Assembly (NCBI RefSeq): GCF_003544855.1 | Contig: NZ_CP032101.1 | Span: 1,922,001 to 1,986,000, forward strand | Source: Malaciobacter marinus | Lineage (GTDB): Bacteria; Campylobacterota; Campylobacteria; Campylobacterales; Arcobacteraceae | DNA: 64,000 nucleotides | Direction of reading: 5' to 3' | Part shown: positions 1 through 64,000 of the stretch, piece by piece | Layout of the letters: each line of letters starts with the position of its first letter | How positions within the stretch are numbered: the first letter of the stretch is position 1 | Notes under the pieces: model-generated | The model's input: the letters and a program-made list of their open reading frames with translations, nothing else | Told to the model about the DNA's origin: nothing | Database searches by the model: none | Program-made: the position numbers and the translations under genes

Positions 1-1
1 T

Positions 2-1951
2 TACGAAAATGCTTCAGTTACAAGAAATAAGATGAGTATTAAACAAACTCCTATGACTATTGATACTTTAAATATTCAAAAAAACAAAAACTATGGAACA
101 AATGACTTAAGTTCAATATTAGAAGGAAATGCTGGTATTGATACTACATATGATATGAGAAGTGATAATATTTTTATTAGAGGTTTTAGAGCTGATACAA
201 ATGATATTTATAGAGATGGTATTAGAGAAAGTGGACAAGTAAGAAGAAGCACTGCTAATATTGAAAGGGTTGAGATACTAAAAGGACCTGCTTCATTGCT
301 TTATGGAAGAAGTAATGGTGGAGGAGTTATTAATATGGTAAGTAAATATGCAAACTTTGATAATTCTAGTAATGTTGGTGTTTCAATAGGTTCTTGGAAA
401 AATAAAGGAGCAAACCTAGATGTAAATCAAGTAGTAAATGAAAATGTTGCAATTAGAATTGTAAGTGATGTGACAAAAGGTGAAACATTTAGAAATAGTA
501 TTCAAAAAGATATTGAAAATGAAAGTAAAATGTTCTCTCCAAGTATTACTATTTCAAACAATGATAATTTGAAATGGACAGCTCAATATACTTATGATTA
601 TGCAAAAAGAACACCTGATAGAGGTCCTAATAAAGCACAATATGACTTAATGGATATCTCTTATGATAAAGCTTTTGCTCATGATGGAGATTATGTAAAA
701 GATAGATTACAAATATTAAGATCAAGTTTAGATTATCAAATAAATGATAAATGGAGTTTAAACTGGGCAGCTGCATATAGAAAAGCAGAACAAAATTTTG
801 ACCATTACTATTTAGGTAGCTATGACCCTTCTACTAAACTTTTAAATCAAAGCTATGCATGGCAAAACACAGAAAACAAAACTATTTCAAATACATTAAC
901 ACTTAATGGTGAAGTAAGAACAGGTAATATTTTACATAACCTAACTTTTGGAGTTGATTATAGTAAAGAAAAAAGAAACCCAGAGTTATACTATACAAGA
1001 AACCAATTTTTTGATCCTTTTGACTCTTCTTCATGGACAAGAACTCAAAAAAAAGATGCACTTATAAAAAATGAGCATGAGGGAATTTCAAAAGGTATTT
1101 TCTTAGAAGATGTTATCTCTTTAACTGCTTCTTTAAAACTAGTTTTAGGTGGAAGGTTTGATAAATACTCTTTTAATTCTTCTGATATTTCAAATAATAA
1201 TAGTTCATATGATGGTGATTCATTTAGTCCAAGAGTAGGAGTTGTTTATGATATTAATCAAAATCACACTATTTATACTTCATATAATAAAAGCTTTTCA
1301 CCATATGGAGGAAATAACTATTTAGGAGTAAGTGCAAGTAAAGATTCTAGTACTTTTAATGATGAACCAGAATATAATGAACAGTATGAAGTAGGAATTA
1401 AAAGTGATTGGTTTGATAACAAACTAAGTAGTACTTTTTCTTTATATCAAATTGAACATTTTAATATTAGATATAGACCTGATTGGGAAACTGATTTAAC
1501 AAAATGGTACCAAAGAGGGAAAGAGAGATCAAGAGGAGCAGAACTAAGTATAATTGGTCAAGTTTATGAAGACTTTTATCTAAGAGCTTCTATAGGGGCA
1601 ATGCAAGCAAAAGTTATAAAAGATAAATCAAATCCTGATAATGAAGGTAATTACTTAAGTAATACTGCAAATATCAATGGAAATATTTTTGTAAGATATG
1701 CACCTTCATCAAAAAACTTCTATACAGAACTTGGAGTTACACATGTAGGAAAAAGATACTTCTATGATAGAAGTGGAAATGAAAGTACTTTAGATAGTTT
1801 CAATAGAGTAGATTCATTACTAGGGTGGAAATATAAAGATGTAAATATTACACTTGGTATTTTAAATCTATTTGATAAAGATTATTGGAGATCAAGTACA
1901 ATGCCAGGAGCATCAAGATCAGCAACTTTAAGACTTAATTATAAGTTTTAA
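2..1951 (+). CDS. TonB-dependent siderophore receptor (5' end outside window)
   Basis: Outer-membrane ligand-gated channel that imports a ferric siderophore or similar ligand using TonB energy. The frame is open to the left edge, so the first ATG at position 32 is internal and the signal peptide, TonB box and true start lie outside the window. The visible 649 residues begin in the plug domain, with the family motif VEILKGPASLLYGRSNGGG at about residues 90-108, followed by a beta-barrel of alternating aromatic strands ending in a terminal Phe (NYKF), as expected for Bam-dependent insertion. Substrate cannot be read from the sequence. A hairpin terminator follows at once. The family call is secure; the ligand is unknown. 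Confidence 0.93.
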   Translation, partial: YENASVTRNKMSIKQTPMTIDTLNIQKNKNYGTNDLSSILEGNAGIDTTYDMRSDNIFIRGFRADTNDIYRDGIRESGQVRRSTANIERVEILKGPASLLYGRSNGGGVINMVSKYANFDNSSNVGVSIGSWKNKGANLDVNQVVNENVAIRIVSDVTKGETFRNSIQKDIENESKMFSPSITISNNDNLKWTAQYTYDYAKRTPDRGPNKAQYDLMDISYDKAFAHDGDYVKDRLQILRSSLDYQINDKWSLNWAAAYRKAEQNFDHYYLGSYDPSTKLLNQSYAWQNTENKTISNTLTLNGEVRTGNILHNLTFGVDYSKEKRNPELYYTRNQFFDPFDSSSWTRTQKKDALIKNEHEGISKGIFLEDVISLTASLKLVLGGRFDKYSFNSSDISNNNSSYDGDSFSPRVGVVYDINQNHTIYTSYNKSFSPYGGNNYLGVSASKDSSTFNDEPEYNEQYEVGIKSDWFDNKLSSTFSLYQIEHFNIRYRPDWETDLTKWYQRGKERSRGAELSIIGQVYEDFYLRASIGAMQAKVIKDKSNPDNEGNYLSNTANINGNIFVRYAPSSKNFYTELGVTHVGKRYFYDRSGNESTLDSFNRVDSLLGWKYKDVNITLGILNLFDKDYWRSSTMPGASRSATLRLNYKF

Positions 1952-1958
1952 TAACTCT

Positions 1959-1996
1959 TAACTTAGTATATTTTCTAATATACTAAGTTATTTTAA
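1959..1996. terminator. Bidirectional intrinsic terminator
   Basis: A 12-bp inverted repeat (TAACTTAGTATA and TATACTAAGTTA) with an 8-base loop, flanked by T-rich and A-rich tracts. It sits between the convergent receptor gene and histidine kinase gene and could serve both. Confidence 0.75.
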
Positions 1997-2010
1997 AAAA
2001 TATTAAGATT

Positions 2011-3687
2011 TTATACATTGAATTTTTCAACTTTTATTGTAAATAAAGCACCATTATTTATATTTCTTACATTTATATGACCACTCATATTTCTTTCTAT
2101 TATATTTTTTGACATATAAAGACCTATTCCTGTACCTAAAGTTTTATGTCTTGTAGTAAAGTATGGATCAAAGATTTTATCTATTATGCTATCTTTTATT
2201 CCACCTGCATTATCTTCTATTTTTACAATTTCATAATTATCACCACTTTTTATTTCTATATTAATAGCTGGTTGTTTAATTCCTCTTTCAATTAAGATAT
2301 CTTTTGCATTACTTAAAACATTTAATATAACTTGTGAATACTCATTTTTATACCCATAGACTTTACCATCTTCTTTTACATCAAAACTAAGCTCTATTCC
2401 ATGATATTTTAAAGATGATTCAATTATAAAATAAGCTTCTTTACAAGCTTTTTCTACACTAAACTCCTCTTTTTCTCCTTGAGGCTTAAAAAAGTTTTGA
2501 AAATCACTAATAGTTTGAGACATATAAGAAGTTAACTTATTTGCTTCTTTTATTTTATTATTTAAATAATCTTTTGTAAATTTATTAAAATCATATGTAA
2601 CTTTCATATTCATATGTATTGCAGAGATTTGAGCTAATGGTTGCCTCCATTGGTGGGCAATATTTCCTATCATTTCACCCATTGCGGCTAATTTACTTTG
2701 TTGAATTAAAATTTGTTCTTGTTCAACTCTCTTATCAATTTCATTTTGAATCTTTATTTCAAGATTATCAATCATATCATTAATCATTTTCTTTAATTCA
2801 TTTAAAGCATTACTATTTGTTTCTTGACTAAGTCGAGTTCCTAAATTACCTAATTTAATATTTTCTAAAACTTTTGTTGCATTTTTAATTAGTGCTTCAT
2901 TTTGTTCAATATTATTTTGAATATTTGATACATTTTGATTAATAATTGTTGCCATTTGATAAAACTCATCTCTTGTATCAATTTCAATTTTTTTAACTCC
3001 ACTTTTTTTATGATTTAAGTAGTTAAAAAACTCTTTTAAGCCATTTTGTACTTTGTAAATTGATTGTATAATATTACTTGAAACAAGCCAACCAACAACT
3101 GTTGCAAAAAGTAAAATAACAATAATAGATGTTAATATCTCTACTTTAATCTCTTTTGATTTTAAAACTGCTTGACTATATGCAACTGTTGCATTATTTA
3201 AATATCTACTTTGTATACTTAAAAGTTCATTTGTAAGTAAATGAAACTGCTTTCTACTTGAAGTAGTAACATTTACATAAGCGCCCTCTTCAAACTCTTC
3301 ATGTAAATAGCCTTTAATAGTTTCAATTAGATATTTATAATTTTTCCACATCTGCTTTACTTTAATTTGTGAATCGCTTAATCTTTTGAACTGAATATCT
3401 AAGCTCTTTACTAATTCATCAAGATTTTTTTCAATTCCTGCTCTTATTTCTTTATTTGGTGCCATAACTAAAGATTGAGTTATCTCTCTTAATCTATATA
3501 AAGGTGTAATTATTCTATTTTGTAAACTAAGTACAGTTTGAGACTTACTATGAACTACTTTTAAAGTCTGTTTATTTTGTTCACTAATATTTATAGATTT
3601 GTACCCTAAAACTGCTATTGAGGTACATAAAATAAAAAACAGTATTGCAAGTTTAAATTTGATATTCAAGCTATTTATTAATCTCAT
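2011..3687 (-). CDS. Sensor histidine kinase of the tor-type operon
   Basis: Membrane sensor kinase of 558 residues. It has a transmembrane segment at about residues 11-30, a periplasmic region of roughly 150 residues that looks all-helical, a second transmembrane segment at about 185-208, a HAMP-like linker, a coiled coil near 310-335, a phospho-acceptor box with His345 in IAHQWRQP, an N box (LNVLSNAKD) and G boxes (DNAGG, GTGIGLYMSK). It is the last gene of the torA-cytochrome-regulator-binding protein-kinase series and overlaps the binding-protein gene by 17 bases. I infer that the periplasmic binding protein presents a ligand to this kinase, which phosphorylates the regulator at 5328-6014. 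It is not a hybrid kinase like E. coli TorS. Confidence 0.9.
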   Translation of the reverse strand: MRLINSLNIKFKLAILFFILCTSIAVLGYKSINISEQNKQTLKVVHSKSQTVLSLQNRIITPLYRLREITQSLVMAPNKEIRAGIEKNLDELVKSLDIQFKRLSDSQIKVKQMWKNYKYLIETIKGYLHEEFEEGAYVNVTTSSRKQFHLLTNELLSIQSRYLNNATVAYSQAVLKSKEIKVEILTSIIVILLFATVVGWLVSSNIIQSIYKVQNGLKEFFNYLNHKKSGVKKIEIDTRDEFYQMATIINQNVSNIQNNIEQNEALIKNATKVLENIKLGNLGTRLSQETNSNALNELKKMINDMIDNLEIKIQNEIDKRVEQEQILIQQSKLAAMGEMIGNIAHQWRQPLAQISAIHMNMKVTYDFNKFTKDYLNNKIKEANKLTSYMSQTISDFQNFFKPQGEKEEFSVEKACKEAYFIIESSLKYHGIELSFDVKEDGKVYGYKNEYSQVILNVLSNAKDILIERGIKQPAINIEIKSGDNYEIVKIEDNAGGIKDSIIDKIFDPYFTTRHKTLGTGIGLYMSKNIIERNMSGHINVRNINNGALFTIKVEKFNV

Positions 3688-5335
3688 TATTTACTCTTTT
3701 TGGTTTTATGGCTTTTTTTAGATGACTTTTATACTCTTTATCAGCTCTTATAGACCAATGCTCTTTTGTTATTTCAATCTCCCATAAAGGAATAATTCCA
3801 CCTTCATATGGTTTAAAAATAACCTCTTTATTTACTGCAAAAACTTTATTTAATGATGGTACTCTTAAAGTATATGCCATATCTCTTGCTCGAAAAAGTA
3901 TTTTTCTTACTATTTGCTCATATTCTAAAGTACCTTTTTTTGTAATAAAAAACTCTTTTATATACTCTTGCATTTTTTCATCTTTATTTATTGTAGACCA
4001 AGCACCATTTGTTTCATAAATAAAAAATACTGTCCAAGGATTTTGATAATACCAGTCATCATCACCCCAAATTAATAAATCCCATGGTTTTGTATTTTTA
4101 TTTGTATTAGTATTTAAAAGTTGTTTATATATATCTTTTTCACTTGTCGTGATATCATAAATTAGTTTAACTCCATACTTTTTTAATTGAAATTCTATTC
4201 CTTTAAATAAAAACATAAATCTATCTTGTGTAAAGACTTTTAACTCTAATCCATCTAAAAGTTTATGAAGTTCTTCTTTTTTTAACTTCAAATCATTTAA
4301 TTTATATTTATTTGAAATTTTATTTACAATATCATAATTAATAGAAGCTGTAAAATCAGATACTTTTCCCTCTTTTTTATAAACAAAATTTAATAGGTTT
4401 TCTTGATTTAGAGCTTGATTTAAAGCTTGTCTAACTTTTTTATTTTTTAGTTTTTTATTACCATTTATCAAATTAAAAAAAATAACAAAATTATCAGTTG
4501 ATTTTGAAATAATTAATTTAGAGTATTTTGAGAGTAAAACTTCAAGTTTTTTATTAAAAGGAATAGGCATCAAATCAAGCTTGCCTTCTTTTTTTGTAAT
4601 CATATCAACTGCATCATTAATATCAAGTTGAGTATATACAGTAATTCTTTTAACCTTAGGAAAATCTTTATTCCAATAGTATGGATTTGCCACAAGCTCT
4701 AACTTCTCTGTTTGTTCATCTCCTATTGCAAAACCTTCTTTTAAAATATAAGGTCCCATTCCAAAAGCACCTGCAATCTTATTTGCAGTTCCTGTCTCTT
4801 TTCCTACTGGTTTGAACTTTTGTATATACTCTTTTGTATAAAAATAAACCCTAGCTAAATCAGTTAAGAACATCTCATATTTTTGTTTTAAAACAATTTT
4901 GAATCTTCTTTCATCAAGCTTTATAATATCAAAATCAACTTTGTCAATATTTGTATATAAAAATGGATTTTTCTTAAAAAATTCTAAATTATATAAAACA
5001 TCATCCATCGTAAAATTCTTTCCATTTTGAAATTTTAGATTATCTCTTAAAGTAAATATATATGTATAATCATCCACTCTTTTATGAGATTTTGCAAGGT
5101 CATAAACCCAACCTTTTTTATTGTCATATGAGCGAATAAGTCCTGCATTTGTTGATTTTGCAATATAAGAATAAGGAATTGAAGGAAGAAAAATATTTAT
5201 ATGAGATTTAGGGTGAAGATTCTTTGCTACTCTATTTTTAGAATCATCTTCACGAAATTCAAATGCAGGTACTATAATAGAAGTTGCAAATAAATTATTA
5301 AAAAGTATTAAGATTAAAAACAGTAATCTAAACAA
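3671..5335 (-). CDS. Family-5 periplasmic substrate-binding protein, probable sensor subunit
   Basis: A 554-residue SBP_bac_5 (DppA/NikA/OppA-like) protein with a short signal peptide (about residues 1-17, ending near FAT). Family-typical segments include FTMDDVLYNLEFF, GMGPYILKE and the KVRQALNQAL region. No ABC permease or ATPase genes are nearby. Instead it lies between a response regulator gene (8-base overlap) and a histidine kinase gene (17-base overlap), so I infer a sensory rather than a transport role, comparable in position to TorT in E. coli but from an unrelated fold family. The ligand is unknown; TMAO itself would be an unusual ligand for this family. Confidence 0.85.
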   Translation of the reverse strand: MFRLLFLILILFNNLFATSIIVPAFEFREDDSKNRVAKNLHPKSHINIFLPSIPYSYIAKSTNAGLIRSYDNKKGWVYDLAKSHKRVDDYTYIFTLRDNLKFQNGKNFTMDDVLYNLEFFKKNPFLYTNIDKVDFDIIKLDERRFKIVLKQKYEMFLTDLARVYFYTKEYIQKFKPVGKETGTANKIAGAFGMGPYILKEGFAIGDEQTEKLELVANPYYWNKDFPKVKRITVYTQLDINDAVDMITKKEGKLDLMPIPFNKKLEVLLSKYSKLIISKSTDNFVIFFNLINGNKKLKNKKVRQALNQALNQENLLNFVYKKEGKVSDFTASINYDIVNKISNKYKLNDLKLKKEELHKLLDGLELKVFTQDRFMFLFKGIEFQLKKYGVKLIYDITTSEKDIYKQLLNTNTNKNTKPWDLLIWGDDDWYYQNPWTVFFIYETNGAWSTINKDEKMQEYIKEFFITKKGTLEYEQIVRKILFRARDMAYTLRVPSLNKVFAVNKEVIFKPYEGGIIPLWEIEITKEHWSIRADKEYKSHLKKAIKPKRVNNEINK

Positions 5336-6014
5336 GTCGATACCCTACCCCTGATAGATTAAAAATAATATCGGTTGGAAGTTTTTTTCTTAAATTTCTA
5401 ACTAAAGATCTTAACGCACTATCAGTCATAATATCATCACCCCAAACTTTTTCTTGCAACTCTTCATAAGTTACAACACGATTTTGATTAGAGATAAGAA
5501 CTTCAAAAAAGTTCATCTCTTTTTTATTTAAAATTATAGCTTCATCTTTATATTTTAACTCTTTTCTATCATAATCATAGCTATAATTTTCATCAACTTT
5601 TAAAAATATTTTTTTATTTATAGTAAGAAGTTCAACACATTTTTCTAAAATTTCAAATAAAGCCTCAAGTTCTATTGGTTTTACAATATATTTTTCCATA
5701 TGTAATTCAACTGCTTCAAGCAAATACTTTTTATCTGTATGTGCTGTAATCATAACAATAGGAATAGTTCTATTTACTTCTCGTACTTTTTTAACAAAAT
5801 CTATTCCATTTAAAACAGGCATATGAATATCACTTAATATAATATCAGGCTTTTTAGTTTCAAAAATTTCAAAAGCCTCTGCTCCATTACAAGCTTCATA
5901 AACTTCTTTTACATAGTAGCTCAAACTATCAGCAATATTTTCTCTAATTCCTACTTCATCTTCTGCATAAAGAATAGTTAAACCTTGTAATTTTTCTAAA
6001 AACTCTTTTTGCAT
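5328..6014 (-). CDS. OmpR-family response regulator of the tor-type operon
   Basis: A 228-residue regulator. The receiver domain (about 1-125) has an acidic cluster at residues 18-20, phospho-acceptor Asp62 (SDIHMP), the Thr/Ala switch near 90-91 and Lys112. A winged-helix DNA-binding domain (about 155-228) ends in GVGYRLV. The ATG is preceded by a good AAAGGAG ribosome binding site. It lies 37 bases after the cytochrome gene; a TATAAT-like sequence within that gap (6038-6043, minus strand) might give some separate transcription. Predicted to control the operon in response to the kinase and binding protein downstream. Its domain layout and Asp62/Lys112 spacing match the regulator at 62110-62793. 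Confidence 0.9.
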   Translation of the reverse strand: MQKEFLEKLQGLTILYAEDEVGIRENIADSLSYYVKEVYEACNGAEAFEIFETKKPDIILSDIHMPVLNGIDFVKKVREVNRTIPIVMITAHTDKKYLLEAVELHMEKYIVKPIELEALFEILEKCVELLTINKKIFLKVDENYSYDYDRKELKYKDEAIILNKKEMNFFEVLISNQNRVVTYEELQEKVWGDDIMTDSALRSLVRNLRKKLPTDIIFNLSGVGYRLV

Positions 6015-6051
6015 GAAGACTCCTTTTTAATATAATAATTATAACAAGTTT

Positions 6052-6609
6052 TTAATGTTTTACTTTAATAAAACCATCTGAAGCATTTGCTTTTAAATAT
6101 CTTAATAAATAACTAGCCTCTTCTTCATCAAGTTTTGCAAAACCTCTCATTGTTCCAAAAACTGCTTCCCACTCCATCATTGTATGATGATTTACTTCAG
6201 GTCCTGCATGACATTGAGTACACATTTCAAAATAAAACTCTTCATGTTCACCCCACACATCTAATAAATCAGAAGAAGTTAACTCTTTTGATAAGGTACC
6301 AATTAATTCAACTTCATTTTTTTCTGTTTTATTTACATTAAAACCTTTTTGCACTTTTGCAACTAAAAGCTCTTTTGTTTTAGAAGAGTAAACCTCATCA
6401 CCAAACATATAACCTTTAATTGAAACTTTTACATTTTTTCCCATCTCTTTTTTGATTGTTACAGGAACTCCTACAAAAATTTTTGCAGTTTTTCCATTAT
6501 CACCTTTTAAAACTGAATCTTGATAGATAAAGTTTTGTGATGCATTTACTTGGAATAAACTTCCAAGTAAAGCTAATAATATTATTGTATTTCTTATAAT
6601 TGTTTTCAT
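6052..6609 (-). CDS. Monohaem cytochrome c, electron donor to TorA
   Basis: A 185-residue secreted protein with a signal peptide (about 1-24), a central beta-rich region and one haem site, CTQCH at residues 130-134. Methionines at 144-145 or 154 could supply the distal ligand. It starts one base after the torA stop codon. The pairing of a molybdenum reductase with a small monohaem cytochrome matches the Campylobacter jejuni Cj0264c/Cj0265c arrangement, where the cytochrome passes electrons to the TMAO/DMSO reductase. It is unlike the pentahaem, membrane-anchored TorC of E. coli. Periplasmic electron carrier by family logic; the specific donor role is inferred from adjacency. Confidence 0.85.
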   Translation of the reverse strand: MKTIIRNTIILLALLGSLFQVNASQNFIYQDSVLKGDNGKTAKIFVGVPVTIKKEMGKNVKVSIKGYMFGDEVYSSKTKELLVAKVQKGFNVNKTEKNEVELIGTLSKELTSSDLLDVWGEHEEFYFEMCTQCHAGPEVNHHTMMEWEAVFGTMRGFAKLDEEEASYLLRYLKANASDGFIKVKH

Positions 6610-6610
6610 T

Positions 6611-9049
6611 TTATGCTCCTATAATTTTTGGTGGATTGTAAGCTACATTTGGACTTACAGTTCCAGCTTTTTTAATACTTACAAGTACAGTATTTGCTGT
6701 AGTTGCTTGTGCCATTGCTGATGTTGGTCTTGATGATGTTAGAACATTTACTTGACCAGAGTTACATCTTACTTTTCTTTGATCATTTCCACCAAATATA
6801 GACTCACCAGCTTGGGCATCTTCAGGAGAATACCATGCACCCTCTTCAATAGCTACAACACCATCTCTAATTGTATTTGTCACAACAACACCTGCAAGTA
6901 AACTTCCTCTATCATTGAAAACTTCTACAATCTCACCATCTTTTACTCCAAATTTTTTCGCATCATTAGGAGATATTCTAATAGGCTCTCGTCCTTGTAC
7001 TTTATGTACATTTTGCACCCAAGTATTATCTAATTGTGAGTGAATTCTATATGTTGGATGAGGAGAAACTAGGTGTAATGGATATTTTTTCACTAACTCT
7101 TCATTTCCTAACCACTCTGCTGGTTCAAACCACATAACATGACCTTTAAAGTCTTCATATCCATAAGATGCAAACTTCTCAGAAAAAATTTGAATTTTTC
7201 CAGTTTCTGTTTTAAGTGCATTGTTTACAGGGTCTTTTCTAAAAGCCTCATGTCTAACAAATTTTCTTGCACTTGTAGGAATATCATATTTGATAACTCC
7301 CATATCCCAGAATTTGTCAAATGAAATTCCCATATCTCTTTTTGCAGTAGATCTTTTATAAAGTCTCTCTAACCATTGTTTTACAGTTCTTCCTCTTGAA
7401 TATCTTCTTGCTTTTCCAAATTTATCTGCAAGCATTGTAAAGATTTCATAATCATCTTTTGACTCATATCTTGGATCTACAATCTTTTTCATTGCATAGA
7501 TTCTATCTGCTGAGTAAGACATAGCTCCTGCCACATCATCTCTTTCCATAGTTGTAGTTGCAGGTAAAACAATATCTGCCATTTTTGCAGTTGGTGTCCA
7601 CCAAGGTTCAACAACTACTACAGTATCTAGTTTTCTCATTGCTTCAATTAGTTCATTTACATTAGGTTGGTGTCCAATTGGAGAACCACCTGCACTTAAC
7701 ATAAATTCTACTTTTGGATATTTAATCACTTTACCTTTGTAAGTTACATTCTCACCTGGTTTGTTAATTAAATCACTCATTCTTGATGCTGGAATAGCAA
7801 TTCTTACTTTATCTCCACCACCTTGACTCATACCACCAATTGTATTTTTACCAGAGTTTGCATCTCCTCCACCTTCATAGTGCATAGAAAATCCAAAACC
7901 ACCACCTGGAAGTCCAACTTGTCCAATCATAGAAGCTAAAGTAATAATTGACCAATCTACTTGTTCTCCATGATGTGCTCTTTGCATAGCCCAATTTCCA
8001 GCAATAAATGTTCTTTTTGAAACCATAATATCTGCTAATTTTTCAATTGTCTTAGCTGGAATTTCTGTTAATTTTTCTGCCCACTGTGGTGTTTTTTCAA
8101 TACCATCTTCTTTTCCTAAAAGATATGGTAAAAATTTATCGAAACCATAAGTATATTTCTCAATAAATTTTTTGTCATATTTACCAGTTTTATATAAGTA
8201 GTTCATCATTCCTAACATTAAAGCAACATCACTACCTGGTCTAATTTTAATCCAATCAGCTTTGAACTCTTGTGCTGATGTTGTATAGATTGGGTCGATT
8301 GAGATTACTTTAATACCTGCTTTTTTATACTCTTCATAAGCATCAAAACATCTGTGATTATGTACAGAGTAACCTGCTCTATTTGTTTTATATAAATCAG
8401 CTCCCCATAAAACCATCACTTCTGTATTTTCAATAATTTGTTCATGTGCTGTTTGAATAGAATAAACTTCCATATCTCCAACAACTGATGGATTTACTTG
8501 ACCTGCTGCGCCATTTGAATACTCACCTGATGTTCTAACAGCTCCACCAATTTGATTAAAAAATCTTCCTGCTAATGCATTTGGTTTAAATGCACCAGGA
8601 TGAGCCCAACCACCATAAGATGCATTATAAAGTGCTTCGTTTCCACCTTTATCTTGTGCTTTTTTAATTGCTTTTGCAACTAAATCAATTGCTGTATCCC
8701 AAGAAACTCTAACAAATTCCTCTTTTCCTCTTAAGTCACCTCTTCCTTTACCTTCAAGGTAACTTTTTCTAACTACTGGATATTTAACTCTTGAGTTTGA
8801 ACTATTTCTATCTGCAAGTGCTTTTACCATAACTGTTGGGTTAGCATCTGAATCTAACTGTGATGTAATATCTACAATTTTATTATCTCTTACATGTGCA
8901 TAAAAAGCACCAAAGTGTGAAGCACTTGGTATCTTTGTAGTTCTTTTTGCAAACTCATTTGCAAATGCTCCTGTTACTGTACCACTTCCTACAACAGCTG
9001 CAGATGTAGCAGCACCAACTTTAAGAAAATCTCTTCTTGAATTGTTCAT
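6611..9049 (-). CDS. torA: Trimethylamine N-oxide reductase, molybdopterin catalytic subunit
   Basis: An 812-residue periplasmic molybdoenzyme of the TorA/DmsA/BisC group, reducing TMAO and perhaps DMSO or related N- and S-oxides as anaerobic electron acceptors. It has a twin-arginine signal (SRRDFLKVG, residues 4-12), so it should be exported folded. No N-terminal iron-sulfur Cys motif is present, as in TorA. Ser144 in NASYGGW is at the position of the molybdenum-ligand serine. First gene of the operon; the ATG is preceded by AAAGGAT and a plausible promoter at 9079-9117. Biotin sulfoxide or DMSO reductase activity cannot be excluded. Confidence 0.9.
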   Translation of the reverse strand: MNNSRRDFLKVGAATSAAVVGSGTVTGAFANEFAKRTTKIPSASHFGAFYAHVRDNKIVDITSQLDSDANPTVMVKALADRNSSNSRVKYPVVRKSYLEGKGRGDLRGKEEFVRVSWDTAIDLVAKAIKKAQDKGGNEALYNASYGGWAHPGAFKPNALAGRFFNQIGGAVRTSGEYSNGAAGQVNPSVVGDMEVYSIQTAHEQIIENTEVMVLWGADLYKTNRAGYSVHNHRCFDAYEEYKKAGIKVISIDPIYTTSAQEFKADWIKIRPGSDVALMLGMMNYLYKTGKYDKKFIEKYTYGFDKFLPYLLGKEDGIEKTPQWAEKLTEIPAKTIEKLADIMVSKRTFIAGNWAMQRAHHGEQVDWSIITLASMIGQVGLPGGGFGFSMHYEGGGDANSGKNTIGGMSQGGGDKVRIAIPASRMSDLINKPGENVTYKGKVIKYPKVEFMLSAGGSPIGHQPNVNELIEAMRKLDTVVVVEPWWTPTAKMADIVLPATTTMERDDVAGAMSYSADRIYAMKKIVDPRYESKDDYEIFTMLADKFGKARRYSRGRTVKQWLERLYKRSTAKRDMGISFDKFWDMGVIKYDIPTSARKFVRHEAFRKDPVNNALKTETGKIQIFSEKFASYGYEDFKGHVMWFEPAEWLGNEELVKKYPLHLVSPHPTYRIHSQLDNTWVQNVHKVQGREPIRISPNDAKKFGVKDGEIVEVFNDRGSLLAGVVVTNTIRDGVVAIEEGAWYSPEDAQAGESIFGGNDQRKVRCNSGQVNVLTSSRPTSAMAQATTANTVLVSIKKAGTVSPNVAYNPPKIIGA

Positions 9050-9078
9050 GGGGTATCCTTTTTTTCATTTATATTGAA

Positions 9079-9117
9079 ATCATATCAATAAAAAATCGAA
9101 AAAAAATCGAAAAAATA
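9079..9117 (-). promoter_or_regulatory. Predicted torA promoter with 11-bp direct repeats
   Basis: Read on the minus strand: two repeats of TTTTTTCGATT placed exactly 11 bases apart, then TTTTATTGATA, then a -10-like TATGAT (9079-9084). GAT recurs at an 11-base period. The T-rich 11-base periodicity fits Campylobacterota sigma-70 promoters generally; the repeated CGAT core could in addition be an operator for an OmpR-type regulator. Confidence 0.5.
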
Positions 9118-9197
9118 TTCTTTTTTTAATTTATTATAAAAGGTAGTTTTACTTATATATAATAAGTATTATGAAGATTAAATAGTAGTTGATATTT

Positions 9198-9225
9198 ATC
9201 TAAAGAGGATATTTCCTCTTTAGAT
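9198..9225 (-). terminator. Hairpin after the alcohol dehydrogenase gene
   Basis: A perfect 12-bp stem (ATCTAAAGAGGA with TCCTCTTTAGAT) and 4-base loop directly after the dehydrogenase stop codon. The following tract is only weakly U-rich, so termination may be partial and some readthrough into torA is possible. Confidence 0.6.
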
Positions 9226-10359
9226 TTATTTCATAGTTAGTGTAAGTATTTGTTCTATCTTATCAAGTGTGATATTTTGTTTTTCACCAATTGCTGTCAT
9301 TTCATGTTTTTCTAAAGCATTTGTAATATTTGATACAACTTTATCATCTATTTCATAATCATTTAGATTTGTTGAAACTTCTAAAGAGTGATATAACTCT
9401 TCTATTTTTTCTATTGTCTTTTGTGCATCATCTATATTAAAAACATTTTGTCCCATTTGTAAAAGTTTCTCTTTTTTATCTTCAAACATTACTCTTAAAA
9501 GTTGAGGTTGAACTACTGCTAAACTTCTTGCATGGTCAAGACCATAAAATGCTGTTAGTTCATGTCCTATCATATGAGTTGCCCAATCTTGTGGTACTCC
9601 TGAACCAATAAATCCATTTAAAGCTTGATTTGCTAAAAGCATTAGATTCTCTTGCCAATGGTAAGTATCTCTTTTATTCCAATTATTTGCAAGAGTAATT
9701 AAACCTTTTAAAATAGTTTCACTATATCCATCATGAAGTAAAGAGTCATTTGGATATGTAAGATACTGTTCACATGTATGAACAAAAGCATCTATTAATC
9801 CATTTGATAATTGTCTATCATCAAGTGTTATCATAACACTTGGGTCTAAAACTGCAAACATAGGAAAAACTTTAGGTGAAAAGAAAAATCTTTTTTCATT
9901 TGTTGTTTTTCTTGAAACTACTGAACCACAGTTAGATTCACTTCCAGTTGCAGGCAAAGTTAAAACCACACCTAAAGGTAAAGCTTCTGTAGGTTGTGTA
10001 GTTCCATCTAAAAAGTCCCAAGCATCACCCTCATATAATGAAGCTGCTGCTAAATATTTACATCCATCAATAACAGAGCCTCCTCCAACAGCTAATATAA
10101 AATTGATATTTTTTTCTTTTACTATTTTTACTGCTTTATTCATAGTCTCAACCGTAGGATTTGGTTCAACTCCACTAAATTCAAAAGATTCATATTTTTC
10201 CAAAGCTTTTACAACTTGTTCATAAACACCATTTTTCTTAATAGATCCTCCACCATAAACAAATAAAACTTTTGCATCTTTAGGAATATAATTAAAAATT
10301 GATTTGATTTTTTCTTTTCCAAACTCTATTAATGTTGGGTTATGATATGTATATGTCAT
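9226..10359 (-). CDS. Iron-containing alcohol dehydrogenase, YqhD/BdhA type
   Basis: A 377-residue group III metal-dependent alcohol dehydrogenase, usually an NADPH-linked aldehyde reductase. The nucleotide-binding motif GGGSVIDG is present. Metal ligands expected for the family are visible: Asp and His in LIDAFVH, His in THMIGHE and His in GLDHARS. Length is close to YqhD (387). Cytoplasmic; substrate cannot be deduced, but aldehyde detoxification or fermentative alcohol formation are the usual roles. ATG preceded by AAAGGA. It is transcribed alone, divergent from the first porin gene, with a TATAAT at 10387-10392 (minus strand). Confidence 0.88.
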   Translation of the reverse strand: MTYTYHNPTLIEFGKEKIKSIFNYIPKDAKVLFVYGGGSIKKNGVYEQVVKALEKYESFEFSGVEPNPTVETMNKAVKIVKEKNINFILAVGGGSVIDGCKYLAAASLYEGDAWDFLDGTTQPTEALPLGVVLTLPATGSESNCGSVVSRKTTNEKRFFFSPKVFPMFAVLDPSVMITLDDRQLSNGLIDAFVHTCEQYLTYPNDSLLHDGYSETILKGLITLANNWNKRDTYHWQENLMLLANQALNGFIGSGVPQDWATHMIGHELTAFYGLDHARSLAVVQPQLLRVMFEDKKEKLLQMGQNVFNIDDAQKTIEKIEELYHSLEVSTNLNDYEIDDKVVSNITNALEKHEMTAIGEKQNITLDKIEQILTLTMK

Positions 10360-10386
10360 ATATTATCCTTTATTCTAATTTTTATC

Positions 10387-10392
10387 ATTATA
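10387..10392 (-). promoter_or_regulatory. Possible -10 element of the alcohol dehydrogenase gene
   Basis: A perfect TATAAT on the minus strand, 28 bases upstream of the ATG. No recognisable -35 element, which is normal for Campylobacterota. Confidence 0.4.
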
Positions 10393-10436
10393 TAACTAAA
10401 AAATGAATTTTCAAAGTAAATATCCCGTAAATTAAT

Positions 10437-10517
10437 ATTTTCGATTTTTTTTCTACATTTTTTATTTATACTTCCCAAACATAAAAAATAAAACTACTTA
10501 TAAATATTTAGTTTTAT
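10437..10517 (+). promoter_or_regulatory. Predicted promoter and leader of the first porin gene
   Basis: T-rich blocks at about 11-base spacing (TATTTTCGATT, TTTTTTCTACA, TTTTTTATTTA) run into TATACT at 10467-10472. The first block is near-identical to the repeats in the torA promoter. The leader contains a 9-bp inverted repeat (10488-10496 with 10509-10517) that could form a 5' hairpin about 25 bases before the start codon. Confidence 0.4.
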
Positions 10518-10541
10518 TTAATTATACACAAAGGAAATGAT

Positions 10542-11699
10542 ATGAAATCTATTAAGTTAAGTCTAATTACTGCTTTAGCAACAACTGTATGTAATACAGC
10601 TAGTGCCAATAGTTTACAAGAAGCATTAACAAGTGGAAAAGTAAGTGGAGAGTTTGCCGTAACATATGAAACAAGAGATCAAAATAAAGAAATCTCTAAT
10701 TATTATCAAGACACTGCTTATAGTGTAGGTTCTTTTGCATTAAAATATGAAACAGCAAAATGGAATAATCTTAGTCTAACAGCTAAATTTAGAGCTTATA
10801 AAACTCTATTTGAAGATGATGATAAATCTATAACTAGTACAGGTAAAGGTGATGCTAGTGAAAGATTTTATAAAACTGGAAGCGAAAAAGACATTGATGC
10901 AGAAGAGTTATTTTTAGCATATGATTTAAATAACTTACATATTAAAGCAGGTAGACAATTTATCTCTACTGAATGGATTAATAAAACTCAAGATGCAATA
11001 AGCTTATATTATGATATCAATAATACAAGTATTGAAGCAATCTGGTCAAGTAGACATGGTAGGGTTTATGCAAGAGATTATAGACCTATGACTCATATCA
11101 ACAAAGAAAATGGTGGTGTATATAAATTAGGTGTTACACAAAAATTAAGTGATTCATTTTCTATAAAAGCTTATGGAGTAACAGCACCATCATTAAAAGA
11201 TATTTATGGTGGAAAAATCAACTATAAATATAGTATAAACAATATTAAGTTTGGCGCAATGGCACACTATGCAGACTTAGATGAAGATGATACTAATTTA
11301 CAAGATAGTAATATTTTAGAATTAAAAACATTTGCTACAATTAATGGATACACAGCAACACTTGGATATGTACAAATTGATGAAGATGCTGCATTTAACC
11401 ATATTGCAGGAGAGACTATCATTCCTTTTGAAGAAGGTGATCAAATGTTCTTAAAAGATGCAAAAACTACTTATGCAATGTTAAGTAAATCTTTTGGAAA
11501 TTTAAGTTTAACAGCCTTGTATGGAATTACTGATTATGAAAAAGATTTTGATAAAGATGAGTTTAACTTATGGGCAACATATCAATTTAACAAAAACTTT
11601 AAACTAAATGTAGGATATGCACTAACTAATGAAGATAATAAAGATGCAAACACTACTGATTTAAATCAATTAAATGCAACTTTAGTTTACTCATTTTAA
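10542..11699 (+). CDS. Opr-family outer-membrane porin, first tandem copy
   Basis: A 385-residue porin with signal peptide (about 1-22, cleavage after ASA) and mature N-terminus near NSLQEALTSGKVSGE, a motif typical of Campylobacterota Opr/major outer membrane porins. The rest alternates short amphipathic strands with acidic loops and ends in LVYSF with a terminal Phe. Good AAAGGAA ribosome binding site. Forms a general diffusion channel by family knowledge. It is a paralogue of the porin at 11974-13146: signal peptide, first 80 residues and C-terminus are nearly identical, the middle diverges. Confidence 0.92.
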   Translation: MKSIKLSLITALATTVCNTASANSLQEALTSGKVSGEFAVTYETRDQNKEISNYYQDTAYSVGSFALKYETAKWNNLSLTAKFRAYKTLFEDDDKSITSTGKGDASERFYKTGSEKDIDAEELFLAYDLNNLHIKAGRQFISTEWINKTQDAISLYYDINNTSIEAIWSSRHGRVYARDYRPMTHINKENGGVYKLGVTQKLSDSFSIKAYGVTAPSLKDIYGGKINYKYSINNIKFGAMAHYADLDEDDTNLQDSNILELKTFATINGYTATLGYVQIDEDAAFNHIAGETIIPFEEGDQMFLKDAKTTYAMLSKSFGNLSLTALYGITDYEKDFDKDEFNLWATYQFNKNFKLNVGYALTNEDNKDANTTDLNQLNATLVYSF

Positions 11700-11701
11700 T
11701 T

Positions 11702-11725
11702 ATATACTCCTTCCAAGGAGTATAT
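11702..11725 (+). terminator. Hairpin just after the first porin stop codon
   Basis: Inverted repeat ATATACTCCTT / AAGGAGTATAT. It lacks a U-tract immediately downstream, so it may act as a 3' mRNA stabiliser rather than a terminator; the structured element that follows may complete the 3' UTR. Confidence 0.5.
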
Positions 11726-11728
11726 TAA

Positions 11729-11840
11729 GAGTATAGAACTGCCTCTGAAAAAATTATATAATTTTTATTAGTTTCCCTTACTATAAGAAGTTTTTAGCGA
11801 ATTTAACTTCATAATCTCCTTCAGAGGTAGTTCTATGCTC
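11729..11840 (+). ncRNA. Structured RNA-like element, copy 1 (porin 3' region)
   Basis: A 21-bp closing stem pairs 11729-11749 with 11820-11840 with two G-U wobbles. Inside are a UCCCUU segment and a second hairpin (GAAGTT 11787-11792 with AACTTC 11805-11810) whose loop contains GCGAATTT. A second copy follows the next porin at 13177-13295. The two copies share loop sequence but change stem bases in compensating pairs, indicating selection on structure. I do not recognise a named RNA family. It may be a porin 3' UTR element, an independent small RNA or a cis element for the following gene; orientation is assumed. Confidence 0.6.
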
Positions 11841-11898
11841 TATTTAAAAGTTTTTACTTAATACACAAAAAATTTACTTTTTAGACCCACTGATTAAT

Positions 11899-11904
11899 TA
11901 TAAT
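11899..11904 (+). promoter_or_regulatory. Possible -10 element of the second porin gene
   Basis: Perfect TATAAT about 70 bases upstream of the chosen ATG, within an AT-rich stretch. It would let the second porin be expressed independently of the first. Confidence 0.4.
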
Positions 11905-11973
11905 TTGAAAATAAACTTAATTTTACCAATTACTGTAAAAATAAAGTTTAAACACTTTGGAAAAAGGAAAACA

Positions 11974-13146
11974 ATGAAAAGTATCAAATTAAGCTTAATT
12001 GCTTCATTAGCTTTAAGTGCATGTACATTCGCGAGTGCAAATAGTTTACAAGAAGCTTTAACAAATGGAAAAGTAAGTGGAGAAGTTGCAGTTACTTATG
12101 AAACAAGAAATGTTGATGAAAAAGTAGGAAACTATTATCAAGACACTGCTTATAGTGTTGGTTCATTTGCATTAAAGTATGAGACAGGCGTTTGGAATAA
12201 TCTTAGTTTAACTACTAAATTTAGAGCATATAAAACTCTATTTGAAGATAATGATAGCCTTGAAACTTGGAAAGGTAGTGGTGATGCTAGTGAGAGATTT
12301 TATGAAAATGGTGATGAAAAAGACATTGACGCTGAAGAGTTCTTTGTAAAATACCAATATGATAATTTCACACTTAAAGCTGGTAGACAATTTATTGTTT
12401 CTGATTGGTTTGCAAAAACACATGATGCAGTTAAACTTGATGCAGTATTTGGTGATACAGCAGTTGAAGCAATCTGGTCTAAAAAAATTGGTAGAGTTTA
12501 TGCAAGAGATTATAGACCTATGGAAAATATCAATGATAGTAAAGGTGCATATAAATTAGGTATTACTCATAAATTCAATGATAATATCAAAGCAACTGTT
12601 TATGATGTATATTTACCAGATAATCACTACAAATTAGGTGGAAGATTAAATCTTGATTATGATAAATTCTCTATTAGAGCAGATTATGTTCAACAAAAAA
12701 TGGATGATGATTTAAATAAAGATGATACAGACTTTTTTCACTTAAAAGCTAGTACAAAAATCCTTGGAGTTAATGCAGCTATTGGTTATGCAAAAGTTGG
12801 AGATGACAAAGACCCATTTATTGGATATGGAGCAGCTGGAGAGTCTTTAAGTCCATTTGAAGAAGGTGATGCTTTTTATTATAGAAATGCAGAGACTTAC
12901 TATGCAAGCTTAAGCAAATCATTTGGTGATTTAAATGCTACTTTAATTTATGGAATCTTTAACGACTATAAGACAGACTCACAAGAAGAGTATGATGCTG
13001 AAGAAACAACTTTATGGTTAGGATACAAAGTATCTGATAATATCAAAGCAAATGTTGGATACACATACTTTAATACAGATGATGTAAATGGTTGGGTTGG
13101 TTCTGATATGAATCAATTAAACGCTACATTAGTATATAGTTTCTAA
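11974..13146 (+). CDS. Opr-family outer-membrane porin, second tandem copy
   Basis: A 390-residue porin. I chose the ATG at 11974 rather than the in-frame one at 11905: it has an AAAAGGAAA ribosome binding site and begins a signal peptide (MKSIKLSLIASLAL..., cleavage after ASA) matching the upstream paralogue. Mature start NSLQEALTNGKVSGE; C-terminus LVYSF with the terminal Phe needed for outer-membrane insertion. Divergence from copy 1 is concentrated in predicted surface loops and in the central strands, suggesting different pore selectivity. Followed by its own hairpin and structured element. Confidence 0.92.
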   Translation: MKSIKLSLIASLALSACTFASANSLQEALTNGKVSGEVAVTYETRNVDEKVGNYYQDTAYSVGSFALKYETGVWNNLSLTTKFRAYKTLFEDNDSLETWKGSGDASERFYENGDEKDIDAEEFFVKYQYDNFTLKAGRQFIVSDWFAKTHDAVKLDAVFGDTAVEAIWSKKIGRVYARDYRPMENINDSKGAYKLGITHKFNDNIKATVYDVYLPDNHYKLGGRLNLDYDKFSIRADYVQQKMDDDLNKDDTDFFHLKASTKILGVNAAIGYAKVGDDKDPFIGYGAAGESLSPFEEGDAFYYRNAETYYASLSKSFGDLNATLIYGIFNDYKTDSQEEYDAEETTLWLGYKVSDNIKANVGYTYFNTDDVNGWVGSDMNQLNATLVYSF

Positions 13147-13150
13147 ATTT

Positions 13151-13172
13151 ATGCGCTCCTTTTGGAGTGCAT
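13151..13172 (+). terminator. Hairpin just after the second porin stop codon
   Basis: A 9-bp stem (ATGCGCTCC / GGAGTGCAT, one G-U) with a TTTT loop, in the same position as the hairpin after the first porin. No U-tract follows. Confidence 0.5.
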
Positions 13173-13176
13173 ACTT

Positions 13177-13295
13177 AGGTCATAAAACTGCCTCTGGAAC
13201 ATTTTTATTGTCCCTTTTTGTTTCTTGATTTTTTATCTTCAGATGTTTATTGCGAATTTTACATCTTAAGAGTTTCAGGGGTAGTTCTATGACCT
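13177..13295 (+). ncRNA. Structured RNA-like element, copy 2 (porin 3' region)
   Basis: The closing stem pairs 13177-13200 with 13272-13295 over 24 positions with one A-C mismatch. The internal hairpin is AGATGT (13241-13246) with ACATCT (13261-13266), extended by CTT/AAG, with a GCGAATTT-containing loop as in copy 1. The closing-stem core AACTGCCTCTG is identical to copy 1 while the stem base covaries (GAGTAT/ATGCTC in copy 1, GGTCAT/ATGACC here). GGAAC at 13196-13200 could alternatively pair with TGTCCC at 13210-13215. TATTTT after the stem could support termination. Family unknown. Confidence 0.6.
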
Positions 13296-13428
13296 ATTTT
13301 CTTAAAATTATAATTTTTTCTTATAATAATCTCCAATCTAGTTTTTCAATTTTTGTGACATTTTAATAACAAACAACCTTTTTACGGTAATCTCTAAAAA
13401 AAGAAATTTCATTTTTTTAAGTATATAT

Positions 13429-13481
13429 TATAATATTTTAAGTTTTAATATCTTAATATTTCAATAACGATTATCATAATT
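13429..13481 (+). promoter_or_regulatory. Predicted feo promoter with Fur-box-like operator
   Basis: Perfect TATAAT at 13429-13434 followed by a 19-base site at 13463-13481 (AATAACGATTATCATAATT) that matches the classical Fur consensus at 14 of 19 positions by my count. Placement just downstream of the -10 fits iron-dependent repression of feoAB. Confidence 0.6.
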
Positions 13482-13496
13482 ACTAAAGGTTATATT

Positions 13497-13733
13497 TTGA
13501 ATAAAAAAATGATTATGCTTGATACTTTATCAAAAGGTCAAAAAGCAAAAATAAAAAAAATAAGAACAGATGGAAAACTTTTAAGAAGATTATTAGACAT
13601 GGGCTTTGTTATGAATAGTGAGATTGAAGTTATTAGAGAAGCGCCTTTATTTGATCCAATGGAATTAAAAATACAAAATTATTACATAAGTATTAGAAAA
13701 AGTGAAGCTTCTTTAATTGAGGTTAAAATATGA
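13497..13733 (+). CDS. feoA: Ferrous iron transport protein A
   Basis: A 78-residue SH3-like FeoA, a small cytoplasmic partner of FeoB. Typical elements are LRRLLDMGF and the hydrophobic C-terminal strand ending in EASLIEVKI. The start is a TTG: AAAGG at 13485-13489 is 7 bases upstream of it, whereas the next ATG (13509) would be 19 bases away. The stop overlaps the feoB start (ATGA), indicating translational coupling. Probably iron-regulated via the Fur-like site upstream. Confidence 0.9.
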   Translation: MNKKMIMLDTLSKGQKAKIKKIRTDGKLLRRLLDMGFVMNSEIEVIREAPLFDPMELKIQNYYISIRKSEASLIEVKI

Positions 13734-16216
13734 AACAAATAAAAGTAGGTCTTGCAGGTCAACCAAATTGTGGTAAATCTACAATTTTCAACCTTGTAAG
13801 TGGAATTGAACAACACATTGCAAACTATCCAGGGGTAACAGTAGATAAAAAAGTTGGATTTTTCAAATATGAAGATTACAAAGTTGAAATGGTAGATTTA
13901 CCTGGAACATACTCTTTTAGCTCATTTTCACAAGAAGAAAAAGTTGCAAAAAAGTTTATAATTGATGAGAGTAATCCTAATTCAAAAGAAAAAAGTATTG
14001 ATATTATTGTAAATGTAATTGATTCTTCAAACTTAAAAAGAAATCTTTACCTAACATTTCAACTTTTAGAAATTGGTATTCCTGTTATTGTTGTATTAAA
14101 TATGATTGATATAGCAAAAAACAGAGGATTAGAAATAGATTCTAAAAAGATTTCTAAAATGCTTTCTTGCCCAGTTGTTGAAACAAGTGGTTCAAAAAGT
14201 ATTGGTGGAAAAGAGCTTATGCAAACTATTACAAATACTTTTGAAAAAAAGACTAAATATGAAGAGTTTAAAATAAACTATGAAGAGTTAGAAGTTCATA
14301 TTCAAAAGATTGAAAAACTTTTAGAAAATAGTAAAAGCCACCTAAGTAAAAGATGGCTTGCAATCAAACTACTTGAAGAAGATCCAACTATTTTAGAACA
14401 TGTTGGCTCAAATATAAAAAAAGAGGAAATAGATAAAGAAATAGAGAGTTTTCATACACTTCATGATAAAGATACCATCTCTTTTCTAGCAACATTTAGA
14501 TATGACTCTGCTGATGTAATATATCATGAGTGTGTAAAAAATAATAATATAAATAAAGAAACCTTAACAGATAAAATTGACAAAATAGTATTAAATAGAA
14601 TATTTGCAATACCAATTTTATTATTTATAATATTTTTAGTTTACGAAATATCAATTGTTTATGGATATAAACTTACAGATTACACATGGCCAATATTAGC
14701 CTCAATGAAAAATTTTATTATTGATATATTGCCAATGGCTGACTTTACAAAAGTTCCTATGATAACAGATTTTTTTATCTGGATGACAAATAGTTCAATT
14801 GCATTATTAAACTATATCCCAATATTTTTTATTCTATTTGCATTGATTGCTATTATGGAAGATGTAGGCTATATGCCAAGAATGGCTTTTATTCTTGATA
14901 AAATCTTTAAAAAATTTGGTTTACATGGACAATCTACTCTTCCTTTAGTATTAGGTGGAGCAATGGTAGGTGGTTGTGCAGTTCCTGGTGTTATGTCAAC
15001 AAAAGGAATTAGTGATGAAAGAGCAAGAATGGCTACAATATTAACAGTTCCATATATGAATTGTCTTGCAAAAGTGCCTTTTTATACACTTTTATTAGGA
15101 GCTTTTTTCAAACCAGAAATGGCACTTATGATGTTTTTCATTTCAACAATTACTATTTTTATTGCATTATTAATTGCAAAACTTTTAACAACAACAGTTT
15201 TAAAAACAAGACAAACAGCTCCTTTTGTAATGGAATTACCACCTTATCATGTTCCAACAATTAAAGGTGTTTTTATAAGATCTTTTCAAAAGGTGTGGAT
15301 ATATATTAAAAAAGTTGTAACTATTGTCTTAGCAGTAGCAGTTATACTATTTGCAATGTTAGAGTTTCCAGGATTAAGTGAAGACTCAATTTTAAAGTAT
15401 GAAAAACAATCAGAAATATACTTAGCGAAATTTGATAAACAAATTAAAAATAATAAATATTATCAATTAGTAGATACAAAAAATGAGGTATCTGATTTAT
15501 TAAATTATTATGATAGATATAGAGCAAAAAGAATGGCAGCTACTTCAAAAGAAGATGCAAAACAACTTGATAAAAAATTCAAACTTATAAATGCAGATTA
15601 TTATACATTCTTAAAACCAAGAAAAAATAAAGAAGCAAAAAAAATAAACAGAGCTATTAGAAAACTTTCAAGAGATAGAAAAAAAGTTTTAAGAGAGATG
15701 AAAAATGAAAAAATTGAAAATTCAATACTTGGAATGACTGGAAGATCTTTAGAACCAATTACTCAATACGCTGGGTTTGATTGGAAAATAAACGTAGCAT
15801 TTTTAAGCTCTTTTGCAGCAAGGGAGAGTGCAGTTGCAACTCTTGGAAGTATTTATGAAAATAACAAAGCCGATTCTAAAAGAGCAGAAGAAGCAATGGC
15901 TGAGAATAGTGGTTATACTCCATTACATGCAGCTGCAATTATAATTTTCATGATTCTTACTCCACCTTGTATTGCAACTATGATTGTAGTAAAAATGCAA
16001 ACAAATAGTTACAAATGGATGGTATTTGCAATATTTTTCCCTGTGTTTTTAGGTATTGCAATGTCTTCTTTAACTTTTACAGTTGGAAATATTTTCTCCT
16101 TAAGTGGAGTAGAAGCAATGGCAGCATTCTATTTTGCAATAGTTTTTATTACTCTTATTTTGGCTTTTTATCCAAGTAAAAGTATAAACTGGAAAGGAGG
16201 ACTAAATAAAGTCTAA
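13730..16216 (+). CDS. feoB: Ferrous iron transporter B with charged insertion
   Basis: An 828-residue inner-membrane Fe(II) transporter with an N-terminal G-protein domain: G1 GQPNCGKS (residues 10-17), G3 DLPGTYS, G4 NMID. Next come a helical spacer and membrane helices with the two Gate regions (the first includes LPLVLGGAMVGGCAVPG, with the conserved Cys). Longer than many FeoB proteins because of a Lys/Glu-rich, probably coiled segment of about 110 residues at roughly 557-665, between predicted membrane helices. The second Gate region follows (SFAARESAVATLGSIY). First large gene of an operon continuing to about 17615. Confidence 0.95.
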   Translation: MKQIKVGLAGQPNCGKSTIFNLVSGIEQHIANYPGVTVDKKVGFFKYEDYKVEMVDLPGTYSFSSFSQEEKVAKKFIIDESNPNSKEKSIDIIVNVIDSSNLKRNLYLTFQLLEIGIPVIVVLNMIDIAKNRGLEIDSKKISKMLSCPVVETSGSKSIGGKELMQTITNTFEKKTKYEEFKINYEELEVHIQKIEKLLENSKSHLSKRWLAIKLLEEDPTILEHVGSNIKKEEIDKEIESFHTLHDKDTISFLATFRYDSADVIYHECVKNNNINKETLTDKIDKIVLNRIFAIPILLFIIFLVYEISIVYGYKLTDYTWPILASMKNFIIDILPMADFTKVPMITDFFIWMTNSSIALLNYIPIFFILFALIAIMEDVGYMPRMAFILDKIFKKFGLHGQSTLPLVLGGAMVGGCAVPGVMSTKGISDERARMATILTVPYMNCLAKVPFYTLLLGAFFKPEMALMMFFISTITIFIALLIAKLLTTTVLKTRQTAPFVMELPPYHVPTIKGVFIRSFQKVWIYIKKVVTIVLAVAVILFAMLEFPGLSEDSILKYEKQSEIYLAKFDKQIKNNKYYQLVDTKNEVSDLLNYYDRYRAKRMAATSKEDAKQLDKKFKLINADYYTFLKPRKNKEAKKINRAIRKLSRDRKKVLREMKNEKIENSILGMTGRSLEPITQYAGFDWKINVAFLSSFAARESAVATLGSIYENNKADSKRAEEAMAENSGYTPLHAAAIIIFMILTPPCIATMIVVKMQTNSYKWMVFAIFFPVFLGIAMSSLTFTVGNIFSLSGVEAMAAFYFAIVFITLILAFYPSKSINWKGGLNKV

Positions 16217-16255
16217 TTTAACAAAATACAATTTAATAAAAAGAAAGGAAATATA

Positions 16256-16555
16256 ATGAAAAAAATAGTATTAGCATTAAGCTTTATGATAAGTTCAATG
16301 TTTGCACATAGTGCAATAATGAGTTGTTTTGATAACGCAGATGGAACAATCACTTGTGAAGGTGGTTTTAGTGATGGAAGTAGTGCCACAGGAGTAAAAT
16401 TTAAAGTTGAAAAAGATGGAAAAATTGTATTCAACACTAAAATGAATGAATACAGTGAAGTTAATTTCAAAAAACCAAGTGGAGATTATACTGCAATCTT
16501 TGATGCAGGTGAAGGACATCAAGTAAAAATAAAAAGTTCTGATATAACAGAATAA
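16256..16555 (+). CDS. Small secreted protein of the feo operon
   Basis: A 99-residue protein with a signal peptide (1-17) ending in FA before His18, so the mature protein would begin HSAIMSC. Two cysteines (24 and 34) could form a disulfide. The C-terminal half (GDYTAIFDAGEGHQVKI) resembles the end of NikL/DUF4198-type proteins linked to metal uptake. AAAGGAAA ribosome binding site; 39 bases after feoB. I infer a periplasmic metal-related accessory role. The family assignment is by eye only. Confidence 0.7.
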   Translation: MKKIVLALSFMISSMFAHSAIMSCFDNADGTITCEGGFSDGSSATGVKFKVEKDGKIVFNTKMNEYSEVNFKKPSGDYTAIFDAGEGHQVKIKSSDITE

Positions 16556-16562
16556 AATAAAA

Positions 16563-16588
16563 CTTTATCTTCTTTATTGAAGATAAAG
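16563..16588 (+). terminator. Internal hairpin in the feo operon
   Basis: A 10-bp stem (CTTTATCTTC / GAAGATAAAG) with loop TTTATT directly after the 99-residue gene. No U-tract follows, so it probably attenuates or protects a 3' end rather than stopping transcription fully. Confidence 0.45.
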
Positions 16589-16601
16589 CCAATAATTAAT
16601 T

Positions 16602-16620
16602 GATAATGACTATAAATATT
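16602..16620 (+). promoter_or_regulatory. Second Fur-box-like site
   Basis: GATAATGACTATAAATATT matches the 19-base Fur consensus at 14 positions by my count, with a perfect left half. It lies 24 bases upstream of the DUF4198 gene and after an internal hairpin, so that gene may have its own iron-responsive promoter. Confidence 0.4.
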
Positions 16621-16643
16621 AATATATAAAAAGGGAAAATAAA

Positions 16644-17435
16644 ATGAAGAAAATTTTAATTAGCAGTATTGCAGCAACAGTTTTATCAACAAGTGCATTT
16701 GCACACTTTCAAATGCTTTACACTGATAATATGGCACTTCCTAAAGGAAAAACAGTTGAATTAACTCAAGTATTTACACACCCATTTGCAGATGAACATA
16801 CAATGGATATGGCAGGAGTTGAAGAGTTTTATGTAATAAATAAAGGCAAGAAAAAAGATTTAATGAAAAGTCTAAATTCTATTACTTTTCAAGGAAATCA
16901 TAATAAAGCAAAAGCATATGAATCAAAATATAAAGCTAGAAGAATGGGTGACCATATTTTAGTATTAAAGCCAAAACCATATTATGAAAAAAATGAAGAT
17001 GCATATATTCAACAAATTACTAAAACAATAATAAATGTTGCAGGTACACCAACTGATTGGGATAGCGAGCTTGGATTAAAAGCTGAAATTGTTCCATTGA
17101 CAAAGCCTTATGCTATTTGGGAAGGTGGAAGTTTTACAGGGATTGTAAAATCAAAAGGAAAAGTTGTTCCTTATGCTGAAATTGAAGTTGAATATCTAAA
17201 TAGAGATGTAGATACAAAAAATAATAAAATGGGTAAAGATAGAGTTACTGCACCACAAGACTCATTTGTAACAATGACAATAAAAGCAAATAAAGATGGT
17301 GAGTTTACATTTGCCATTCCAAAAGCTGGTCAATGGGGATTTTGCGCACTTGGTGTAGGACCAGATAAAGAGTATAAAGGTAAAGAATTAAGTCAAGATG
17401 CGGTTATTTGGGTTGAAGCTAAACCTATGAAATAA
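16644..17435 (+). CDS. DUF4198-family periplasmic protein
   Basis: A 263-residue secreted protein. The signal peptide ends in AFA at residues 18-20, predicting a mature N-terminal histidine (HFQMLYTDN), as is common in DUF4198 proteins, some of which accompany nickel or cobalt uptake systems. The body is beta-rich with an Ig-like C-terminal domain (about 155-263, containing AIWEGGSFTG and IPKAGQWGFCALG). It sits in the feo operon after the 99-residue gene, pointing to metal handling in the periplasm. Biochemical function is not established. Confidence 0.78.
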   Translation: MKKILISSIAATVLSTSAFAHFQMLYTDNMALPKGKTVELTQVFTHPFADEHTMDMAGVEEFYVINKGKKKDLMKSLNSITFQGNHNKAKAYESKYKARRMGDHILVLKPKPYYEKNEDAYIQQITKTIINVAGTPTDWDSELGLKAEIVPLTKPYAIWEGGSFTGIVKSKGKVVPYAEIEVEYLNRDVDTKNNKMGKDRVTAPQDSFVTMTIKANKDGEFTFAIPKAGQWGFCALGVGPDKEYKGKELSQDAVIWVEAKPMK

Positions 17436-17474
17436 TAAGTATGAGCAAAAGCTCATACTTAAAAGGAAAATTAT

Positions 17475-17615
17475 ATGGATAAAATATTATTAATAGTAAT
17501 AACACTTTTTGCAGTTTATTATATCTATCATTCAATCTCTAAAAATAAAGGTTGTAATTGTGGTAAAAAAAGTTGCGGTATAAAAAAAGATGAAAAAACA
17601 AAACTTAAAAAATAA
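17475..17615 (+). CDS. FeoB-associated Cys-rich membrane peptide
   Basis: A 46-residue peptide. One membrane helix (about residues 3-19) is followed by a Cys cluster (GCNCGKKSCG) and a Lys-rich tail. Short, single-pass, Cys-rich proteins of this design are regularly encoded at the end of feo operons (FeoB-associated Cys-rich membrane protein family). AAAGGAAAA ribosome binding site 8-9 bases before the ATG; 39 bases after the DUF4198 gene; a terminator follows. Exact role in Fe(II) import is unknown. Confidence 0.78.
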   Translation: MDKILLIVITLFAVYYIYHSISKNKGCNCGKKSCGIKKDEKTKLKK

Positions 17616-17617
17616 AC

Positions 17618-17647
17618 AGTATCAAGTTAAAAAATTAATTTGATACT
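17618..17647. terminator. Terminator between feo operon and TauE-like gene
   Basis: Inverted repeat AGTATCAA / TTGATACT with a 14-base AT-rich loop located exactly between two convergent stop codons; T-rich sequence on both sides. Confidence 0.6.
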
Positions 17648-18388
17648 TTATATTATCACTTGTGCGATTAAAATCAATGAAATAATAAATAATACAGCTC
17701 TAATTACTTTTAAATAAACTTTGGTATCCATTCTCTTTTTTAACTTAATTCCTAAATATAGTGAAAATGAGATTATAAAAATTGCCATAAAAGAAAATGA
17801 CAAATGCTCACTTGTAAAACTTCCATTTATTAAAAAAACCACTATTTGAATGATTTTACCAAATAAAAAAGAGATATTCATAGCTTGAATAAGTTCTGCT
17901 TTTGAATACTTAAGTTCAATTCCATATATCATAAGTAAAGGTCCCATTACATTAGTAAGTCCACCTACAACTCCTGTAAATAGTGAATAAATAACAAAAG
18001 AGCTTTTTGGATAAGTTTTAAAAATAGAGATTGACATGTTAACTTTATTTACAAAAAGATAAATAAGTATTATAAAAGCCAATAGAAGCTTAAAAAGCTC
18101 AGAATTACTCATAATTAATAGCTGAGTACCTATTGCACTTCCAAGCATTGTAAGCAAGGCTAGGGGCATATGTTTTTTAAAACCATCAAGTATATTACCC
18201 TCACTTAGAAAACTAACTAGATTAACTACTAAAGTAGGAATAAGTGTAAGTAAAATTGCAGTTTGAATATCAGTAAAAATTGCTATTATAGGAGTAGGTA
18301 TTAAAGCAAAACCAAAACCTATACTACCATGTACAAAAGCAGCTATAATAAGCACAATAGATGCAACTATAAAAAAATCTAAATCCAA
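17648..18388 (-). CDS. TauE/SafE-family membrane permease
   Basis: A 246-residue integral membrane protein with about eight hydrophobic helices in two similar halves, typical of the TSUP/TauE/SafE family (sulfite, sulfoacetate or other small organic anion export). Conserved features include HGSIGFGFALIPTPI near the N-terminus and TGVVGGLTNVMGPLLMIY in the second half. The start is a TTG with AAGG six bases upstream. A TATGAT at 18420-18425 (minus) is a possible promoter. Monocistronic; substrate unknown. Confidence 0.85.
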   Translation of the reverse strand: MDLDFFIVASIVLIIAAFVHGSIGFGFALIPTPIIAIFTDIQTAILLTLIPTLVVNLVSFLSEGNILDGFKKHMPLALLTMLGSAIGTQLLIMSNSELFKLLLAFIILIYLFVNKVNMSISIFKTYPKSSFVIYSLFTGVVGGLTNVMGPLLMIYGIELKYSKAELIQAMNISFLFGKIIQIVVFLINGSFTSEHLSFSFMAIFIISFSLYLGIKLKKRMDTKVYLKVIRAVLFIISLILIAQVII

Positions 18389-18419
18389 AATAAACCTTAT
18401 TAAAAAGATAAATTAAGAT

Positions 18420-18425
18420 ATCATA
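18420..18425 (-). promoter_or_regulatory. Possible -10 element of the TauE-like gene
   Basis: TATGAT on the minus strand, 32 bases upstream of the TTG start. Readthrough from the tRNA array is an alternative source of transcripts, since no terminator is visible between them. Confidence 0.3.
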
Positions 18426-18477
18426 TTTTTACTTTGTTTTTTATAGTTAAAATGAAATAGTTGTTTGATTAAAGTTA

Positions 18478-18552
18478 TGGCTCCGGATACTGGATTCGAA
18501 CCAGTGGCCAAGTGATTAACAGTCACCTACTCTACCGCTGAGCTAATCCGGA
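18478..18552 (-). tRNA. tRNA-Asn (GTT), copy 3 in transcription order
   Basis: 75 bases including an encoded CCA. Acceptor stem TCCGGAT/ATCCGGA, discriminator G, anticodon loop CTGTTAA (anticodon GTT), T loop TTCGAAT. Identical to the other two copies. Confidence 0.97.
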
Positions 18553-18577
18553 ACATATGATAAGTTTTATTAGATTA

Positions 18578-18652
18578 TGGCTCCGGATACTGGATTCGAA
18601 CCAGTGGCCAAGTGATTAACAGTCACCTACTCTACCGCTGAGCTAATCCGGA
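18578..18652 (-). tRNA. tRNA-Asn (GTT), copy 2
   Basis: Identical 75-base sequence with encoded CCA, separated by 25 bases from the downstream copy and 31 from the upstream copy. The spacers are not similar to each other. Confidence 0.97.
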
Positions 18653-18683
18653 ATATATCTAATATAAAGTTTCATTAAAGTTA

Positions 18684-18758
18684 TGGCTCCGGATACTGGA
18701 TTCGAACCAGTGGCCAAGTGATTAACAGTCACCTACTCTACCGCTGAGCTAATCCGGA
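18684..18758 (-). tRNA. tRNA-Asn (GTT), copy 1
   Basis: First of three identical copies, immediately downstream of a consensus promoter; presumably all three are cut from one precursor transcript. Confidence 0.97.
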
Positions 18759-18783
18759 ATGCGTGTTCCTTTAATGGGCTGGA

Positions 18784-18812
18784 ATTATAGTAAAAATTTA
18801 CTCTTTTGTCAA
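18784..18812 (-). promoter_or_regulatory. Consensus sigma-70 promoter of the tRNA-Asn array
   Basis: On the minus strand a perfect TTGACA (18807-18812) and a perfect TATAAT (18784-18789) separated by exactly 17 bases. A true -35 box is exceptional here; the protein-coding genes in the window show only -10 elements. A G+C-rich stretch just after the -10 could be a stringent discriminator. Confidence 0.88.
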
Positions 18813-18828
18813 GTAATATCGAATAAAA

Positions 18829-19746
18829 TTATAAAATTTTATAAAATTTCAAGCCACTACTATCAATTATAGAAACTACTTGCTCTTTTAGTAATTTTTC
18901 CAAAATTATTTTTGAAGAATTATCAAACATATTTTCAATATCTTCACTTGTTAATGGTCTTCTTTTTAACATAGATATTATTTCATTTTCACTAAATTTT
19001 TGAATTTGATTTGGTCTATTTTTATAAGCAATATTTACATTTATTCCATTAAAAGTATTTGCAACACTTTCTAAAACTTCAAAGCTTACAGGTTTAACCT
19101 TATAAGCAGGTGGTCTATCAATTGTACCAATATCAACTCGTTTAGGGTTAATTCTTTGAATAGCCTCATAAAGTAGCTCAATCTCTTCTTTTTTATCATT
19201 TAAATCTTTAACAAAAAGTATTTCTAAAACAAAATTATTATTAAATTTATTTGAAAACTCTATCATTGAAGGAATGATTTTTTCAATTTCAATATTATTA
19301 TGAACTCTATCAAGTTTTTTAAAACATTTTTCACTTACACAATCAAGTGATAATTTAACAGTATCAAGTTTTAAGAGTGCATCAAAAATCTCTTGTTTAT
19401 AAATAGTACTTCCATTTGATAAAATCAATGTTTTTGCATCTTTTTTTATCTTATTTAATTCATCTATTAATTCATCAAGAAATGGGTATAAAGTAGGTTC
19501 TCCATTTGCTGTTAGTGTTATAACATCAATTTTAGGATGATTTTCAAAACTTTTTTTAACTTCTTTTATAACTTCACTAACACTTGGATAATCACTCATA
19601 GAATCCATCGTTTTTGCAGGTTCTAATTCACAATATAAACAATCAAAATTACATTGTTTTGTGCTAGGTGATAAATCAATCCCTAAAGAAATTCCAAATC
19701 TTCTTGATGGAATTGGACCAAATATTATAGAGTTTGAATATGACAT
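18829..19746 (-). CDS. Radical SAM protein
   Basis: A 305-residue iron-sulfur enzyme with the radical SAM signature CNFDCLYC (CX3CX2C) at about residues 33-40, preceded by the subfamily motif FGPIPSRRFGISLGIDLSP. SAM-binding features such as TANGEPTLYP follow. A C-terminal domain of about 80 residues follows the barrel. This subfamily (COG0731-like) is widespread and poorly characterised; relation to wybutosine-type tRNA modification enzymes is suggested only by the COG. Lies downstream of hemE but separated by two terminators. Function not assigned. Confidence 0.8.
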   Translation of the reverse strand: MSYSNSIIFGPIPSRRFGISLGIDLSPSTKQCNFDCLYCELEPAKTMDSMSDYPSVSEVIKEVKKSFENHPKIDVITLTANGEPTLYPFLDELIDELNKIKKDAKTLILSNGSTIYKQEIFDALLKLDTVKLSLDCVSEKCFKKLDRVHNNIEIEKIIPSMIEFSNKFNNNFVLEILFVKDLNDKKEEIELLYEAIQRINPKRVDIGTIDRPPAYKVKPVSFEVLESVANTFNGINVNIAYKNRPNQIQKFSENEIISMLKRRPLTSEDIENMFDNSSKIILEKLLKEQVVSIIDSSGLKFYKIL

Positions 19747-19763
19747 TTTATTCCTTTAAATAA

Positions 19764-19793
19764 AAAAAGAGAAGCTTAAAAAGCCTCTCTTTT
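19764..19793 (-). terminator. Second of two tandem terminators after hemE
   Basis: Minus-strand hairpin AAAGAGAGGCTT with AAGCTTCTCTTT (one mismatch), followed by a run of T residues. Confidence 0.75.
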
Positions 19794-19813
19794 ATAATAA
19801 TCGCTACAAACTA

Positions 19814-19837
19814 AAAAAGTAAAATAGTTTACTTTTT
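19814..19837 (-). terminator. First of two tandem terminators after hemE
   Basis: A 10-bp stem AAAAAGTAAA / TTTACTTTTT with a 4-base loop and trailing T run on the minus strand, ten bases after the hemE stop. Confidence 0.75.
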
Positions 19838-19846
19838 CTTAACGTT

Positions 19847-20881
19847 TTACGCCTTTTTTGAAACTCTGTGACACTCACTTACAAAATGTTTTGCATTTTC
19901 TACAGGTACATCTGGTAATATTCCATGACCTAGATTAAAAATATGTCTTTTTCCACCCATTACTTCTTGAATTTTTTCAACACAAGCTGTTGTTTTTTCT
20001 TTTGAGTATAATCTACATGGTTCCATATTACCTTGAAGAACATATTTATCACCAAGTTTTTCTTTTGCTAATGCCATTGGAGTTGACCAATCAACACCAA
20101 ATACATCAAAGTTTCCATAAATATCATCTAAGTATTGTCCAATACCTTTAGGGAACATAATAACAGGAATATGTGGATATTTCTCTTTTAAATATTCAGC
20201 AATTTCAACCATATATTTCCATGAAAATTCAAAATATGCTTGTTTTTCCAATGCCGCTGCCCATGAATCAAAAATCTGAACAACATCTGCACCTGCAAGT
20301 ATTTGTTTTTCCATATAATACTTAACTACTTGTGTAACTTTTGCAAGAAGTTTATGCATAAGTTCAGGATTAGTATAAATTAGTTTTTTACATAAGTTAT
20401 ATGTTTTAGTTCCTTTTCCCTCAATCATATAAGTAGCAAGAGTCCAAGGAGCACCAGTAAATCCAATAAGTGCTTTATCTTCTGGTAGTTCTTCTTTTAA
20501 TAATTTTAATGTGTCATAAACATATGTTAATTTATTTGCTGCTTCTTCACCACCTAATAAAGCATCAACATCAGCTTCATCTTTTAAAGGTTTATGAAAT
20601 ACTGGTCCCTCACCTTTAATAAACTCTAAATCCATTCCCATCTCATGTGGAATAACTAAAATATCACTAAATAAAATTGCTGCATCAACTCCTACGATAT
20701 CAAGAGGTTGAATAGTAACTTCACATGCCTTTTTAGGGTCATGACAAAGATTTAAAAAACTTCCAGCTTCTGCTCTTACTTTCATATACTCAGGTAAGTA
20801 TCTTCCGGCTTGTCTCATCATCCATACAGGAGTATAAGGAGTTTCCTTACCAAAACAAGCATCTACAAAAATTTTTGACAT
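19847..20881 (-). CDS. hemE: Uroporphyrinogen decarboxylase
   Basis: A 344-residue cytoplasmic enzyme converting uroporphyrinogen III to coproporphyrinogen III in haem synthesis. Diagnostic motifs: [15 protein letters not shown] (residues about 18-32) with the substrate-binding Arg, the catalytic Asp in [12 protein letters not shown] (about 78), [13 protein letters not shown] and the C-terminal FNLGHGI. Full length for the family. Start ATG; 16 bases after the yqhA-like gene, so probably in one transcript with asd and that gene. Ends with two strong terminators. Confidence 0.97.
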
Positions 20882-20897
20882 TTATATAACCTTTTAT

Positions 20898-21410
20898 TTA
20901 TTTTTTTCCTATCTTCCCTAAGAAATACAATCCTACAGCTAAGGCTGTAACTGCTAGCGCAAAATATAACATCTCTAAAGCAGAAGTATAATTAGTATGT
21001 AATACCCTTTGAAAAAAGTTTACAACTAAAACCATAATTATAACTTTTGCAATTTTATCTTTTAATTGATCTAATGATGTTATTGACAGTATTTTTGAGT
21101 CTTCTTTTGCTGATTCAATATGATCAATTGGAGAGATAAATAGTTCATAAACTCCAAAAGAAAAAATCAACATAACAACTGCAATTAAATACAAATCAAC
21201 TGCACCAATAATACCACTTACTATATCTTCATGAAAATTCTTTGGATGTGCATTTGTTATGATTGTATCAAATGTATATTTAGTAACATTCCAAATATCT
21301 AAACTTGCAACTACAAATAAAACTATAGCTCCAAGTAGTCCAAATACAACAGCCAAGATTACTAAAAATCTTGTCTGCCACATAGCTTTTTCAAAAAGCT
21401 TCTCTATCAT
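20898..21410 (-). CDS. YqhA-like UPF0114 membrane protein
   Basis: A 170-residue inner-membrane protein with about four hydrophobic segments (near residues 14-35, 68-86, 117-132 and 142-165) and the family-typical middle SFGVYELFISPIDH. UPF0114/YqhA family; no established function. The start codon overlaps the asd stop codon, indicating coupling to asd translation. Confidence 0.85.
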   Translation of the reverse strand: MIEKLFEKAMWQTRFLVILAVVFGLLGAIVLFVVASLDIWNVTKYTFDTIITNAHPKNFHEDIVSGIIGAVDLYLIAVVMLIFSFGVYELFISPIDHIESAKEDSKILSITSLDQLKDKIAKVIIMVLVVNFFQRVLHTNYTSALEMLYFALAVTALAVGLYFLGKIGKK

Positions 21411-22447
21411 TAGATATCATTCTCCATTTCAATCCACTTCAATGCTATTCTAACTGAGTTAGTTGCAGCTCCAACTCTTACTTGATCTGCAACATTAAAA
21501 TAATGAATAATATTATCTGCATAAGCATCTTTTCTGATTCTTCCTACAAATGTTGTATCTGTATCTGTTGAAATAATTGGCATTGGATATTGATTATTTT
21601 CTAAATCATCAATAACATCTACATTATCAAAATTACCTAAAACTTCTTTTACTTTATCAATATCAACTTCAACATCATCATCAAATGTAACAGTAATTGA
21701 CTCACTATGACTTCTTAATACAGGAACTCTTACACAAGTAGCTGCAATTTGCATTTGTTTATGTAAAATCTTTTGAGTCTCATTGATCATTTTCATCTCT
21801 TCTTTTGTAAATCCATTTGATTGAGCTACGTCAATTTGTGGAATTACATTAAGTGCTATTTGATGAGCAAAAGCCTCTTTTTTAGTTTCATCTAATTTAA
21901 AAGCAAAAAATGCTTGCATCTGTTTTACAAGCTCTTCCATACCAGCTTTTCCTGCACCACTTACCGCTTGGTAAGTTGATACATCCACTCTTTTAATTCC
22001 ATATAATTCATCAAGTGGTTTTAAAGATAATACCATTTGAATAGTTGAACAATTTGGATTTGCAATAATTCCTGTTTCTTTCCATTTTGAAATATCATCT
22101 GGATTAACTTCTGGAACTACCAATGGAATATTTGGCTCCATTCTAAAATGACTTGTATTATCAATAACAACAGCACCTGCTTCAACTGCAAATTTTGCAA
22201 ACTTTGCAGAGATACTTCCACCTGCACTAAAAAAAGCAATTTCTACATCATTTTCTTCAAATGCAGTTTCAGTAAGTTCTAAAACTGTATATTCTTTGTT
22301 TTTATACTCAACTGTAGATCCAGCACTTTTAGCACTTGCTAATGGAATTATATTATTAATTGGAAAATCATATGCATCCATTACTCTTAAAAGCTCTTCT
22401 CCAACAGCACCAGTTGCTCCTACAACAGCAACATTAAATTTTCTCAT
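21410..22447 (-). CDS. asd: Aspartate-semialdehyde dehydrogenase
   Basis: A 345-residue NADP-dependent enzyme making aspartate semialdehyde from aspartyl phosphate, feeding lysine/diaminopimelate, threonine and methionine synthesis. Seen: N-terminal Rossmann motif VVGATGAVGEELLRVM, the active-site Cys in NPNCSTIQMV (about 131), and the substrate-binding and catalytic region VPVLRSHSES (His near 245). Full length. Located 40 bases downstream of gyrA with no clear terminator between. Confidence 0.97.
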   Translation of the reverse strand: MRKFNVAVVGATGAVGEELLRVMDAYDFPINNIIPLASAKSAGSTVEYKNKEYTVLELTETAFEENDVEIAFFSAGGSISAKFAKFAVEAGAVVIDNTSHFRMEPNIPLVVPEVNPDDISKWKETGIIANPNCSTIQMVLSLKPLDELYGIKRVDVSTYQAVSGAGKAGMEELVKQMQAFFAFKLDETKKEAFAHQIALNVIPQIDVAQSNGFTKEEMKMINETQKILHKQMQIAATCVRVPVLRSHSESITVTFDDDVEVDIDKVKEVLGNFDNVDVIDDLENNQYPMPIISTDTDTTFVGRIRKDAYADNIIHYFNVADQVRVGAATNSVRIALKWIEMENDI

Positions 22448-22487
22448 ATTTCTTCCTCTTCATTTATTGTATATAGACTTAATCTAA

Positions 22488-25022
22488 TTAACTATTTTGA
22501 TTATTTGAATCATCATTATCAACTAAATTCGTATCTTCAATAATACCTGCTAAATCAGTTGCAGATTCAATATCAAGTTCATCGTCTTCTTCTTTAGGGC
22601 ACTTAGCAATTGAAACTACTTTATCCCCTTTATCAACGTTAACAATAATTACTCCAGAAGTATTTCTTCCTGCTTTTCTAATAGTATTCATATCTACTCT
22701 AATCATCTTACCAATAGATGTTAAAGCCATTAAATCTTGTGTTTCATCAACTAAAACAGAACCAATTACATTTCCAGTTTTTTGATGTAATTTCATAGAA
22801 ATAACACCAGAACCAGCTCTATTTGTAAGTCTATATTCATCTACTGTTGTTCTTTTTCCAATACCTTTTTCAGATACAGTTAATAGCTCTTGTTCTTCAC
22901 TTATAATTACATCAGCATCAACAACAAAGTCAGAATCAAGTTTAAACTTAATACCTCTTACACCTCTTGTGCTTCTTCCTTGTTCTCTTGTTTTATCTAT
23001 TTCAAATCTAATACATTGACCTAAACTTGTAAATATCATAAAGTATTGCGAGCCTGGAATAGTAATTTTAGCAGTTACTACCTCATCCGCATCATCAAGA
23101 ACAATTGCTCTTACACCATTGCTTCTTATATTACTAAATTCAGCTAAAGATGTTCTTTTTACAATACCATTTCTTGTAAAGAATGCCAATGATTTGCTCT
23201 CATCAAAATCAGTAGTTGGAATAATAGCCATGATCTTCTCATCTGCTCTTAAGTTGATTAAGTTAACAACTGCTTTTCCTTTTGCTGTTCTACTTCCTTC
23301 TGGGATTTTATATACTTTTAACCAGTATAACTGACCCATATTTGTAATAAACATCAATGTATCATGAGTATTTGTCACAAAGAATCTTTCAATAAAGTCA
23401 TCATCATGTGTAGTAACTGCAACTTTACCTTTACCACCTCTTCTTTGTTTTTCATATGATTTAATTGGAACTCTTTTTACATATCCATTGTGAGTAATAG
23501 TAACAACCATTGGCTCATTTGGAATCAAGTCTTCAATATCAATCTCATCATATGAGTCTTCAATTTCAGTTCTTCTTTCATCTGAATATTTCTCTTTTAT
23601 TTCTTGAATTTCTTCTTTAATAATTTCATTTAATTTTTCTTCTGATTTTAATATGGCTTCAAGTTCAGCAATTAATCTTAATAGCTCTTGATATTCAGCT
23701 TCAAGTTTATCTCTTTGAAGACCTGTTAATCTTCCAAGTCTCATATCTAAAATAGCTTGTGATTGAATAAGTGATAACTCAAATCTTTCTTGAAGTTTCT
23801 CTTTAGCATCTGCATCATTTGATGATGATCTAATAATTTTTACAACTTCATCAATATTATCAACTGCAATTTTTAAACCCTCTAAAATATGAGCTCTTGC
23901 TTTTGCTTTTTCTAAATCAAAAATAGTTCTTCTAATAATAACTGTTTTTCTATGTGATAAGAATAGTCTTAAAAGTTCTGGAAGATTAAATACTTTTGGT
24001 TCTTTATTATGAACTGCAAGTAAAATAATCCCAAAAGTAGTCTCCATTGGAGTTGATTTATAAAGATTATTTAATACAATTTCACTCATTGCATCTTTTT
24101 TAAGTTCAATTACAACTCTAATACCTTCTCTATCAGATTCATCTCTAACTTCTGAAATACCTTCTACATTTTTTTCTTTTGCTAAAATAGCAATTTGTTC
24201 AATAAGTCTAGATTTATTTACTTGGTAAGGAAGTTCATCAAGTACAATAACCTCTTTTTTACCTTTAGTTTCAATATGATGCTTAGCTCTTATCTTAACT
24301 CTTCCTCGACCTGTTTTATACGCATCAATAATTCCACGTCTTCCAAAAATAGTACCACCTGTTGGAAAATCTGGACCTTGAATAAACTGCATTAAATCTT
24401 CAGCAGTTGCTTCTTGATTATCAATAGTATAAAGAACAGCTTCAAGTAACTCTTTTAAGTTATGAGGTGGAATTTTTGTTGCCATACCAACAGCAATACC
24501 TTCACTACCATTTAATAATAAGGTAGGAACCCTTGTAGGTAATACAGCAGGTTCTTTTAAAGTGTCATCGTAATTTTGAACAAAATTTACAGTATCTTTA
24601 TCAAGATCTTTTAAAATCTCTTCTGAAATTTTAGTCATTCTTGCTTCTGTATATCTCATAGCAGCTGCATTATCACCATCAACCGAACCAAAGTTACCTT
24701 GTCCATCAACAAGAGGTGCTCTCATTGAAAAATTTTGTGCCAGTCTTACCAATGCATCATAAACTGAACTATCACCATGAGGGTGATATTTACCAATAAC
24801 ATCCCCTACAATCCTTGCAGATTTTTTATAAGGAGATCTTGCAGTCATGTTTAGATCATGCATTGCATACAAAATTCTTCTATGTACTGGCTTTAATCCA
24901 TCTTTTGCATCAGGAAGTGCCCGTCCAATAATTACACTCATTGAGTAATCTAAATAAGAAGCTTTTACACTATCTTCTATATTAATATCTATTATATCTT
25001 GATCTTCGAAAAGGTTTTCCAT
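22488..25022 (-). CDS. gyrA: DNA gyrase subunit A
   Basis: An 844-residue type II topoisomerase subunit that cuts and rejoins DNA during negative supercoiling. The catalytic Tyr is residue 124 (AAMRYTEAR). The quinolone-resistance region reads HGDSSVYDA, with Ser85 and Asp89 at the positions usually mutated in resistant strains, so it looks wild type. The C-terminal beta-pinwheel is present, with the GyrA box recognisable (QRRGGKG). An acidic tail (about 810-844) ends the protein. ATG start with AAAGGCG upstream. Confidence 0.97.
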
Positions 25023-25111
25023 AAAAAAACGCCTTTATTTTTTATATTTGTTATTATTTTAGCTAAATGGGGCTTAGTATTAGTTAATATAGTAATTTAA
25101 GCAAGAAATAA

Positions 25112-25142
25112 AAAAAGAGATTAAAAAAATTAATCTCTTTTT
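25112..25142 (-). terminator. Terminator after the YdcH-like gene
   Basis: A perfect 13-bp stem (AAAAAGAGATTAA / TTAATCTCTTTTT) around a short A-rich loop. T-rich on both strands, so it could also block antisense transcription towards the ydcH-like gene. Confidence 0.8.
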
Positions 25143-25159
25143 ACTTAAATTTATATTTA

Positions 25160-25372
25160 TTATGATTTTTCATATTCCATAATTAGATTGAAAACTTCAT
25201 CTTTTAATTTCAGTTTTTCTTTTTTCTTTTTATCAATTTCTAGCTGATCGCCAAAATTTTTTTCTAACTCAATTATCTCTTCATCTAACTCATTGTGTTT
25301 ATCAAAAAGCTTATGAAAATGAGCATTTTCCTGCTTTAACTTTGTAATTACATCTCTGTGTTCGTGAAACAT
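25160..25372 (-). CDS. YdcH/DUF465-family small coiled-coil protein
   Basis: A 70-residue cytoplasmic protein, almost entirely charged helix, with the family pattern FHEHRDVI at the start, then LDEEI and a C-terminal KLKLKDEVFNLI. DUF465/YdcH proteins are common in proteobacteria, with no settled function. Has its own -10 (TATAAT, 25401-25406 minus) and terminator, so it is a single-gene transcript. Confidence 0.85.
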   Translation of the reverse strand: MFHEHRDVITKLKQENAHFHKLFDKHNELDEEIIELEKNFGDQLEIDKKKKEKLKLKDEVFNLIMEYEKS

Positions 25373-25400
25373 ATTTAATCCTTTTAGTTGAGTTAGTATA

Positions 25401-25406
25401 ATTATA
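25401..25406 (-). promoter_or_regulatory. Possible -10 element of the YdcH-like gene
   Basis: TATAAT on the minus strand 28 bases before the ATG; no -35 element seen. Confidence 0.4.
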
Positions 25407-25480
25407 ACAATTAAATTCTTAGAATAGATTATGTAGCTTGTATATTTATTATAAAATGATTTTTTATATAAAGTGTGTAA

Positions 25481-25504
25481 TTAAGAAGCTAAATTGCTTC
25501 TTAA
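25481..25504 (-). terminator. Hairpin overlapping the argJ stop codon
   Basis: A 9-bp inverted repeat, TTAAGAAGC (25481-25489) and GCTTCTTAA (25496-25504). The argJ stop codon (25501-25503) lies inside the upstream arm as transcribed. A weak U-tract makes efficient termination uncertain. Confidence 0.45.
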
Positions 25505-26682
25505 GTTCTGTAATCAGCATTTATTTCAACATACTTGTAACCTAAATCACAACCATATGCAGTAAAGCTCTCTTTTCCTAATCCAATATCACAAACAATC
25601 TTAAATTTATCATTTTGAAGTACTTTAAAGGCTTCTTGTTCAATTTCATCATTAAATATAAGTTCACCCTTATTATATACAATTACATTATTATATGAAA
25701 CAACAAGCTTTTCTTCATCACACGCAATCTTACTTGCACCTATAGTAGAAGCAATTCTTCCAAAGTTTGGATCTTCACCAAATAGTGCTGTTTTTACTAA
25801 AAGAGAGTTTGATAAGGCTTTTGCTGCTTTTTGTGCATCTTCATAAGTTGCAGCATTTTTAACTTCAAAAGCAACAGCTTTTTTTGCACCCTCACCATCT
25901 GCTACCATTAGCATTGCCATATCATGCATTACTAATCTTAAAACTTCAAAGAATGCTTCTTTATTATATGCATTAGATTTTTTATTTGTTAAAAGTAAAA
26001 CCGTATCATTTGTAGAAGTATCACCATCAACTGAAATAGCATTAAAAGTAGTTTCACTATTTACTTTAAGTGCTTCTTTCATATCTTCTTTAGGAACATT
26101 GGCATCTGTACAAATAAAACAAAGCATAGTTGCTAAATTTGGATTTATCATCCCAGCACCTTTTGAAACTGCTCCAATTTTAAAACTACTTCCATCTTCA
26201 AGCTTAACTTCATACATAGTAGTTTTTGCATAAGAATCAGTTGTCATAATAGCTTTTGATAAGTTTTGTGCATTTTTTGTTTTCAAATCAAAAGATTTTG
26301 CACCTTCTACTATCTTTTGAATAGGCAAAGGATTTCCAATTACACCAGTACTGCTCATGATAGGATTTGTAAATTCATGATTTAGTGATGAAAAAATTGA
26401 ATTAATATCTTCAATTCCTTTTTTTCCTGTCATTGCATTCGCATTTTTAGAATTGATTAATACAAAATTTGTTTGAAAATCTTTTTTATACATCAAGTAA
26501 TGTTTAAGTGGAGCTGCTTGAAATCTGTTTTCTGTAAAAACAGCTTCAACATCACATAATGTATCACTATATATAAAACCTAAATCAAGTGCATTATTTG
26601 CTTTAAGCCCTGCACTTATTCCATCACAATAAAATCCATCTATTTGATCAATCATACCTTTTATAGGCAAAATAGTAAACAT
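25501..26682 (-). CDS. argJ: Bifunctional ornithine acetyltransferase / N-acetylglutamate synthase
   Basis: A 393-residue arginine-pathway enzyme that recycles acetyl groups from N-acetylornithine to glutamate. The self-cleavage site characteristic of ArgJ is visible: KGAGMINPNLATML, where the Thr near residue 187 becomes the N-terminal nucleophile of the beta chain. Further conserved segments are SVDGDTSTNDT and GEDPNFGRIASTIG. Full length. Starts one base after the potassium-channel gene, implying co-transcription. Confidence 0.96.
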   Translation of the reverse strand: MFTILPIKGMIDQIDGFYCDGISAGLKANNALDLGFIYSDTLCDVEAVFTENRFQAAPLKHYLMYKKDFQTNFVLINSKNANAMTGKKGIEDINSIFSSLNHEFTNPIMSSTGVIGNPLPIQKIVEGAKSFDLKTKNAQNLSKAIMTTDSYAKTTMYEVKLEDGSSFKIGAVSKGAGMINPNLATMLCFICTDANVPKEDMKEALKVNSETTFNAISVDGDTSTNDTVLLLTNKKSNAYNKEAFFEVLRLVMHDMAMLMVADGEGAKKAVAFEVKNAATYEDAQKAAKALSNSLLVKTALFGEDPNFGRIASTIGASKIACDEEKLVVSYNNVIVYNKGELIFNDEIEQEAFKVLQNDKFKIVCDIGLGKESFTAYGCDLGYKYVEINADYRT

Positions 26683-26683
26683 T

Positions 26684-27811
26684 TTATATATCCTTTGGTT
26701 TTTGAGAATAAGAAAGTATTCTTTTTGATTTTGAAATACCTCTATGGCTTCCTACAAGTAAAAGTTTGCAGTTTGCTCTAATAACAGTATTTCCTTTTGG
26801 CATTTGAATAAATTTTCCAGTTGCTTCTGTAATACCAATAATTGAGACCTTCATTCTATCTCTTAAATGTAAATCTTGTATTTGTTTATCAACAGCCCAA
26901 GACTCTTCTCCTACAAATGCTTCTTCCATATCAATAGGAGTGTCTTTTTTGTATAAAAACTCTTCAAGTACATTTTCCATATCTGGTCTTATTGCCATTG
27001 CACTTACTCTTTTTGCCATAAGTGATGGAGGAGCTACAACTTTATCTGCACCAAGCTTTTTAAGTCTTACTTTATCATTTTGTGTTTCTGCATTTGAAAT
27101 AATTAAAAAAGGACTTCGACCAAGCTCTTTTTCATATAATCTAACTGAAGCTATAAGTGTAATATTATCAGATATATTTTTTGACAATGAAATAGCACCC
27201 TTAGCTGAACTTAAATGAGATTTGAAAAATGCAACCTCTTTATAAGGTTCTTCATTTACTATATAAGGATACCCATACTCTTTTGCAATCTCTTCTATAT
27301 CATCTCTTGGGTCAACTACCACAAAGGGAACATGATTTTCTCTAAATTGTCTTGCTAGTTGTGCAGTATATTCATTATGATAAAATATAACAAAATGTCT
27401 TCTAAGCCTTGCAATTTTATATAACATTTTTCTTTCCTTAAGAAGTTTAAAAAGTGTACCATTTGATATAGTATTGATTAAAATACCCACAGAAAATGTA
27501 AGTACTGCAAAACCTGATAACATCAAAGTTACTGTAAAAATTATACCTTGATTACTGAAATTTGCTTCATTTAAAGCACCAAATCCAGTTGTAGTAAAAG
27601 TATATGCAGATTGAAAGATTGCTTTCATAATAGGATAATCTTCAATATATACATATCCTAATGCACCAGTCATTAAAATAATCTGAATAAGTATTAATGG
27701 TAGTCTAAATGGTCTTAATTGTGAGTATATAAGCGGGTTTAAGTCATATTCAGGTTTATTAGACCTAATTTCCCAGCCTAGTGCTTTTTTAATTCTTTTT
27801 AAGAAGCTCAT
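26684..27811 (-). CDS. Potassium channel with TrkA/RCK domains
   Basis: A 375-residue inner-membrane channel. Two membrane helices (about residues 34-57 and 93-117) flank a pore helix and a selectivity-filter-like TTTGFG near residue 76. A TrkA-N/RCK domain follows (about 135-255, HFVIFYHNEYTAQLAR..., degenerate in its nucleotide-binding glycine motif), then a TrkA-C domain (about 290-365). Equivalent proteins are found across Campylobacterota. Probably gated by a nucleotide or cation. Confidence 0.88.
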   Translation of the reverse strand: MSFLKRIKKALGWEIRSNKPEYDLNPLIYSQLRPFRLPLILIQIILMTGALGYVYIEDYPIMKAIFQSAYTFTTTGFGALNEANFSNQGIIFTVTLMLSGFAVLTFSVGILINTISNGTLFKLLKERKMLYKIARLRRHFVIFYHNEYTAQLARQFRENHVPFVVVDPRDDIEEIAKEYGYPYIVNEEPYKEVAFFKSHLSSAKGAISLSKNISDNITLIASVRLYEKELGRSPFLIISNAETQNDKVRLKKLGADKVVAPPSLMAKRVSAMAIRPDMENVLEEFLYKKDTPIDMEEAFVGEESWAVDKQIQDLHLRDRMKVSIIGITEATGKFIQMPKGNTVIRANCKLLLVGSHRGISKSKRILSYSQKPKDI

Positions 27812-27835
27812 GAAAGCACTTTTCTAAGCGCCTTC

Positions 27836-28024
27836 TTATGAGTGTTTTTTAAGAGTTCTTAACTCTTTAGCAGAAATTCTGATTTTTTTAGTAGTACCAT
27901 CTTCTAGTGTTACTCTTACAGTTCTTAAGTTTGGTAAAAATCTTCTTCTAGTTCTGTTTTTAGCGTGACTTACGTTGTTTCCAACCATAACGCCTTTTCC
28001 TGAGATTAAACATCTTCTTGCCAT
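27836..28024 (-). CDS. rpmB: 50S ribosomal protein L28
   Basis: A 62-residue ribosomal protein. The start is the ATG at 28022-28024 ([11 protein letters not shown]), preceded by AAGGAA, rather than the longer frame that begins at 28087. Typical L28 features: [25 protein letters not shown] and a basic C-terminus. Lies 24 bases upstream of the potassium-channel gene on the same strand. Confidence 0.97.
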
Positions 28025-28108
28025 ATTGATTTCCTTATTTATTTTAGTGAAAAATATTCGCGTATTGTATCTTAATATTCTTAACATTTAGTTAAAATGA
28101 TATCTTGT

Positions 28109-28975
28109 TTATACACTTTGTAAAATTAATTCTATTTTTTCTAAATTTTTATCTATTGTAAACTCTTGTGCAGTAATTCTATTTTGCTTTTTTATATGCT
28201 TTAAATCTTCTTTTCTTCCTAATAGTGCATCAATTTTAAATGCAGTACTACCATCACTTGGCATCATCATAGTAGCAAATACATCAACAATTTCACTTGA
28301 AGCGCAAGTTGAGGGAACAAAAACTGCACATTTAAAAAACATTGCTCTTAAAATATTTTTTGCAAAAGCTTTTGTATGTGTTGGTAATACAAAAATATCT
28401 GCTACTAAAAATAGTCTATTTAAATCATTATAATCTGTAAAAAATAAGATCTTTTCATCTAAACCTTCTTTTGATAACTGAAATCTCAATCCTGAAATTT
28501 CTTTTTTATCTCCTGCTACTATTGCTTTTAAGTTTTTAAAATTTAAGTTATTTACAATATTAATAAACTCTTTTGAACCAGAATTTTTAAAGTTTTGTGC
28601 AGTAAAAAAAACAAACATAGTATTTGTATCCAAATTGAACTCTTCACAAAATTGTTTTTTTACTTCTTTTGGTTTTTTATACTCAGCATCAATACTTGGA
28701 TAAATAATTTCAATTTTACTTTTATCTACTTGTTGTTTTATTAATTCACTTTTTTGCTTATTTGAGTTTACAATAATCTTTTTTGCATTTTCAATTTTTT
28801 CAATATCCTCTTTTTTAATACTGCCAGTATGGAAATATACATCTGCAAACTCTTTTTTTGCAAAAGTTAATTTATCTAAAAAGGTTCTTTTCTTTACTTT
28901 TTTTATATTCTCTTTTTCCAAAAGTCTATTTATAATTTTCGTTTTTACTTTAAAATCTATTGTTATGTTTTTCAT
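28109..28975 (-). CDS. GT4-type glycosyltransferase, short form
   Basis: A 288-residue protein with the C-terminal Rossmann half of GT-B glycosyltransferases (KIEIIYPSIDAEY, then FFTAQNFKNSGSKEFI, and DIFVLPTHTKAFAKNILRAM in place of the usual E(x7)E region). The N-terminal half is much shorter than the usual 340-380 residues. It borders the LOS core locus next to gmhA (divergent). Sugar donor and acceptor unknown; activity is not guaranteed given the shortened N-terminus. Confidence 0.75.
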   Translation of the reverse strand: MKNITIDFKVKTKIINRLLEKENIKKVKKRTFLDKLTFAKKEFADVYFHTGSIKKEDIEKIENAKKIIVNSNKQKSELIKQQVDKSKIEIIYPSIDAEYKKPKEVKKQFCEEFNLDTNTMFVFFTAQNFKNSGSKEFINIVNNLNFKNLKAIVAGDKKEISGLRFQLSKEGLDEKILFFTDYNDLNRLFLVADIFVLPTHTKAFAKNILRAMFFKCAVFVPSTCASSEIVDVFATMMMPSDGSTAFKIDALLGRKEDLKHIKKQNRITAQEFTIDKNLEKIELILQSV

Positions 28976-29068
28976 ATAATTTTTCCAAGTTTAATATTAA
29001 AATACATAATTTTAACCAAATTAATTAAAATGACTATAAAATACCATTTAATTACTTTAAAATATTCT

Positions 29069-29074
29069 TATGAT
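29069..29074 (+). promoter_or_regulatory. Possible -10 element of gmhA
   Basis: TATGAT about 38 bases upstream of the gmhA ATG, within an AT-rich divergent intergenic region shared with the glycosyltransferase gene. Confidence 0.4.
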
Positions 29075-29111
29075 AAAATATGTTTAACTAATTTAAAGGA
29101 TATTAAACATA

Positions 29112-29678
29112 ATGAAACAAGTGATAGCAGATGAGTTTCAAGCTCACCTTGAAACAATAAATAATACAATTAAAACTATGCAAGATAAATTAGAAACTGC
29201 ATCACAAATTGCAGTTGAAACTTTAAAAAATGGGAATAAAATTCTTCTTTGTGGCAATGGAGGAAGCGCTGCTGATGCGCAACATATTGCAGCTGAGCTT
29301 ACAGGAAGATATAAAACTGAAAGAAAAGGACTTCCAGGAATTGCTCTTACAACAGATACAAGTGCTTTAACTGCTATTGGAAATGATTATGGATATGATA
29401 GGGTTTTTGATAGACAAGTTGAAGCTTTAGCTTCAAAAGGAGACTTGATTATCGGACTTAGCACAAGTGGTAATAGTAAAAATGTAATAAATGCATTAAA
29501 CCTAGCCAAAGAGCTTGGTTGTAAAACTATCGGACTAACAGGAAAAGATGGAGGAGCTATGAATGAAATTTGTGATGTAAACTTAGTAGTTCCATCAAAT
29601 GACACTCCAAGAATTCAAGAAATGCACATTCTTTTTGGACACACTATTTGTCAAATTATTGATAATAATTTTAGTTAA
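29112..29678 (+). CDS. gmhA: Sedoheptulose-7-phosphate isomerase
   Basis: A 188-residue SIS-domain enzyme, first step of ADP-L-glycero-D-manno-heptose synthesis for the inner LPS core. Diagnostic segments: [54 protein letters not shown] and the C-terminal metal-binding [12 protein letters not shown]. Full length. Convergent with waaF, the two stop codons being adjacent. The later heptose genes (hldE, hldD, gmhB) are not in the window. Confidence 0.96.
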
Positions 29679-30629
29679 TTAATTATCAACTACCCTTAAA
29701 ACATCATTTGCTGTAATAAGTTTCATGCAGTTATGATGTTTTAAAGGACAAACTCTTTTCATACATGGAGCACACTCTAAATTTTTTGTTATAACATTTT
29801 CACTTGGATTATTCCATTGATTTGTTTCTTTAAATCTTGTTGGCCCAAAAATAGCTGCTGTTTTTACTTTATATGCAGCTGCTACATGCATAGGTCCTGA
29901 ATCATTTGTAATAAAAATATCAAGACCTGCTATCTTTTCTATAAGTTCAGGAATTGTAGTTTTTCCTGCTAAGTTTTGATAATTTGAAACTTTATTTGCT
30001 ATAAGTTCATCTTCTATATCTTTTGCAATATCTGTTTCACTGGGACCTCCAAAGATTACAATATCATGGGTTTTTGACATGGCAATTGCTACTTTTGCAA
30101 ACTCATTTGGATACCATCTTTTTGCACTTCCATAAGTAGCTCCTGGATTTATTCCAAGGGTTGCTTTACCATAAGAAAATGGTTTGAAATACAATTTTAA
30201 ATCACCTGCTTTATTTTGTAAATTCAATTCATGATTTACAAAATCATTGTATCTTAGTACTTGATGAATTTGCTCTTTTTGAAGCCTTTTGTAATTATAT
30301 TTTTTTTGTGAATCAATAAAAAACATCATAAACTTTGAAGAAAAACTTCTTCTAAAAGAAAGAGCCAAATCAACTTTTCCTATTTTTTTAGCTAAAGAAT
30401 AAAGATTAATATATCGATTACCCTCTTTTTTTGTGTTATCGACAATTACTTTTTCTATATTTTTAAAATTACCCAAAGCTTGTGTTGAAACATATGAGCC
30501 AAGAAGAATTATCTTTGCCTTTGGATATGTTTTTATAATATTTTCAATAGCAGGCGTTGTCATAATTGCATCACCAAGCCAAGTTGGAATTTCTATAAAT
30601 ATTTTTTCAATCTTCATTTCATCTTTCAT
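29679..30629 (-). CDS. waaF: ADP-heptose:LPS heptosyltransferase II
   Basis: A 316-residue GT9 enzyme adding the second heptose to the inner core. Motifs: PTWLGDAIMTTPAIENI near the N-terminus, GINPGATYGSAKRWYP, TNDSGPMHVAAAYKVKTAAIFGPT, and a C-terminal cysteine-containing segment (CAPCMKRVCPL) often seen in WaaF. Chosen over WaaC because of that Cys-rich tail and neighbouring gmhA. Overlaps the upstream gene by 11 bases; an internal ATG at 30617 is an alternative start. Confidence 0.9.
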   Translation of the reverse strand: MKDEMKIEKIFIEIPTWLGDAIMTTPAIENIIKTYPKAKIILLGSYVSTQALGNFKNIEKVIVDNTKKEGNRYINLYSLAKKIGKVDLALSFRRSFSSKFMMFFIDSQKKYNYKRLQKEQIHQVLRYNDFVNHELNLQNKAGDLKLYFKPFSYGKATLGINPGATYGSAKRWYPNEFAKVAIAMSKTHDIVIFGGPSETDIAKDIEDELIANKVSNYQNLAGKTTIPELIEKIAGLDIFITNDSGPMHVAAAYKVKTAAIFGPTRFKETNQWNNPSENVITKNLECAPCMKRVCPLKHHNCMKLITANDVLRVVDN

Positions 30630-31686
30630 TTAAAACTTCTTTTAATGCATAAAATTGTGGTAATTTCACTATTTTACCATCTCTATTATCAACTAAACCA
30701 TAACCAGGAGCTATTAGTTGGTGCCAAAAAACTTTTTGTATCTTTTTACTTTTCTTTGCAATGCTTAAGTACTTAAGCATGTACTTTGAGTACTTTTCAT
30801 TACTAACACACTCTTTTTCACTTGTTGGAGCATATGGAGCAGTGTTTGATAAAGGCCAATTTACTTCTGTAATATAAATCTTATCATTTGATTTAGGTGA
30901 AAGTTTACACAAAGAGTAAAGTAAATCAATTTTATTTTTTGTATCAAAAAAAACATACTGAGTATTACAAGGAGATCCTCTTCTATCTACATATAAAAGA
31001 GTACTTATCTTATCATATCTTATATTATAAAAATTAAACATAGCCCTTGCATTATAATAATACTCAAAATCTATTGTACTTGGACCTATTAACTTTAAAT
31101 CTTTATATTTTTCATCTCTTAAATCTTGAGCTATTTTAAAAAATTCAAGATACTCTTTTACTGCAAAAAATCCCCATTTTGCTCTATTTATAGTTGTACC
31201 TATTTGATACTCACTTACAAAAGAGTTAAAGTTTGAAAAAACAATATCTAAATCTTTTTTTAAAAGTTCATAATTTTCTATATGAGCTCTATCTTGCATG
31301 ATATTTATTAAAATATTTTTAGAAGATTTTTCATTAAAACTTTTAGCAAAAGTTACATAAGAATCAATATTTTTTATATCCCAAAGAGGTACTCTAATAA
31401 TAAGATTTTTAATACTAAGCTCTTCAATAAGTTTTTGCTGTGTATTTTCCCCATCATCTTTATCTAAGTTTACTCCAAGACCAATAAACTCTTTATTTGA
31501 AAAGTTATTCTTTCCTTTAAATAGTTTCATAAGTAAAATTGCAAAAGGTAAGATTAAAAGTGAAGAAAAAAGCATTTTTACATAATCAAAAATATACTTT
31601 TTTCTCATAGATTTTTTATAAGCTTTATCTTTTATAACACTTGGCTGATCTGAGTATTTATCCCAAAAGAATTGCTGGCTATTCAT
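30619..31686 (-). CDS. Membrane-anchored glycosyl-hydrolase-like protein
   Basis: A 355-residue protein with an N-terminal cytoplasmic tail, one membrane helix (about residues 37-55) and an extracytoplasmic domain that looks like a TIM barrel of the GH-A type: repeated beta-strand/helix units, a late strand YITEVNWPLSN whose Glu fits the nucleophile position, and FWHQLIAPGYGLVD near the end. The usual acid/base Glu (WNE motif) after strand 4 is not evident; that position reads YQIGTTINRAKWG. It lies in the LOS locus, overlapping both neighbours. Function unknown; could trim, modify or bind a surface glycan. Confidence 0.65.
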   Translation of the reverse strand: MNSQQFFWDKYSDQPSVIKDKAYKKSMRKKYIFDYVKMLFSSLLILPFAILLMKLFKGKNNFSNKEFIGLGVNLDKDDGENTQQKLIEELSIKNLIIRVPLWDIKNIDSYVTFAKSFNEKSSKNILINIMQDRAHIENYELLKKDLDIVFSNFNSFVSEYQIGTTINRAKWGFFAVKEYLEFFKIAQDLRDEKYKDLKLIGPSTIDFEYYYNARAMFNFYNIRYDKISTLLYVDRRGSPCNTQYVFFDTKNKIDLLYSLCKLSPKSNDKIYITEVNWPLSNTAPYAPTSEKECVSNEKYSKYMLKYLSIAKKSKKIQKVFWHQLIAPGYGLVDNRDGKIVKLPQFYALKEVLNER

Positions 31687-32296
31687 CTTTTCTTAGCCTT
31701 GTTTTTGCGTCAATACCTTGAGCTATTACTTTTTTGTATCTTAACTCTAGCTTTTTAAGTTGTTTTTTTACTTTATATCTAGTATATAATTTTGAATATA
31801 AATAAAGCTTTGATTTTATACCTGTTCTTTTGCCTCCAATTCCATCTGTCAGAATCAATTTAAAATTATTTTGTGAAAATTCTTGGCAAAAAATATTACT
31901 TAAAGCAACATCAATAAAAATAATGTTATTTTTAAGTAAATATTCTTTTAATTCTTTTAGTAATTCCATCTCTTGTTGCTTTGTTAAAAGTCCATTCATA
32001 ACTACATTTTTGAAAGATAAAGATGTTTTGCCATTATAATCTTTTATTCTTTGAAATATATAGCCTTCACCCAAATTAGTTTTAATTTTTCCATAACATT
32101 TTGACAAATGAGAAAAAGAAACACTCCTTTTAGTTAAAAAATTTAAATAATCATACTCTAACTTATTTTGATTTAAATTTTCAAATGGCTTATACACAAT
32201 CTTAATTACTTTTGAATCATCAAAAGGATGCAAATAACAAGCTCTTTCTCTACCTTTACCTAAGTAATAATCTTTTTTTAAATTTACAAAACTCAA
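31679..32296 (-). CDS. YrbL-like kinase-fold protein, copy 1
   Basis: A 205-residue protein of the PhoP regulatory network YrbL family. Kinase-like elements can be read: glycine-rich YLGKGRERACYLHP (about 11-24), a Lys-bearing strand KVIKIVYK (about 29-36), a catalytic-loop-like FIDVALSNIFC (Asp and Asn) and a DFG-like LTDGIGG. One of three paralogues in this locus (others at 32309-32896 and 34562-35158). Overlaps the next gene by 8 bases. In this setting I infer phosphorylation of an LOS core sugar, but activity of YrbL proteins is not established. Confidence 0.75.
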   Translation of the reverse strand: MSFVNLKKDYYLGKGRERACYLHPFDDSKVIKIVYKPFENLNQNKLEYDYLNFLTKRSVSFSHLSKCYGKIKTNLGEGYIFQRIKDYNGKTSLSFKNVVMNGLLTKQQEMELLKELKEYLLKNNIIFIDVALSNIFCQEFSQNNFKLILTDGIGGKRTGIKSKLYLYSKLYTRYKVKKQLKKLELRYKKVIAQGIDAKTRLRKDE

Positions 32297-32308
32297 ATTT
32301 TATTCCTC

Positions 32309-32896
32309 TTATAAATAAGTACTATATTTTAAATAATTATTATAGAATTTTTTCCATTGTTTACTTATTTTATATCTAGTATAAACTTTTGAATAAAGAT
32401 AGACATAAAATCTCCAATTTAGTCTTCTGGCACCTAACCCATCTATAATTATAAGTTTATAAACATTTTGGAAAATTTCTTGACAAAAAACATTACTTAA
32501 ATCTACATCGATAAATAAAATATCATTTTTAAATAGATATTCTTTTAATTCATAAACTAAATTTTCTTCTTCCTCTTTAGTAAAGAACTTTTCTTCTAAA
32601 TAATTTTTAAAAGATTTTGAAGACTTATTATTATAATCTTTAAGCCTTTCATAAACTAATCCTAGACCTAAGTTTGTATCTATAAACCCAAAACATTCAG
32701 TTAAATGAGTTTGAGGTTTATCACTCTTTTTTAAATATTTATAATATTTATATTCTAATTTATTTTGCTCATTATGTTTTTCATTTCTATGAACAACTTT
32801 AATAACTTTATTTTCATCATTTGGATGAATATAACAATCTCTTTCTCCACCTTTTGCTAAAAAGTATTTACTACTTAAAACTACTTTTTTATTCAT
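32309..32896 (-). CDS. YrbL-like kinase-fold protein, copy 2
   Basis: A 195-residue paralogue of the protein at 31679-32296. Same order of motifs: YFLAKGGERDCYIHP, KVIKVVHR, FIDVDLSNVFC and IIDGLGARR. It is the most divergent of the three. It overlaps the upstream heptosyltransferase-like gene by 8 bases, so it is translated from the same message. A distinct acceptor from that of copies 1 and 3 is plausible. Confidence 0.75.
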   Translation of the reverse strand: MNKKVVLSSKYFLAKGGERDCYIHPNDENKVIKVVHRNEKHNEQNKLEYKYYKYLKKSDKPQTHLTECFGFIDTNLGLGLVYERLKDYNNKSSKSFKNYLEEKFFTKEEEENLVYELKEYLFKNDILFIDVDLSNVFCQEIFQNVYKLIIIDGLGARRLNWRFYVYLYSKVYTRYKISKQWKKFYNNYLKYSTYL

Positions 32897-33809
32897 TTAA
32901 AAGTTCCATTAAACAATTTTCTATTTTCTTATACTCTTCTTTTGAATAATCACTTGATAACATAAAATTATTTTGATTTTTTTCTTCACTTATTGTTGCC
33001 CATCTTTTAGAACTAGCAAATAATGAATCTCCAAAAAAAGAAATTGTTTTAGTATTTGTAGCTCCAGCTAAATGCATAGGTCCTGTTGAAGTACTAATGA
33101 AAATATATGAAGAAGCTATATATTTAGTAAACTCAAACAACGTCATCTTTGAATCAAAGATTTCTACTTCAAAATCAACTTTAGAACAGATGTAATCTTT
33201 TGACATAGCATCATCTGGTCCAAAAGTAAAAACTGCTTTTTTTGAAGTTTGACTTACCTTTTTTGCTAGAGAGATATAATCGTCTAAAGATAAATTTCCA
33301 TCGCTACTTCCACCAAAGCCAGGATGAAAAACCACTCTATTCTCTTTTTTTACATCAAAACTTAATAAAGGTTTTGTAAAATCTAATTTTATATTAGGAA
33401 AAAGTAATTTTGCTAAATCTAAATTATATTGCCATTCCGTTTTTTCTACTTTACTTCTTCGTTGTTTTATTCTTTTATTAAAAAAAATTTGAGCTATTTT
33501 TGTTGCAGGGGCAACTCTTATTTTAATAGCGCTTTTAAAAAGAAGTTTTCCCAAAGTAGTATCAATAAAACAAGAAATACTTGCATCAAATCTTTTCTCT
33601 TTTATTTGTTTTAAAGTAGTGTCTAAATTTTCTTTATCAAATAAAATTACATCATCAATGAAAGGAATCTTTTTTGCAAAATCAAAATTAATTTTACCAA
33701 CTAGTGCTGTTAATTTTGTATTTGGATATTGCTCTTTTATAGCTTTAAATAAAGGTAAAGTCACAACAAAATCACCAATTTTATCATGTCTAGTAATAAG
33801 TAAATTCAC
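32889..33809 (-). CDS. GT9 heptosyltransferase-like glycosyltransferase
   Basis: A 306-residue GT-B enzyme of family 9. Motifs: LITRHDKIGDFVVTLPLFKAIKEQYP at the start, VVFHPGFGGSSDGNLS in the middle and ISTSTGPMHLAGATNTKTISFFGDS near the end. It is a third GT9 member besides WaaF and WaaC in this locus, so it may add a further heptose (WaaQ-like) or another sugar. The start codon overlaps the stop of the kinase-like gene upstream by one base. Confidence 0.87.
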   Translation of the reverse strand: MNLLITRHDKIGDFVVTLPLFKAIKEQYPNTKLTALVGKINFDFAKKIPFIDDVILFDKENLDTTLKQIKEKRFDASISCFIDTTLGKLLFKSAIKIRVAPATKIAQIFFNKRIKQRRSKVEKTEWQYNLDLAKLLFPNIKLDFTKPLLSFDVKKENRVVFHPGFGGSSDGNLSLDDYISLAKKVSQTSKKAVFTFGPDDAMSKDYICSKVDFEVEIFDSKMTLFEFTKYIASSYIFISTSTGPMHLAGATNTKTISFFGDSLFASSKRWATISEEKNQNNFMLSSDYSKEEYKKIENCLMELLNE

Positions 33810-34555
33810 TATTTCTTACCTCTGATTTTTCTTTTAAACTCTACAAACTCTTTTAATTTTCTATCTGATATTTTTAGTAGTTTTATAGCTTCATTTTTAT
33901 CTGCATTTGCTAAATTTGCATATGTTGTAGCTATTAAAATTATATCATCTTCATCTAACCAAAGTTTTGCAAAATTATCAAGTCCAGTATTTAAATCAAC
34001 TGTTTTAAACTCCATTCTATTTATATCTACAACTGAAAATTCATAACTGTTATCATTGATAGATACTAGTGTATTCCCAGCTGAAAAGTCTTTATGATAA
34101 ACACTATTTTCATGTAAATTAAAAGTAAATTCAACAAATTTTTTTATAATTTCTTCTCTATTTTTAAGTTGTTTGTTTCTTAATGGTTCTCTAATAGTAA
34201 AATCATACTCATATTTTTTTGCTATAAAAAAACTCTCTTTAAATAAGAAGCTTTTATAAAACTCTATATAGCCAATTGGTTCTGGAGTATTTAAACCTAA
34301 ATTTCTTAGTCTCACTGCATTTTCATATGACTTTTTTGCTTTTGAATCTCTAAAGTAAGCATAGACTACTTGATTTATTATATTAGGTATTTTAAAACCT
34401 TTAACAACTGTTTTTATACCTTTATACTCAATAACTTTTAATTCATTTCTAGCTTTATGAATAGTATTTGAGTTTTCTTCAAAAAACTCTTTTATATTTA
34501 ATAAAAACTCTTTTATATTTTTAAATCTATCATTTATTTCATATTTAAAACTCAA
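33809..34555 (-). CDS. Kdo/WaaP-type lipopolysaccharide kinase
   Basis: A 248-residue kinase-fold protein resembling LPS core kinases (WaaP, KdkA). Seen: a Lys-containing strand (IKTVVKGFK, about 48-56), LGLNTPEPIGYIE typical of the family, the catalytic loop YHKDFSAGNTLV (Asp and Asn) and a metal-binding VVDINRMEF. Probably phosphorylates Kdo or heptose in the inner core using ATP in the cytoplasm. Located between two YrbL-like or GT9 genes in an overlapping gene string. Confidence 0.82.
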   Translation of the reverse strand: MSFKYEINDRFKNIKEFLLNIKEFFEENSNTIHKARNELKVIEYKGIKTVVKGFKIPNIINQVVYAYFRDSKAKKSYENAVRLRNLGLNTPEPIGYIEFYKSFLFKESFFIAKKYEYDFTIREPLRNKQLKNREEIIKKFVEFTFNLHENSVYHKDFSAGNTLVSINDNSYEFSVVDINRMEFKTVDLNTGLDNFAKLWLDEDDIILIATTYANLANADKNEAIKLLKISDRKLKEFVEFKRKIRGKK

Positions 34556-34561
34556 TATTAC

Positions 34562-35158
34562 CTACTTATTTAATTTTTTCATAGAAGAAACTTTTTCATA
34601 TCTTTTTAAAAACTTTTTCCATTGTTTTATAACTTTATATTTTGTAAAAACTTTTGAATACTGATATAGTTTTGATTTTAAGCCATATCTTTTCCCACCA
34701 ATTCCATCAGTAAGTATTAGTTTATAACTATTTTCATCAATTTTTTTGCATAAAATATTACTTAAAGCAATATCTACAAAAATTATATTATTTTTAAAAA
34801 TATACTGTTTTAAATCTTCTATTAATTTTAGTTCTTCATCTTTACTGAAAAAAGAGTTTAAGACTAATTCCTTAAATGATTTTGATTGTGTATTATCAAA
34901 ATCTAATACTCTATCAAAAACAAAACCTTTTCCAATATTTGTATTCACTAAACCATAACAATTTGTAATATGAGAAAATTCTTTTTTATTTTTCTTTAAA
35001 TATTGAATATAACTATATTCCATTTCATTTTGATTTAGCCCTTGGTCTTTTCTATATACAATTTTAATCACTTTTTGAAAGTCATGAGGATGAATATAAC
35101 ATTTACGTTCTCTTCCCTTTCCTAAATACAAACTTTCATCTAATTTTATTAAATTCAA
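34562..35158 (-). CDS. YrbL-like kinase-fold protein, copy 3
   Basis: A 198-residue paralogue closest to copy 1: YLGKGRERKCYIHP, KVIKIVYRK, FVDIALSNILC, LTDGIGGKRYGLKSKLYQYSK. The C-terminal basic helix (YKVIKQWKKF) is shared with the other copies. Placed first in the group on the minus strand, 63 bases from the preceding glycosyltransferase gene and 6 bases before the WaaP-like kinase gene. Confidence 0.75.
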   Translation of the reverse strand: MNLIKLDESLYLGKGRERKCYIHPHDFQKVIKIVYRKDQGLNQNEMEYSYIQYLKKNKKEFSHITNCYGLVNTNIGKGFVFDRVLDFDNTQSKSFKELVLNSFFSKDEELKLIEDLKQYIFKNNIIFVDIALSNILCKKIDENSYKLILTDGIGGKRYGLKSKLYQYSKVFTKYKVIKQWKKFLKRYEKVSSMKKLNK

Positions 35159-35221
35159 TAAATTTTCCTAAACTCTATTTTTCTTATTTTATCAAAAATT
35201 TGATTTATAAAATATGATACT

Positions 35222-36322
35222 TTAAAATCTACCAAACAATTCAATTACTTTTTCAAACTGCTTATCATAATCAAATTGTATTTTTGCTTTTTTTTGTCCT
35301 GCGCAAGCTAGTTTTTGTCTTAAAATATCATCTTTATATAATTTTTCTATCTTTAAAGCCAAATCTTCATAATTTTGATTTTCAAATAGAAATCCAGTTT
35401 TTTCATCATCAATTATTTCTAAAACTCCACCAGAATTTGAAGCAATAACAGCTGTACCATTTCGCATAGCTTCAATTGTAACTAATCCAAAAGTTTCATT
35501 TTTAGAAGTCATTAAAACTACATCACAAGCTTGCATGAATTTTGAAGGTTCATTTGTAAAACCTACAAATAAAACTTGCTCTTCTAACTCATATTTTATA
35601 ACTTTTTGTTTTAGCTTTTCTAAATACTCTTCACTCATAGCATGTCCTATGATATAAGCTTTGATATCTAACTCTTTTTCTTTTAGCAAGTTAATAGCTT
35701 CAATAAGTAAATATTGTCCTTTAAACTCATTTATTCTTCCAATAAGTCCTAGCATAAAAGAGTCATTTACTTTCAAACTATTTTTAAACTTTAGTATTTC
35801 ATTCTCTTTTAACTTTTCAGATGTTTTAGCACCAAGATATATAACTTCTGTTTTAGGTCTAATATTTTTAGGAATAAATTTATTAACTTGCTCTTGTAAG
35901 GCTTTTGTTACACAAATAATTGTATCAATATTTTTATACAAAAACTTATGATAAAAATCACTTTTAAATCTTGTCATTGTCATATGTCTTGTTTGTATAA
36001 TTTTTGGTTTTCTTTTTGATAATTTTTTTGAAAATACTACAATTGGAATATCTTTTGTCCAATGAAGATGAACAATATCAATTCTTTTTTCATCAATGAC
36101 TTTTGCTAATTTGAAAGCTAAAAAAAAAGAAAAACTATTTTTCCTTTTTAATATGAAAATATTTTTTTCATTTTTAAAATAGTTTTCAAGCTTTGAATTT
36201 TTTGAAATTGCATTATATACATTAAACTCTTTTGATAAATACTTTGAACAATTACTCATATAAAGTTCCAAGCCTCCTAAGTCAGGAGATAAACAAACTT
36301 CTAAGATATTCTTATTTTTCAT
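35222..36322 (-). CDS. GT4 glycosyltransferase
   Basis: A 366-residue GT-B retaining glycosyltransferase. N-terminal donor-independent half starts NILEVCLSPDLGGLELYM; the C-terminal half has MLGLIGRINEFKGQYLLIEAI, VLFVGFTNEPSKFMQACDVVLMTSKNETFGLVTIEAM (the E(x7)E motif). Adds a sugar to the growing core or O-chain; specificity unknown. Contains an A9 tract near 36121 (plus-strand reading) in the coding region. Overlaps the GT2 gene by 11 bases. Confidence 0.9.
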   Translation of the reverse strand: MKNKNILEVCLSPDLGGLELYMSNCSKYLSKEFNVYNAISKNSKLENYFKNEKNIFILKRKNSFSFFLAFKLAKVIDEKRIDIVHLHWTKDIPIVVFSKKLSKRKPKIIQTRHMTMTRFKSDFYHKFLYKNIDTIICVTKALQEQVNKFIPKNIRPKTEVIYLGAKTSEKLKENEILKFKNSLKVNDSFMLGLIGRINEFKGQYLLIEAINLLKEKELDIKAYIIGHAMSEEYLEKLKQKVIKYELEEQVLFVGFTNEPSKFMQACDVVLMTSKNETFGLVTIEAMRNGTAVIASNSGGVLEIIDDEKTGFLFENQNYEDLALKIEKLYKDDILRQKLACAGQKKAKIQFDYDKQFEKVIELFGRF

Positions 36323-37055
36323 TTTTTTGCATTTCTAACATAATTGCATATTTCATATAAGAACTAAAAGCAGATACAATAGCAACATTCCAACCATTAA
36401 TACCATGAAACGCGCCACCTTTTAAAATCAATGTTTTAAAAAGTGCTCCAACTCCATGAATAAAAGGATCAAAAACATTTGCACGCTTGCCATCTTCATA
36501 TGCTAAAACTGCACCTCTTTTAATAAACTTTTCAGTTGTTCTTATCATATGAATATAATCTTCATATGAATAATGTAACATATCAGCTTCTAAATCACAA
36601 ATATTTTCTGTCTCAACTTTTGCATGACCTTTTGCAGTTGAGTAAGCACATTTTCGTCTATTATATAATCTTGTAACTCTATCTGGATACCAAAGCTTTA
36701 TAAAGTTATCTCCTACATAAGTTTTTCTTGCAAAAGAAAAAGCATCAAAAGTAGTATTTTCTAAATCAAGTTTCTTAATCTCTTTTATTGCATTTAAATC
36801 TAATCTTTCATCTGCATCTATACTTAAAACCCAATCATTCTTTGCAAATGGAGCTCCAAATGCCTTTTGTGGACCATCACCTAAATACTCTTGCTTTATA
36901 ACTTTTGCACCTAAACTCTCTGCTATTTCACATGTTTTATCACTACTTAAAGAATCAATAACCAAAACTTCATCACATACTGTTTGTACTGATTTTATAA
37001 CTTCTTTTATATTTTTTTCTTCATTAAGTGTTATTATATTTGCTGTTATTTTCAA
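36312..37055 (-). CDS. GT2 glycosyltransferase, WaaE/KdtX-like
   Basis: A 247-residue GT-A enzyme. Motifs: ITANIITLNEEKNIKEVIKSV, VLVIDSLSSDKT, the metal-binding DxD-like SIDADERL (about 78-85) and PDRVTRLYNRR. Similar in size and pattern to WaaE/KdtX-type beta-glucosyltransferases acting on the LPS inner core; a hydrophobic C-terminal region suggests membrane contact. Its start overlaps the end of the O-antigen ligase gene by 4 bases. Confidence 0.87.
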   Translation of the reverse strand: MKITANIITLNEEKNIKEVIKSVQTVCDEVLVIDSLSSDKTCEIAESLGAKVIKQEYLGDGPQKAFGAPFAKNDWVLSIDADERLDLNAIKEIKKLDLENTTFDAFSFARKTYVGDNFIKLWYPDRVTRLYNRRKCAYSTAKGHAKVETENICDLEADMLHYSYEDYIHMIRTTEKFIKRGAVLAYEDGKRANVFDPFIHGVGALFKTLILKGGAFHGINGWNVAIVSAFSSYMKYAIMLEMQKNEK

Positions 37056-38299
37056 CTCAATTCACTCTCTTTTTTATTTTTTTCGTTAAATGCAATAATA
37101 ACAAAAAGTAAGAAAAATATTATATAAACATAATTTAAAGGTTTAACAGACAATGTTTTATTTGCAAAGGAATTAAAAAACAATGATAAAAAAACAGTTA
37201 AACTCATATAATAATATAATGGGATTTTTCGTAAATTATAAATTAAAATCACTATACTTAAAAACAATAGACTATATCCTATTAAACCATATGCTGTTAA
37301 AGTATCCATATGTTCACTATGAAAATGATTAATTATTCTTGCATTATAATTAGTATCTAATTTTTGTTTTTCTTGAAGTAGGATTCTATTATCTTTAGGA
37401 CCTGTTCCAAAAAATAAATTATCTTTAAAAATCTCAAAACCTACTTTATTAAAATAAATTCTCAATCCCACACTACCACTATAAGTATTATTTTCTAATA
37501 CTTTTTTTGTTTCATTATAAGCAATAACAAATCTATCAAATTTATCATTTTTATATAAAAAATAGATACTTGAAAAAGATATTATAAGAAATAAAACAAT
37601 TGCTTTAAAGTTAAAAATATATTTTCTTAAAATTAAAACTGTTAATATTAAAAGAATGATAAAAAAAGCAAGTTGAGATGTTCTACTATTGTTTATAAAA
37701 AGTGCAAAAAAAGATAATATTGCAATTATTAAAAATAGTATCTTTTCTTTTTTAATATGTGAAAAATAAACAAAAAAGCTTCCTAAGAAAAAAGCTATCA
37801 ACATATATTGAGTTGCAATAAGATATCTTAAATGACCAGTGGGATTTTCAGGTTGAAATCCATATTCGCTACTATTAAAAAAACCTAGATAAATCAAAAT
37901 AGAATATAATGCATAACACCCAAAACTTAAAACTAAAACTTTTATACCTATTACTGATTCTTCTTTATTCATAGATATTAAAATAGCAGGAATTATAAGA
38001 AAATAGTATTTATAAAATGTATTTACATGCTCCAAACCTTGCGAAATTGGTTCACTCCATAAAGTACTTACATAAGAATAAACAATAAAAATCAATAAAA
38101 AAACCATAGGTAAAAAACTTCCTACTTTTTTCAATTTTTCTAAATAAATATCTTTATATTTTACAATAGACCAAATTAATAAAATTGTTGTTAAAACAGA
38201 AAGCTGAGACTTAGAAAAATGCCACGGTGTAACAAATAAATAAAAATATATATAAAGATTAAACCAATTGACATTTTTATTATATAACTTTAATCGCAC
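37052..38299 (-). CDS. waaL: O-antigen ligase family protein
   Basis: A 415-residue polytopic inner-membrane protein with about 11-12 hydrophobic helices and the Wzy_C/WaaL-type large periplasmic loop (about 245-330), which contains GTGPKDNR and NHFHSEHMDTLTAYGLIGYSLL. It would join undecaprenol-linked saccharide to lipid A-core. No wzx/wzy or undecaprenyl-sugar transferase gene lies in the window, so its substrate must come from another locus, or it acts as a polymerase. Overlaps the HAD gene by 10 bases. Confidence 0.8.
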   Translation of the reverse strand: MRLKLYNKNVNWFNLYIYFYLFVTPWHFSKSQLSVLTTILLIWSIVKYKDIYLEKLKKVGSFLPMVFLLIFIVYSYVSTLWSEPISQGLEHVNTFYKYYFLIIPAILISMNKEESVIGIKVLVLSFGCYALYSILIYLGFFNSSEYGFQPENPTGHLRYLIATQYMLIAFFLGSFFVYFSHIKKEKILFLIIAILSFFALFINNSRTSQLAFFIILLILTVLILRKYIFNFKAIVLFLIISFSSIYFLYKNDKFDRFVIAYNETKKVLENNTYSGSVGLRIYFNKVGFEIFKDNLFFGTGPKDNRILLQEKQKLDTNYNARIINHFHSEHMDTLTAYGLIGYSLLFLSIVILIYNLRKIPLYYYMSLTVFLSLFFNSFANKTLSVKPLNYVYIIFFLLFVIIAFNEKNKKESELS

Positions 38300-38928
38300 A
38301 GTATTTTCTCCAATTGTTCAAAATTTTCTAAATATTTATCTTTAGATTTCAACTCTTCATTATTAAAACCAAAAAATCCAATTTTATTTACAGATGCAGC
38401 ATTATAATCATTAATACTATCACCAATTAAAATAGCTTCATTTTTATCATAATTTTTAGTCAAAATTATATTCTTTACTAAATCATTCTTATGAGTAGGT
38501 GAACCTTCAATTGATTCAAAATATTTACTAATACCTAATTGTTCGCACAAAAATCTCAACTCTTTTTGTTCTGAGCCAGAAACAATATGAAAAATCAATT
38601 TTTTATGGTATCTCTCTATAAAATCAACTGTTTGTGATATTAAATATTTTTTATTAATTAGTTCTTGCTTCATAATCTTTGAAAAAATAGAAGCATAAGC
38701 TTCTATTTTTTCATCACTTATTTCTTGTTTTAAACATTCATTATAAAAATATTTTATTTTATGAAATCTTGACAAACCACCATTTAAATGGTGATAAGAT
38801 ATTAACTCTTCTACTAAGTTAGTAGGATAGTTTTCAAATATTTTTCTAAAACCATAATCCCTTATTGGCATGGAATCTAAAATCACACCATCAAAATCAA
38901 AAAAAATAATCTTAATTTTCTTATTAAT
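38290..38928 (-). CDS. HAD-superfamily phosphatase with apparent AUU start
   Basis: A phosphoglycolate-phosphatase-like HAD hydrolase. The first canonical start in frame is GTG at 38886, but this falls inside the catalytic motif FFDFDGVILD and would remove both catalytic Asp residues. Reading upstream, AAAGGA lies 6 bases before an ATT (38926-38928) that gives a 212-residue protein beginning NKKIKIIFFDFDG after the initiator. No ATG, GTG or TTG exists between the upstream in-frame stop and that motif. Motif II (VSGSEQ), Lys and motif III (LIGDSINDYNAA) are intact. Likely removes a phosphate from a sugar acid in the neighbouring pathway. Confidence 0.75.
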   Translation of the reverse strand: MNKKIKIIFFDFDGVILDSMPIRDYGFRKIFENYPTNLVEELISYHHLNGGLSRFHKIKYFYNECLKQEISDEKIEAYASIFSKIMKQELINKKYLISQTVDFIERYHKKLIFHIVSGSEQKELRFLCEQLGISKYFESIEGSPTHKNDLVKNIILTKNYDKNEAILIGDSINDYNAASVNKIGFFGFNNEELKSKDKYLENFEQLEKILCD

Positions 38929-39040
38929 ATCTTTTCCTTTATAATTTTTTTAAATTATATCTTTTCCTTCATTAACATACATTAAATTCAGTTTACATAA
39001 AAAAAAAGATATAATTTCTAATAAATAAAAAAGGATCTTG

Positions 39041-40540
39041 ATGATAAAACTTGTTGACTGTACATTAAGAGATGGAGGATACTATACTAATTGGGATTTT
39101 GATAAAAATCTAATAAAAAAATATTTTAAATATATAAATCAATTACCAATAGATATTATAGAAATCGGCTATCGAAATAAAACTAAAGAGGGATATTTGG
39201 GGGAATTTTTTTATTTACCTCAAAATACAATAAAAAAATTAAATAAATCAACTGAAAAAAAACTTTCAATTATGCTAAATGCAAAAGATTGCAACTTAAA
39301 AGATTTAGATAACCTTTTAAAAGATTTGAATAAAGAAAAAACCATTATCAGAATTGCAACAGCAGTAGAAAAATTAGAAACAACTTTTTTACTAGCTAAA
39401 GAGATTAATAAAAAAGGATTTCAAGTAGCAATAAATATAATGTATATTTCGAAAATTGTAAATAATAATCTTTTTTTTGAGAAATTAAAAAAATTAAAAC
39501 TAGAGAATAATGTATTTTGTTTATATTTAGTTGATTCATATGGCTCAATTTTACCTATGGATTTAGAAAAATTAATAAATAAAATAAAAAAAGTTTCTAA
39601 TATAGAATTAGGTTTTCATGGACATAATAATTTAGAAATGGCTTTAATAAATACTTTAACAGCTGTTAAAAATAAAGTAAAATATATAGACTCAACTATT
39701 TTAGGAATGGGTAGAGGTGCAGGAAATTTAAAAACAGAATTATTTTTAACATACTTAAAATCACAGAAAAAGAAAAATGTTAATTTAAAAACATTAGGTA
39801 AATTAACTGAACTTTTTGTTCCATTAAAAAAGCAATATGAATGGGGAACAAATTTAGCTTATATGGTATCAGGTTCATACACATTACCTCAAAAAGAAGT
39901 GATGGATGCATTAAAAGTAAATAGATATTCGTTAGCAGGGATAGTAGACTCATTACACAAAGAAGAAAATAAACAAAATATAAAAAAATTAACACAAGAA
40001 AATAGTGTTAATTCATGTATTATTATTGGAGGAGGAGAAAGTATAGATAATCATTTAAATTCAATAAAACAATTCCTTAGAAAAAATAAAAAAATAACAA
40101 TAATTCACTCTACATCTAAATATATAAATAAATTTAAAAAATTAAGTAACAACCAACTATTTGCAGTAGCAGGTGATGAATTAACTAAACTAGATAAAAT
40201 CTATACTCATATTTCTAAATATATATTAGAACCAAATTTTAAAAGAATAAAAGAAGAACTTTTTGATAAAAATATTTTTTATGAATTAGAAAATATTAAC
40301 TTTATTAATAAATATAAAGATTCACCTCTTACAATTAGTTTACAAATAGCTTCAAACTTAAATTGTAAAGAGATTTTTTTAGTTGGCTTTGATGGTTATT
40401 CAGAACTAAAAAATAAAAAAGATTTTTATCTTATGGAGGAGAACCAAACAATTATAAATAGTTTTGATAAACCTCTTATAAGTTTAACAGAAACAAAATA
40501 TAAAAATCTTTTGCAAAAATCAATTTATTCACAAATCTAA
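39041..40540 (+). CDS. HMGL-type aldolase fused to an MptE/DUF115-like domain
   Basis: A 499-residue protein. The start is the ATG at 39041 (AAGGA five bases before). The N-terminal DRE-TIM domain (about 1-290) has the signature LVDCTLRDGGYYTNWDF, the metal-binding GFHGHNNLEMA and GMGRGAGNLKTE near the barrel end, as in 4-hydroxy-2-oxovalerate aldolase and related pyruvate-using enzymes. The C-terminal part (about 320-499) has CIIIGGGESIDNHLNSI and LTISLQIASNLNCKEIFLVGFDGY, resembling DUF115/MptE-like domains of flagellin glycosylation proteins. Probably makes a 2-keto-acid sugar precursor. First gene of a plus-strand pair inserted in a minus-strand locus. Confidence 0.75.
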   Translation: MIKLVDCTLRDGGYYTNWDFDKNLIKKYFKYINQLPIDIIEIGYRNKTKEGYLGEFFYLPQNTIKKLNKSTEKKLSIMLNAKDCNLKDLDNLLKDLNKEKTIIRIATAVEKLETTFLLAKEINKKGFQVAINIMYISKIVNNNLFFEKLKKLKLENNVFCLYLVDSYGSILPMDLEKLINKIKKVSNIELGFHGHNNLEMALINTLTAVKNKVKYIDSTILGMGRGAGNLKTELFLTYLKSQKKKNVNLKTLGKLTELFVPLKKQYEWGTNLAYMVSGSYTLPQKEVMDALKVNRYSLAGIVDSLHKEENKQNIKKLTQENSVNSCIIIGGGESIDNHLNSIKQFLRKNKKITIIHSTSKYINKFKKLSNNQLFAVAGDELTKLDKIYTHISKYILEPNFKRIKEELFDKNIFYELENINFINKYKDSPLTISLQIASNLNCKEIFLVGFDGYSELKNKKDFYLMEENQTIINSFDKPLISLTETKYKNLLQKSIYSQI

Positions 40541-40550
40541 AAGGATATTT

Positions 40551-41249
40551 ATGAAAAATAAAAAAGAAATAATTGCATTTCTTCCAATGAGAAAAGGCAG
40601 TCAACGAATAAAAAATAAAAATATTAAAAAATTTGCTAATATTAAAAAAGGTTTAACTTTTATAAAAATATCTCAACTCTTAAAAGTAAAAGAGATTGAT
40701 AAAATTATTGTATCAACAGATGATAAAAAAGTAATTGATATTGCATTATCTTTTGATAGTAAAAAGATACATATTGATAAAAGGCCTAAAGAGTTAGCAA
40801 CTTCATCTACATCAACAGACGAATTAATTAAATATGTTCCTAAAATCATAAAAAAAGGTATTGTAATATGGACTCATGTAACATCTCCTTTTATTGATGA
40901 AAAAATTTACTCAAAGATGATTAAAACTTACTTAGATAATAAAAATAATGATTCACTTATGTCAGTAACAAAAATACAAAAATTTTTATGGGATAAAAAA
41001 AACCCTATAAATTATAATAGAAAAAAAGAGAAGTGGCCAAGAACACAAACACTTAATCCAGTCTACGAAGTAAATAGTGGTGCTTTTATTAATGAAATAA
41101 AAAATTATAAAAAATTCAATGATAGAATAGGAAAAAATCCCATATTATTTGAATTAGATACTATACAGTCTTTTGATATAGACTGGAAAGAAGATTTTGA
41201 AATTGCACAAGTATTATGGGAAAAATATTATAATTTTGAAGATAATTAA
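40551..41249 (+). CDS. CMP-sugar (acylneuraminate-like) cytidylyltransferase
   Basis: A 232-residue nucleotidyltransferase of the NeuA/KdsB group. The N-terminus IIAFLPMRKGSQRIKNKNIKKF is the CTP-binding loop variant of ARxGSKRIPxKN; the acidic ELDTIQSFDIDWKEDFEIA near the end matches the metal-binding and substrate region of CMP-Neu5Ac synthetases. It lies 10 bases after the aldolase gene. Expected to activate a 2-keto-3-deoxy-type sugar acid with CMP. The length and motif drift suggest a substrate other than Neu5Ac. Confidence 0.82.
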   Translation: MKNKKEIIAFLPMRKGSQRIKNKNIKKFANIKKGLTFIKISQLLKVKEIDKIIVSTDDKKVIDIALSFDSKKIHIDKRPKELATSSTSTDELIKYVPKIIKKGIVIWTHVTSPFIDEKIYSKMIKTYLDNKNNDSLMSVTKIQKFLWDKKNPINYNRKKEKWPRTQTLNPVYEVNSGAFINEIKNYKKFNDRIGKNPILFELDTIQSFDIDWKEDFEIAQVLWEKYYNFEDN

Positions 41250-42268
41250 AAACTATCTTCAAAGTTAATTATTTCTACTTTATTCTTCTTTAAATTATCA
41301 TATTCTAAAGTATATAATTCTTTATTTTTATTAAATGAATTTATATCAAATTTATATGATTTAACTGCAATATTAGGGAAAATATATTTTAAAGAAACCA
41401 ATAAAGTAGATACTGTCCCAATGATATACTTGGGTCTATTTTTTAAAGATAGAAAAAATAATTCACCAGGAATTTCACTCTTTATTATATTCATTTTTTT
41501 ATCAAAATCATATTTAATTAAAAAATCATCAGTTTCTGTTCTATGCATTAAATAATTAATCTTATAATCTTTGTAATATAAACATACCTTGTTTAAAAAA
41601 TCAGAATAATTATCTGCACTTAAAATATTAGCATTTACAAACCTCTGTCCTATTATATAAATTTCTTTAGTTTCTACATTTGATGAATTATCTAAAAATT
41701 TATTCTTCATAAATTCATAATTATTTTTATATATTTTATGATTTGCAAGTTCTTTTAGATCAAACATTGTAAAAAAATCAATTTTCTTATCAATCTTTGT
41801 TTTTAAACCAAAAATTTTAAATCTCATTTTCTTTAACGCTGAAAAATTAATATTATTTTCTACAAATGCATTATATGTAGTCATTGTATTTGTTCCTGAG
41901 TCAAAAAAACAAGTATATTTTGAATTAATATTTGCAACTAAGACTTGCTGCATTTTATTAAAGCCACTTCCAATAAATAAAGAATCAATATTGATTTTAT
42001 TAAGTTTTTTAATTAACTTAATATAATTTAAAAAGTTACTCTTATTTTCATCTCCAAATCTAATAACTTTTTCCCAAACATCATCATAAATTAAATTTGT
42101 TAATTGATGTTTATTATTTTCAGTTCCATTATCAATTATAATTAAAATTGCATTATTTTTTTTAAAAAAATATTTAGTTTCATATGCATTTATAAGTTGA
42201 AAAGGAGTTCTTACTATAAAAATATTATAAATTCTAGATTTATCCAAAGTATCTAAGTCTTTAAACAT
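41246..42268 (-). CDS. Sialyltransferase-like (GT52/polysialyltransferase-type) glycosyltransferase
   Basis: A 340-residue protein. I start it at the ATG 42268, which has AAAGGA 7 bases upstream, rather than the longer frame at 42304. The N-terminus (NIFIVRTPFQLINAYE) and the C-terminal region (NYLMHRTETDDFL, EIPGELFFLSLKNRPKYIIGTVSTLLVSLKYIFP) resemble bacterial sialyltransferases of families GT52 and the polysialyltransferase group; FDSGTNT and HRTE may be the acidic and HP motifs. It probably transfers the CMP-activated sugar made by the adjacent enzymes. Converges on the cytidylyltransferase gene with overlapping stops. Family assignment is by motif only. Confidence 0.65.
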   Translation of the reverse strand: MFKDLDTLDKSRIYNIFIVRTPFQLINAYETKYFFKKNNAILIIIDNGTENNKHQLTNLIYDDVWEKVIRFGDENKSNFLNYIKLIKKLNKINIDSLFIGSGFNKMQQVLVANINSKYTCFFDSGTNTMTTYNAFVENNINFSALKKMRFKIFGLKTKIDKKIDFFTMFDLKELANHKIYKNNYEFMKNKFLDNSSNVETKEIYIIGQRFVNANILSADNYSDFLNKVCLYYKDYKINYLMHRTETDDFLIKYDFDKKMNIIKSEIPGELFFLSLKNRPKYIIGTVSTLLVSLKYIFPNIAVKSYKFDINSFNKNKELYTLEYDNLKKNKVEIINFEDSF

Positions 42269-43439
42269 TATATTCCTTTTTAGTATATATATTAATCCAA
42301 TCATCTACTACTTTTGAAGGTTCAAACAAAGATAATAACTTAATATAGTCATTAAAATAATATTCCTTATTTTTTATCAATATAGTATTAATTTTTAAAG
42401 CAATATCAGTTTTATCATTTTGTGCTATATTGTAGGCTAAATTACCTTTCATCATTTCAATCATACCACCAGGTGACTTTGTAATAAGTATTCTAGTTTT
42501 ACAACACATAGCTTCAATCAAAACATTTGATAAACCTTCCATTTTTGAAGTAAATACTATTATTTCTGAATTTTTTATCCATGGATAAGGGTTACTTTCA
42601 TACCCAGTAAAAAGAACATCATTTTCCAATTTTAAATCTTTACATTTATTTTCTAGATAAGATTTATCATCTCCATCTCCAACAAGTATTAATTTATGTG
42701 AAATATTATACTTTTTTTTCAATTCAACATAACTATCTATTAATAATTCAAAATTTTTAGTTTTTACAAGTCTTCCTAAACCTAATATGTAAGGCTCTTT
42801 AGGTATATTTTTATTATCTTCATTTGATAAGTCAATTACTTTTTGTGTAAAAAAAGGGTTTTTAATAGAATCTAAAGATATTGGCTTTACATTTTCTCTT
42901 TTAAATTTTTCTATATAGAAATCTTTTGAGCCATCTGAGTTACAATTCACTCTTACATTATTATAATAACACTTACTCATTATTTTATCTATAAAAGTAG
43001 AATAATTTTTTTTTGAAACATTAACACAAATTCTTACACTTCTTTTATCTTTAAAACGCCAAATTTGCTCAAAAGTACCCTGTCCTCTTATCAAAATCAA
43101 GTCATATTTTTGTTCTTTTTCTATCTTATTAAATTCTTTTTCAAATATTTTACTTGTATAATAACCTTTTACAAGTGGATAAGTTTTTCTAAAAAAAGCA
43201 TTTGATACTCGTGCTAATAAATCCCAAACTTTACCCTTAAAGCTCTTTTTTAATAAACTATTTAAATCCAAATGAATCAAACCTACACCCTTTTCTTTAG
43301 GTTGTAACTCTTTTGCTTTATTAGAAAAATATATTAAATCTGCCTTGTGACCAGCTAAATAAAAAGCATCTGCTTGATTACATGCAGCACGTTCCATACC
43401 TCCATATTTTAAACTTCTAACAATTATTGCAATTCTCAT
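42261..43439 (-). CDS. GT4 glycosyltransferase
   Basis: A 392-residue GT-B glycosyltransferase. N-terminus IAIIVRSLKYGGMERAACNQADAF; donor-binding half with YILGLGRLVKTKNFELLI and VLFTGYESNPYPWIKNSEIIVFTSKMEGLSNVLIEAM (EGLS...E motif). Likely acts on the outer core or O-chain. Overlaps the sialyltransferase-like gene by 8 bases and the upstream phosphotransferase gene by 4. Confidence 0.9.
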   Translation of the reverse strand: MRIAIIVRSLKYGGMERAACNQADAFYLAGHKADLIYFSNKAKELQPKEKGVGLIHLDLNSLLKKSFKGKVWDLLARVSNAFFRKTYPLVKGYYTSKIFEKEFNKIEKEQKYDLILIRGQGTFEQIWRFKDKRSVRICVNVSKKNYSTFIDKIMSKCYYNNVRVNCNSDGSKDFYIEKFKRENVKPISLDSIKNPFFTQKVIDLSNEDNKNIPKEPYILGLGRLVKTKNFELLIDSYVELKKKYNISHKLILVGDGDDKSYLENKCKDLKLENDVLFTGYESNPYPWIKNSEIIVFTSKMEGLSNVLIEAMCCKTRILITKSPGGMIEMMKGNLAYNIAQNDKTDIALKINTILIKNKEYYFNDYIKLLSLFEPSKVVDDWINIYTKKEYNV

Positions 43440-45445
43440 TTAGATTCCTTGTTTTTTTTATATTCTGTTTTTATTAAAAATTCTGAAATTGCTAAACAGG
43501 CCTTATAATACTCAAGCATAGGTTCATTTTTGATACTTAAACTCTTAAACTTTTTAGCTTCATCCTTTGAATTAACTACTAAAGCGCCATTAAATCCAAA
43601 ATGCTCTTGGTTTAAGTCAAAAAGATTTTTTCCTATAGAAAGATATTCTTTATTCTTTAAAGTTAAATTATAAAGTGTAGGAAAAATATCTTTGTGTGAA
43701 CCTGCAACTTTTGTATCAATATTTAATTTACTCTTTAAACTTTCAGGTAAATAAAAATACAATGGAATATTTCTAGAATTCAAAATCTCATTTTCATCAT
43801 ATTTCATAATTCCATCAATTGTGTTATTATCAGCTGTTACTACAACTATTGTATTGTCTTTAAATTTAGATTTTTTAAACTTATTTAAAAATATTCCAAC
43901 TTGATCTACTGCATACGCATATGAAGCAAACCTTTGTTTTGCTAACTCAAAATCCCCTGTAATATGATTTTTAATTTCATTATTATAAATTAAACTTTTA
44001 GAGTTATAATCATTTGGTATATTATAAGGAGGATGATTATTTGTACTAAGAGCTACTATAAACTGTTTGTTATTTGAATTCTCAAGCTTTTTGAGTATAT
44101 GTGAATATAAATATTCATCAAAAATCCCCCATGGATGAAAATATTCATCTTTATCTTTTGTAACATCTTCTAGGTGATTAAAGATATTAATTTTACCTTC
44201 AACATTATCATAACCTTGATGCTTTATAAACTGCCCTAAACTTCTCCACGTTAAATCACCACCATAAATAAAACTTGTGTCATAGCCAGAGCCTTTATAT
44301 AAAAATGCAGGACTATATGTAAAACTAGTTTGCTTATAAATAGATTGTGAAAATGCAAAAGAGCCAGGACGATGTGGTATATTTAAAAGCATTGCTTGTA
44401 AACTTGAAATTGTTCCATTTCCAGCTGATATAAAATTTGTAAATAAAGTATCTTCATCAAAATGCTTTTTTAATTCACCTAAAATATTAAATTTTTCACT
44501 TTGATATTTTAATATAGGCATTCCAAAACTTTCTACCATAATTACAACTACATTATACTCTTTATCATCAATTTTTTTCGTTTTATATGTTATATTTTTT
44601 AGTAGTTCATTTTTATTTATATCACTAGTTCCTTTATAAATTTCAAATGCTTTTTCAATATTTCCTTTATAACCAGTGGCTTTTAATAAATCATATTTTT
44701 TCATAAGATATTTTTCTCTTGCACTTAAAGCATTTGTAAAAGCTCTAAAACCATTATGTGATATTTTATTTATAAACTCATTTGTTGATATATTTGGAAT
44801 CATCTTTCCTAAAGGATACATACCAAAAGTACCTCTTATTGCTAGAAAATTCAATATAAATAAAATAAGAAAAATAAGCGCTGAAATTTTAATACCAAAA
44901 AAAGAGTTATAATTTTTATTTTTAATAGCAAAAATCTTTTTTATACAATAAAATAAAAAACCCAAGTAAACAAAGAAAATAGCTAAAATTAAAATCACAT
45001 TATAATTTTGCCAAAAAGTAATAATCAAAGCTTTAGTATCATCATCTAAAAGACCAAAAAATAAAATATTAATATGCTCTTTAAAGTATGAGTAAAACCC
45101 AAAATCAGCACATAAAAAAAGGCTTACTACGAAATAACAAATAAAAAGATAATAAACTAAAAACTTTTCAAAATATGTTAATAACATATCTTTTTTTACA
45201 TAATATAATATTATAAGAATTATTGTTGGTATTGCTTGAATATAGCCAATAACAGTTAAATCAATTCTAAAACCAAGAAAAAAAGCATTAAATATATCTA
45301 AGTACAAGCCCTCTAAACTATCAAGTAAAGAATAGTAATTAAAAAAAACAAGTCTAAAAATTGACATAAAAACTAAAAATAGTATATGTGCTAGTAAAAG
45401 CTTTTTAAAAATACTTAGTACATTTGAGATAATTGTTTTATTCAT
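43436..45445 (-). CDS. LtaS/MdoB-type phosphotransferase (sulfatase fold)
   Basis: A 669-residue inner-membrane enzyme: five hydrophobic helices in the first 220 residues, then an extracytoplasmic alkaline-phosphatase-like domain. Motifs: VVVIMVESFGMP (metal ligand Glu), GNGTISSLQAML (likely Thr nucleophile), STNNHPPYNIP and VVTADNNTIDG. In this family the enzyme transfers phosphoglycerol or phosphoethanolamine from phospholipid to a glycan. In a Gram-negative LOS locus the acceptor is presumably the core or O-chain. A diacylglycerol kinase gene lies two genes upstream on the same strand, which would recycle the diacylglycerol by-product. Confidence 0.82.
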   Translation of the reverse strand: MNKTIISNVLSIFKKLLLAHILFLVFMSIFRLVFFNYYSLLDSLEGLYLDIFNAFFLGFRIDLTVIGYIQAIPTIILIILYYVKKDMLLTYFEKFLVYYLFICYFVVSLFLCADFGFYSYFKEHINILFFGLLDDDTKALIITFWQNYNVILILAIFFVYLGFLFYCIKKIFAIKNKNYNSFFGIKISALIFLILFILNFLAIRGTFGMYPLGKMIPNISTNEFINKISHNGFRAFTNALSAREKYLMKKYDLLKATGYKGNIEKAFEIYKGTSDINKNELLKNITYKTKKIDDKEYNVVVIMVESFGMPILKYQSEKFNILGELKKHFDEDTLFTNFISAGNGTISSLQAMLLNIPHRPGSFAFSQSIYKQTSFTYSPAFLYKGSGYDTSFIYGGDLTWRSLGQFIKHQGYDNVEGKINIFNHLEDVTKDKDEYFHPWGIFDEYLYSHILKKLENSNNKQFIVALSTNNHPPYNIPNDYNSKSLIYNNEIKNHITGDFELAKQRFASYAYAVDQVGIFLNKFKKSKFKDNTIVVVTADNNTIDGIMKYDENEILNSRNIPLYFYLPESLKSKLNIDTKVAGSHKDIFPTLYNLTLKNKEYLSIGKNLFDLNQEHFGFNGALVVNSKDEAKKFKSLSIKNEPMLEYYKACLAISEFLIKTEYKKNKESK

Positions 45446-46227
45446 TTTTTATCCATTTTTAAATTATATAAGCTATCAAATAGTTTAAAAAAGCTTTTAA
45501 TATCTTGACCAAAAAGTTTATCAATAAATTTTATCTTGCTTAATTTTATTAAAATTGATATTTTTTTTGCAAGTTTATTTAATTTTGATTTAAAGTCGTA
45601 GTTTTTTGTTAAGTTTATATAGTTATCAATAATATCTTCATAATCTATTTCTACATTTGCTCTTATTTTTGTTAAAGATAATAAAAAGAGTAAAAAATCT
45701 CTATATTGCAAAGTTTTTAAATCGACATTTTTATTAAAACTATCTTCTAAATCAATCACATATACTTTATTATTTTTGTATGTTAAGTTTCTTGATTGAG
45801 CTCCACCATGATACTCATCACAATTATGTATTTGTGCAATAGTCTCAATTGCTTTAGGAATAAAAAAGAAAATATCCTCTTTTTTAGTATCTTTTTTTCT
45901 AATATGTGAATGTATAGTTCGTCCTGTATCTTCTAAAACAAAAAAATCATCTTCTTTATAAACTACTTTAGGTACGTTTATACCTAATGTTTCAAATCTT
46001 TTTAATTTTGATGTTTCAAATTCTAGTGCTTCTTTTGCACTTTTATACTCAACTGGTGTAATTATCTCTAATTTAAATATTTTGTAATATATTTTATGAC
46101 TAAAAGAAGACATAGTAGGTCTTGCTTTTTTAACCCAATACTTTTTATCTTGAAAAACTAGTGAATAAATCTCTTTATCTTTATTTAAAAGATTTTGTTC
46201 TTTTACAAAACTGATTAAATCAAGCAT
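45442..46227 (-). CDS. Kinase-fold protein of the LOS locus
   Basis: A 261-residue protein with a protein-kinase-like core: FETSKLKRFETLGINVPKVVYKEDDFFVLEDTG resembles the N-lobe of InaA/BUD32-like LPS kinases; the catalytic-loop position reads EYHGGAQSRNLTYKNNKVYVIDLEDSF. The usual catalytic Asp of HxD is a Gly here, while the metal-binding Asn and Asp are kept. A Lys-rich tail follows. Positioned between dgkA and the LtaS-like gene with overlaps of 8 and 4 bases. Function inferred only as sugar or lipid phosphorylation, or a non-catalytic relative. Confidence 0.6.
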   Translation of the reverse strand: MLDLISFVKEQNLLNKDKEIYSLVFQDKKYWVKKARPTMSSFSHKIYYKIFKLEIITPVEYKSAKEALEFETSKLKRFETLGINVPKVVYKEDDFFVLEDTGRTIHSHIRKKDTKKEDIFFFIPKAIETIAQIHNCDEYHGGAQSRNLTYKNNKVYVIDLEDSFNKNVDLKTLQYRDFLLFLLSLTKIRANVEIDYEDIIDNYINLTKNYDFKSKLNKLAKKISILIKLSKIKFIDKLFGQDIKSFFKLFDSLYNLKMDKK

Positions 46228-46582
46228 ATACTTCCCATAAAATTAAAATCCAACACACTAAATGTAAAATTATTGTAAACATAACAGCAGTTGAGCCTAT
46301 ATCTTTTGCAGTTTTAGCTAAAGGTGCAAACTCTTTTGTCACTAAATCTACTACATTTTCAATAGCAGAATTCACTAACTCAACTATTAAAACTAAAATT
46401 CCAGTAACTAAAAGTATTAATTTATAAGTCAAATTTGCATCAATAACTAAAATTCCAGCGATAATAAAAATTGCACTAAAAAGCTCTAATCTAAAAGAGT
46501 TTTCTGTTTTTAATGCATGTTTTAATCCACTTAAGGCATATTTTGTATTTTTAAAAAGATGGTATTTTGGTTTATTATTCAT
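46220..46582 (-). CDS. dgkA: Diacylglycerol kinase
   Basis: A 120-residue inner-membrane kinase with three helices and the family signature ENVVDLVTKEFAPLAKTAKDIGSTAVM (approximately, residues 75-101). It phosphorylates diacylglycerol released when phospholipid head groups are transferred to periplasmic glycans. The partner gene for such transfer, the LtaS/MdoB-type enzyme, lies just downstream. Two bases separate it from the lpxL gene. Confidence 0.94.
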   Translation of the reverse strand: MNNKPKYHLFKNTKYALSGLKHALKTENSFRLELFSAIFIIAGILVIDANLTYKLILLVTGILVLIVELVNSAIENVVDLVTKEFAPLAKTAKDIGSTAVMFTIILHLVCWILILWEVYA

Positions 46583-46584
46583 TA

Positions 46585-47490
46585 TTACTTCTTATAAATC
46601 TCTTTGTAGAACTGTTTCCATCTTTTATGTTGCCAAAACCAAAAATCTGGTTTATTCCTAATTTGCTCTTCTATTACTTTTGATTGCATAATTGTAAGCT
46701 CTTTAACTTTATCATCTGTTTTAAATTCTATATTTCTTACATCTAAAGGTTCATATACTTTTAAAGTATAATCCCTAAAATCATTCATTTGTGAGAATAT
46801 AGGTATTATTAAAGCATCAAATTTTAATGCAAGTCTTGAAGTAGAGTCCGTTGCAAGTACTTTTTTATTAAAAAAATCTATCTCAATACCATCTTTAATA
46901 TGTTGGTCAATTACAACAGCAACATGATGATTATTTTTAAGTGCTTTTAACATACCCTTGGCTGCTGTTTTTTTCTCTAGCATTATTATATTGTTTCTAT
47001 CTCTTGCTTCTATATAAAGCTTATTTATCAATGGATTATCCATTTTTCTATTTACAACTGCTAATGTTCCAAATTTTAACGCAACATAAGGTAAAGCTAT
47101 TTCCCACCCGCCATAGTGAGCCGTAATAAATATGATTTTTCTGTTATTTTCAATAGCTTCTGTAATATAGTGTTCATTTTCAAAATTTGCTTTTTTAAAA
47201 AGTTTCTCTTTTGAAATAGATTGGTTTTCAACAAACTCATACATATTAAAAAAAAGTGATTTATATGAGTTAAATCTAATTTCTTCTTTTCTTTCTTGAG
47301 AGATAGTATCACCAAACACTAAATCTAAATTTGCTTGTACTATTTTGTTATATCTTTTATTAAATTTATTAACTAATTTTGTAGCAAATATTAATAATGG
47401 TTTTATTATAAAATAAGGCATCACTGCAAATATAAATCTAAAAATTTTATATAAAACATATCTATAATAATCTTTAATTTTTCTCTTCAT
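46585..47490 (-). CDS. lpxL: Lipid A acyltransferase, LpxL/HtrB type
   Basis: A 301-residue membrane-associated acyltransferase with an N-terminal hydrophobic segment. The catalytic HX4E motif is present in ITAHYGGWE (about residues 121-129), followed by VNRKMDNPLINKLY and a later VVIDQHIKDG, both typical of LpxL/LpxM. It adds a secondary acyl chain to Kdo2-lipid A. Gene order waaC-lpxL is as in Campylobacter jejuni (waaC-htrB). Overlaps waaC by 17 bases. Confidence 0.9.
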   Translation of the reverse strand: MKRKIKDYYRYVLYKIFRFIFAVMPYFIIKPLLIFATKLVNKFNKRYNKIVQANLDLVFGDTISQERKEEIRFNSYKSLFFNMYEFVENQSISKEKLFKKANFENEHYITEAIENNRKIIFITAHYGGWEIALPYVALKFGTLAVVNRKMDNPLINKLYIEARDRNNIIMLEKKTAAKGMLKALKNNHHVAVVIDQHIKDGIEIDFFNKKVLATDSTSRLALKFDALIIPIFSQMNDFRDYTLKVYEPLDVRNIEFKTDDKVKELTIMQSKVIEEQIRNKPDFWFWQHKRWKQFYKEIYKK

Positions 47491-48496
47491 AAAGAATTTC
47501 CTTTGCCATTTTTACAATATTTTTTTCATCTATTTCTTTAATTGAGAAATCGCTTTTATCCAATTTATATGGATTTACTTTTGAATTTGACTCAATTATT
47601 CTATTTATATTTGTTTCATAAGTATTTCTATATCCTGGTGTATTACCAAAAAGCGTAATAGATGGTATGTTTAAAGCCCAAGCCATATGTGTAGGTCCAG
47701 TATCATTGCCTATTACCAAATCCACCTTTGAAACTAGTGCTTTTAAGCTATTTAAATCTAATTTTGGAAGAACTGTTACATTTGAACTATTATTTGCAAT
47801 ATTATTTGCAATTTGCTTTTCAGATTCACTTCCCCAAACAATTAAATAGTTTTCATCTAAAGAATTTGTAATATTAGCAAATTTTTCATTAGAATACATT
47901 TTACTTGCCCAGCTAGCACCGACAATTAAAAGTATATTCTTCTTATTTTCACTTAAAAATTCATATATTTTTTTATCTTTATTTTTAAAAAATAAAAAAG
48001 GTTTTTTATTTAAAATATCTTTTTTTGTTATAATAAAATCTAAAGGTTCTGATAAAATCTTTGCATTTCTATCAATTGCATTTTTATCATATGAAATACT
48101 TATTTTTTGATTATATAAACTTGCTGCAAATTTTTCTCTAATTGAAAGCTTACTAAAACCAGCTACTTTTTTGCCTATTAATTTTGAAACTATTGCTGAT
48201 TTTATTAAACCTTGGGCATCAATTACTAAATCATACTCATTTTTTGAGTATTTTCTTGCTAATTTTATTTGTCTAAAAAGTTCTTTTTTATTTTTTTTAA
48301 TACTTTTTAGATTTAATTCATAAATATTATCAATATGAGGATTATATTGCAAAACTTTACTAAATGCACCCTCAACAAACCAATCAATTTTAATATTTGG
48401 GTAATTAGTTTTTATAAACTGCAAAGCTACCATTGCATGGATTATATCACCCATTGCAGATAGTTTAACAATTGCAAGTTTATTTATTTTTGACAT
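47474..48496 (-). CDS. waaC: ADP-heptose:LPS heptosyltransferase I
   Basis: A 340-residue GT9 enzyme adding the first heptose to Kdo2-lipid A. Motifs: IVKLSAMGDIIHAMVALQFIK at the N-terminus, LVIDAQGLIKSAIVSKLIG, LIVGASWASKMYSNEKF, and GNDTGPTHMAWALNIPSITLFGNTPG near the C-terminus. The SxMGDIIH motif and the DAQGL(I/L)KSA segment distinguish WaaC from WaaF. Opens the LOS core gene series on the minus strand, overlapping the end of the Ppx/GppA gene by 13 bases. Confidence 0.93.
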   Translation of the reverse strand: MSKINKLAIVKLSAMGDIIHAMVALQFIKTNYPNIKIDWFVEGAFSKVLQYNPHIDNIYELNLKSIKKNKKELFRQIKLARKYSKNEYDLVIDAQGLIKSAIVSKLIGKKVAGFSKLSIREKFAASLYNQKISISYDKNAIDRNAKILSEPLDFIITKKDILNKKPFLFFKNKDKKIYEFLSENKKNILLIVGASWASKMYSNEKFANITNSLDENYLIVWGSESEKQIANNIANNSSNVTVLPKLDLNSLKALVSKVDLVIGNDTGPTHMAWALNIPSITLFGNTPGYRNTYETNINRIIESNSKVNPYKLDKSDFSIKEIDEKNIVKMAKEILYEEKN

Positions 48497-49962
48497 ACTA
48501 TTTCTAATTCTAGCATTTTAGGTATTTCAATTTTATCAAGTGAAGATTCAACTAAAAATGAATACTCAGGAAGAATAATTTTCAATACATCATCTTCTAA
48601 AGCATATTCTACTTTTGGTTTTGAATAATCTTGATTTATTATCAAATTTAAAGAAATCATAAAAGACATCCACTGCATTGTTTCTAAATTTGGTAGTAAT
48701 TCTTCATATCCTTGTAAATCTTTTTTAGTAGGTAAAGACTTTTTAGAATATTTTATTGTATATGCTACTATTACTCTTGAAGTATGTAAAAAATCATAAT
48801 TTAAACCATTTAATATAAAATTAAAAGTATTATCATTAACTTTATAAAAATTTAGTGTAGTACCAATTGAATGAAGCTTTGAAGCAACAACTAAAAGTGT
48901 TCTAAACTTATCATCCAAGTTATGCATAGGTTTTAAAACTTCGAATATTTTACTTGCATTGTTTCCATAGTATGCACTTTGATTACCATCAATTTCAAAC
49001 CTATCAAGTAATGATCTTAAACTTATATTAAAATTTGAAGGAAATTTATGACTTGAATTTCTCAATAAATCACAAAGGTAAACACCTTCTCTTACACCAA
49101 CTCCAGAAGTAATAACTTTATTTATACTTAACTCTTCTAAGATGGTATTAAAAATAAAAGTACCCTCTTTTATAGTATCAAATCTATCTTTTTTTATACC
49201 TAATTTTTTTAATTCAGTAATATCTTTAGCATTTATGATTGAATTTATAAGTGCTTTATTTGCTTGAACATTATAAGTATATCCATGTAAAACATCAAGT
49301 GGGTAAGAACTATCTTTCATTATTGCTTTAGTAATTGCTCTAATACTTCCACCAATTCCTACAACAGTTGACGGAATATTAATATCTAATTCAAAAATCT
49401 TTTTTAAATTACTTGAAATATACTCTTTTGCTTCTGTTACACTTCCCTTATCAAAAAAAAGTTCTTTTAACCTTACTGTTCCTATATTTAAAGAGATTGA
49501 TTTTGTTATTTGCCCATCTTTTACAAAACAAAATTCAGTAGAACCTCCTCCAATATCAACAGTTATAAACTCGTTATTATGAAGTAAATTCAAAGCTGCA
49601 ACACCACCGTAGTATGCTTCTTTCTCTCCATTTATAACTTTTATATTTAAGCCTAGTTCTTTTTTTACTCTTGATAAAAAAACTTTCGAGTTTGGTGCAT
49701 CACGAAGTGCAGACGTTGCAACACAAATCACTTTTTTTGCTTTTAGTGAATTTGATATATTTAAAAAAGATTTTAATGAATTAAAAGCTCTATTCATAGG
49801 CATCTCTTGAAGATTGCCATCATTTTCATAACAGCCTTCTGAGATTTTAACCCTACTTTTAGTTTCATTAATCAAATGAAATGCGAATCTACTACTTTTT
49901 TGTAATACAACCATTCGCATTGAGTTTGACCCAATGTCTATAATAGTTGTAGTTTTTGCCAT
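48484..49962 (-). CDS. Ppx/GppA exopolyphosphatase family protein
   Basis: A 492-residue ASKHA-fold phosphatase that removes phosphate from polyphosphate or from pppGpp. Motifs: TTIDIGSNSMRMVVLQ near the N-terminus, CVATSALRDAPN, FITVDIGGGSTEFCFV and VVGIGGSIRAI. A C-terminal HD-like helical domain (about 310-480) follows. Which of the two substrates dominates cannot be told. Begins one base after the ferredoxin gene. Confidence 0.9.
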   Translation of the reverse strand: MAKTTTIIDIGSNSMRMVVLQKSSRFAFHLINETKSRVKISEGCYENDGNLQEMPMNRAFNSLKSFLNISNSLKAKKVICVATSALRDAPNSKVFLSRVKKELGLNIKVINGEKEAYYGGVAALNLLHNNEFITVDIGGGSTEFCFVKDGQITKSISLNIGTVRLKELFFDKGSVTEAKEYISSNLKKIFELDINIPSTVVGIGGSIRAITKAIMKDSSYPLDVLHGYTYNVQANKALINSIINAKDITELKKLGIKKDRFDTIKEGTFIFNTILEELSINKVITSGVGVREGVYLCDLLRNSSHKFPSNFNISLRSLLDRFEIDGNQSAYYGNNASKIFEVLKPMHNLDDKFRTLLVVASKLHSIGTTLNFYKVNDNTFNFILNGLNYDFLHTSRVIVAYTIKYSKKSLPTKKDLQGYEELLPNLETMQWMSFMISLNLIINQDYSKPKVEYALEDDVLKIILPEYSFLVESSLDKIEIPKMLELEIVCQK

Positions 49963-49963
49963 T

Positions 49964-50218
49964 TTATAGCTCTTCTTCTTGTAATTGTTCGAATTTAAAT
50001 TTTAATTCTTCCATTGTTTCTTGATTATCTGAATCCACAATAATACAATCAACAGGACAAACTTCAATACATGATGGTTCTTCATAATGCCCAACACATT
50101 CAGTACATCTATCAGGATCAATAATATATATTGGATCACCCTCTTCTATCGCATAGTTTGGACACTCATCTCTACATGCATCACATGCAATACATTCATC
50201 TGTTATAATTAAAGACAT
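49964..50218 (-). CDS. YfhL-type 2[4Fe-4S] ferredoxin
   Basis: An 84-residue ferredoxin. First cluster motif CIACDACRDECP, second in the extended form CTECVGHYEEPSCIEVCP with an insert between cysteines, characteristic of the YfhL/alvin-type group. C-terminal acidic helix. Cytoplasmic electron carrier; partner unknown. Starts at the ATG just after a weak ribosome binding site. Confidence 0.92.
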   Translation of the reverse strand: MSLIITDECIACDACRDECPNYAIEEGDPIYIIDPDRCTECVGHYEEPSCIEVCPVDCIIVDSDNQETMEELKFKFEQLQEEEL

Positions 50219-50266
50219 TTACGTACCTAAATCCTAAGTTAAAATAATTAATCTTGGATTTATAAC

Positions 50267-50995
50267 CTAAAGTTTATTAATAGTATCTTTAATTAGATTA
50301 AAATCATAGATACTTTTAGCCACAATTAAGAATTCATCATTTTGATAAAGATTTAAGTCTTCACACATGAAAACTCCTGCTGCAATATCAAACTGTCTTA
50401 AACTACCAGCAAATAGAACAAATTTGTAGTTTCTAGCATCACATAAAGATAGTGCAATTGCACCTAAACTTCTATATTTTATATTTTTATTAAAAAGTTT
50501 TTGACAAAGTTTAGGGTGAGTATAAGCTCTTTCAAAAACTCCCATTTTATTATTATCTACTTTTAAATTCTTTATAGATTTCAATGTTTTTAATTCAAGT
50601 TTTTCAAGAGAAGAACCTTTAATTTTATAAGTTATTATTCCAGTAGCTAGGTTACAAATTACAGCTGCTATTATTTTATTATTTTCTTCTAAAGCCACTG
50701 ATGTTCCATAATAAGGTAAATTTGAAGCTAAATTATCACTTCCATCAATGGGGTCAATTATTATATTTGTTTTTTTATTTGAAGATATATATCCACTCTC
50801 TTCTGAGTAAATATTTCCATATTTATTTAAATGGTTTATAAAAATAGATTCAGCTTTTAAATCAATAGTTAAACTATCATCTCCACCAAAACCTATTTTT
50901 CCAGTAGCTTTTATGTCAGTTGAAGACATATGAGTATGTATATACTCATATATCTGTTTATTTGCTTTTATGCAATCTTGAATAAAAGCATTCAT
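50267..50995 (-). CDS. Inositol monophosphatase family protein, CysQ-like
   Basis: A 242-residue Mg-dependent phosphatase. I start it at the ATG 50995 (MNAFIQDCIKANKQIYEYI), one base after the gltD stop; a longer frame from 51040 would overlap gltD by 44 bases and add a non-conserved N-terminus. Motifs: YSEESGYI (Glu metal ligand), IIDPIDGSDNLASNLPYYG and QFDIAAGVFMCE. Substrate may be 3'-phosphoadenosine 5'-phosphate or a sugar phosphate. Same-strand neighbour of gltBD. Confidence 0.85.
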   Translation of the reverse strand: MNAFIQDCIKANKQIYEYIHTHMSSTDIKATGKIGFGGDDSLTIDLKAESIFINHLNKYGNIYSEESGYISSNKKTNIIIDPIDGSDNLASNLPYYGTSVALEENNKIIAAVICNLATGIITYKIKGSSLEKLELKTLKSIKNLKVDNNKMGVFERAYTHPKLCQKLFNKNIKYRSLGAIALSLCDARNYKFVLFAGSLRQFDIAAGVFMCEDLNLYQNDEFLIVAKSIYDFNLIKDTINKL

Positions 50996-50996
50996 A

Positions 50997-52373
50997 TTAT
51001 GATAATGCTTTAATAATCTCTTTTGCAGCTTCTCTTCCATCTGCTGCTGCTGTTACTGCTAAATGCGCACCTCTTTGACAATCTCCACCAGCGAAATACT
51101 TCTCATTTGAAGTTTGATATTTATCATTTATTTCAATTCCACCCCAAGAGTTAATATCAACCTTTGCTTCTTTTAAGAATGTAGGAACTTCTGGAGAAAA
51201 ACCTAATGCCATAATAACAACATCAGCTTCTTCAAGATATTCACTTCCCTCAACTATTTGTACTTTTTGTCTTCCTGTTTCATCAGGTTCACTTAAAGCT
51301 GTTTTTTGAACTTCAATTGCAATAGCTTTATTATTTTTTAGTTTTATAGCTTTAGGAGAAGCATTAAAGATATATTCAACACCTTCTTCTTTGGCATTAA
51401 CAACTTCTTTTTTACTTCCTGGCATATTTGCTTCATCTCTTCTATAAAGACATTTTACAGATTTTGCTCTTTCTCTAACAGAAGTTCTAACGCAGTCCAT
51501 AGCAGTATCTCCACCACCAATAACAACTACATTTTTATCAGAAACATCAATAAAATCTTCAACTTCTTGTCCAAAATTTCTTTTTTGTATCTTCTTTAAA
51601 AAATCAATTGCTAAATGAACATTTGGTGCTTCTTCACCTTCAATTTTAGCCATTTTTCCTTTAGTTGCTCCAATTCCTAAAAAGATTGCATCAAACTCTT
51701 TTTCTAAATCATCTATTGTTTTATCTTTACCAATTTCACAATTTACATGAAGTCTCATTCCAGCTTCTAAAAGCCAATTGATTCTTCTTTCTACTGAACT
51801 TTTATCAAGTTTAAAACCTGGTATTCCATAAGTTAAAAGACCACCTGCTCTATCGTCTCTTTCAAACATTTCAACAGCAATTCCTTTTCGAAGTAAAAAA
51901 GTAGCTGCTGAAATTCCAGCAGGGCCAGAACCAATAATTGCTACTTTTTTATTCAAATTAATAGGTGCAAATTTAGGTTTCATACCTTTTTCAAAAGCTT
52001 GTTCATTTATATGTGTTTCAACTGCACCAATTGATACTGCACCATGTCCTGTATTTAAAGAACAATCCCCCTCACATAAAACATCATGAGGACAAATTTT
52101 CCCTAAAATTTCAGGGAAAGGAGAAGTCTCATTTGATAAAGCAAAAGCTAACTCCAAGTTTTTTTCAGCTGTTTGTTTAAGCCAAGCTGGAATAAAGTTA
52201 TGTAAAGGACATTTTGAATGACAGTACGGATCTCCGCACTGCATACACCTGTCTGACTGTTCTTTAGCTTTATTCTTTTCAAATACCTCATATACTTCGT
52301 TAAAATCTTTTAATCTTTGTAAAACATCTCTTTTATTAGGATTAACTCTTTCAAATTTAGTAAAATTTAACAT
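50997..52373 (-). CDS. gltD: Glutamate synthase small subunit
   Basis: A 458-residue FAD- and NAD(P)H-binding subunit that feeds electrons to GltB. The start is the ATG 52373, with GGAG six to seven bases upstream inside the end of gltB; the frame extends to 52385 without a better site. N-terminal iron-sulfur Cys region CMQCGDPYCHSKCPLHNFIP, FAD motif VAIIGSGPAGISAA, NAD(P)H motif VVVIGGGDTAMDC and C-terminal YFAGGDCQRG. Overlaps gltB. Confidence 0.95.
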   Translation of the reverse strand: MLNFTKFERVNPNKRDVLQRLKDFNEVYEVFEKNKAKEQSDRCMQCGDPYCHSKCPLHNFIPAWLKQTAEKNLELAFALSNETSPFPEILGKICPHDVLCEGDCSLNTGHGAVSIGAVETHINEQAFEKGMKPKFAPINLNKKVAIIGSGPAGISAATFLLRKGIAVEMFERDDRAGGLLTYGIPGFKLDKSSVERRINWLLEAGMRLHVNCEIGKDKTIDDLEKEFDAIFLGIGATKGKMAKIEGEEAPNVHLAIDFLKKIQKRNFGQEVEDFIDVSDKNVVVIGGGDTAMDCVRTSVRERAKSVKCLYRRDEANMPGSKKEVVNAKEEGVEYIFNASPKAIKLKNNKAIAIEVQKTALSEPDETGRQKVQIVEGSEYLEEADVVIMALGFSPEVPTFLKEAKVDINSWGGIEINDKYQTSNEKYFAGGDCQRGAHLAVTAAADGREAAKEIIKALS

Positions 52374-52374
52374 C

Positions 52375-55300
52375 TTAATCTCCATTCTCAGGGTCTAGTG
52401 GCAATACCGTCATATTTTTAGGTTTTACCAACCAGAAATTTCTAATTTCCGCTCTAAAATTATCTAAAATTGATTCAGCTTTCTCACTTCCCGTTTCATT
52501 TAAATAATCTACCAATAATCTTTTCAAATATAATCTTTCTCTTTCTGTATCATCTGTATCAATTCTAACTGCTTCTATTAATTCTTGATTCATATTATCT
52601 ACAAATGCTTTTTGATCATCATATATAAATGCTAAACCACCTGTCATACCTGCACCAAAATTAATACCAGTTGGTCCAAGAATTACTGCAATACCACCTG
52701 TCATATACTCACAAGCATTATCACCAGTACCTTCAACAACTGCAATACATCCAGAGTTTCTAACTGCAAATCTTTCACCTGCTGTTGCTCTTACATATAA
52801 TTGACCACCTGTAGCACCATATAAACAAGTATTACCAATACCAGCAAAGTCTTTACCTTGATGTAGTGGAGTAATAGTTATCTTACCACCATTCATTCCC
52901 TTACCAACATAATCATTTGCAGCACCTTCTAAATGCAAATTCATACCTTTACTCAAAAATGCACCAAATGATTGACCTGCAATTCCTTTTAAATTAATAT
53001 TGATTGTATCTTGTGGTAAACCTTCATCGCCATAGTATTTTGCAATTTCCCCTGAAATTAATGCACCAAAACTTCTATTTAAATTACAAATTTGTTCACT
53101 AACTTTTACTTTTAAAGTTGGTTTTTCAATTGCTCTATGAACTTTTTTTAGTATCTCTTTTTCAAATTTATTTTTATCAAATGGATCATTTGACTCTTTT
53201 TGACAAGTATTAACTCCATCAACTCTTCTTAAAATATTTTGAAAATCAAATTTTTTGGCAAATTCATCATCAATTACTTTTAATAAATCACTTCTACCTA
53301 TTATTTCTTCCATTGTTTTATAACCAAGTTTTGCAAGAATTTCTCTTACTTCTTGTGCTACAAAATCAAAATATGAAATCAATCTTTCTACAGTTCCTGT
53401 AAAATAACTTCTTAAATCTTCATCTTGTGTAGCAACACCTACTGAACATTTATTTGTATGACAAATTCTTAAAATTTTACATCCAAGCAGTGTAAGTGCT
53501 GCTGTACCAAAGGCATAAGACTCTGCACCTAATAATGCAGCTTTAACAACATCTAAACCAGTTTTAAGTCCACCATCTGTTTGAACATGTACAAACTCTC
53601 TTAAATGATTTGCCTTTAAAGCATTATGTGCTTCTGAAAGTCCAATTTCCCAAGGATTACCTGCATGTTTAATTGAAGTCATAGGAGCTGCTCCTGTTCC
53701 TCCATCTCCACCTGAGATAATAATTTTATCCGCATATGCTTTTGCAACACCTGCTGCAATAGTTCCCACACCAATAGAAGAAACAAGTTTTACTGTGATT
53801 TTTGCTCCTGGATTAATTTGCTTTAAATCAAAAATTAATTGAGCCAAATCTTCAATTGAATAAATATCATGATGTGGAGGAGGTGAAATCAATGTAACAC
53901 CAGGTACTGTATGTCTAAGTGTTGCAATTAAAGGAGTTACCTTATGCCCTGGAAGTTGTCCACCCTCACCTGGTTTTGCACCTTGTGCAACTTTTATTTG
54001 CAATTCTTGTGCACTTACTAAGTATCCTGGAGTAACTCCAAATCTACCTGAAGCAATTTGCTTTATTTTAGAATTTTTTAAAGTATTAAATCTTTTTGGG
54101 TCTTCTCCACCCTCACCTGAATTAGAAGCACCACCAATTGTGTTCATTGCTTGTGCTATAGCTTCATGTGCTTCTGGAGATATAGAACCACAAGACATAG
54201 CTGCACTTGCAAATCTTTTAAATATATTCTCTTTTGATTCTACTTCTGAAATATCAATAGACTTTCTATCAGAATTGAAATCTAAGAAGTCTCTAATAAA
54301 CTTTTTATCTCTATTTTCAATTAGTTTTTTAAGTCCCTCAAAATCAGAAATATTTTCTTTTTTTGTAGCATTTTTATTATGCATTGAAGCAGTAGTTTTA
54401 GGACCATAATCATGATATTCTCCACCATCAACATATTTATAAAAACCACCTAGATCAAGTGGAAAAATATGATGATTATCATAATATGCATTATAGTGTG
54501 ATTTTTCTATTCTTTTTTCAATATCTAAATAACAAAGTCCTGCTAATTCACTATGTGCACCTTCAAAACATTCAGATACAATTTTATCAGATAATCCAAG
54601 AACATCAAATAACGCAGAATTTCTATAACTAGCAACTGTAGAAATACCCATTTTAGACATAATCTTTAATAAACCTGCATCCAGAGATTTTTGAGTATTT
54701 TTAAGAAGTCTTTGCATCTCATATTTTAAAATATCTTTTCTTTCATATAAACCAACTATTGTTGCATACATCATATATGGATAAATAGCAGTTACACCAA
54801 AAGCTAATAATACAGCTGCCATATGAGGATCATAAACTTCACCTGAAACAGAAACCAAACAAACACAGTGTCTAACACCCTCTTTTAGTAAAAGTTGATT
54901 TATATAACCAACAGCCATTGCCATAGGAATAAGCTTTTTAGATTTACTAATATCTCTATCATCTAAAATAACTACAGTTACGTTATCATCTTTAACTGCA
55001 TTTATTATATTTTTTCCAAGCTCTTTCAAACTTGATTCTAAATCATTCGTAAAAGTTGTACTAAATGATCTATTTTTATAATATTCATCATATCTAGGAG
55101 ATTTTGAATTTCCAAATGAATATAAAATATCATATTTTTCTTTCATTAAAATTGGACTTGAAACTTTTAATCTTTTTGCAAACTCTACTTTTTCATCTAA
55201 GAAGTTATGAAGTCTTCCAAATCCTGTTTCTAAAGACATTACTACTTTTTCTCTATATGGATCAATTGGAGGATTTGTAACTTGTGCAAATTTTTGTCTA

Positions 55301-56814
55301 AAAAAATCTGTAAAATTTCTATTTACTTTTGAAAAAGCAGCAATTGGAGTATCATCACCCATAGAACCTACTGGCTCTTTACCATCTTTTGCCATAGGAT
55401 CAATAATTTGATCTATTGCTTCATAAGTAATATTGAAATATTTCTGTCTTTTTTCAAGTTCTTCAACTGAATAATCACTCCACTCTAAAAATGACTCATC
55501 AATATATTCTTGAAGATATTTCATACCATTATTTAGCCATTTTGAATAGTTTTGAGATGATTTCAAATAATCATTTATATCATCTTCTTTTAATATTTTC
55601 CCATATTTAAGATCAACTCCAATCATTTGTCCTGATTGTAATCTTCCTCTTTCTAATATTTTTTCTTCATCTATATCTAAAGTACCATATTCAGAAGTTA
55701 TATAAAGTTTTTTATCTTTAGTAATAACATATTTTGATGGTCTTAATCCATTTCTGTCAATTAAACAGCCTATGTGTCTTCCATCAGTTAATGAAACAGC
55801 GGCTGGTCCATCCCATGCTTCCATTGCAGCTGCTGTGTATTCATAAAATGCTCTTAAATCAGAATCCATGTGTGGAGAATTTTGCCAAGGCGCTGGAATC
55901 AAACTTCTAGCAGCTTTGAAAAAATCCACCCCATTTGCTACCATAAATTCAAACATATTATCCAAAGAAGCAGAATCTGAACTTCCTTCTTGTAAAATAG
56001 GTAAAATTCTTTTTATCTCTTCATCTGTAAAAATTTCAGACTTGATATTTTCAGATTTTATTTCTACGCTAAATCTATTTGCTTCAACAGAGTTAATCTC
56101 TCCATTATGTGCAATTGTTCTAAAAGGCTGAGCCAATTTCCATTGAGGAAGCGTATTAGTTGAAAATCTTTGATGAAATAAAGCAAATGAGATTTTAAAA
56201 TCTTCATCTCTTAAATCAACATAAAAGTGCTTTATATGCGTAGGCATAACAAGCCCTTTATATGCGATTACTTTTGAAGAAAATGTAGGGATATAAAAAT
56301 CTTGTTTATCTTTCAATTTATGCTCACACTCTTTTCTTGTTAGGTATAGCATTGCTTCAAATCTTTTCGATGACATTAATGTACTTGGTGTTACAAATAC
56401 TTGAAAAATAGTTGGTAAAGTATTTAAAGCTTGTTGTCCAAGTGCATTAGTATCTACAGGTACTTCTCTTGTCATAAGTACTTTTAAGTCATTATTTTCA
56501 CAAAATTCTTTAAATACATCTATATCTTTTGAATCTTTAGTAAAAATCATAGCTACAGCATAAGTTTCTGGTAAATCAATACCATATTCACTAGTAACTT
56601 TTCTCATAAAATAATCTGGCATTGAAAGAAGTAACCCAGATCCATCTCCCGTTTTTCCATCCGCTGCTACTGCACCTCTGTGCATCATTCTTTCTAGCGA
56701 AGTGATAGCATCTTCTAAATTATTATGGCTAGGCTTATTTTTCAAATGTGCTAATAAACCAAAACCACAGTTATCTTTAAAAGATGTTAATAAGTCTAAG
56801 TTAGAACCCATCAT
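52375..56814 (-). CDS. gltB: Glutamate synthase large subunit
   Basis: A 1479-residue enzyme forming two glutamates from glutamine and 2-oxoglutarate. A short propeptide precedes the catalytic Cys16 (DNCGFGLLAHL) of the class II amidotransferase domain; the central and FMN-binding synthase domains include HDIYSIEDLAQLIFDLKQ and GGDGGTGAAPMTS; a 3Fe-4S Cys motif (CKILRICHTNKCSVGVATQ) follows, then the C-terminal beta-helix with repeated Gly-rich turns (GGKITI, GATGGQLYV, MTGGIAVILG). The second ATG (56811) has slightly better spacing to AAAGGAA. Confidence 0.97.
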   Translation of the reverse strand: MMGSNLDLLTSFKDNCGFGLLAHLKNKPSHNNLEDAITSLERMMHRGAVAADGKTGDGSGLLLSMPDYFMRKVTSEYGIDLPETYAVAMIFTKDSKDIDVFKEFCENNDLKVLMTREVPVDTNALGQQALNTLPTIFQVFVTPSTLMSSKRFEAMLYLTRKECEHKLKDKQDFYIPTFSSKVIAYKGLVMPTHIKHFYVDLRDEDFKISFALFHQRFSTNTLPQWKLAQPFRTIAHNGEINSVEANRFSVEIKSENIKSEIFTDEEIKRILPILQEGSSDSASLDNMFEFMVANGVDFFKAARSLIPAPWQNSPHMDSDLRAFYEYTAAAMEAWDGPAAVSLTDGRHIGCLIDRNGLRPSKYVITKDKKLYITSEYGTLDIDEEKILERGRLQSGQMIGVDLKYGKILKEDDINDYLKSSQNYSKWLNNGMKYLQEYIDESFLEWSDYSVEELEKRQKYFNITYEAIDQIIDPMAKDGKEPVGSMGDDTPIAAFSKVNRNFTDFFRQKFAQVTNPPIDPYREKVVMSLETGFGRLHNFLDEKVEFAKRLKVSSPILMKEKYDILYSFGNSKSPRYDEYYKNRSFSTTFTNDLESSLKELGKNIINAVKDDNVTVVILDDRDISKSKKLIPMAMAVGYINQLLLKEGVRHCVCLVSVSGEVYDPHMAAVLLAFGVTAIYPYMMYATIVGLYERKDILKYEMQRLLKNTQKSLDAGLLKIMSKMGISTVASYRNSALFDVLGLSDKIVSECFEGAHSELAGLCYLDIEKRIEKSHYNAYYDNHHIFPLDLGGFYKYVDGGEYHDYGPKTTASMHNKNATKKENISDFEGLKKLIENRDKKFIRDFLDFNSDRKSIDISEVESKENIFKRFASAAMSCGSISPEAHEAIAQAMNTIGGASNSGEGGEDPKRFNTLKNSKIKQIASGRFGVTPGYLVSAQELQIKVAQGAKPGEGGQLPGHKVTPLIATLRHTVPGVTLISPPPHHDIYSIEDLAQLIFDLKQINPGAKITVKLVSSIGVGTIAAGVAKAYADKIIISGGDGGTGAAPMTSIKHAGNPWEIGLSEAHNALKANHLREFVHVQTDGGLKTGLDVVKAALLGAESYAFGTAALTLLGCKILRICHTNKCSVGVATQDEDLRSYFTGTVERLISYFDFVAQEVREILAKLGYKTMEEIIGRSDLLKVIDDEFAKKFDFQNILRRVDGVNTCQKESNDPFDKNKFEKEILKKVHRAIEKPTLKVKVSEQICNLNRSFGALISGEIAKYYGDEGLPQDTININLKGIAGQSFGAFLSKGMNLHLEGAANDYVGKGMNGGKITITPLHQGKDFAGIGNTCLYGATGGQLYVRATAGERFAVRNSGCIAVVEGTGDNACEYMTGGIAVILGPTGINFGAGMTGGLAFIYDDQKAFVDNMNQELIEAVRIDTDDTERERLYLKRLLVDYLNETGSEKAESILDNFRAEIRNFWLVKPKNMTVLPLDPENGD

Positions 56815-57285
56815 TTTCCTTTTTATTAATTTAGTATAATTATTTCATCCCTTATTAAAAGTTTAATAATATATCTTAATAATATTTAAAAAATGGTTAA
56901 AAATAACACATAAGCAGTTATTAAGCTTTAATTTGTTGCATAAAATGTGGTTACAGGGAGGTGACCTAATAATTTTTATTAAATTTATAAATTTCAAATT
57001 AAATATTCTCTTTTAATATAGAGAAAATAAAATAATTATTTCTACTTTTTACTAATATTTAATTTATAATTTTAAGTTATATTTAATACTTGCGCTTTTT
57101 TTGTTTTTTTTGCTATTTTTATGCTATTTTTCTCATTTTTTTCTATAATTAACATATGCTCAAATATCGATATTATAGTGTCTAGAACATTTTTTGAAAA
57201 GAAATTTAAAAATTTGCTATATTTTACATAATAAGTACATAATTTTACATTATAATTTTCTGTTTAACAAAATCAAGGAGTAAAA
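56815..57285. other. 471-base intergenic region between gltB and dctP
   Basis: Divergent promoter region. Towards gltB a TATACT lies at 56833-56838 (minus). In the middle, GGTTAC (56949-56954) and GTGACC (56961-56966) can form a G-C-rich hairpin with loop AGGGAG, followed by TAATAATTTTT, which looks like a small terminator for a short plus-strand transcript; I find no convincing gene feeding it. The right third holds the dctP promoter. A 36-codon frame from 57120 has no ribosome binding site. Confidence 0.5.
57225..57256 (+). promoter_or_regulatory. Predicted dctPQM promoter with TACAT direct repeats
   Basis: TACAT occurs at 57225, 57236 and 57246, i.e. at 11- and 10-base spacing on one face of the helix, ending against a perfect TATAAT (57251-57256). 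Short direct repeats with helical spacing over the -35 region are typical binding sites of OmpR/PhoB-type activators; such a regulator is encoded at 62110-62793. Confidence 0.55.
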
Positions 57286-58344
57286 ATGACAAAAATCATG
57301 AAAGGCATAGTATCTAGTGCTGTAGTTGCATCAGCATTATTTTTTACAGGTTGTGGTGACAACAAAGGTGACTCAAAAGAAGCTAAAGCTTCAGGAGAAA
57401 CAAGTAAGCAAACTTATACACTTAAGTTTTCACATGTTGTAAGTGCTAATACACCAAAAGGTAAAGCTGCTGATTATTTTGAAAAAAGATTAGAAGAATT
57501 AACAGATGGTCAAATTGACGTTCAAGTTTATCCTTCTTCTCAATTATATAATGATAATTCAGTATTAAAAGCATTGAAACTAGACTCAGTTCAAATGGCT
57601 GCACCAAGTTTTTCTAAATTTGGTAAAATAGTTCCTCAATTAGCTTTATTTGATTTACCATTTTTATTTAAAGATATTGACCATTTACATAGAGTACAAG
57701 ATGGTGAAGTAGGTACTGCACTTAAAGATATGGTAACAGATAAGGGATATAAAGCATTATCGTTTTGGGATAATCACTTTAAACAATTTTCATCATCTGT
57801 AAAACCTATTTTATTACCAGAAGATGCAGCTGGTCAAAAATTTAGAATTATGTCTTCAAAAGTTTTAGAAGCACAATTCCATGCAGTTGGAGGAAATCCT
57901 CAAATGATGCCATTTTCTGAAGTATATTCTGCTTTACAACAAGGTGTTATTGATGCGGCTGAAAACCCAATTTCAAATATCTACACTAAAAAATTTCATG
58001 AAGTACAAAAATATTTAACTATTTCTAACCATGGTTATTTAGGTTACTTAGTTGTAATGAGTGAAAAATTCTGGAACTCTTTATCACCAGAATTACAAGC
58101 AAATGTTGAGCAAGCAATCAAAGAAGCTACTGAAAAAGAAAGAGAGTACGCAGAAAATTTAAATACAGAACAATTCAACTTAATCAAAGAGTATGCTAAA
58201 GAAACTGGAAAATTAGAAATCTTTACATTAACACAAGAGCAAAGAGATGCTTGGAAGAATGCAGTAAGCAAAATTTATCCAGACTTCTATGACAAAGATG
58301 TTATTGGTGAAGATCTAATTAAGAAAACATTAGCAACGGAATAG
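57286..58344 (+). CDS. dctP: TRAP transporter substrate-binding protein, DctP family
   Basis: A 352-residue extracytoplasmic binding protein for C4-dicarboxylates or similar organic acids. The signal sequence ends in FFTGC (Cys23), so it is probably a lipoprotein, less usual for Gram-negative DctP proteins. Family features: TLKFSHVVSANTPKGKAADYFEKRLEELTDG (in part), the ligand-binding Arg in GQKFRIMSS (about 188), PFSEVYSALQQGVIDAAENP. AAGGAG ribosome binding site. First gene of dctPQM. Confidence 0.93.
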   Translation: MTKIMKGIVSSAVVASALFFTGCGDNKGDSKEAKASGETSKQTYTLKFSHVVSANTPKGKAADYFEKRLEELTDGQIDVQVYPSSQLYNDNSVLKALKLDSVQMAAPSFSKFGKIVPQLALFDLPFLFKDIDHLHRVQDGEVGTALKDMVTDKGYKALSFWDNHFKQFSSSVKPILLPEDAAGQKFRIMSSKVLEAQFHAVGGNPQMMPFSEVYSALQQGVIDAAENPISNIYTKKFHEVQKYLTISNHGYLGYLVVMSEKFWNSLSPELQANVEQAIKEATEKEREYAENLNTEQFNLIKEYAKETGKLEIFTLTQEQRDAWKNAVSKIYPDFYDKDVIGEDLIKKTLATE

Positions 58345-58350
58345 TTTATT

Positions 58351-58977
58351 ATGACTTTATTTAATGTTATTAGCAAAATAATAGGTCATATAAATCAAAA
58401 AATCGCAGTAATGGGAATCATTACTGGGGTTACTGTAGCATTTGTTAATGTTGTAGCTAGGTATTTATTTGATGCTTCATTTTCTTGGGCAACAGAATTA
58501 ACAATTTTTTCATTTTTATGGAGTGTGTTTTTTGCAGCTGCTTACTGTTTCAAAAAAGATGCACATATTGCTGTTACTATTGTTTTAGATGTTGTACCAT
58601 CAAGAATTGCAAAAATTATGCTTATAATATCACATTTTATAACATTTATTTTTTTATGTGCAGTATCATATTTTGGTTATAAATATCTATTACTTGTAAT
58701 TGAACTAGATGAAAAATCTATTGATTTATGGGATATGCCAATGTGGATAGTATATTTGGTAATACCAGTATCTTTTGCATTTGGTGCATATAGAGTTGCT
58801 GAGAGAATTCATGCAATTTTAAGTACAAATCATGAAAAAATACTAAAAGAGAGTGAAGCTGAACATGTACTAGCTGATATGGGTATGGGTGCAAAAGAGC
58901 ATAAGGATAATGAAAACGTGAAAAACTTAAATAAAATGGTTAAAGAAGTTGAAAAGAAAACAGGAGGAATGCTATGA
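58351..58977 (+). CDS. dctQ: TRAP transporter small permease, DctQ family
   Basis: A 208-residue inner-membrane protein with four predicted helices (about residues 18-38, 45-65, 88-110 and 128-148) and the DctQ motif FSWATELTIFSFLWSVFFAAAYCFKKDAHI in overlapping pieces. The C-terminal 50 residues are charged and cytoplasmic, longer than in many DctQ proteins. Six bases after dctP; overlaps dctM by 4 bases. Confidence 0.93.
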   Translation: MTLFNVISKIIGHINQKIAVMGIITGVTVAFVNVVARYLFDASFSWATELTIFSFLWSVFFAAAYCFKKDAHIAVTIVLDVVPSRIAKIMLIISHFITFIFLCAVSYFGYKYLLLVIELDEKSIDLWDMPMWIVYLVIPVSFAFGAYRVAERIHAILSTNHEKILKESEAEHVLADMGMGAKEHKDNENVKNLNKMVKEVEKKTGGML

Positions 58978-60254
58978 GTGTAGCTGTATTATTTGGTATA
59001 TTTTTCTTCCTAGTTATTTTAGGTACTCCAATAGCTATTTGTTTAGGTGCTGCAACATTTGTTACTTTGGTTCTATTTACACCAATTTCACCTATTGAAA
59101 TTTCTTCAATGATGTTTGATAAAATTGAACATTATTCACTTATGGCAATTCCAATGTTTATTTTTGCGGGTAACTTATTAAGTAAAGGTAGTGCTGCACA
59201 AAGAATTATTGAATTTGCTAAATCAATTGTAGGACATTTACCAGGTGGTTTACCAATTTCTGCAATTTTTGCATCGATTATTTTTGCAGCGGTATCTGGA
59301 AGTTCACCAGCAACAGTTGTTGCTATTGGTTCTATTATGTTTGGTGCAATTATGCAAGCTGGATATCCTAAAAGATATGCAGTTGGTACTATTGCAACAG
59401 CAGGTTCACTAGGAATTTTAATTCCACCATCAATTGTTTTGATTGTATATGGTGTAACAGCTGAAGTTTCTATTGGAAAACTATTTATGGCAGGTGTTGT
59501 TCCTGGTGTTATGCTTGGTATTATGATGATGGTTGTAACTTACATTGGTGCTAGAAGATTAGGATTCGAAAGAACTGAACCACAACCTTTTAAAATACGA
59601 TTAAAAAAGATGAAAGATGCAGCATGGGGACTTATGACAATTGTAATTGTTATAGGTGGTATCTATGGAGGTATTTTTACACCAACAGAAGCAGCAGCAG
59701 TTGCTTGTATGTGGGCATTTTTTGTATCTGTATTTATTTATAAAGATATAAAATTCAATGAACTTTATTCAACAGCATTAGAATCAGCAAAAACTACTGC
59801 TATGATTATGTTTATTATTGCCAATGCTATGTTATTTGCACACTTTTTAACAATTGAGAATATTCCTCAAGCAATTACAGAAGCATTAATTGAAGCAAAT
59901 GTAAACAAATATATGTTCTTACTAATGGTTAACTTGTTACTAATTTTAGCAGGTTCATTTATGGAACCAAGTGCAATTATTATGATTATGGTGCCACTTT
60001 TACTTCCAGTAGCAGTTGCTCTTGGAATTGATCCAATTCATTTTGGTATTGTAATTACTATTAATATGGAATTAGGTATGGTGTCCCCACCAGTTGGATT
60101 AAACCTGTTTGTTACTAGTGGACTTACAGGTATGTCAATAAAAGATGTAATTGTTGCAGCTTTCCCTTGGACTTTAACAATCTTTGTGGGACTGATAATA
60201 ACTACATATATTCCTCAAGTTGCATTATGGTTACCAAACCTAATGTTTGGATAA
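58974..60254 (+). CDS. dctM: TRAP transporter large permease, DctM family
   Basis: A 426-residue inner-membrane protein with about 12 helices, the sodium-coupled transport channel. Typical segments: PMFIFAGNLLSKGSAAQRI, AVSGSSPATVVAIGSIM, SLGILIPPSIVLIVYGV, GGIFTPTEAAAVAC, and GMVSPPVGLNLFVTSG. Full length for the family. The operon ends here at a strong terminator. Confidence 0.95.
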   Translation: MSVAVLFGIFFFLVILGTPIAICLGAATFVTLVLFTPISPIEISSMMFDKIEHYSLMAIPMFIFAGNLLSKGSAAQRIIEFAKSIVGHLPGGLPISAIFASIIFAAVSGSSPATVVAIGSIMFGAIMQAGYPKRYAVGTIATAGSLGILIPPSIVLIVYGVTAEVSIGKLFMAGVVPGVMLGIMMMVVTYIGARRLGFERTEPQPFKIRLKKMKDAAWGLMTIVIVIGGIYGGIFTPTEAAAVACMWAFFVSVFIYKDIKFNELYSTALESAKTTAMIMFIIANAMLFAHFLTIENIPQAITEALIEANVNKYMFLLMVNLLLILAGSFMEPSAIIMIMVPLLLPVAVALGIDPIHFGIVITINMELGMVSPPVGLNLFVTSGLTGMSIKDVIVAAFPWTLTIFVGLIITTYIPQVALWLPNLMFG

Positions 60255-60283
60255 TATTAGATTTATATCTATTTAATATTAAA

Positions 60284-60313
60284 AAAAAGCAAGAGATATC
60301 TCTTGCTTTTTTT
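60284..60313 (+). terminator. Strong intrinsic terminator after dctM
   Basis: A perfect 14-bp palindromic stem (core AGCAAGAGAT / ATCTCTTGCT) followed by a run of T residues. Because it is flanked by A and T tracts it can act on both strands. Confidence 0.85.
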
Positions 60314-60331
60314 ATTTAATAAAGGTAAAAA

Positions 60332-60448
60332 ATGGAAACATTTTTAAATGAAATAATAAGCTTTAGTGTTATTACAATAGTTGTATTATTACTTGCATAT
60401 CTAACAAAGAAAAAAGAAGATCAATTAAATAATAAAGATAAAGAATAA
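60332..60448 (+). CDS. Putative 38-residue single-pass membrane peptide
   Basis: ATG preceded by AAAGG at good spacing. One hydrophobic helix (about residues 10-24, SFSVITIVVLLLAYL) followed by a highly charged tail (KKKEDQLNNKDKE). It starts 19 bases after the dctM terminator and ends two bases before the stop of the convergent kinase gene. Not recognised as a known family. The good ribosome binding site and membrane-peptide design argue for a real gene; the position just after a terminator argues for low expression or its own weak promoter. Confidence 0.5.
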   Translation: METFLNEIISFSVITIVVLLLAYLTKKKEDQLNNKDKE

Positions 60449-60450
60449 GT

Positions 60451-62019
60451 CTATTTTTTAGGAATAACTATCTCAAATCTTGCACCATCATTTACATTTT
60501 GCACTCTTAACTTACCTTTTATATTTTTTTCTACAATAATTTTTGACATATAAAGTCCTATCCCTGTTCCATCACTATCGCTTTTAGTAGTAAAATAAGG
60601 TTCAAAGATTTTTTCAATTGGTTCTACTGCTATACCTTTTCCATTATCGTGAATAAAAAGACTTATATCGTTTTCATTCTCTCTTGCGAAAATTTTTATA
60701 TTTGGTTTATTTATTTTATTTAAAATCAATATATCTTTTGCATTTGAAAGTAGATTTAATACTACTTGCTCAAACTCATTTAAATATGTATTAACCTTAA
60801 GATTTTCATCTATGTTTATAGTTATTTTTATTTTATTACTACTTAATGCACTTGATAAAATTGTAATAACAGACTCTACTGCACTATTTAATAAAAAAGT
60901 CTCTTTATCTTTTTTAGGCATAAAAAAATTCCTAAAATCATCAATAGTATGAGACATATAATCAATAACCTTTTCAGCTTCTTGTGATTTTTGTTGCATT
61001 ATTTGTTCATCTAAACCATTCATACTATATTTAAACTTTATAAACATCAAAATAGATGACAATTCTGAAAGTGGTTGTCTCCATTGATGTGCTATATTTG
61101 AAATCATCTCGCCTAAGGCAATAAATCTTGATTTTTGCACAAGCAGTTGTTCATGTTCTCTATTTTTACTAACCTCTTCTTTTACTTTCTTTTCTAAATT
61201 TTGATTTAATTGCATTAACTCTTTAGATTTAGCTTTTACTTTATTTTGATAGTTTTGTAAAACATCATCTATTTTTTCTGAAACTAAAATTGATAGTACT
61301 ATTGCTATAGTAAGAAATAGTAAAAAAACTAATATATTTTGTACTACTTGTGTTTTTACTCTTTGCTTTAAATCTTTTCTTTTTAGTGCAATCTCTTTTT
61401 CTATATCATCTGTATAAACACCTATTGAAATAACCCAATTCCAATGTTTATATAACTTAAAATAAGAAACCTTTTGTTTAATTTCATTTGATTTGGGTTT
61501 TTTATATGCATATTGATTAAAAGAGTCTCCTTTTTTTCTAATACTACGCATAAACTCTTCTCTAAATTTTTTCCCATCAGCATCTTCATATTTTGTAGAG
61601 ATTAACTTTCCTAATAAATCAGGTCTATTTGGATTTACAATCATTTTTGCAAAACCATCCCCACCATTCATATTCTCTATTTCATATACAAAAAAGTAAT
61701 CACTTCTTTTTTCTTGAAAAGAGATATTATTTAATAATCTAATTGCTTCTTTTTGGATACTTTCTTTTGTTTTATGCTCTTGTGTTATATTGTAATTTAA
61801 AATATCAATAACAGTTTCAACTTGTTTTTTTAATATCGCTTTTTGATTATTATAATACTCATTTACATATTTATCCATTTGTAATTCAAAGTTTTTATTT
61901 GTATTTTTTACATAAAAATATGAAATCATAAAAATCATTGAAGACATAATTATTATAAAAACATAAATTATCATTTTTGATATATTTTTTTCTGTTATTA
62001 GTTGCAAGATAAATTCCAC
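60451..62019 (-). CDS. Cache-domain sensor histidine kinase next to dctPQM
   Basis: A 522-residue membrane kinase: helix at about residues 15-36, a periplasmic single-Cache (sCache_2-like) domain (about 40-215, including DYFFVYEIENMNGGDGFAKMIVNP in pieces and the strand WNWVISIGVYTDDIE), second helix (about 229-250), coiled coil (260-298), His311 in SNIAHQWRQPL, N box LNLLSNAKD, and DNGKG and GTGIGLYMSK. Likely senses an organic acid carried by the TRAP system. The start is uncertain: GTG at 62019 or TTG at 62004, the latter with better ribosome-binding-site spacing. Divergent from its regulator gene. Confidence 0.9.
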   Translation of the reverse strand: MEFILQLITEKNISKMIIYVFIIIMSSMIFMISYFYVKNTNKNFELQMDKYVNEYYNNQKAILKKQVETVIDILNYNITQEHKTKESIQKEAIRLLNNISFQEKRSDYFFVYEIENMNGGDGFAKMIVNPNRPDLLGKLISTKYEDADGKKFREEFMRSIRKKGDSFNQYAYKKPKSNEIKQKVSYFKLYKHWNWVISIGVYTDDIEKEIALKRKDLKQRVKTQVVQNILVFLLFLTIAIVLSILVSEKIDDVLQNYQNKVKAKSKELMQLNQNLEKKVKEEVSKNREHEQLLVQKSRFIALGEMISNIAHQWRQPLSELSSILMFIKFKYSMNGLDEQIMQQKSQEAEKVIDYMSHTIDDFRNFFMPKKDKETFLLNSAVESVITILSSALSSNKIKITINIDENLKVNTYLNEFEQVVLNLLSNAKDILILNKINKPNIKIFARENENDISLFIHDNGKGIAVEPIEKIFEPYFTTKSDSDGTGIGLYMSKIIVEKNIKGKLRVQNVNDGARFEIVIPKK

Positions 62020-62074
62020 TCTTAATTTTATTTTTCAATACTTCAAGTTTATGCATTGATTAGGCTTTTTTTGA

Positions 62075-62080
62075 TATGAT
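62075..62080 (+). promoter_or_regulatory. Possible -10 element of the response regulator gene
   Basis: TATGAT within TTGATATGAT, 30 bases upstream of the ATG. The same ten-base-like context (TTGATATGAT) occurs at the torA promoter. Confidence 0.45.
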
Positions 62081-62109
62081 ACCATATCTTTTCTAATAAG
62101 GATTTTACT

Positions 62110-62793
62110 ATGAACCAAGACTTAATTAAGCAATTAAGTAGTTTTAATTTATTATATGTTGAAGACGAAGATGGAATTAGAAATAATATTTTTGAAATTT
62201 TAAAACATATGTTTAAGAATTTATATTTAGCAAAAAATGCAAAAGATGCTTATAAATTATATCAAGATAAAAAGCCTGACTTAATTATTACTGATATTAG
62301 AATGCCAAAAGAATCAGGAATTGATTTAATAAAAAAAATCAGAAAAACCGATTCAAAAGTTAGGGTTATAATTACATCTGCGCATACTGATTTGGAGTAT
62401 ATGTTAGAAGCAACAGAATTACATCTTGTAAAATATATTATAAAACCAATTACAGAAGCTAAATTAACAGAAGCACTTGAGGCTTTTATAAAAAGTTATG
62501 CAGCAGCACCTGTTTATAATCTTATTCCAAAATGGATTTATGATGAAAGCAAATCATGTGTAACAGGTCCAGATGTAGAACACATCTTAACAAAAAAAGA
62601 GAATGCTTTTTTAAAGTTACTAATAAATAAAAATAGAATCATTACATACCAAGAGATGGAAACACAAATTTGGGATGATGCAAATGTCATGACTCCAAAT
62701 GCAATGAGACTATTTATAAAAAACTTTAGAAAAAAATTACCAAATGGTATTTTAAAAAATATTCAAGGTACAGGGTATAGGCTAGTTACTTAA
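62110..62793 (+). CDS. OmpR-family response regulator next to dctPQM
   Basis: A 227-residue regulator: receiver domain with acidic residues 18-20, phospho-acceptor Asp62 (TDIRMP), SAHTD switch region and Lys112; winged-helix domain (about 150-227) ending in GTGYRLVT. AAGGA precedes the ATG. Presumed partner of the divergent Cache-domain kinase and candidate activator of dctPQM. Domain positions are the same as in the regulator of the tor-type operon, so the two are likely paralogues. Its 3' end overlaps the convergent EI24-like gene by 8 bases. Confidence 0.9.
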   Translation: MNQDLIKQLSSFNLLYVEDEDGIRNNIFEILKHMFKNLYLAKNAKDAYKLYQDKKPDLIITDIRMPKESGIDLIKKIRKTDSKVRVIITSAHTDLEYMLEATELHLVKYIIKPITEAKLTEALEAFIKSYAAAPVYNLIPKWIYDESKSCVTGPDVEHILTKKENAFLKLLINKNRIITYQEMETQIWDDANVMTPNAMRLFIKNFRKKLPNGILKNIQGTGYRLVT

Positions 62794-63583
62794 GTTCTAA
62801 GAACTTATCAATAGCACTTGCTTCACCCTCTTTTAACTTTCTTAACTCTATAAAGTATCCATGACCTAAATATATTATAAAGAAAACCGCTGAAAATAGC
62901 GTAATAAAAGGAATCATTGATAACATATAAAGTAAGAAAGTTCTTATTCTAAAACTATTTTTCCCTTTTTTATGTATTAAAAAATAATCTTCATCATTTA
63001 ATATTGTTGATGCAACATCATGATTTAATAGTTTATGAAAAAAATAATAAAATGGTATATTAAAAGCAATAACATTAACTAATGGTATGAAATACAAAGG
63101 AATAAATAAAATAAATAAAAATATCATCATAAAAGTACTTTTTGCTAAAACAAAAAGTGGCGTTAACATTGTTCCATGTCCATCCATTTTTAAATCACTA
63201 TAATGTCTTTTATGTAAAGCTTTTAAAATAAAAGGTGTTAAAAAACCAATAATTGCAAGAGTTAAAAATACAGAAAACATCATAACAAATATAATTCCAA
63301 TTGTATAAACTAAAAAAGCAACAATCCAAGCAGTAACTGAATATTGAAGTAAAAAAGTAGCCCAATCAAAATAAAATGGTGCATTTTCAGGTGCTGTTAT
63401 TTCTTGTCCATTTTGCGCTTGTGTTATAACTATTTGTAAAGAATCCATTCCATAACCAGCTGCACTAAAAAATAGTATATACATAATAAACAAAGTAAAT
63501 ATTAAAGGTAAAATTGCAAACTTTAACATCTTTTTTGTAAAAAAATCTCTAATACTTACTTTAACTAAATCCAATTCATTCAT
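62786..63583 (-). CDS. EI24/CysZ-like inner-membrane protein
   Basis: A 265-residue membrane protein with about five hydrophobic segments (near residues 22-45, 75-97, 98-125, 150-185 and 220-240). The N-terminal DLVKVSIRDFFTKKMLKFAILPLIFTL pattern (in part) and the later VNVIAFNIPFYYFFHKLLNHDVAS are typical of the EI24 domain family, which includes the sulfate channel CysZ. Sulfate transport is not shown; annotated as EI24-domain protein. Its start overlaps the upstream SPASM-protein stop. Confidence 0.8.
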   Translation of the reverse strand: MNELDLVKVSIRDFFTKKMLKFAILPLIFTLFIMYILFFSAAGYGMDSLQIVITQAQNGQEITAPENAPFYFDWATFLLQYSVTAWIVAFLVYTIGIIFVMMFSVFLTLAIIGFLTPFILKALHKRHYSDLKMDGHGTMLTPLFVLAKSTFMMIFLFILFIPLYFIPLVNVIAFNIPFYYFFHKLLNHDVASTILNDEDYFLIHKKGKNSFRIRTFLLYMLSMIPFITLFSAVFFIIYLGHGYFIELRKLKEGEASAIDKFLELK

Positions 63584-64000
63584 TAATTTTCCTTATCAAA
63601 TCTTTTTCTATAATCACATTTTTGACATAATTCTTCAATTAAAATATTTTTTTTAAACCCTTTTTGTATATCTAAAACTCTTTTACTTTTCAATATATCA
63701 TCAAGTTTTGAGCTGTTTATATTTCCTAAATTTATCACTGCATTTTGGTCTAAACAACAAGGTACGACTTCACCACTACTTAATATTCCAAAGTGAGAAT
63801 CTAAACCATAGCAAAATCCTTTTGTTGAAATAACATTTTCATCCAAACTTGGCCACTTAAAATAATCATCAAAATTAAAAAATATTTTTCTTGCAATTCT
63901 TATATTTTTAGGTCTATTTTTATAAACATCATCAATATCAATATTAGATTCAAACTCACTATTTATTTTGTCAAAAACTTTTTTATTAAACTCTTTTGCA
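63583..64000 (-). CDS. Radical SAM/SPASM-domain protein, C-terminal part (runs off window)
   Basis: The frame is open to the right edge (about 139 visible codons), so the TTG near 63846 is internal. The visible part contains a SPASM-type auxiliary iron-sulfur domain: CYGLDSHFGILSSGEVVPCC, then GNINSSKLDDILKS and CQKCDYRK. The catalytic radical SAM domain with its CX3CX2C motif would lie beyond the window. SPASM proteins modify peptides, anaerobic sulfatases or nucleic acids; the specific role cannot be read here. Confidence 0.82.
   Translation of the reverse strand, partial: AKEFNKKVFDKINSEFESNIDIDDVYKNRPKNIRIARKIFFNFDDYFKWPSLDENVISTKGFCYGLDSHFGILSSGEVVPCCLDQNAVINLGNINSSKLDDILKSKRVLDIQKGFKKNILIEELCQKCDYRKRFDKEN

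Follow-up and report, generated by a model that had tools for sequence, protein, structure and literature searches.

Small-RNA regulation in the Campylobacterota has been studied mainly in Campylobacter and Helicobacter. Among the small RNAs that derive from mRNA 3' UTRs, CarZ is autoregulatory. The same has been described for OppZ (PMC7398697, PMC9438474), which is made by RNase E (PMC7398697). MalH, a small RNA from the 3' end of malG in E. coli, is described as repressing OmpA and OmpC (PMC8081044, PMC9438474). The icaR mRNA of Staphylococcus aureus has a 3' UTR whose UCCCCUG motif has been reported to pair with the Shine-Dalgarno (SD) sequence of the same mRNA and to recruit RNase III (PMC3868564). 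Processed small RNAs from mRNA 3' ends have also been reported in the transcriptome of Campylobacter jejuni, an Hfq-less species (PMC3656092). In this bacterium, which lacks RNase E, CJnc230 (FlmE) originates from the 3' end of flgE, with which it is conserved, and its release has been ascribed to RNase III, with RNase Y and PNPase also taking part. A single-stranded part of this RNA contains the anti-SD sequence CCUU, and its targets are repressed at the level of translation, at their ribosome-binding sites (PMC11187230).

The window analysed here, a stretch of 64,000 nucleotides from Malaciobacter marinus, contains two porin genes in tandem, each followed by a hairpin (H1) and then by a structured element (Table 1). 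The two porins are 55% identical (E 1.1e-119); porin 1 has no Pfam match of its own, and the coordinates of porin 2 refer to a chosen ATG start, the listed open reading frame beginning at a TTG upstream. The home genome, G003 and Malaciobacter halophilus belong to one genus, and the same locus is found in G003 and in the M. halophilus record, M. halophilus having both copies of the element. Upstream of many such porins there are CGATTTTTT-like stretches, often repeated, which lie at 10430-10480 in the window; similar DNA is found upstream of porins in L088, L090, L092, L093, L095 and L100, and these stretches are perhaps a shared promoter or regulator site. The spacer between element copy 1 and porin 2 (11860-11970) holds a block, TTACTTTTTAGACCCA... 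TATAATTTGAAAATAAACTTAATTTTA, that is kept in three genomes (the equivalents in L035 and L041) and is probably the promoter of porin 2. A promoter scan was at chance level, yielding 19 sites where shuffles gave 22.1 on average.

The search of the window with Rfam 15 returned three tRNAs only; their genes lie on the minus strand at 18481-18758, within 280 bases, with identical covariance scores (68.8 bits each). When eight loci were searched against Rfam at E up to 1, three matches were obtained, all of them sub-gathering (36.2/80, 29.8/40 and 26.1/90 bits), and two of these were microRNA-precursor models that coincide with the long stems in G109A and G036A.

Table 1. Features of the tandem porin locus (positions in the window) and of related loci in other genomes (positions in the locus named)
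Feature	Position	Strand	Description
Porin 1	10542..11699	+	385 aa, relative of Campylobacter MOMP-type porin
H1 after porin 1 stop codon	11702..11725	+	Perfect hairpin, 10 bp, without U run
Element copy 1	11728..11841	+	C/U-rich interior and inner hairpin P2 (GCGAAUUU), enclosed by P1, a closing stem of 21 bp
Copy 1 P1 arms	11728-11748 with 11821-11841		21 bp
TTTCCCTT segment, copy 1 interior	11772..11779	+	
Copy 1 inner hairpin arms	11787-11792 with 11805-11810		
Conserved GCGAATTT, copy 1	11797..11804	+	At inner hairpin tip
TCTCCTT, copy 1	11815..11821	+	Anti-Shine-Dalgarno-like, adjoining 3' arm
Porin 2	11974..13146	+	390 aa, Campylo_MOMP (PF05538), E 5.5e-13
H1 after porin 2 stop codon	13150..13173	+	Perfect hairpin, 10 bp, without U run
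Element copy 2	13176..13296	+	C/U-rich interior and inner hairpin (GCGAAUUU), enclosed by a closing stem of 24 bp that has one mismatch
Copy 2 P1 arms	13176-13184 and 13186-13200 with 13272-13286 and 13288-13296		24 bp
GTCCCTTTTT segment, copy 2 interior	13210..13219	+	
Copy 2 inner hairpin arms	13241-13246 with 13261-13266		
Conserved GCGAATTT, copy 2	13252..13259	+	At inner hairpin tip
feoA	13497-13733		Downstream of copy 2
feoB	13730-16216		Downstream of feoA
Tandem elements of G109 and G036	L047 923-1179; L100 1208-1468		Each with UUUUUGCGAAUUU motif
CTCTCCTAAAATTTC after G063 and G074 porins	L102 1429-1485; L135 about 145-205		In loop of hairpin

The closing stem of the element, P1, has about 15-27 bases per arm and a core, AACUG(C/U)C, that is conserved in its letters as well as in its pairing. 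In the relatives, too, the arrangement comprises H1, P1 and a C/U-rich interior, in which an inner hairpin tipped by GCGAAUUU is usually present. In the window, AACTGCCTCTG is exact in copies 1 and 2, and with one mismatch allowed one further match appears, formed by the other arm of copy 1. Both copies do form the structured elements described in an earlier note made from the letters of this locus, and they fold far better than shuffled sequence, with z values on the plus strand of -8.0 (copy 1) and -6.5 (copy 2) and none of 200 shuffles as stable. The minus strand of both copies also folds well (-5.2 and -6.1), as is expected of any inverted repeat. The compensations which that note had quoted between the copies are correct, at the stem base (GAGTAT/ATGCTC versus GGTCAT/ATGACC) as well as in the inner stem (GAAGTT/AACTTC versus AGATGT/ACATCT). 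On the other hand, its suggestion that GGAAC in copy 2 could switch between two partners was rejected at equilibrium, where the P1 partners have pairing probabilities of 0.98-1.0 and the alternative reaches at most 0.01, leaving no alternative state for GGAAC.

A covariance-model search of Arcobacteraceae genomes, which the same note had put forward as a check, revealed further copies with preserved pairing. Model R1, built from the two window copies and their two G003 counterparts, was run on 104 genomes of the family and, with E at or below 0.01, matched five of them (G000, G003, G001, G118 and G109); all its sense matches lie directly 3' of a porin of the same subfamily. The elements of G036 and G014 were added by reading and scanning the DNA 3' of other porins. 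In G108 and G110, the assignment was made by eye and relies on a long closing stem whose core reads AGCUGUC...GACAG. These last two, found by neither model (R1 or the second model, R2) and lacking GCGAAUUU, are the least certain members. The G121 element is mostly masked with N, and its right arm alone is readable. When the 25 porin genes scoring above 200 bits are taken as the close MOMP-type porin genes, an element stands directly 3' of 13 of them, which bears out the link with porins seen at the window locus; the elements number 15, two of them assigned by eye and one half masked, and in G109 and G036 two follow one porin in tandem.

Ten of the 25 close porin genes are without the element, which is therefore dispensable; these are the porins of G101, G105, G088, G100, G084, G072 and G030, the third porins of G000 and G003, and the second porin of G108. 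After the G063 and G074 porins there is, instead, another type of strong hairpin, whose loop contains CTCTCCT. In G002, G004 and G005, which belong to the same genus as the window, no R1 match was found, and there is no porin of the subfamily, the best matches having 31-32% identity. At the order level, 398 genomes were sampled, and R2 gave matches in five of them with E no higher than 0.1; G003 and G109 are absent from these, presumably because they were not drawn in the sample. One of the matches among the 398, in G295 (E 0.067), was taken as chance, the 500 bases read around it being repetitive sequence. A model scan of 25 further porin-downstream or related loci returned nothing beyond the G014 element already known, which matched on both strands, and two matches with E of 0.64 and 0.67, a plasmid search for the element gave no match, and a search of named genomes yielded eight loci, partly on the same contigs as those cited here under G handles.

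Mapped on a 21-porin tree, the presence or absence of the element requires four changes, at least three of them forced by well-supported branches, and 28 of 500 label shuffles are as low. An old element lost several times fits this tree equally well as repeated gain. In G001, H1 and P1 are nearly identical in the two tails (L041 86-205 and 1469-1588), and the porins themselves are 46% identical; copy 1 of this genome is changed at conserved positions (GCG to GTG), with one C-G pair broken. These sequences suggest that one tail was copied onto the other by gene conversion, and that constraint on copy 1 was later relaxed.

The conservation of pairing was evaluated in an alignment (A7) of nine copies, from which G108, G110, G014, the B copies of G109 and G036, and G121 were left out. 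The 22 pairs of P1 comprise eight that are invariant, three with one-sided changes, ten with two-sided changes (24 cells) and one with unpaired cells only. Over the nine copies, 95.7% of P1 cells are paired, and the pairing and two-sided values are reached by none of 500 shuffles; slid registers of P1 are paired in 34.5-48.4%. The four Malaciobacter copies alone give a weaker signal, with six two-sided pairs (27 of 500 shuffles) and nine cells (0 of 500). On the porin-sense strand, P1 has 19 G-U against four A-C cells, an excess which indicates that the porin-sense RNA is what is conserved, and the model score of copy 1 is 95.9 in sense versus 44.7 in antisense. Fold energy alone leaves the strand undecided. 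In a set of 15 sequences (14 elements and the G063 hairpin), none of 200 shuffles was as stable as the sense fold in 14 cases and one of 200 in that of G001 copy 1; the antisense folds were likewise matched by at most one shuffle (0 or 1 of 200), and they are slightly more stable than the sense ones in G109B, G036B, G110 and G063. Function at the RNA level, which had been proposed from the two paralogues, is reinforced by the compensatory changes over nine copies and by the bias of G-U over A-C, and it is nearly certain that a conserved RNA structure exists.

The same bias, and the two-sided changes at the outer base of the stem, argue against the idea that the element is a DNA-level inverted repeat, whether a mobile element of the MITE or REP type or a protein-binding palindrome. 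It has to be noted that the arms resemble terminal inverted repeats, with conserved sequence around a variable interior, and that the antisense of the element folds nearly as well as the sense. However, the readable copies share their place and orientation after porins, the spacing between arms ranges from 23 to 74 nt, which is unsuited to a dimer site, and no further copy was found in the home genome, by model or by DNA search, beyond the two at the porins. The element is thus no scattered mobile repeat, the outcome that the earlier note had considered damaging to its proposal, and a DNA-level origin of the conservation is highly improbable.

Even less credit can be given to a cis-acting leader, either a riboswitch or an attenuator, of the next gene, which here would be porin 2 or feoAB. 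In the window as well as in G003, some 200 nt separate copy 2 from feoA downstream, as they might for such a leader. Nevertheless, the next gene downstream, judged from translations, differs between lineages, and the open frames place it in convergent orientation in three cases, namely behind the second porin of G001 and behind the G014 and G110 porins; the GGAAC of copy 2, moreover, has no alternative state in equilibrium folding. Control of the next gene, one of the functions initially contemplated, is contradicted by this variation, which indicates that the element belongs with the porin. The readable copies are placed, in sense, just after the porin stop codon and H1, in the position of a 3' UTR, and we infer that the element region is transcribed with the porin mRNA. 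Inspection of some copies by eye showed no conserved small ORFs on either strand.

The inner hairpin has a stem that differs between lineages and a tip at which GCGAATTT is exact in nine of the 14 readable elements. Variants of this tip are present in G001 copy 1 (GTGAATTT), G014 (GCGAATTA) and G118 (GCTGATTT), and G108 and G110 have no tip motif. Among the four Malaciobacter copies, one of the six inner pairs is two-sided, the family-wide alignment being out of register there. A loose GCGAATTT pattern has 55 sites in the home genome, including the two copies; 12 loci were taken, of which three were without the central motif and one was copy 2, and in the other eight no P1-like enclosing stem was seen by eye.

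The conservation of GCGAAUUU on inner stems of differing sequence, and that of the closing-stem core in letters as well as in pairing, would be understandable if tip and core bound an RNA-binding protein, which would control the life or translation of the porin mRNA or would itself be titrated by the tail. No Hfq was found above the cut-off in the home genome (one sub-threshold match, E 0.034, has internal stops), so that other binding proteins may serve. Nonetheless, the tip motif is missing in G108 and G110, the folds predicted for G109 and G036 leave it partly paired, and a protein site as the main function of the element is rather unlikely.

MOMP porins are expected to be highly expressed. 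The element, located at the 3' end of a gene of this kind, could be only a stabiliser and transcription-end module of an abundant mRNA, with no target in trans, in which H1 and the long stem would block 3' exonucleases and help termination. This possibility is favoured by a run of at least seven T that was seen by eye within a few bases of P1 in G109A, G036A and G108 only, and by the presence of a hairpin just after the stop codon in six of the ten element-less porins (G101, G105, G088, G100, G084 and G072), which suggests that a 3' hairpin is the least that is required. However, no terminator-like sites were found in 10400-13560, and thus at either window copy; neither of these has a stem followed at once by a U run, as intrinsic terminators do. 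Furthermore, a stabiliser needs neither the conserved GCGAAUUU tip (9 of 14 elements) nor a conserved AACUG(C/U)C core in the stem, and it does not account for the general complementarity of the interiors to SD sequences.

This complementarity is the basis for a different proposal. Interiors pair with a generic SD better than their dinucleotide shuffles do, with a summed z of -13.4 over nine lineage groups (0 of 1000 shuffles), and with other representatives, or without the members assigned by eye, the values are -13.7, -10.7 and -11.1 (0 of 1000 each). Exact anti-SD pentamers, namely TCTCC, CTCCT or TCCTT (a motif set after seeing the sequences, in groups that share ancestry), are present in nine of the 14 elements. 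With the first representatives, they appear in seven of the nine lineage groups, against a mean of 2.7 in shuffles (0 of 1000 as high), and with the second representatives in six of nine (17 of 1000 as high); without G108 and G110, the figures are five or four of seven groups, with 7 and 66 of 1000 shuffles, respectively. No exact pentamer was found in copy 2, in both G003 copies or in both G001 copies, the G003 counterpart of copy 1 being without the TCTCCTT segment, and the reversed motif is found in none of the 15 interiors.

A narrower candidate, antisense pairing of each tail with its own porin, arose from a resemblance seen by eye in G108, G118 and copy 2, and its specificity was not supported when compared with shuffles and other start sites. 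The 15 interiors tested against the start site of the own porin came from 14 elements and from the G063 hairpin; 12 of them have a negative z, with P above 0.05 in 14 of the 15, and the own site is first among 19 porin sites for two of the 15. Among 35 start sites of the window, that of porin 2 is 6th for both copies, and that of porin 1 is 21st and 31st. Across the whole porin mRNA, the start site has the best contiguous complementarity, alone or tied, in only two of ten cases (G108 and G118). A 3' UTR motif matching the own SD beyond chance, of the icaR type, was thus not found. Of the 35 window sites, the feoB start gives the copy 1 interior its strongest duplex (-23.2 kcal/mol, 13700-13750 with 11750-11819).

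As a tentative explanation, to which a probability of slightly less than 40% can be given, the element would be a structured 3' UTR of the mRNAs of a MOMP-type porin subfamily, probably processed, and with anti-SD activity. As to its mode of action, we infer that the long double-stranded stem would be both a natural substrate of RNase III, whose gene is present in the home genome, and a 3' barrier, and that the stable tail would either stay attached or be released as an RNA of about 65-120 nt. This tail would expose anti-SD segments (UCUCCUU, UCCCUU and similar), which could mask the ribosome-binding sites of envelope mRNAs, and perhaps those of porin mRNAs too, so that porin transcription would feed back on translation in an Hfq-less cell. 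The purely structural stabiliser and the anti-SD 3' UTR are equally likely, and the latter has been put first because it also accounts for the conserved unpaired parts, even though it leaves the sequence conservation of P1 unexplained. Of the functions initially contemplated, a role in 3' UTR stability and a small RNA are both plausible.

A bolder and more doubtful extension of the anti-SD reading is that these elements constitute a new family of porin-tail RNAs, by which a major outer-membrane mRNA of Hfq-less Campylobacterota would double as a regulator. Under this proposal, RNase III would free the tail, the GCGAAUUU tip and the stem core would recruit a putative chaperone, the anti-SD interior would tune the translation of envelope genes to porin transcription, and the tandem copies, one per porin or two after one, would set the dose.

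Structured or regulatory 3' UTR RNAs are known as a kind, and the present RNA family, its linkage to Arcobacteraceae porins and its architecture appear to be new; the literature search gave no description of a porin 3' RNA in Arcobacter relatives among the matches listed. The elements thus represent a structurally supported RNA family of the Arcobacteraceae, tied to a porin subfamily and without an Rfam entry, and they offer a concrete object for testing porin mRNA 3' ends as regulators in Hfq-less bacteria. The presence of covarying paralogues in one genome allows, in addition, a simple mutant design.

When compared with the systems described above, the element resembles CJnc230 in its location 3' of the gene for a major surface structure, in its conservation together with this gene and in the combination of stem-loops with an anti-SD segment (PMC11187230). 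However, its parent gene is a porin instead of flgE, a gene context that sets it apart from the CJnc230/FlmE family, and it is made of one long closing stem, whereas CJnc230 is depicted as two stem-loops around a 12-nt single strand. The targets of CJnc230 are reported as proven, and those of the element are putative. With icaR it shares a 3' UTR containing an anti-SD motif of the UCCC type, although icaR is not known to have a structure of the element's kind (PMC3868564); pairing with the own SD was demonstrated there by mutation, and in the element it was computed and not supported. The likeness to OppZ and CarZ would lie in a feedback from the mRNA 3' end onto the own gene; as it is described, OppZ differs in being made by RNase E, and the home genome of the element has no Hfq above the cut-off. 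Finally, both MalH and the element are RNAs of an mRNA 3' end connected with porin control, with the difference that MalH, according to its description, comes from a transporter mRNA, whereas here it is the porin mRNA itself that carries the RNA.
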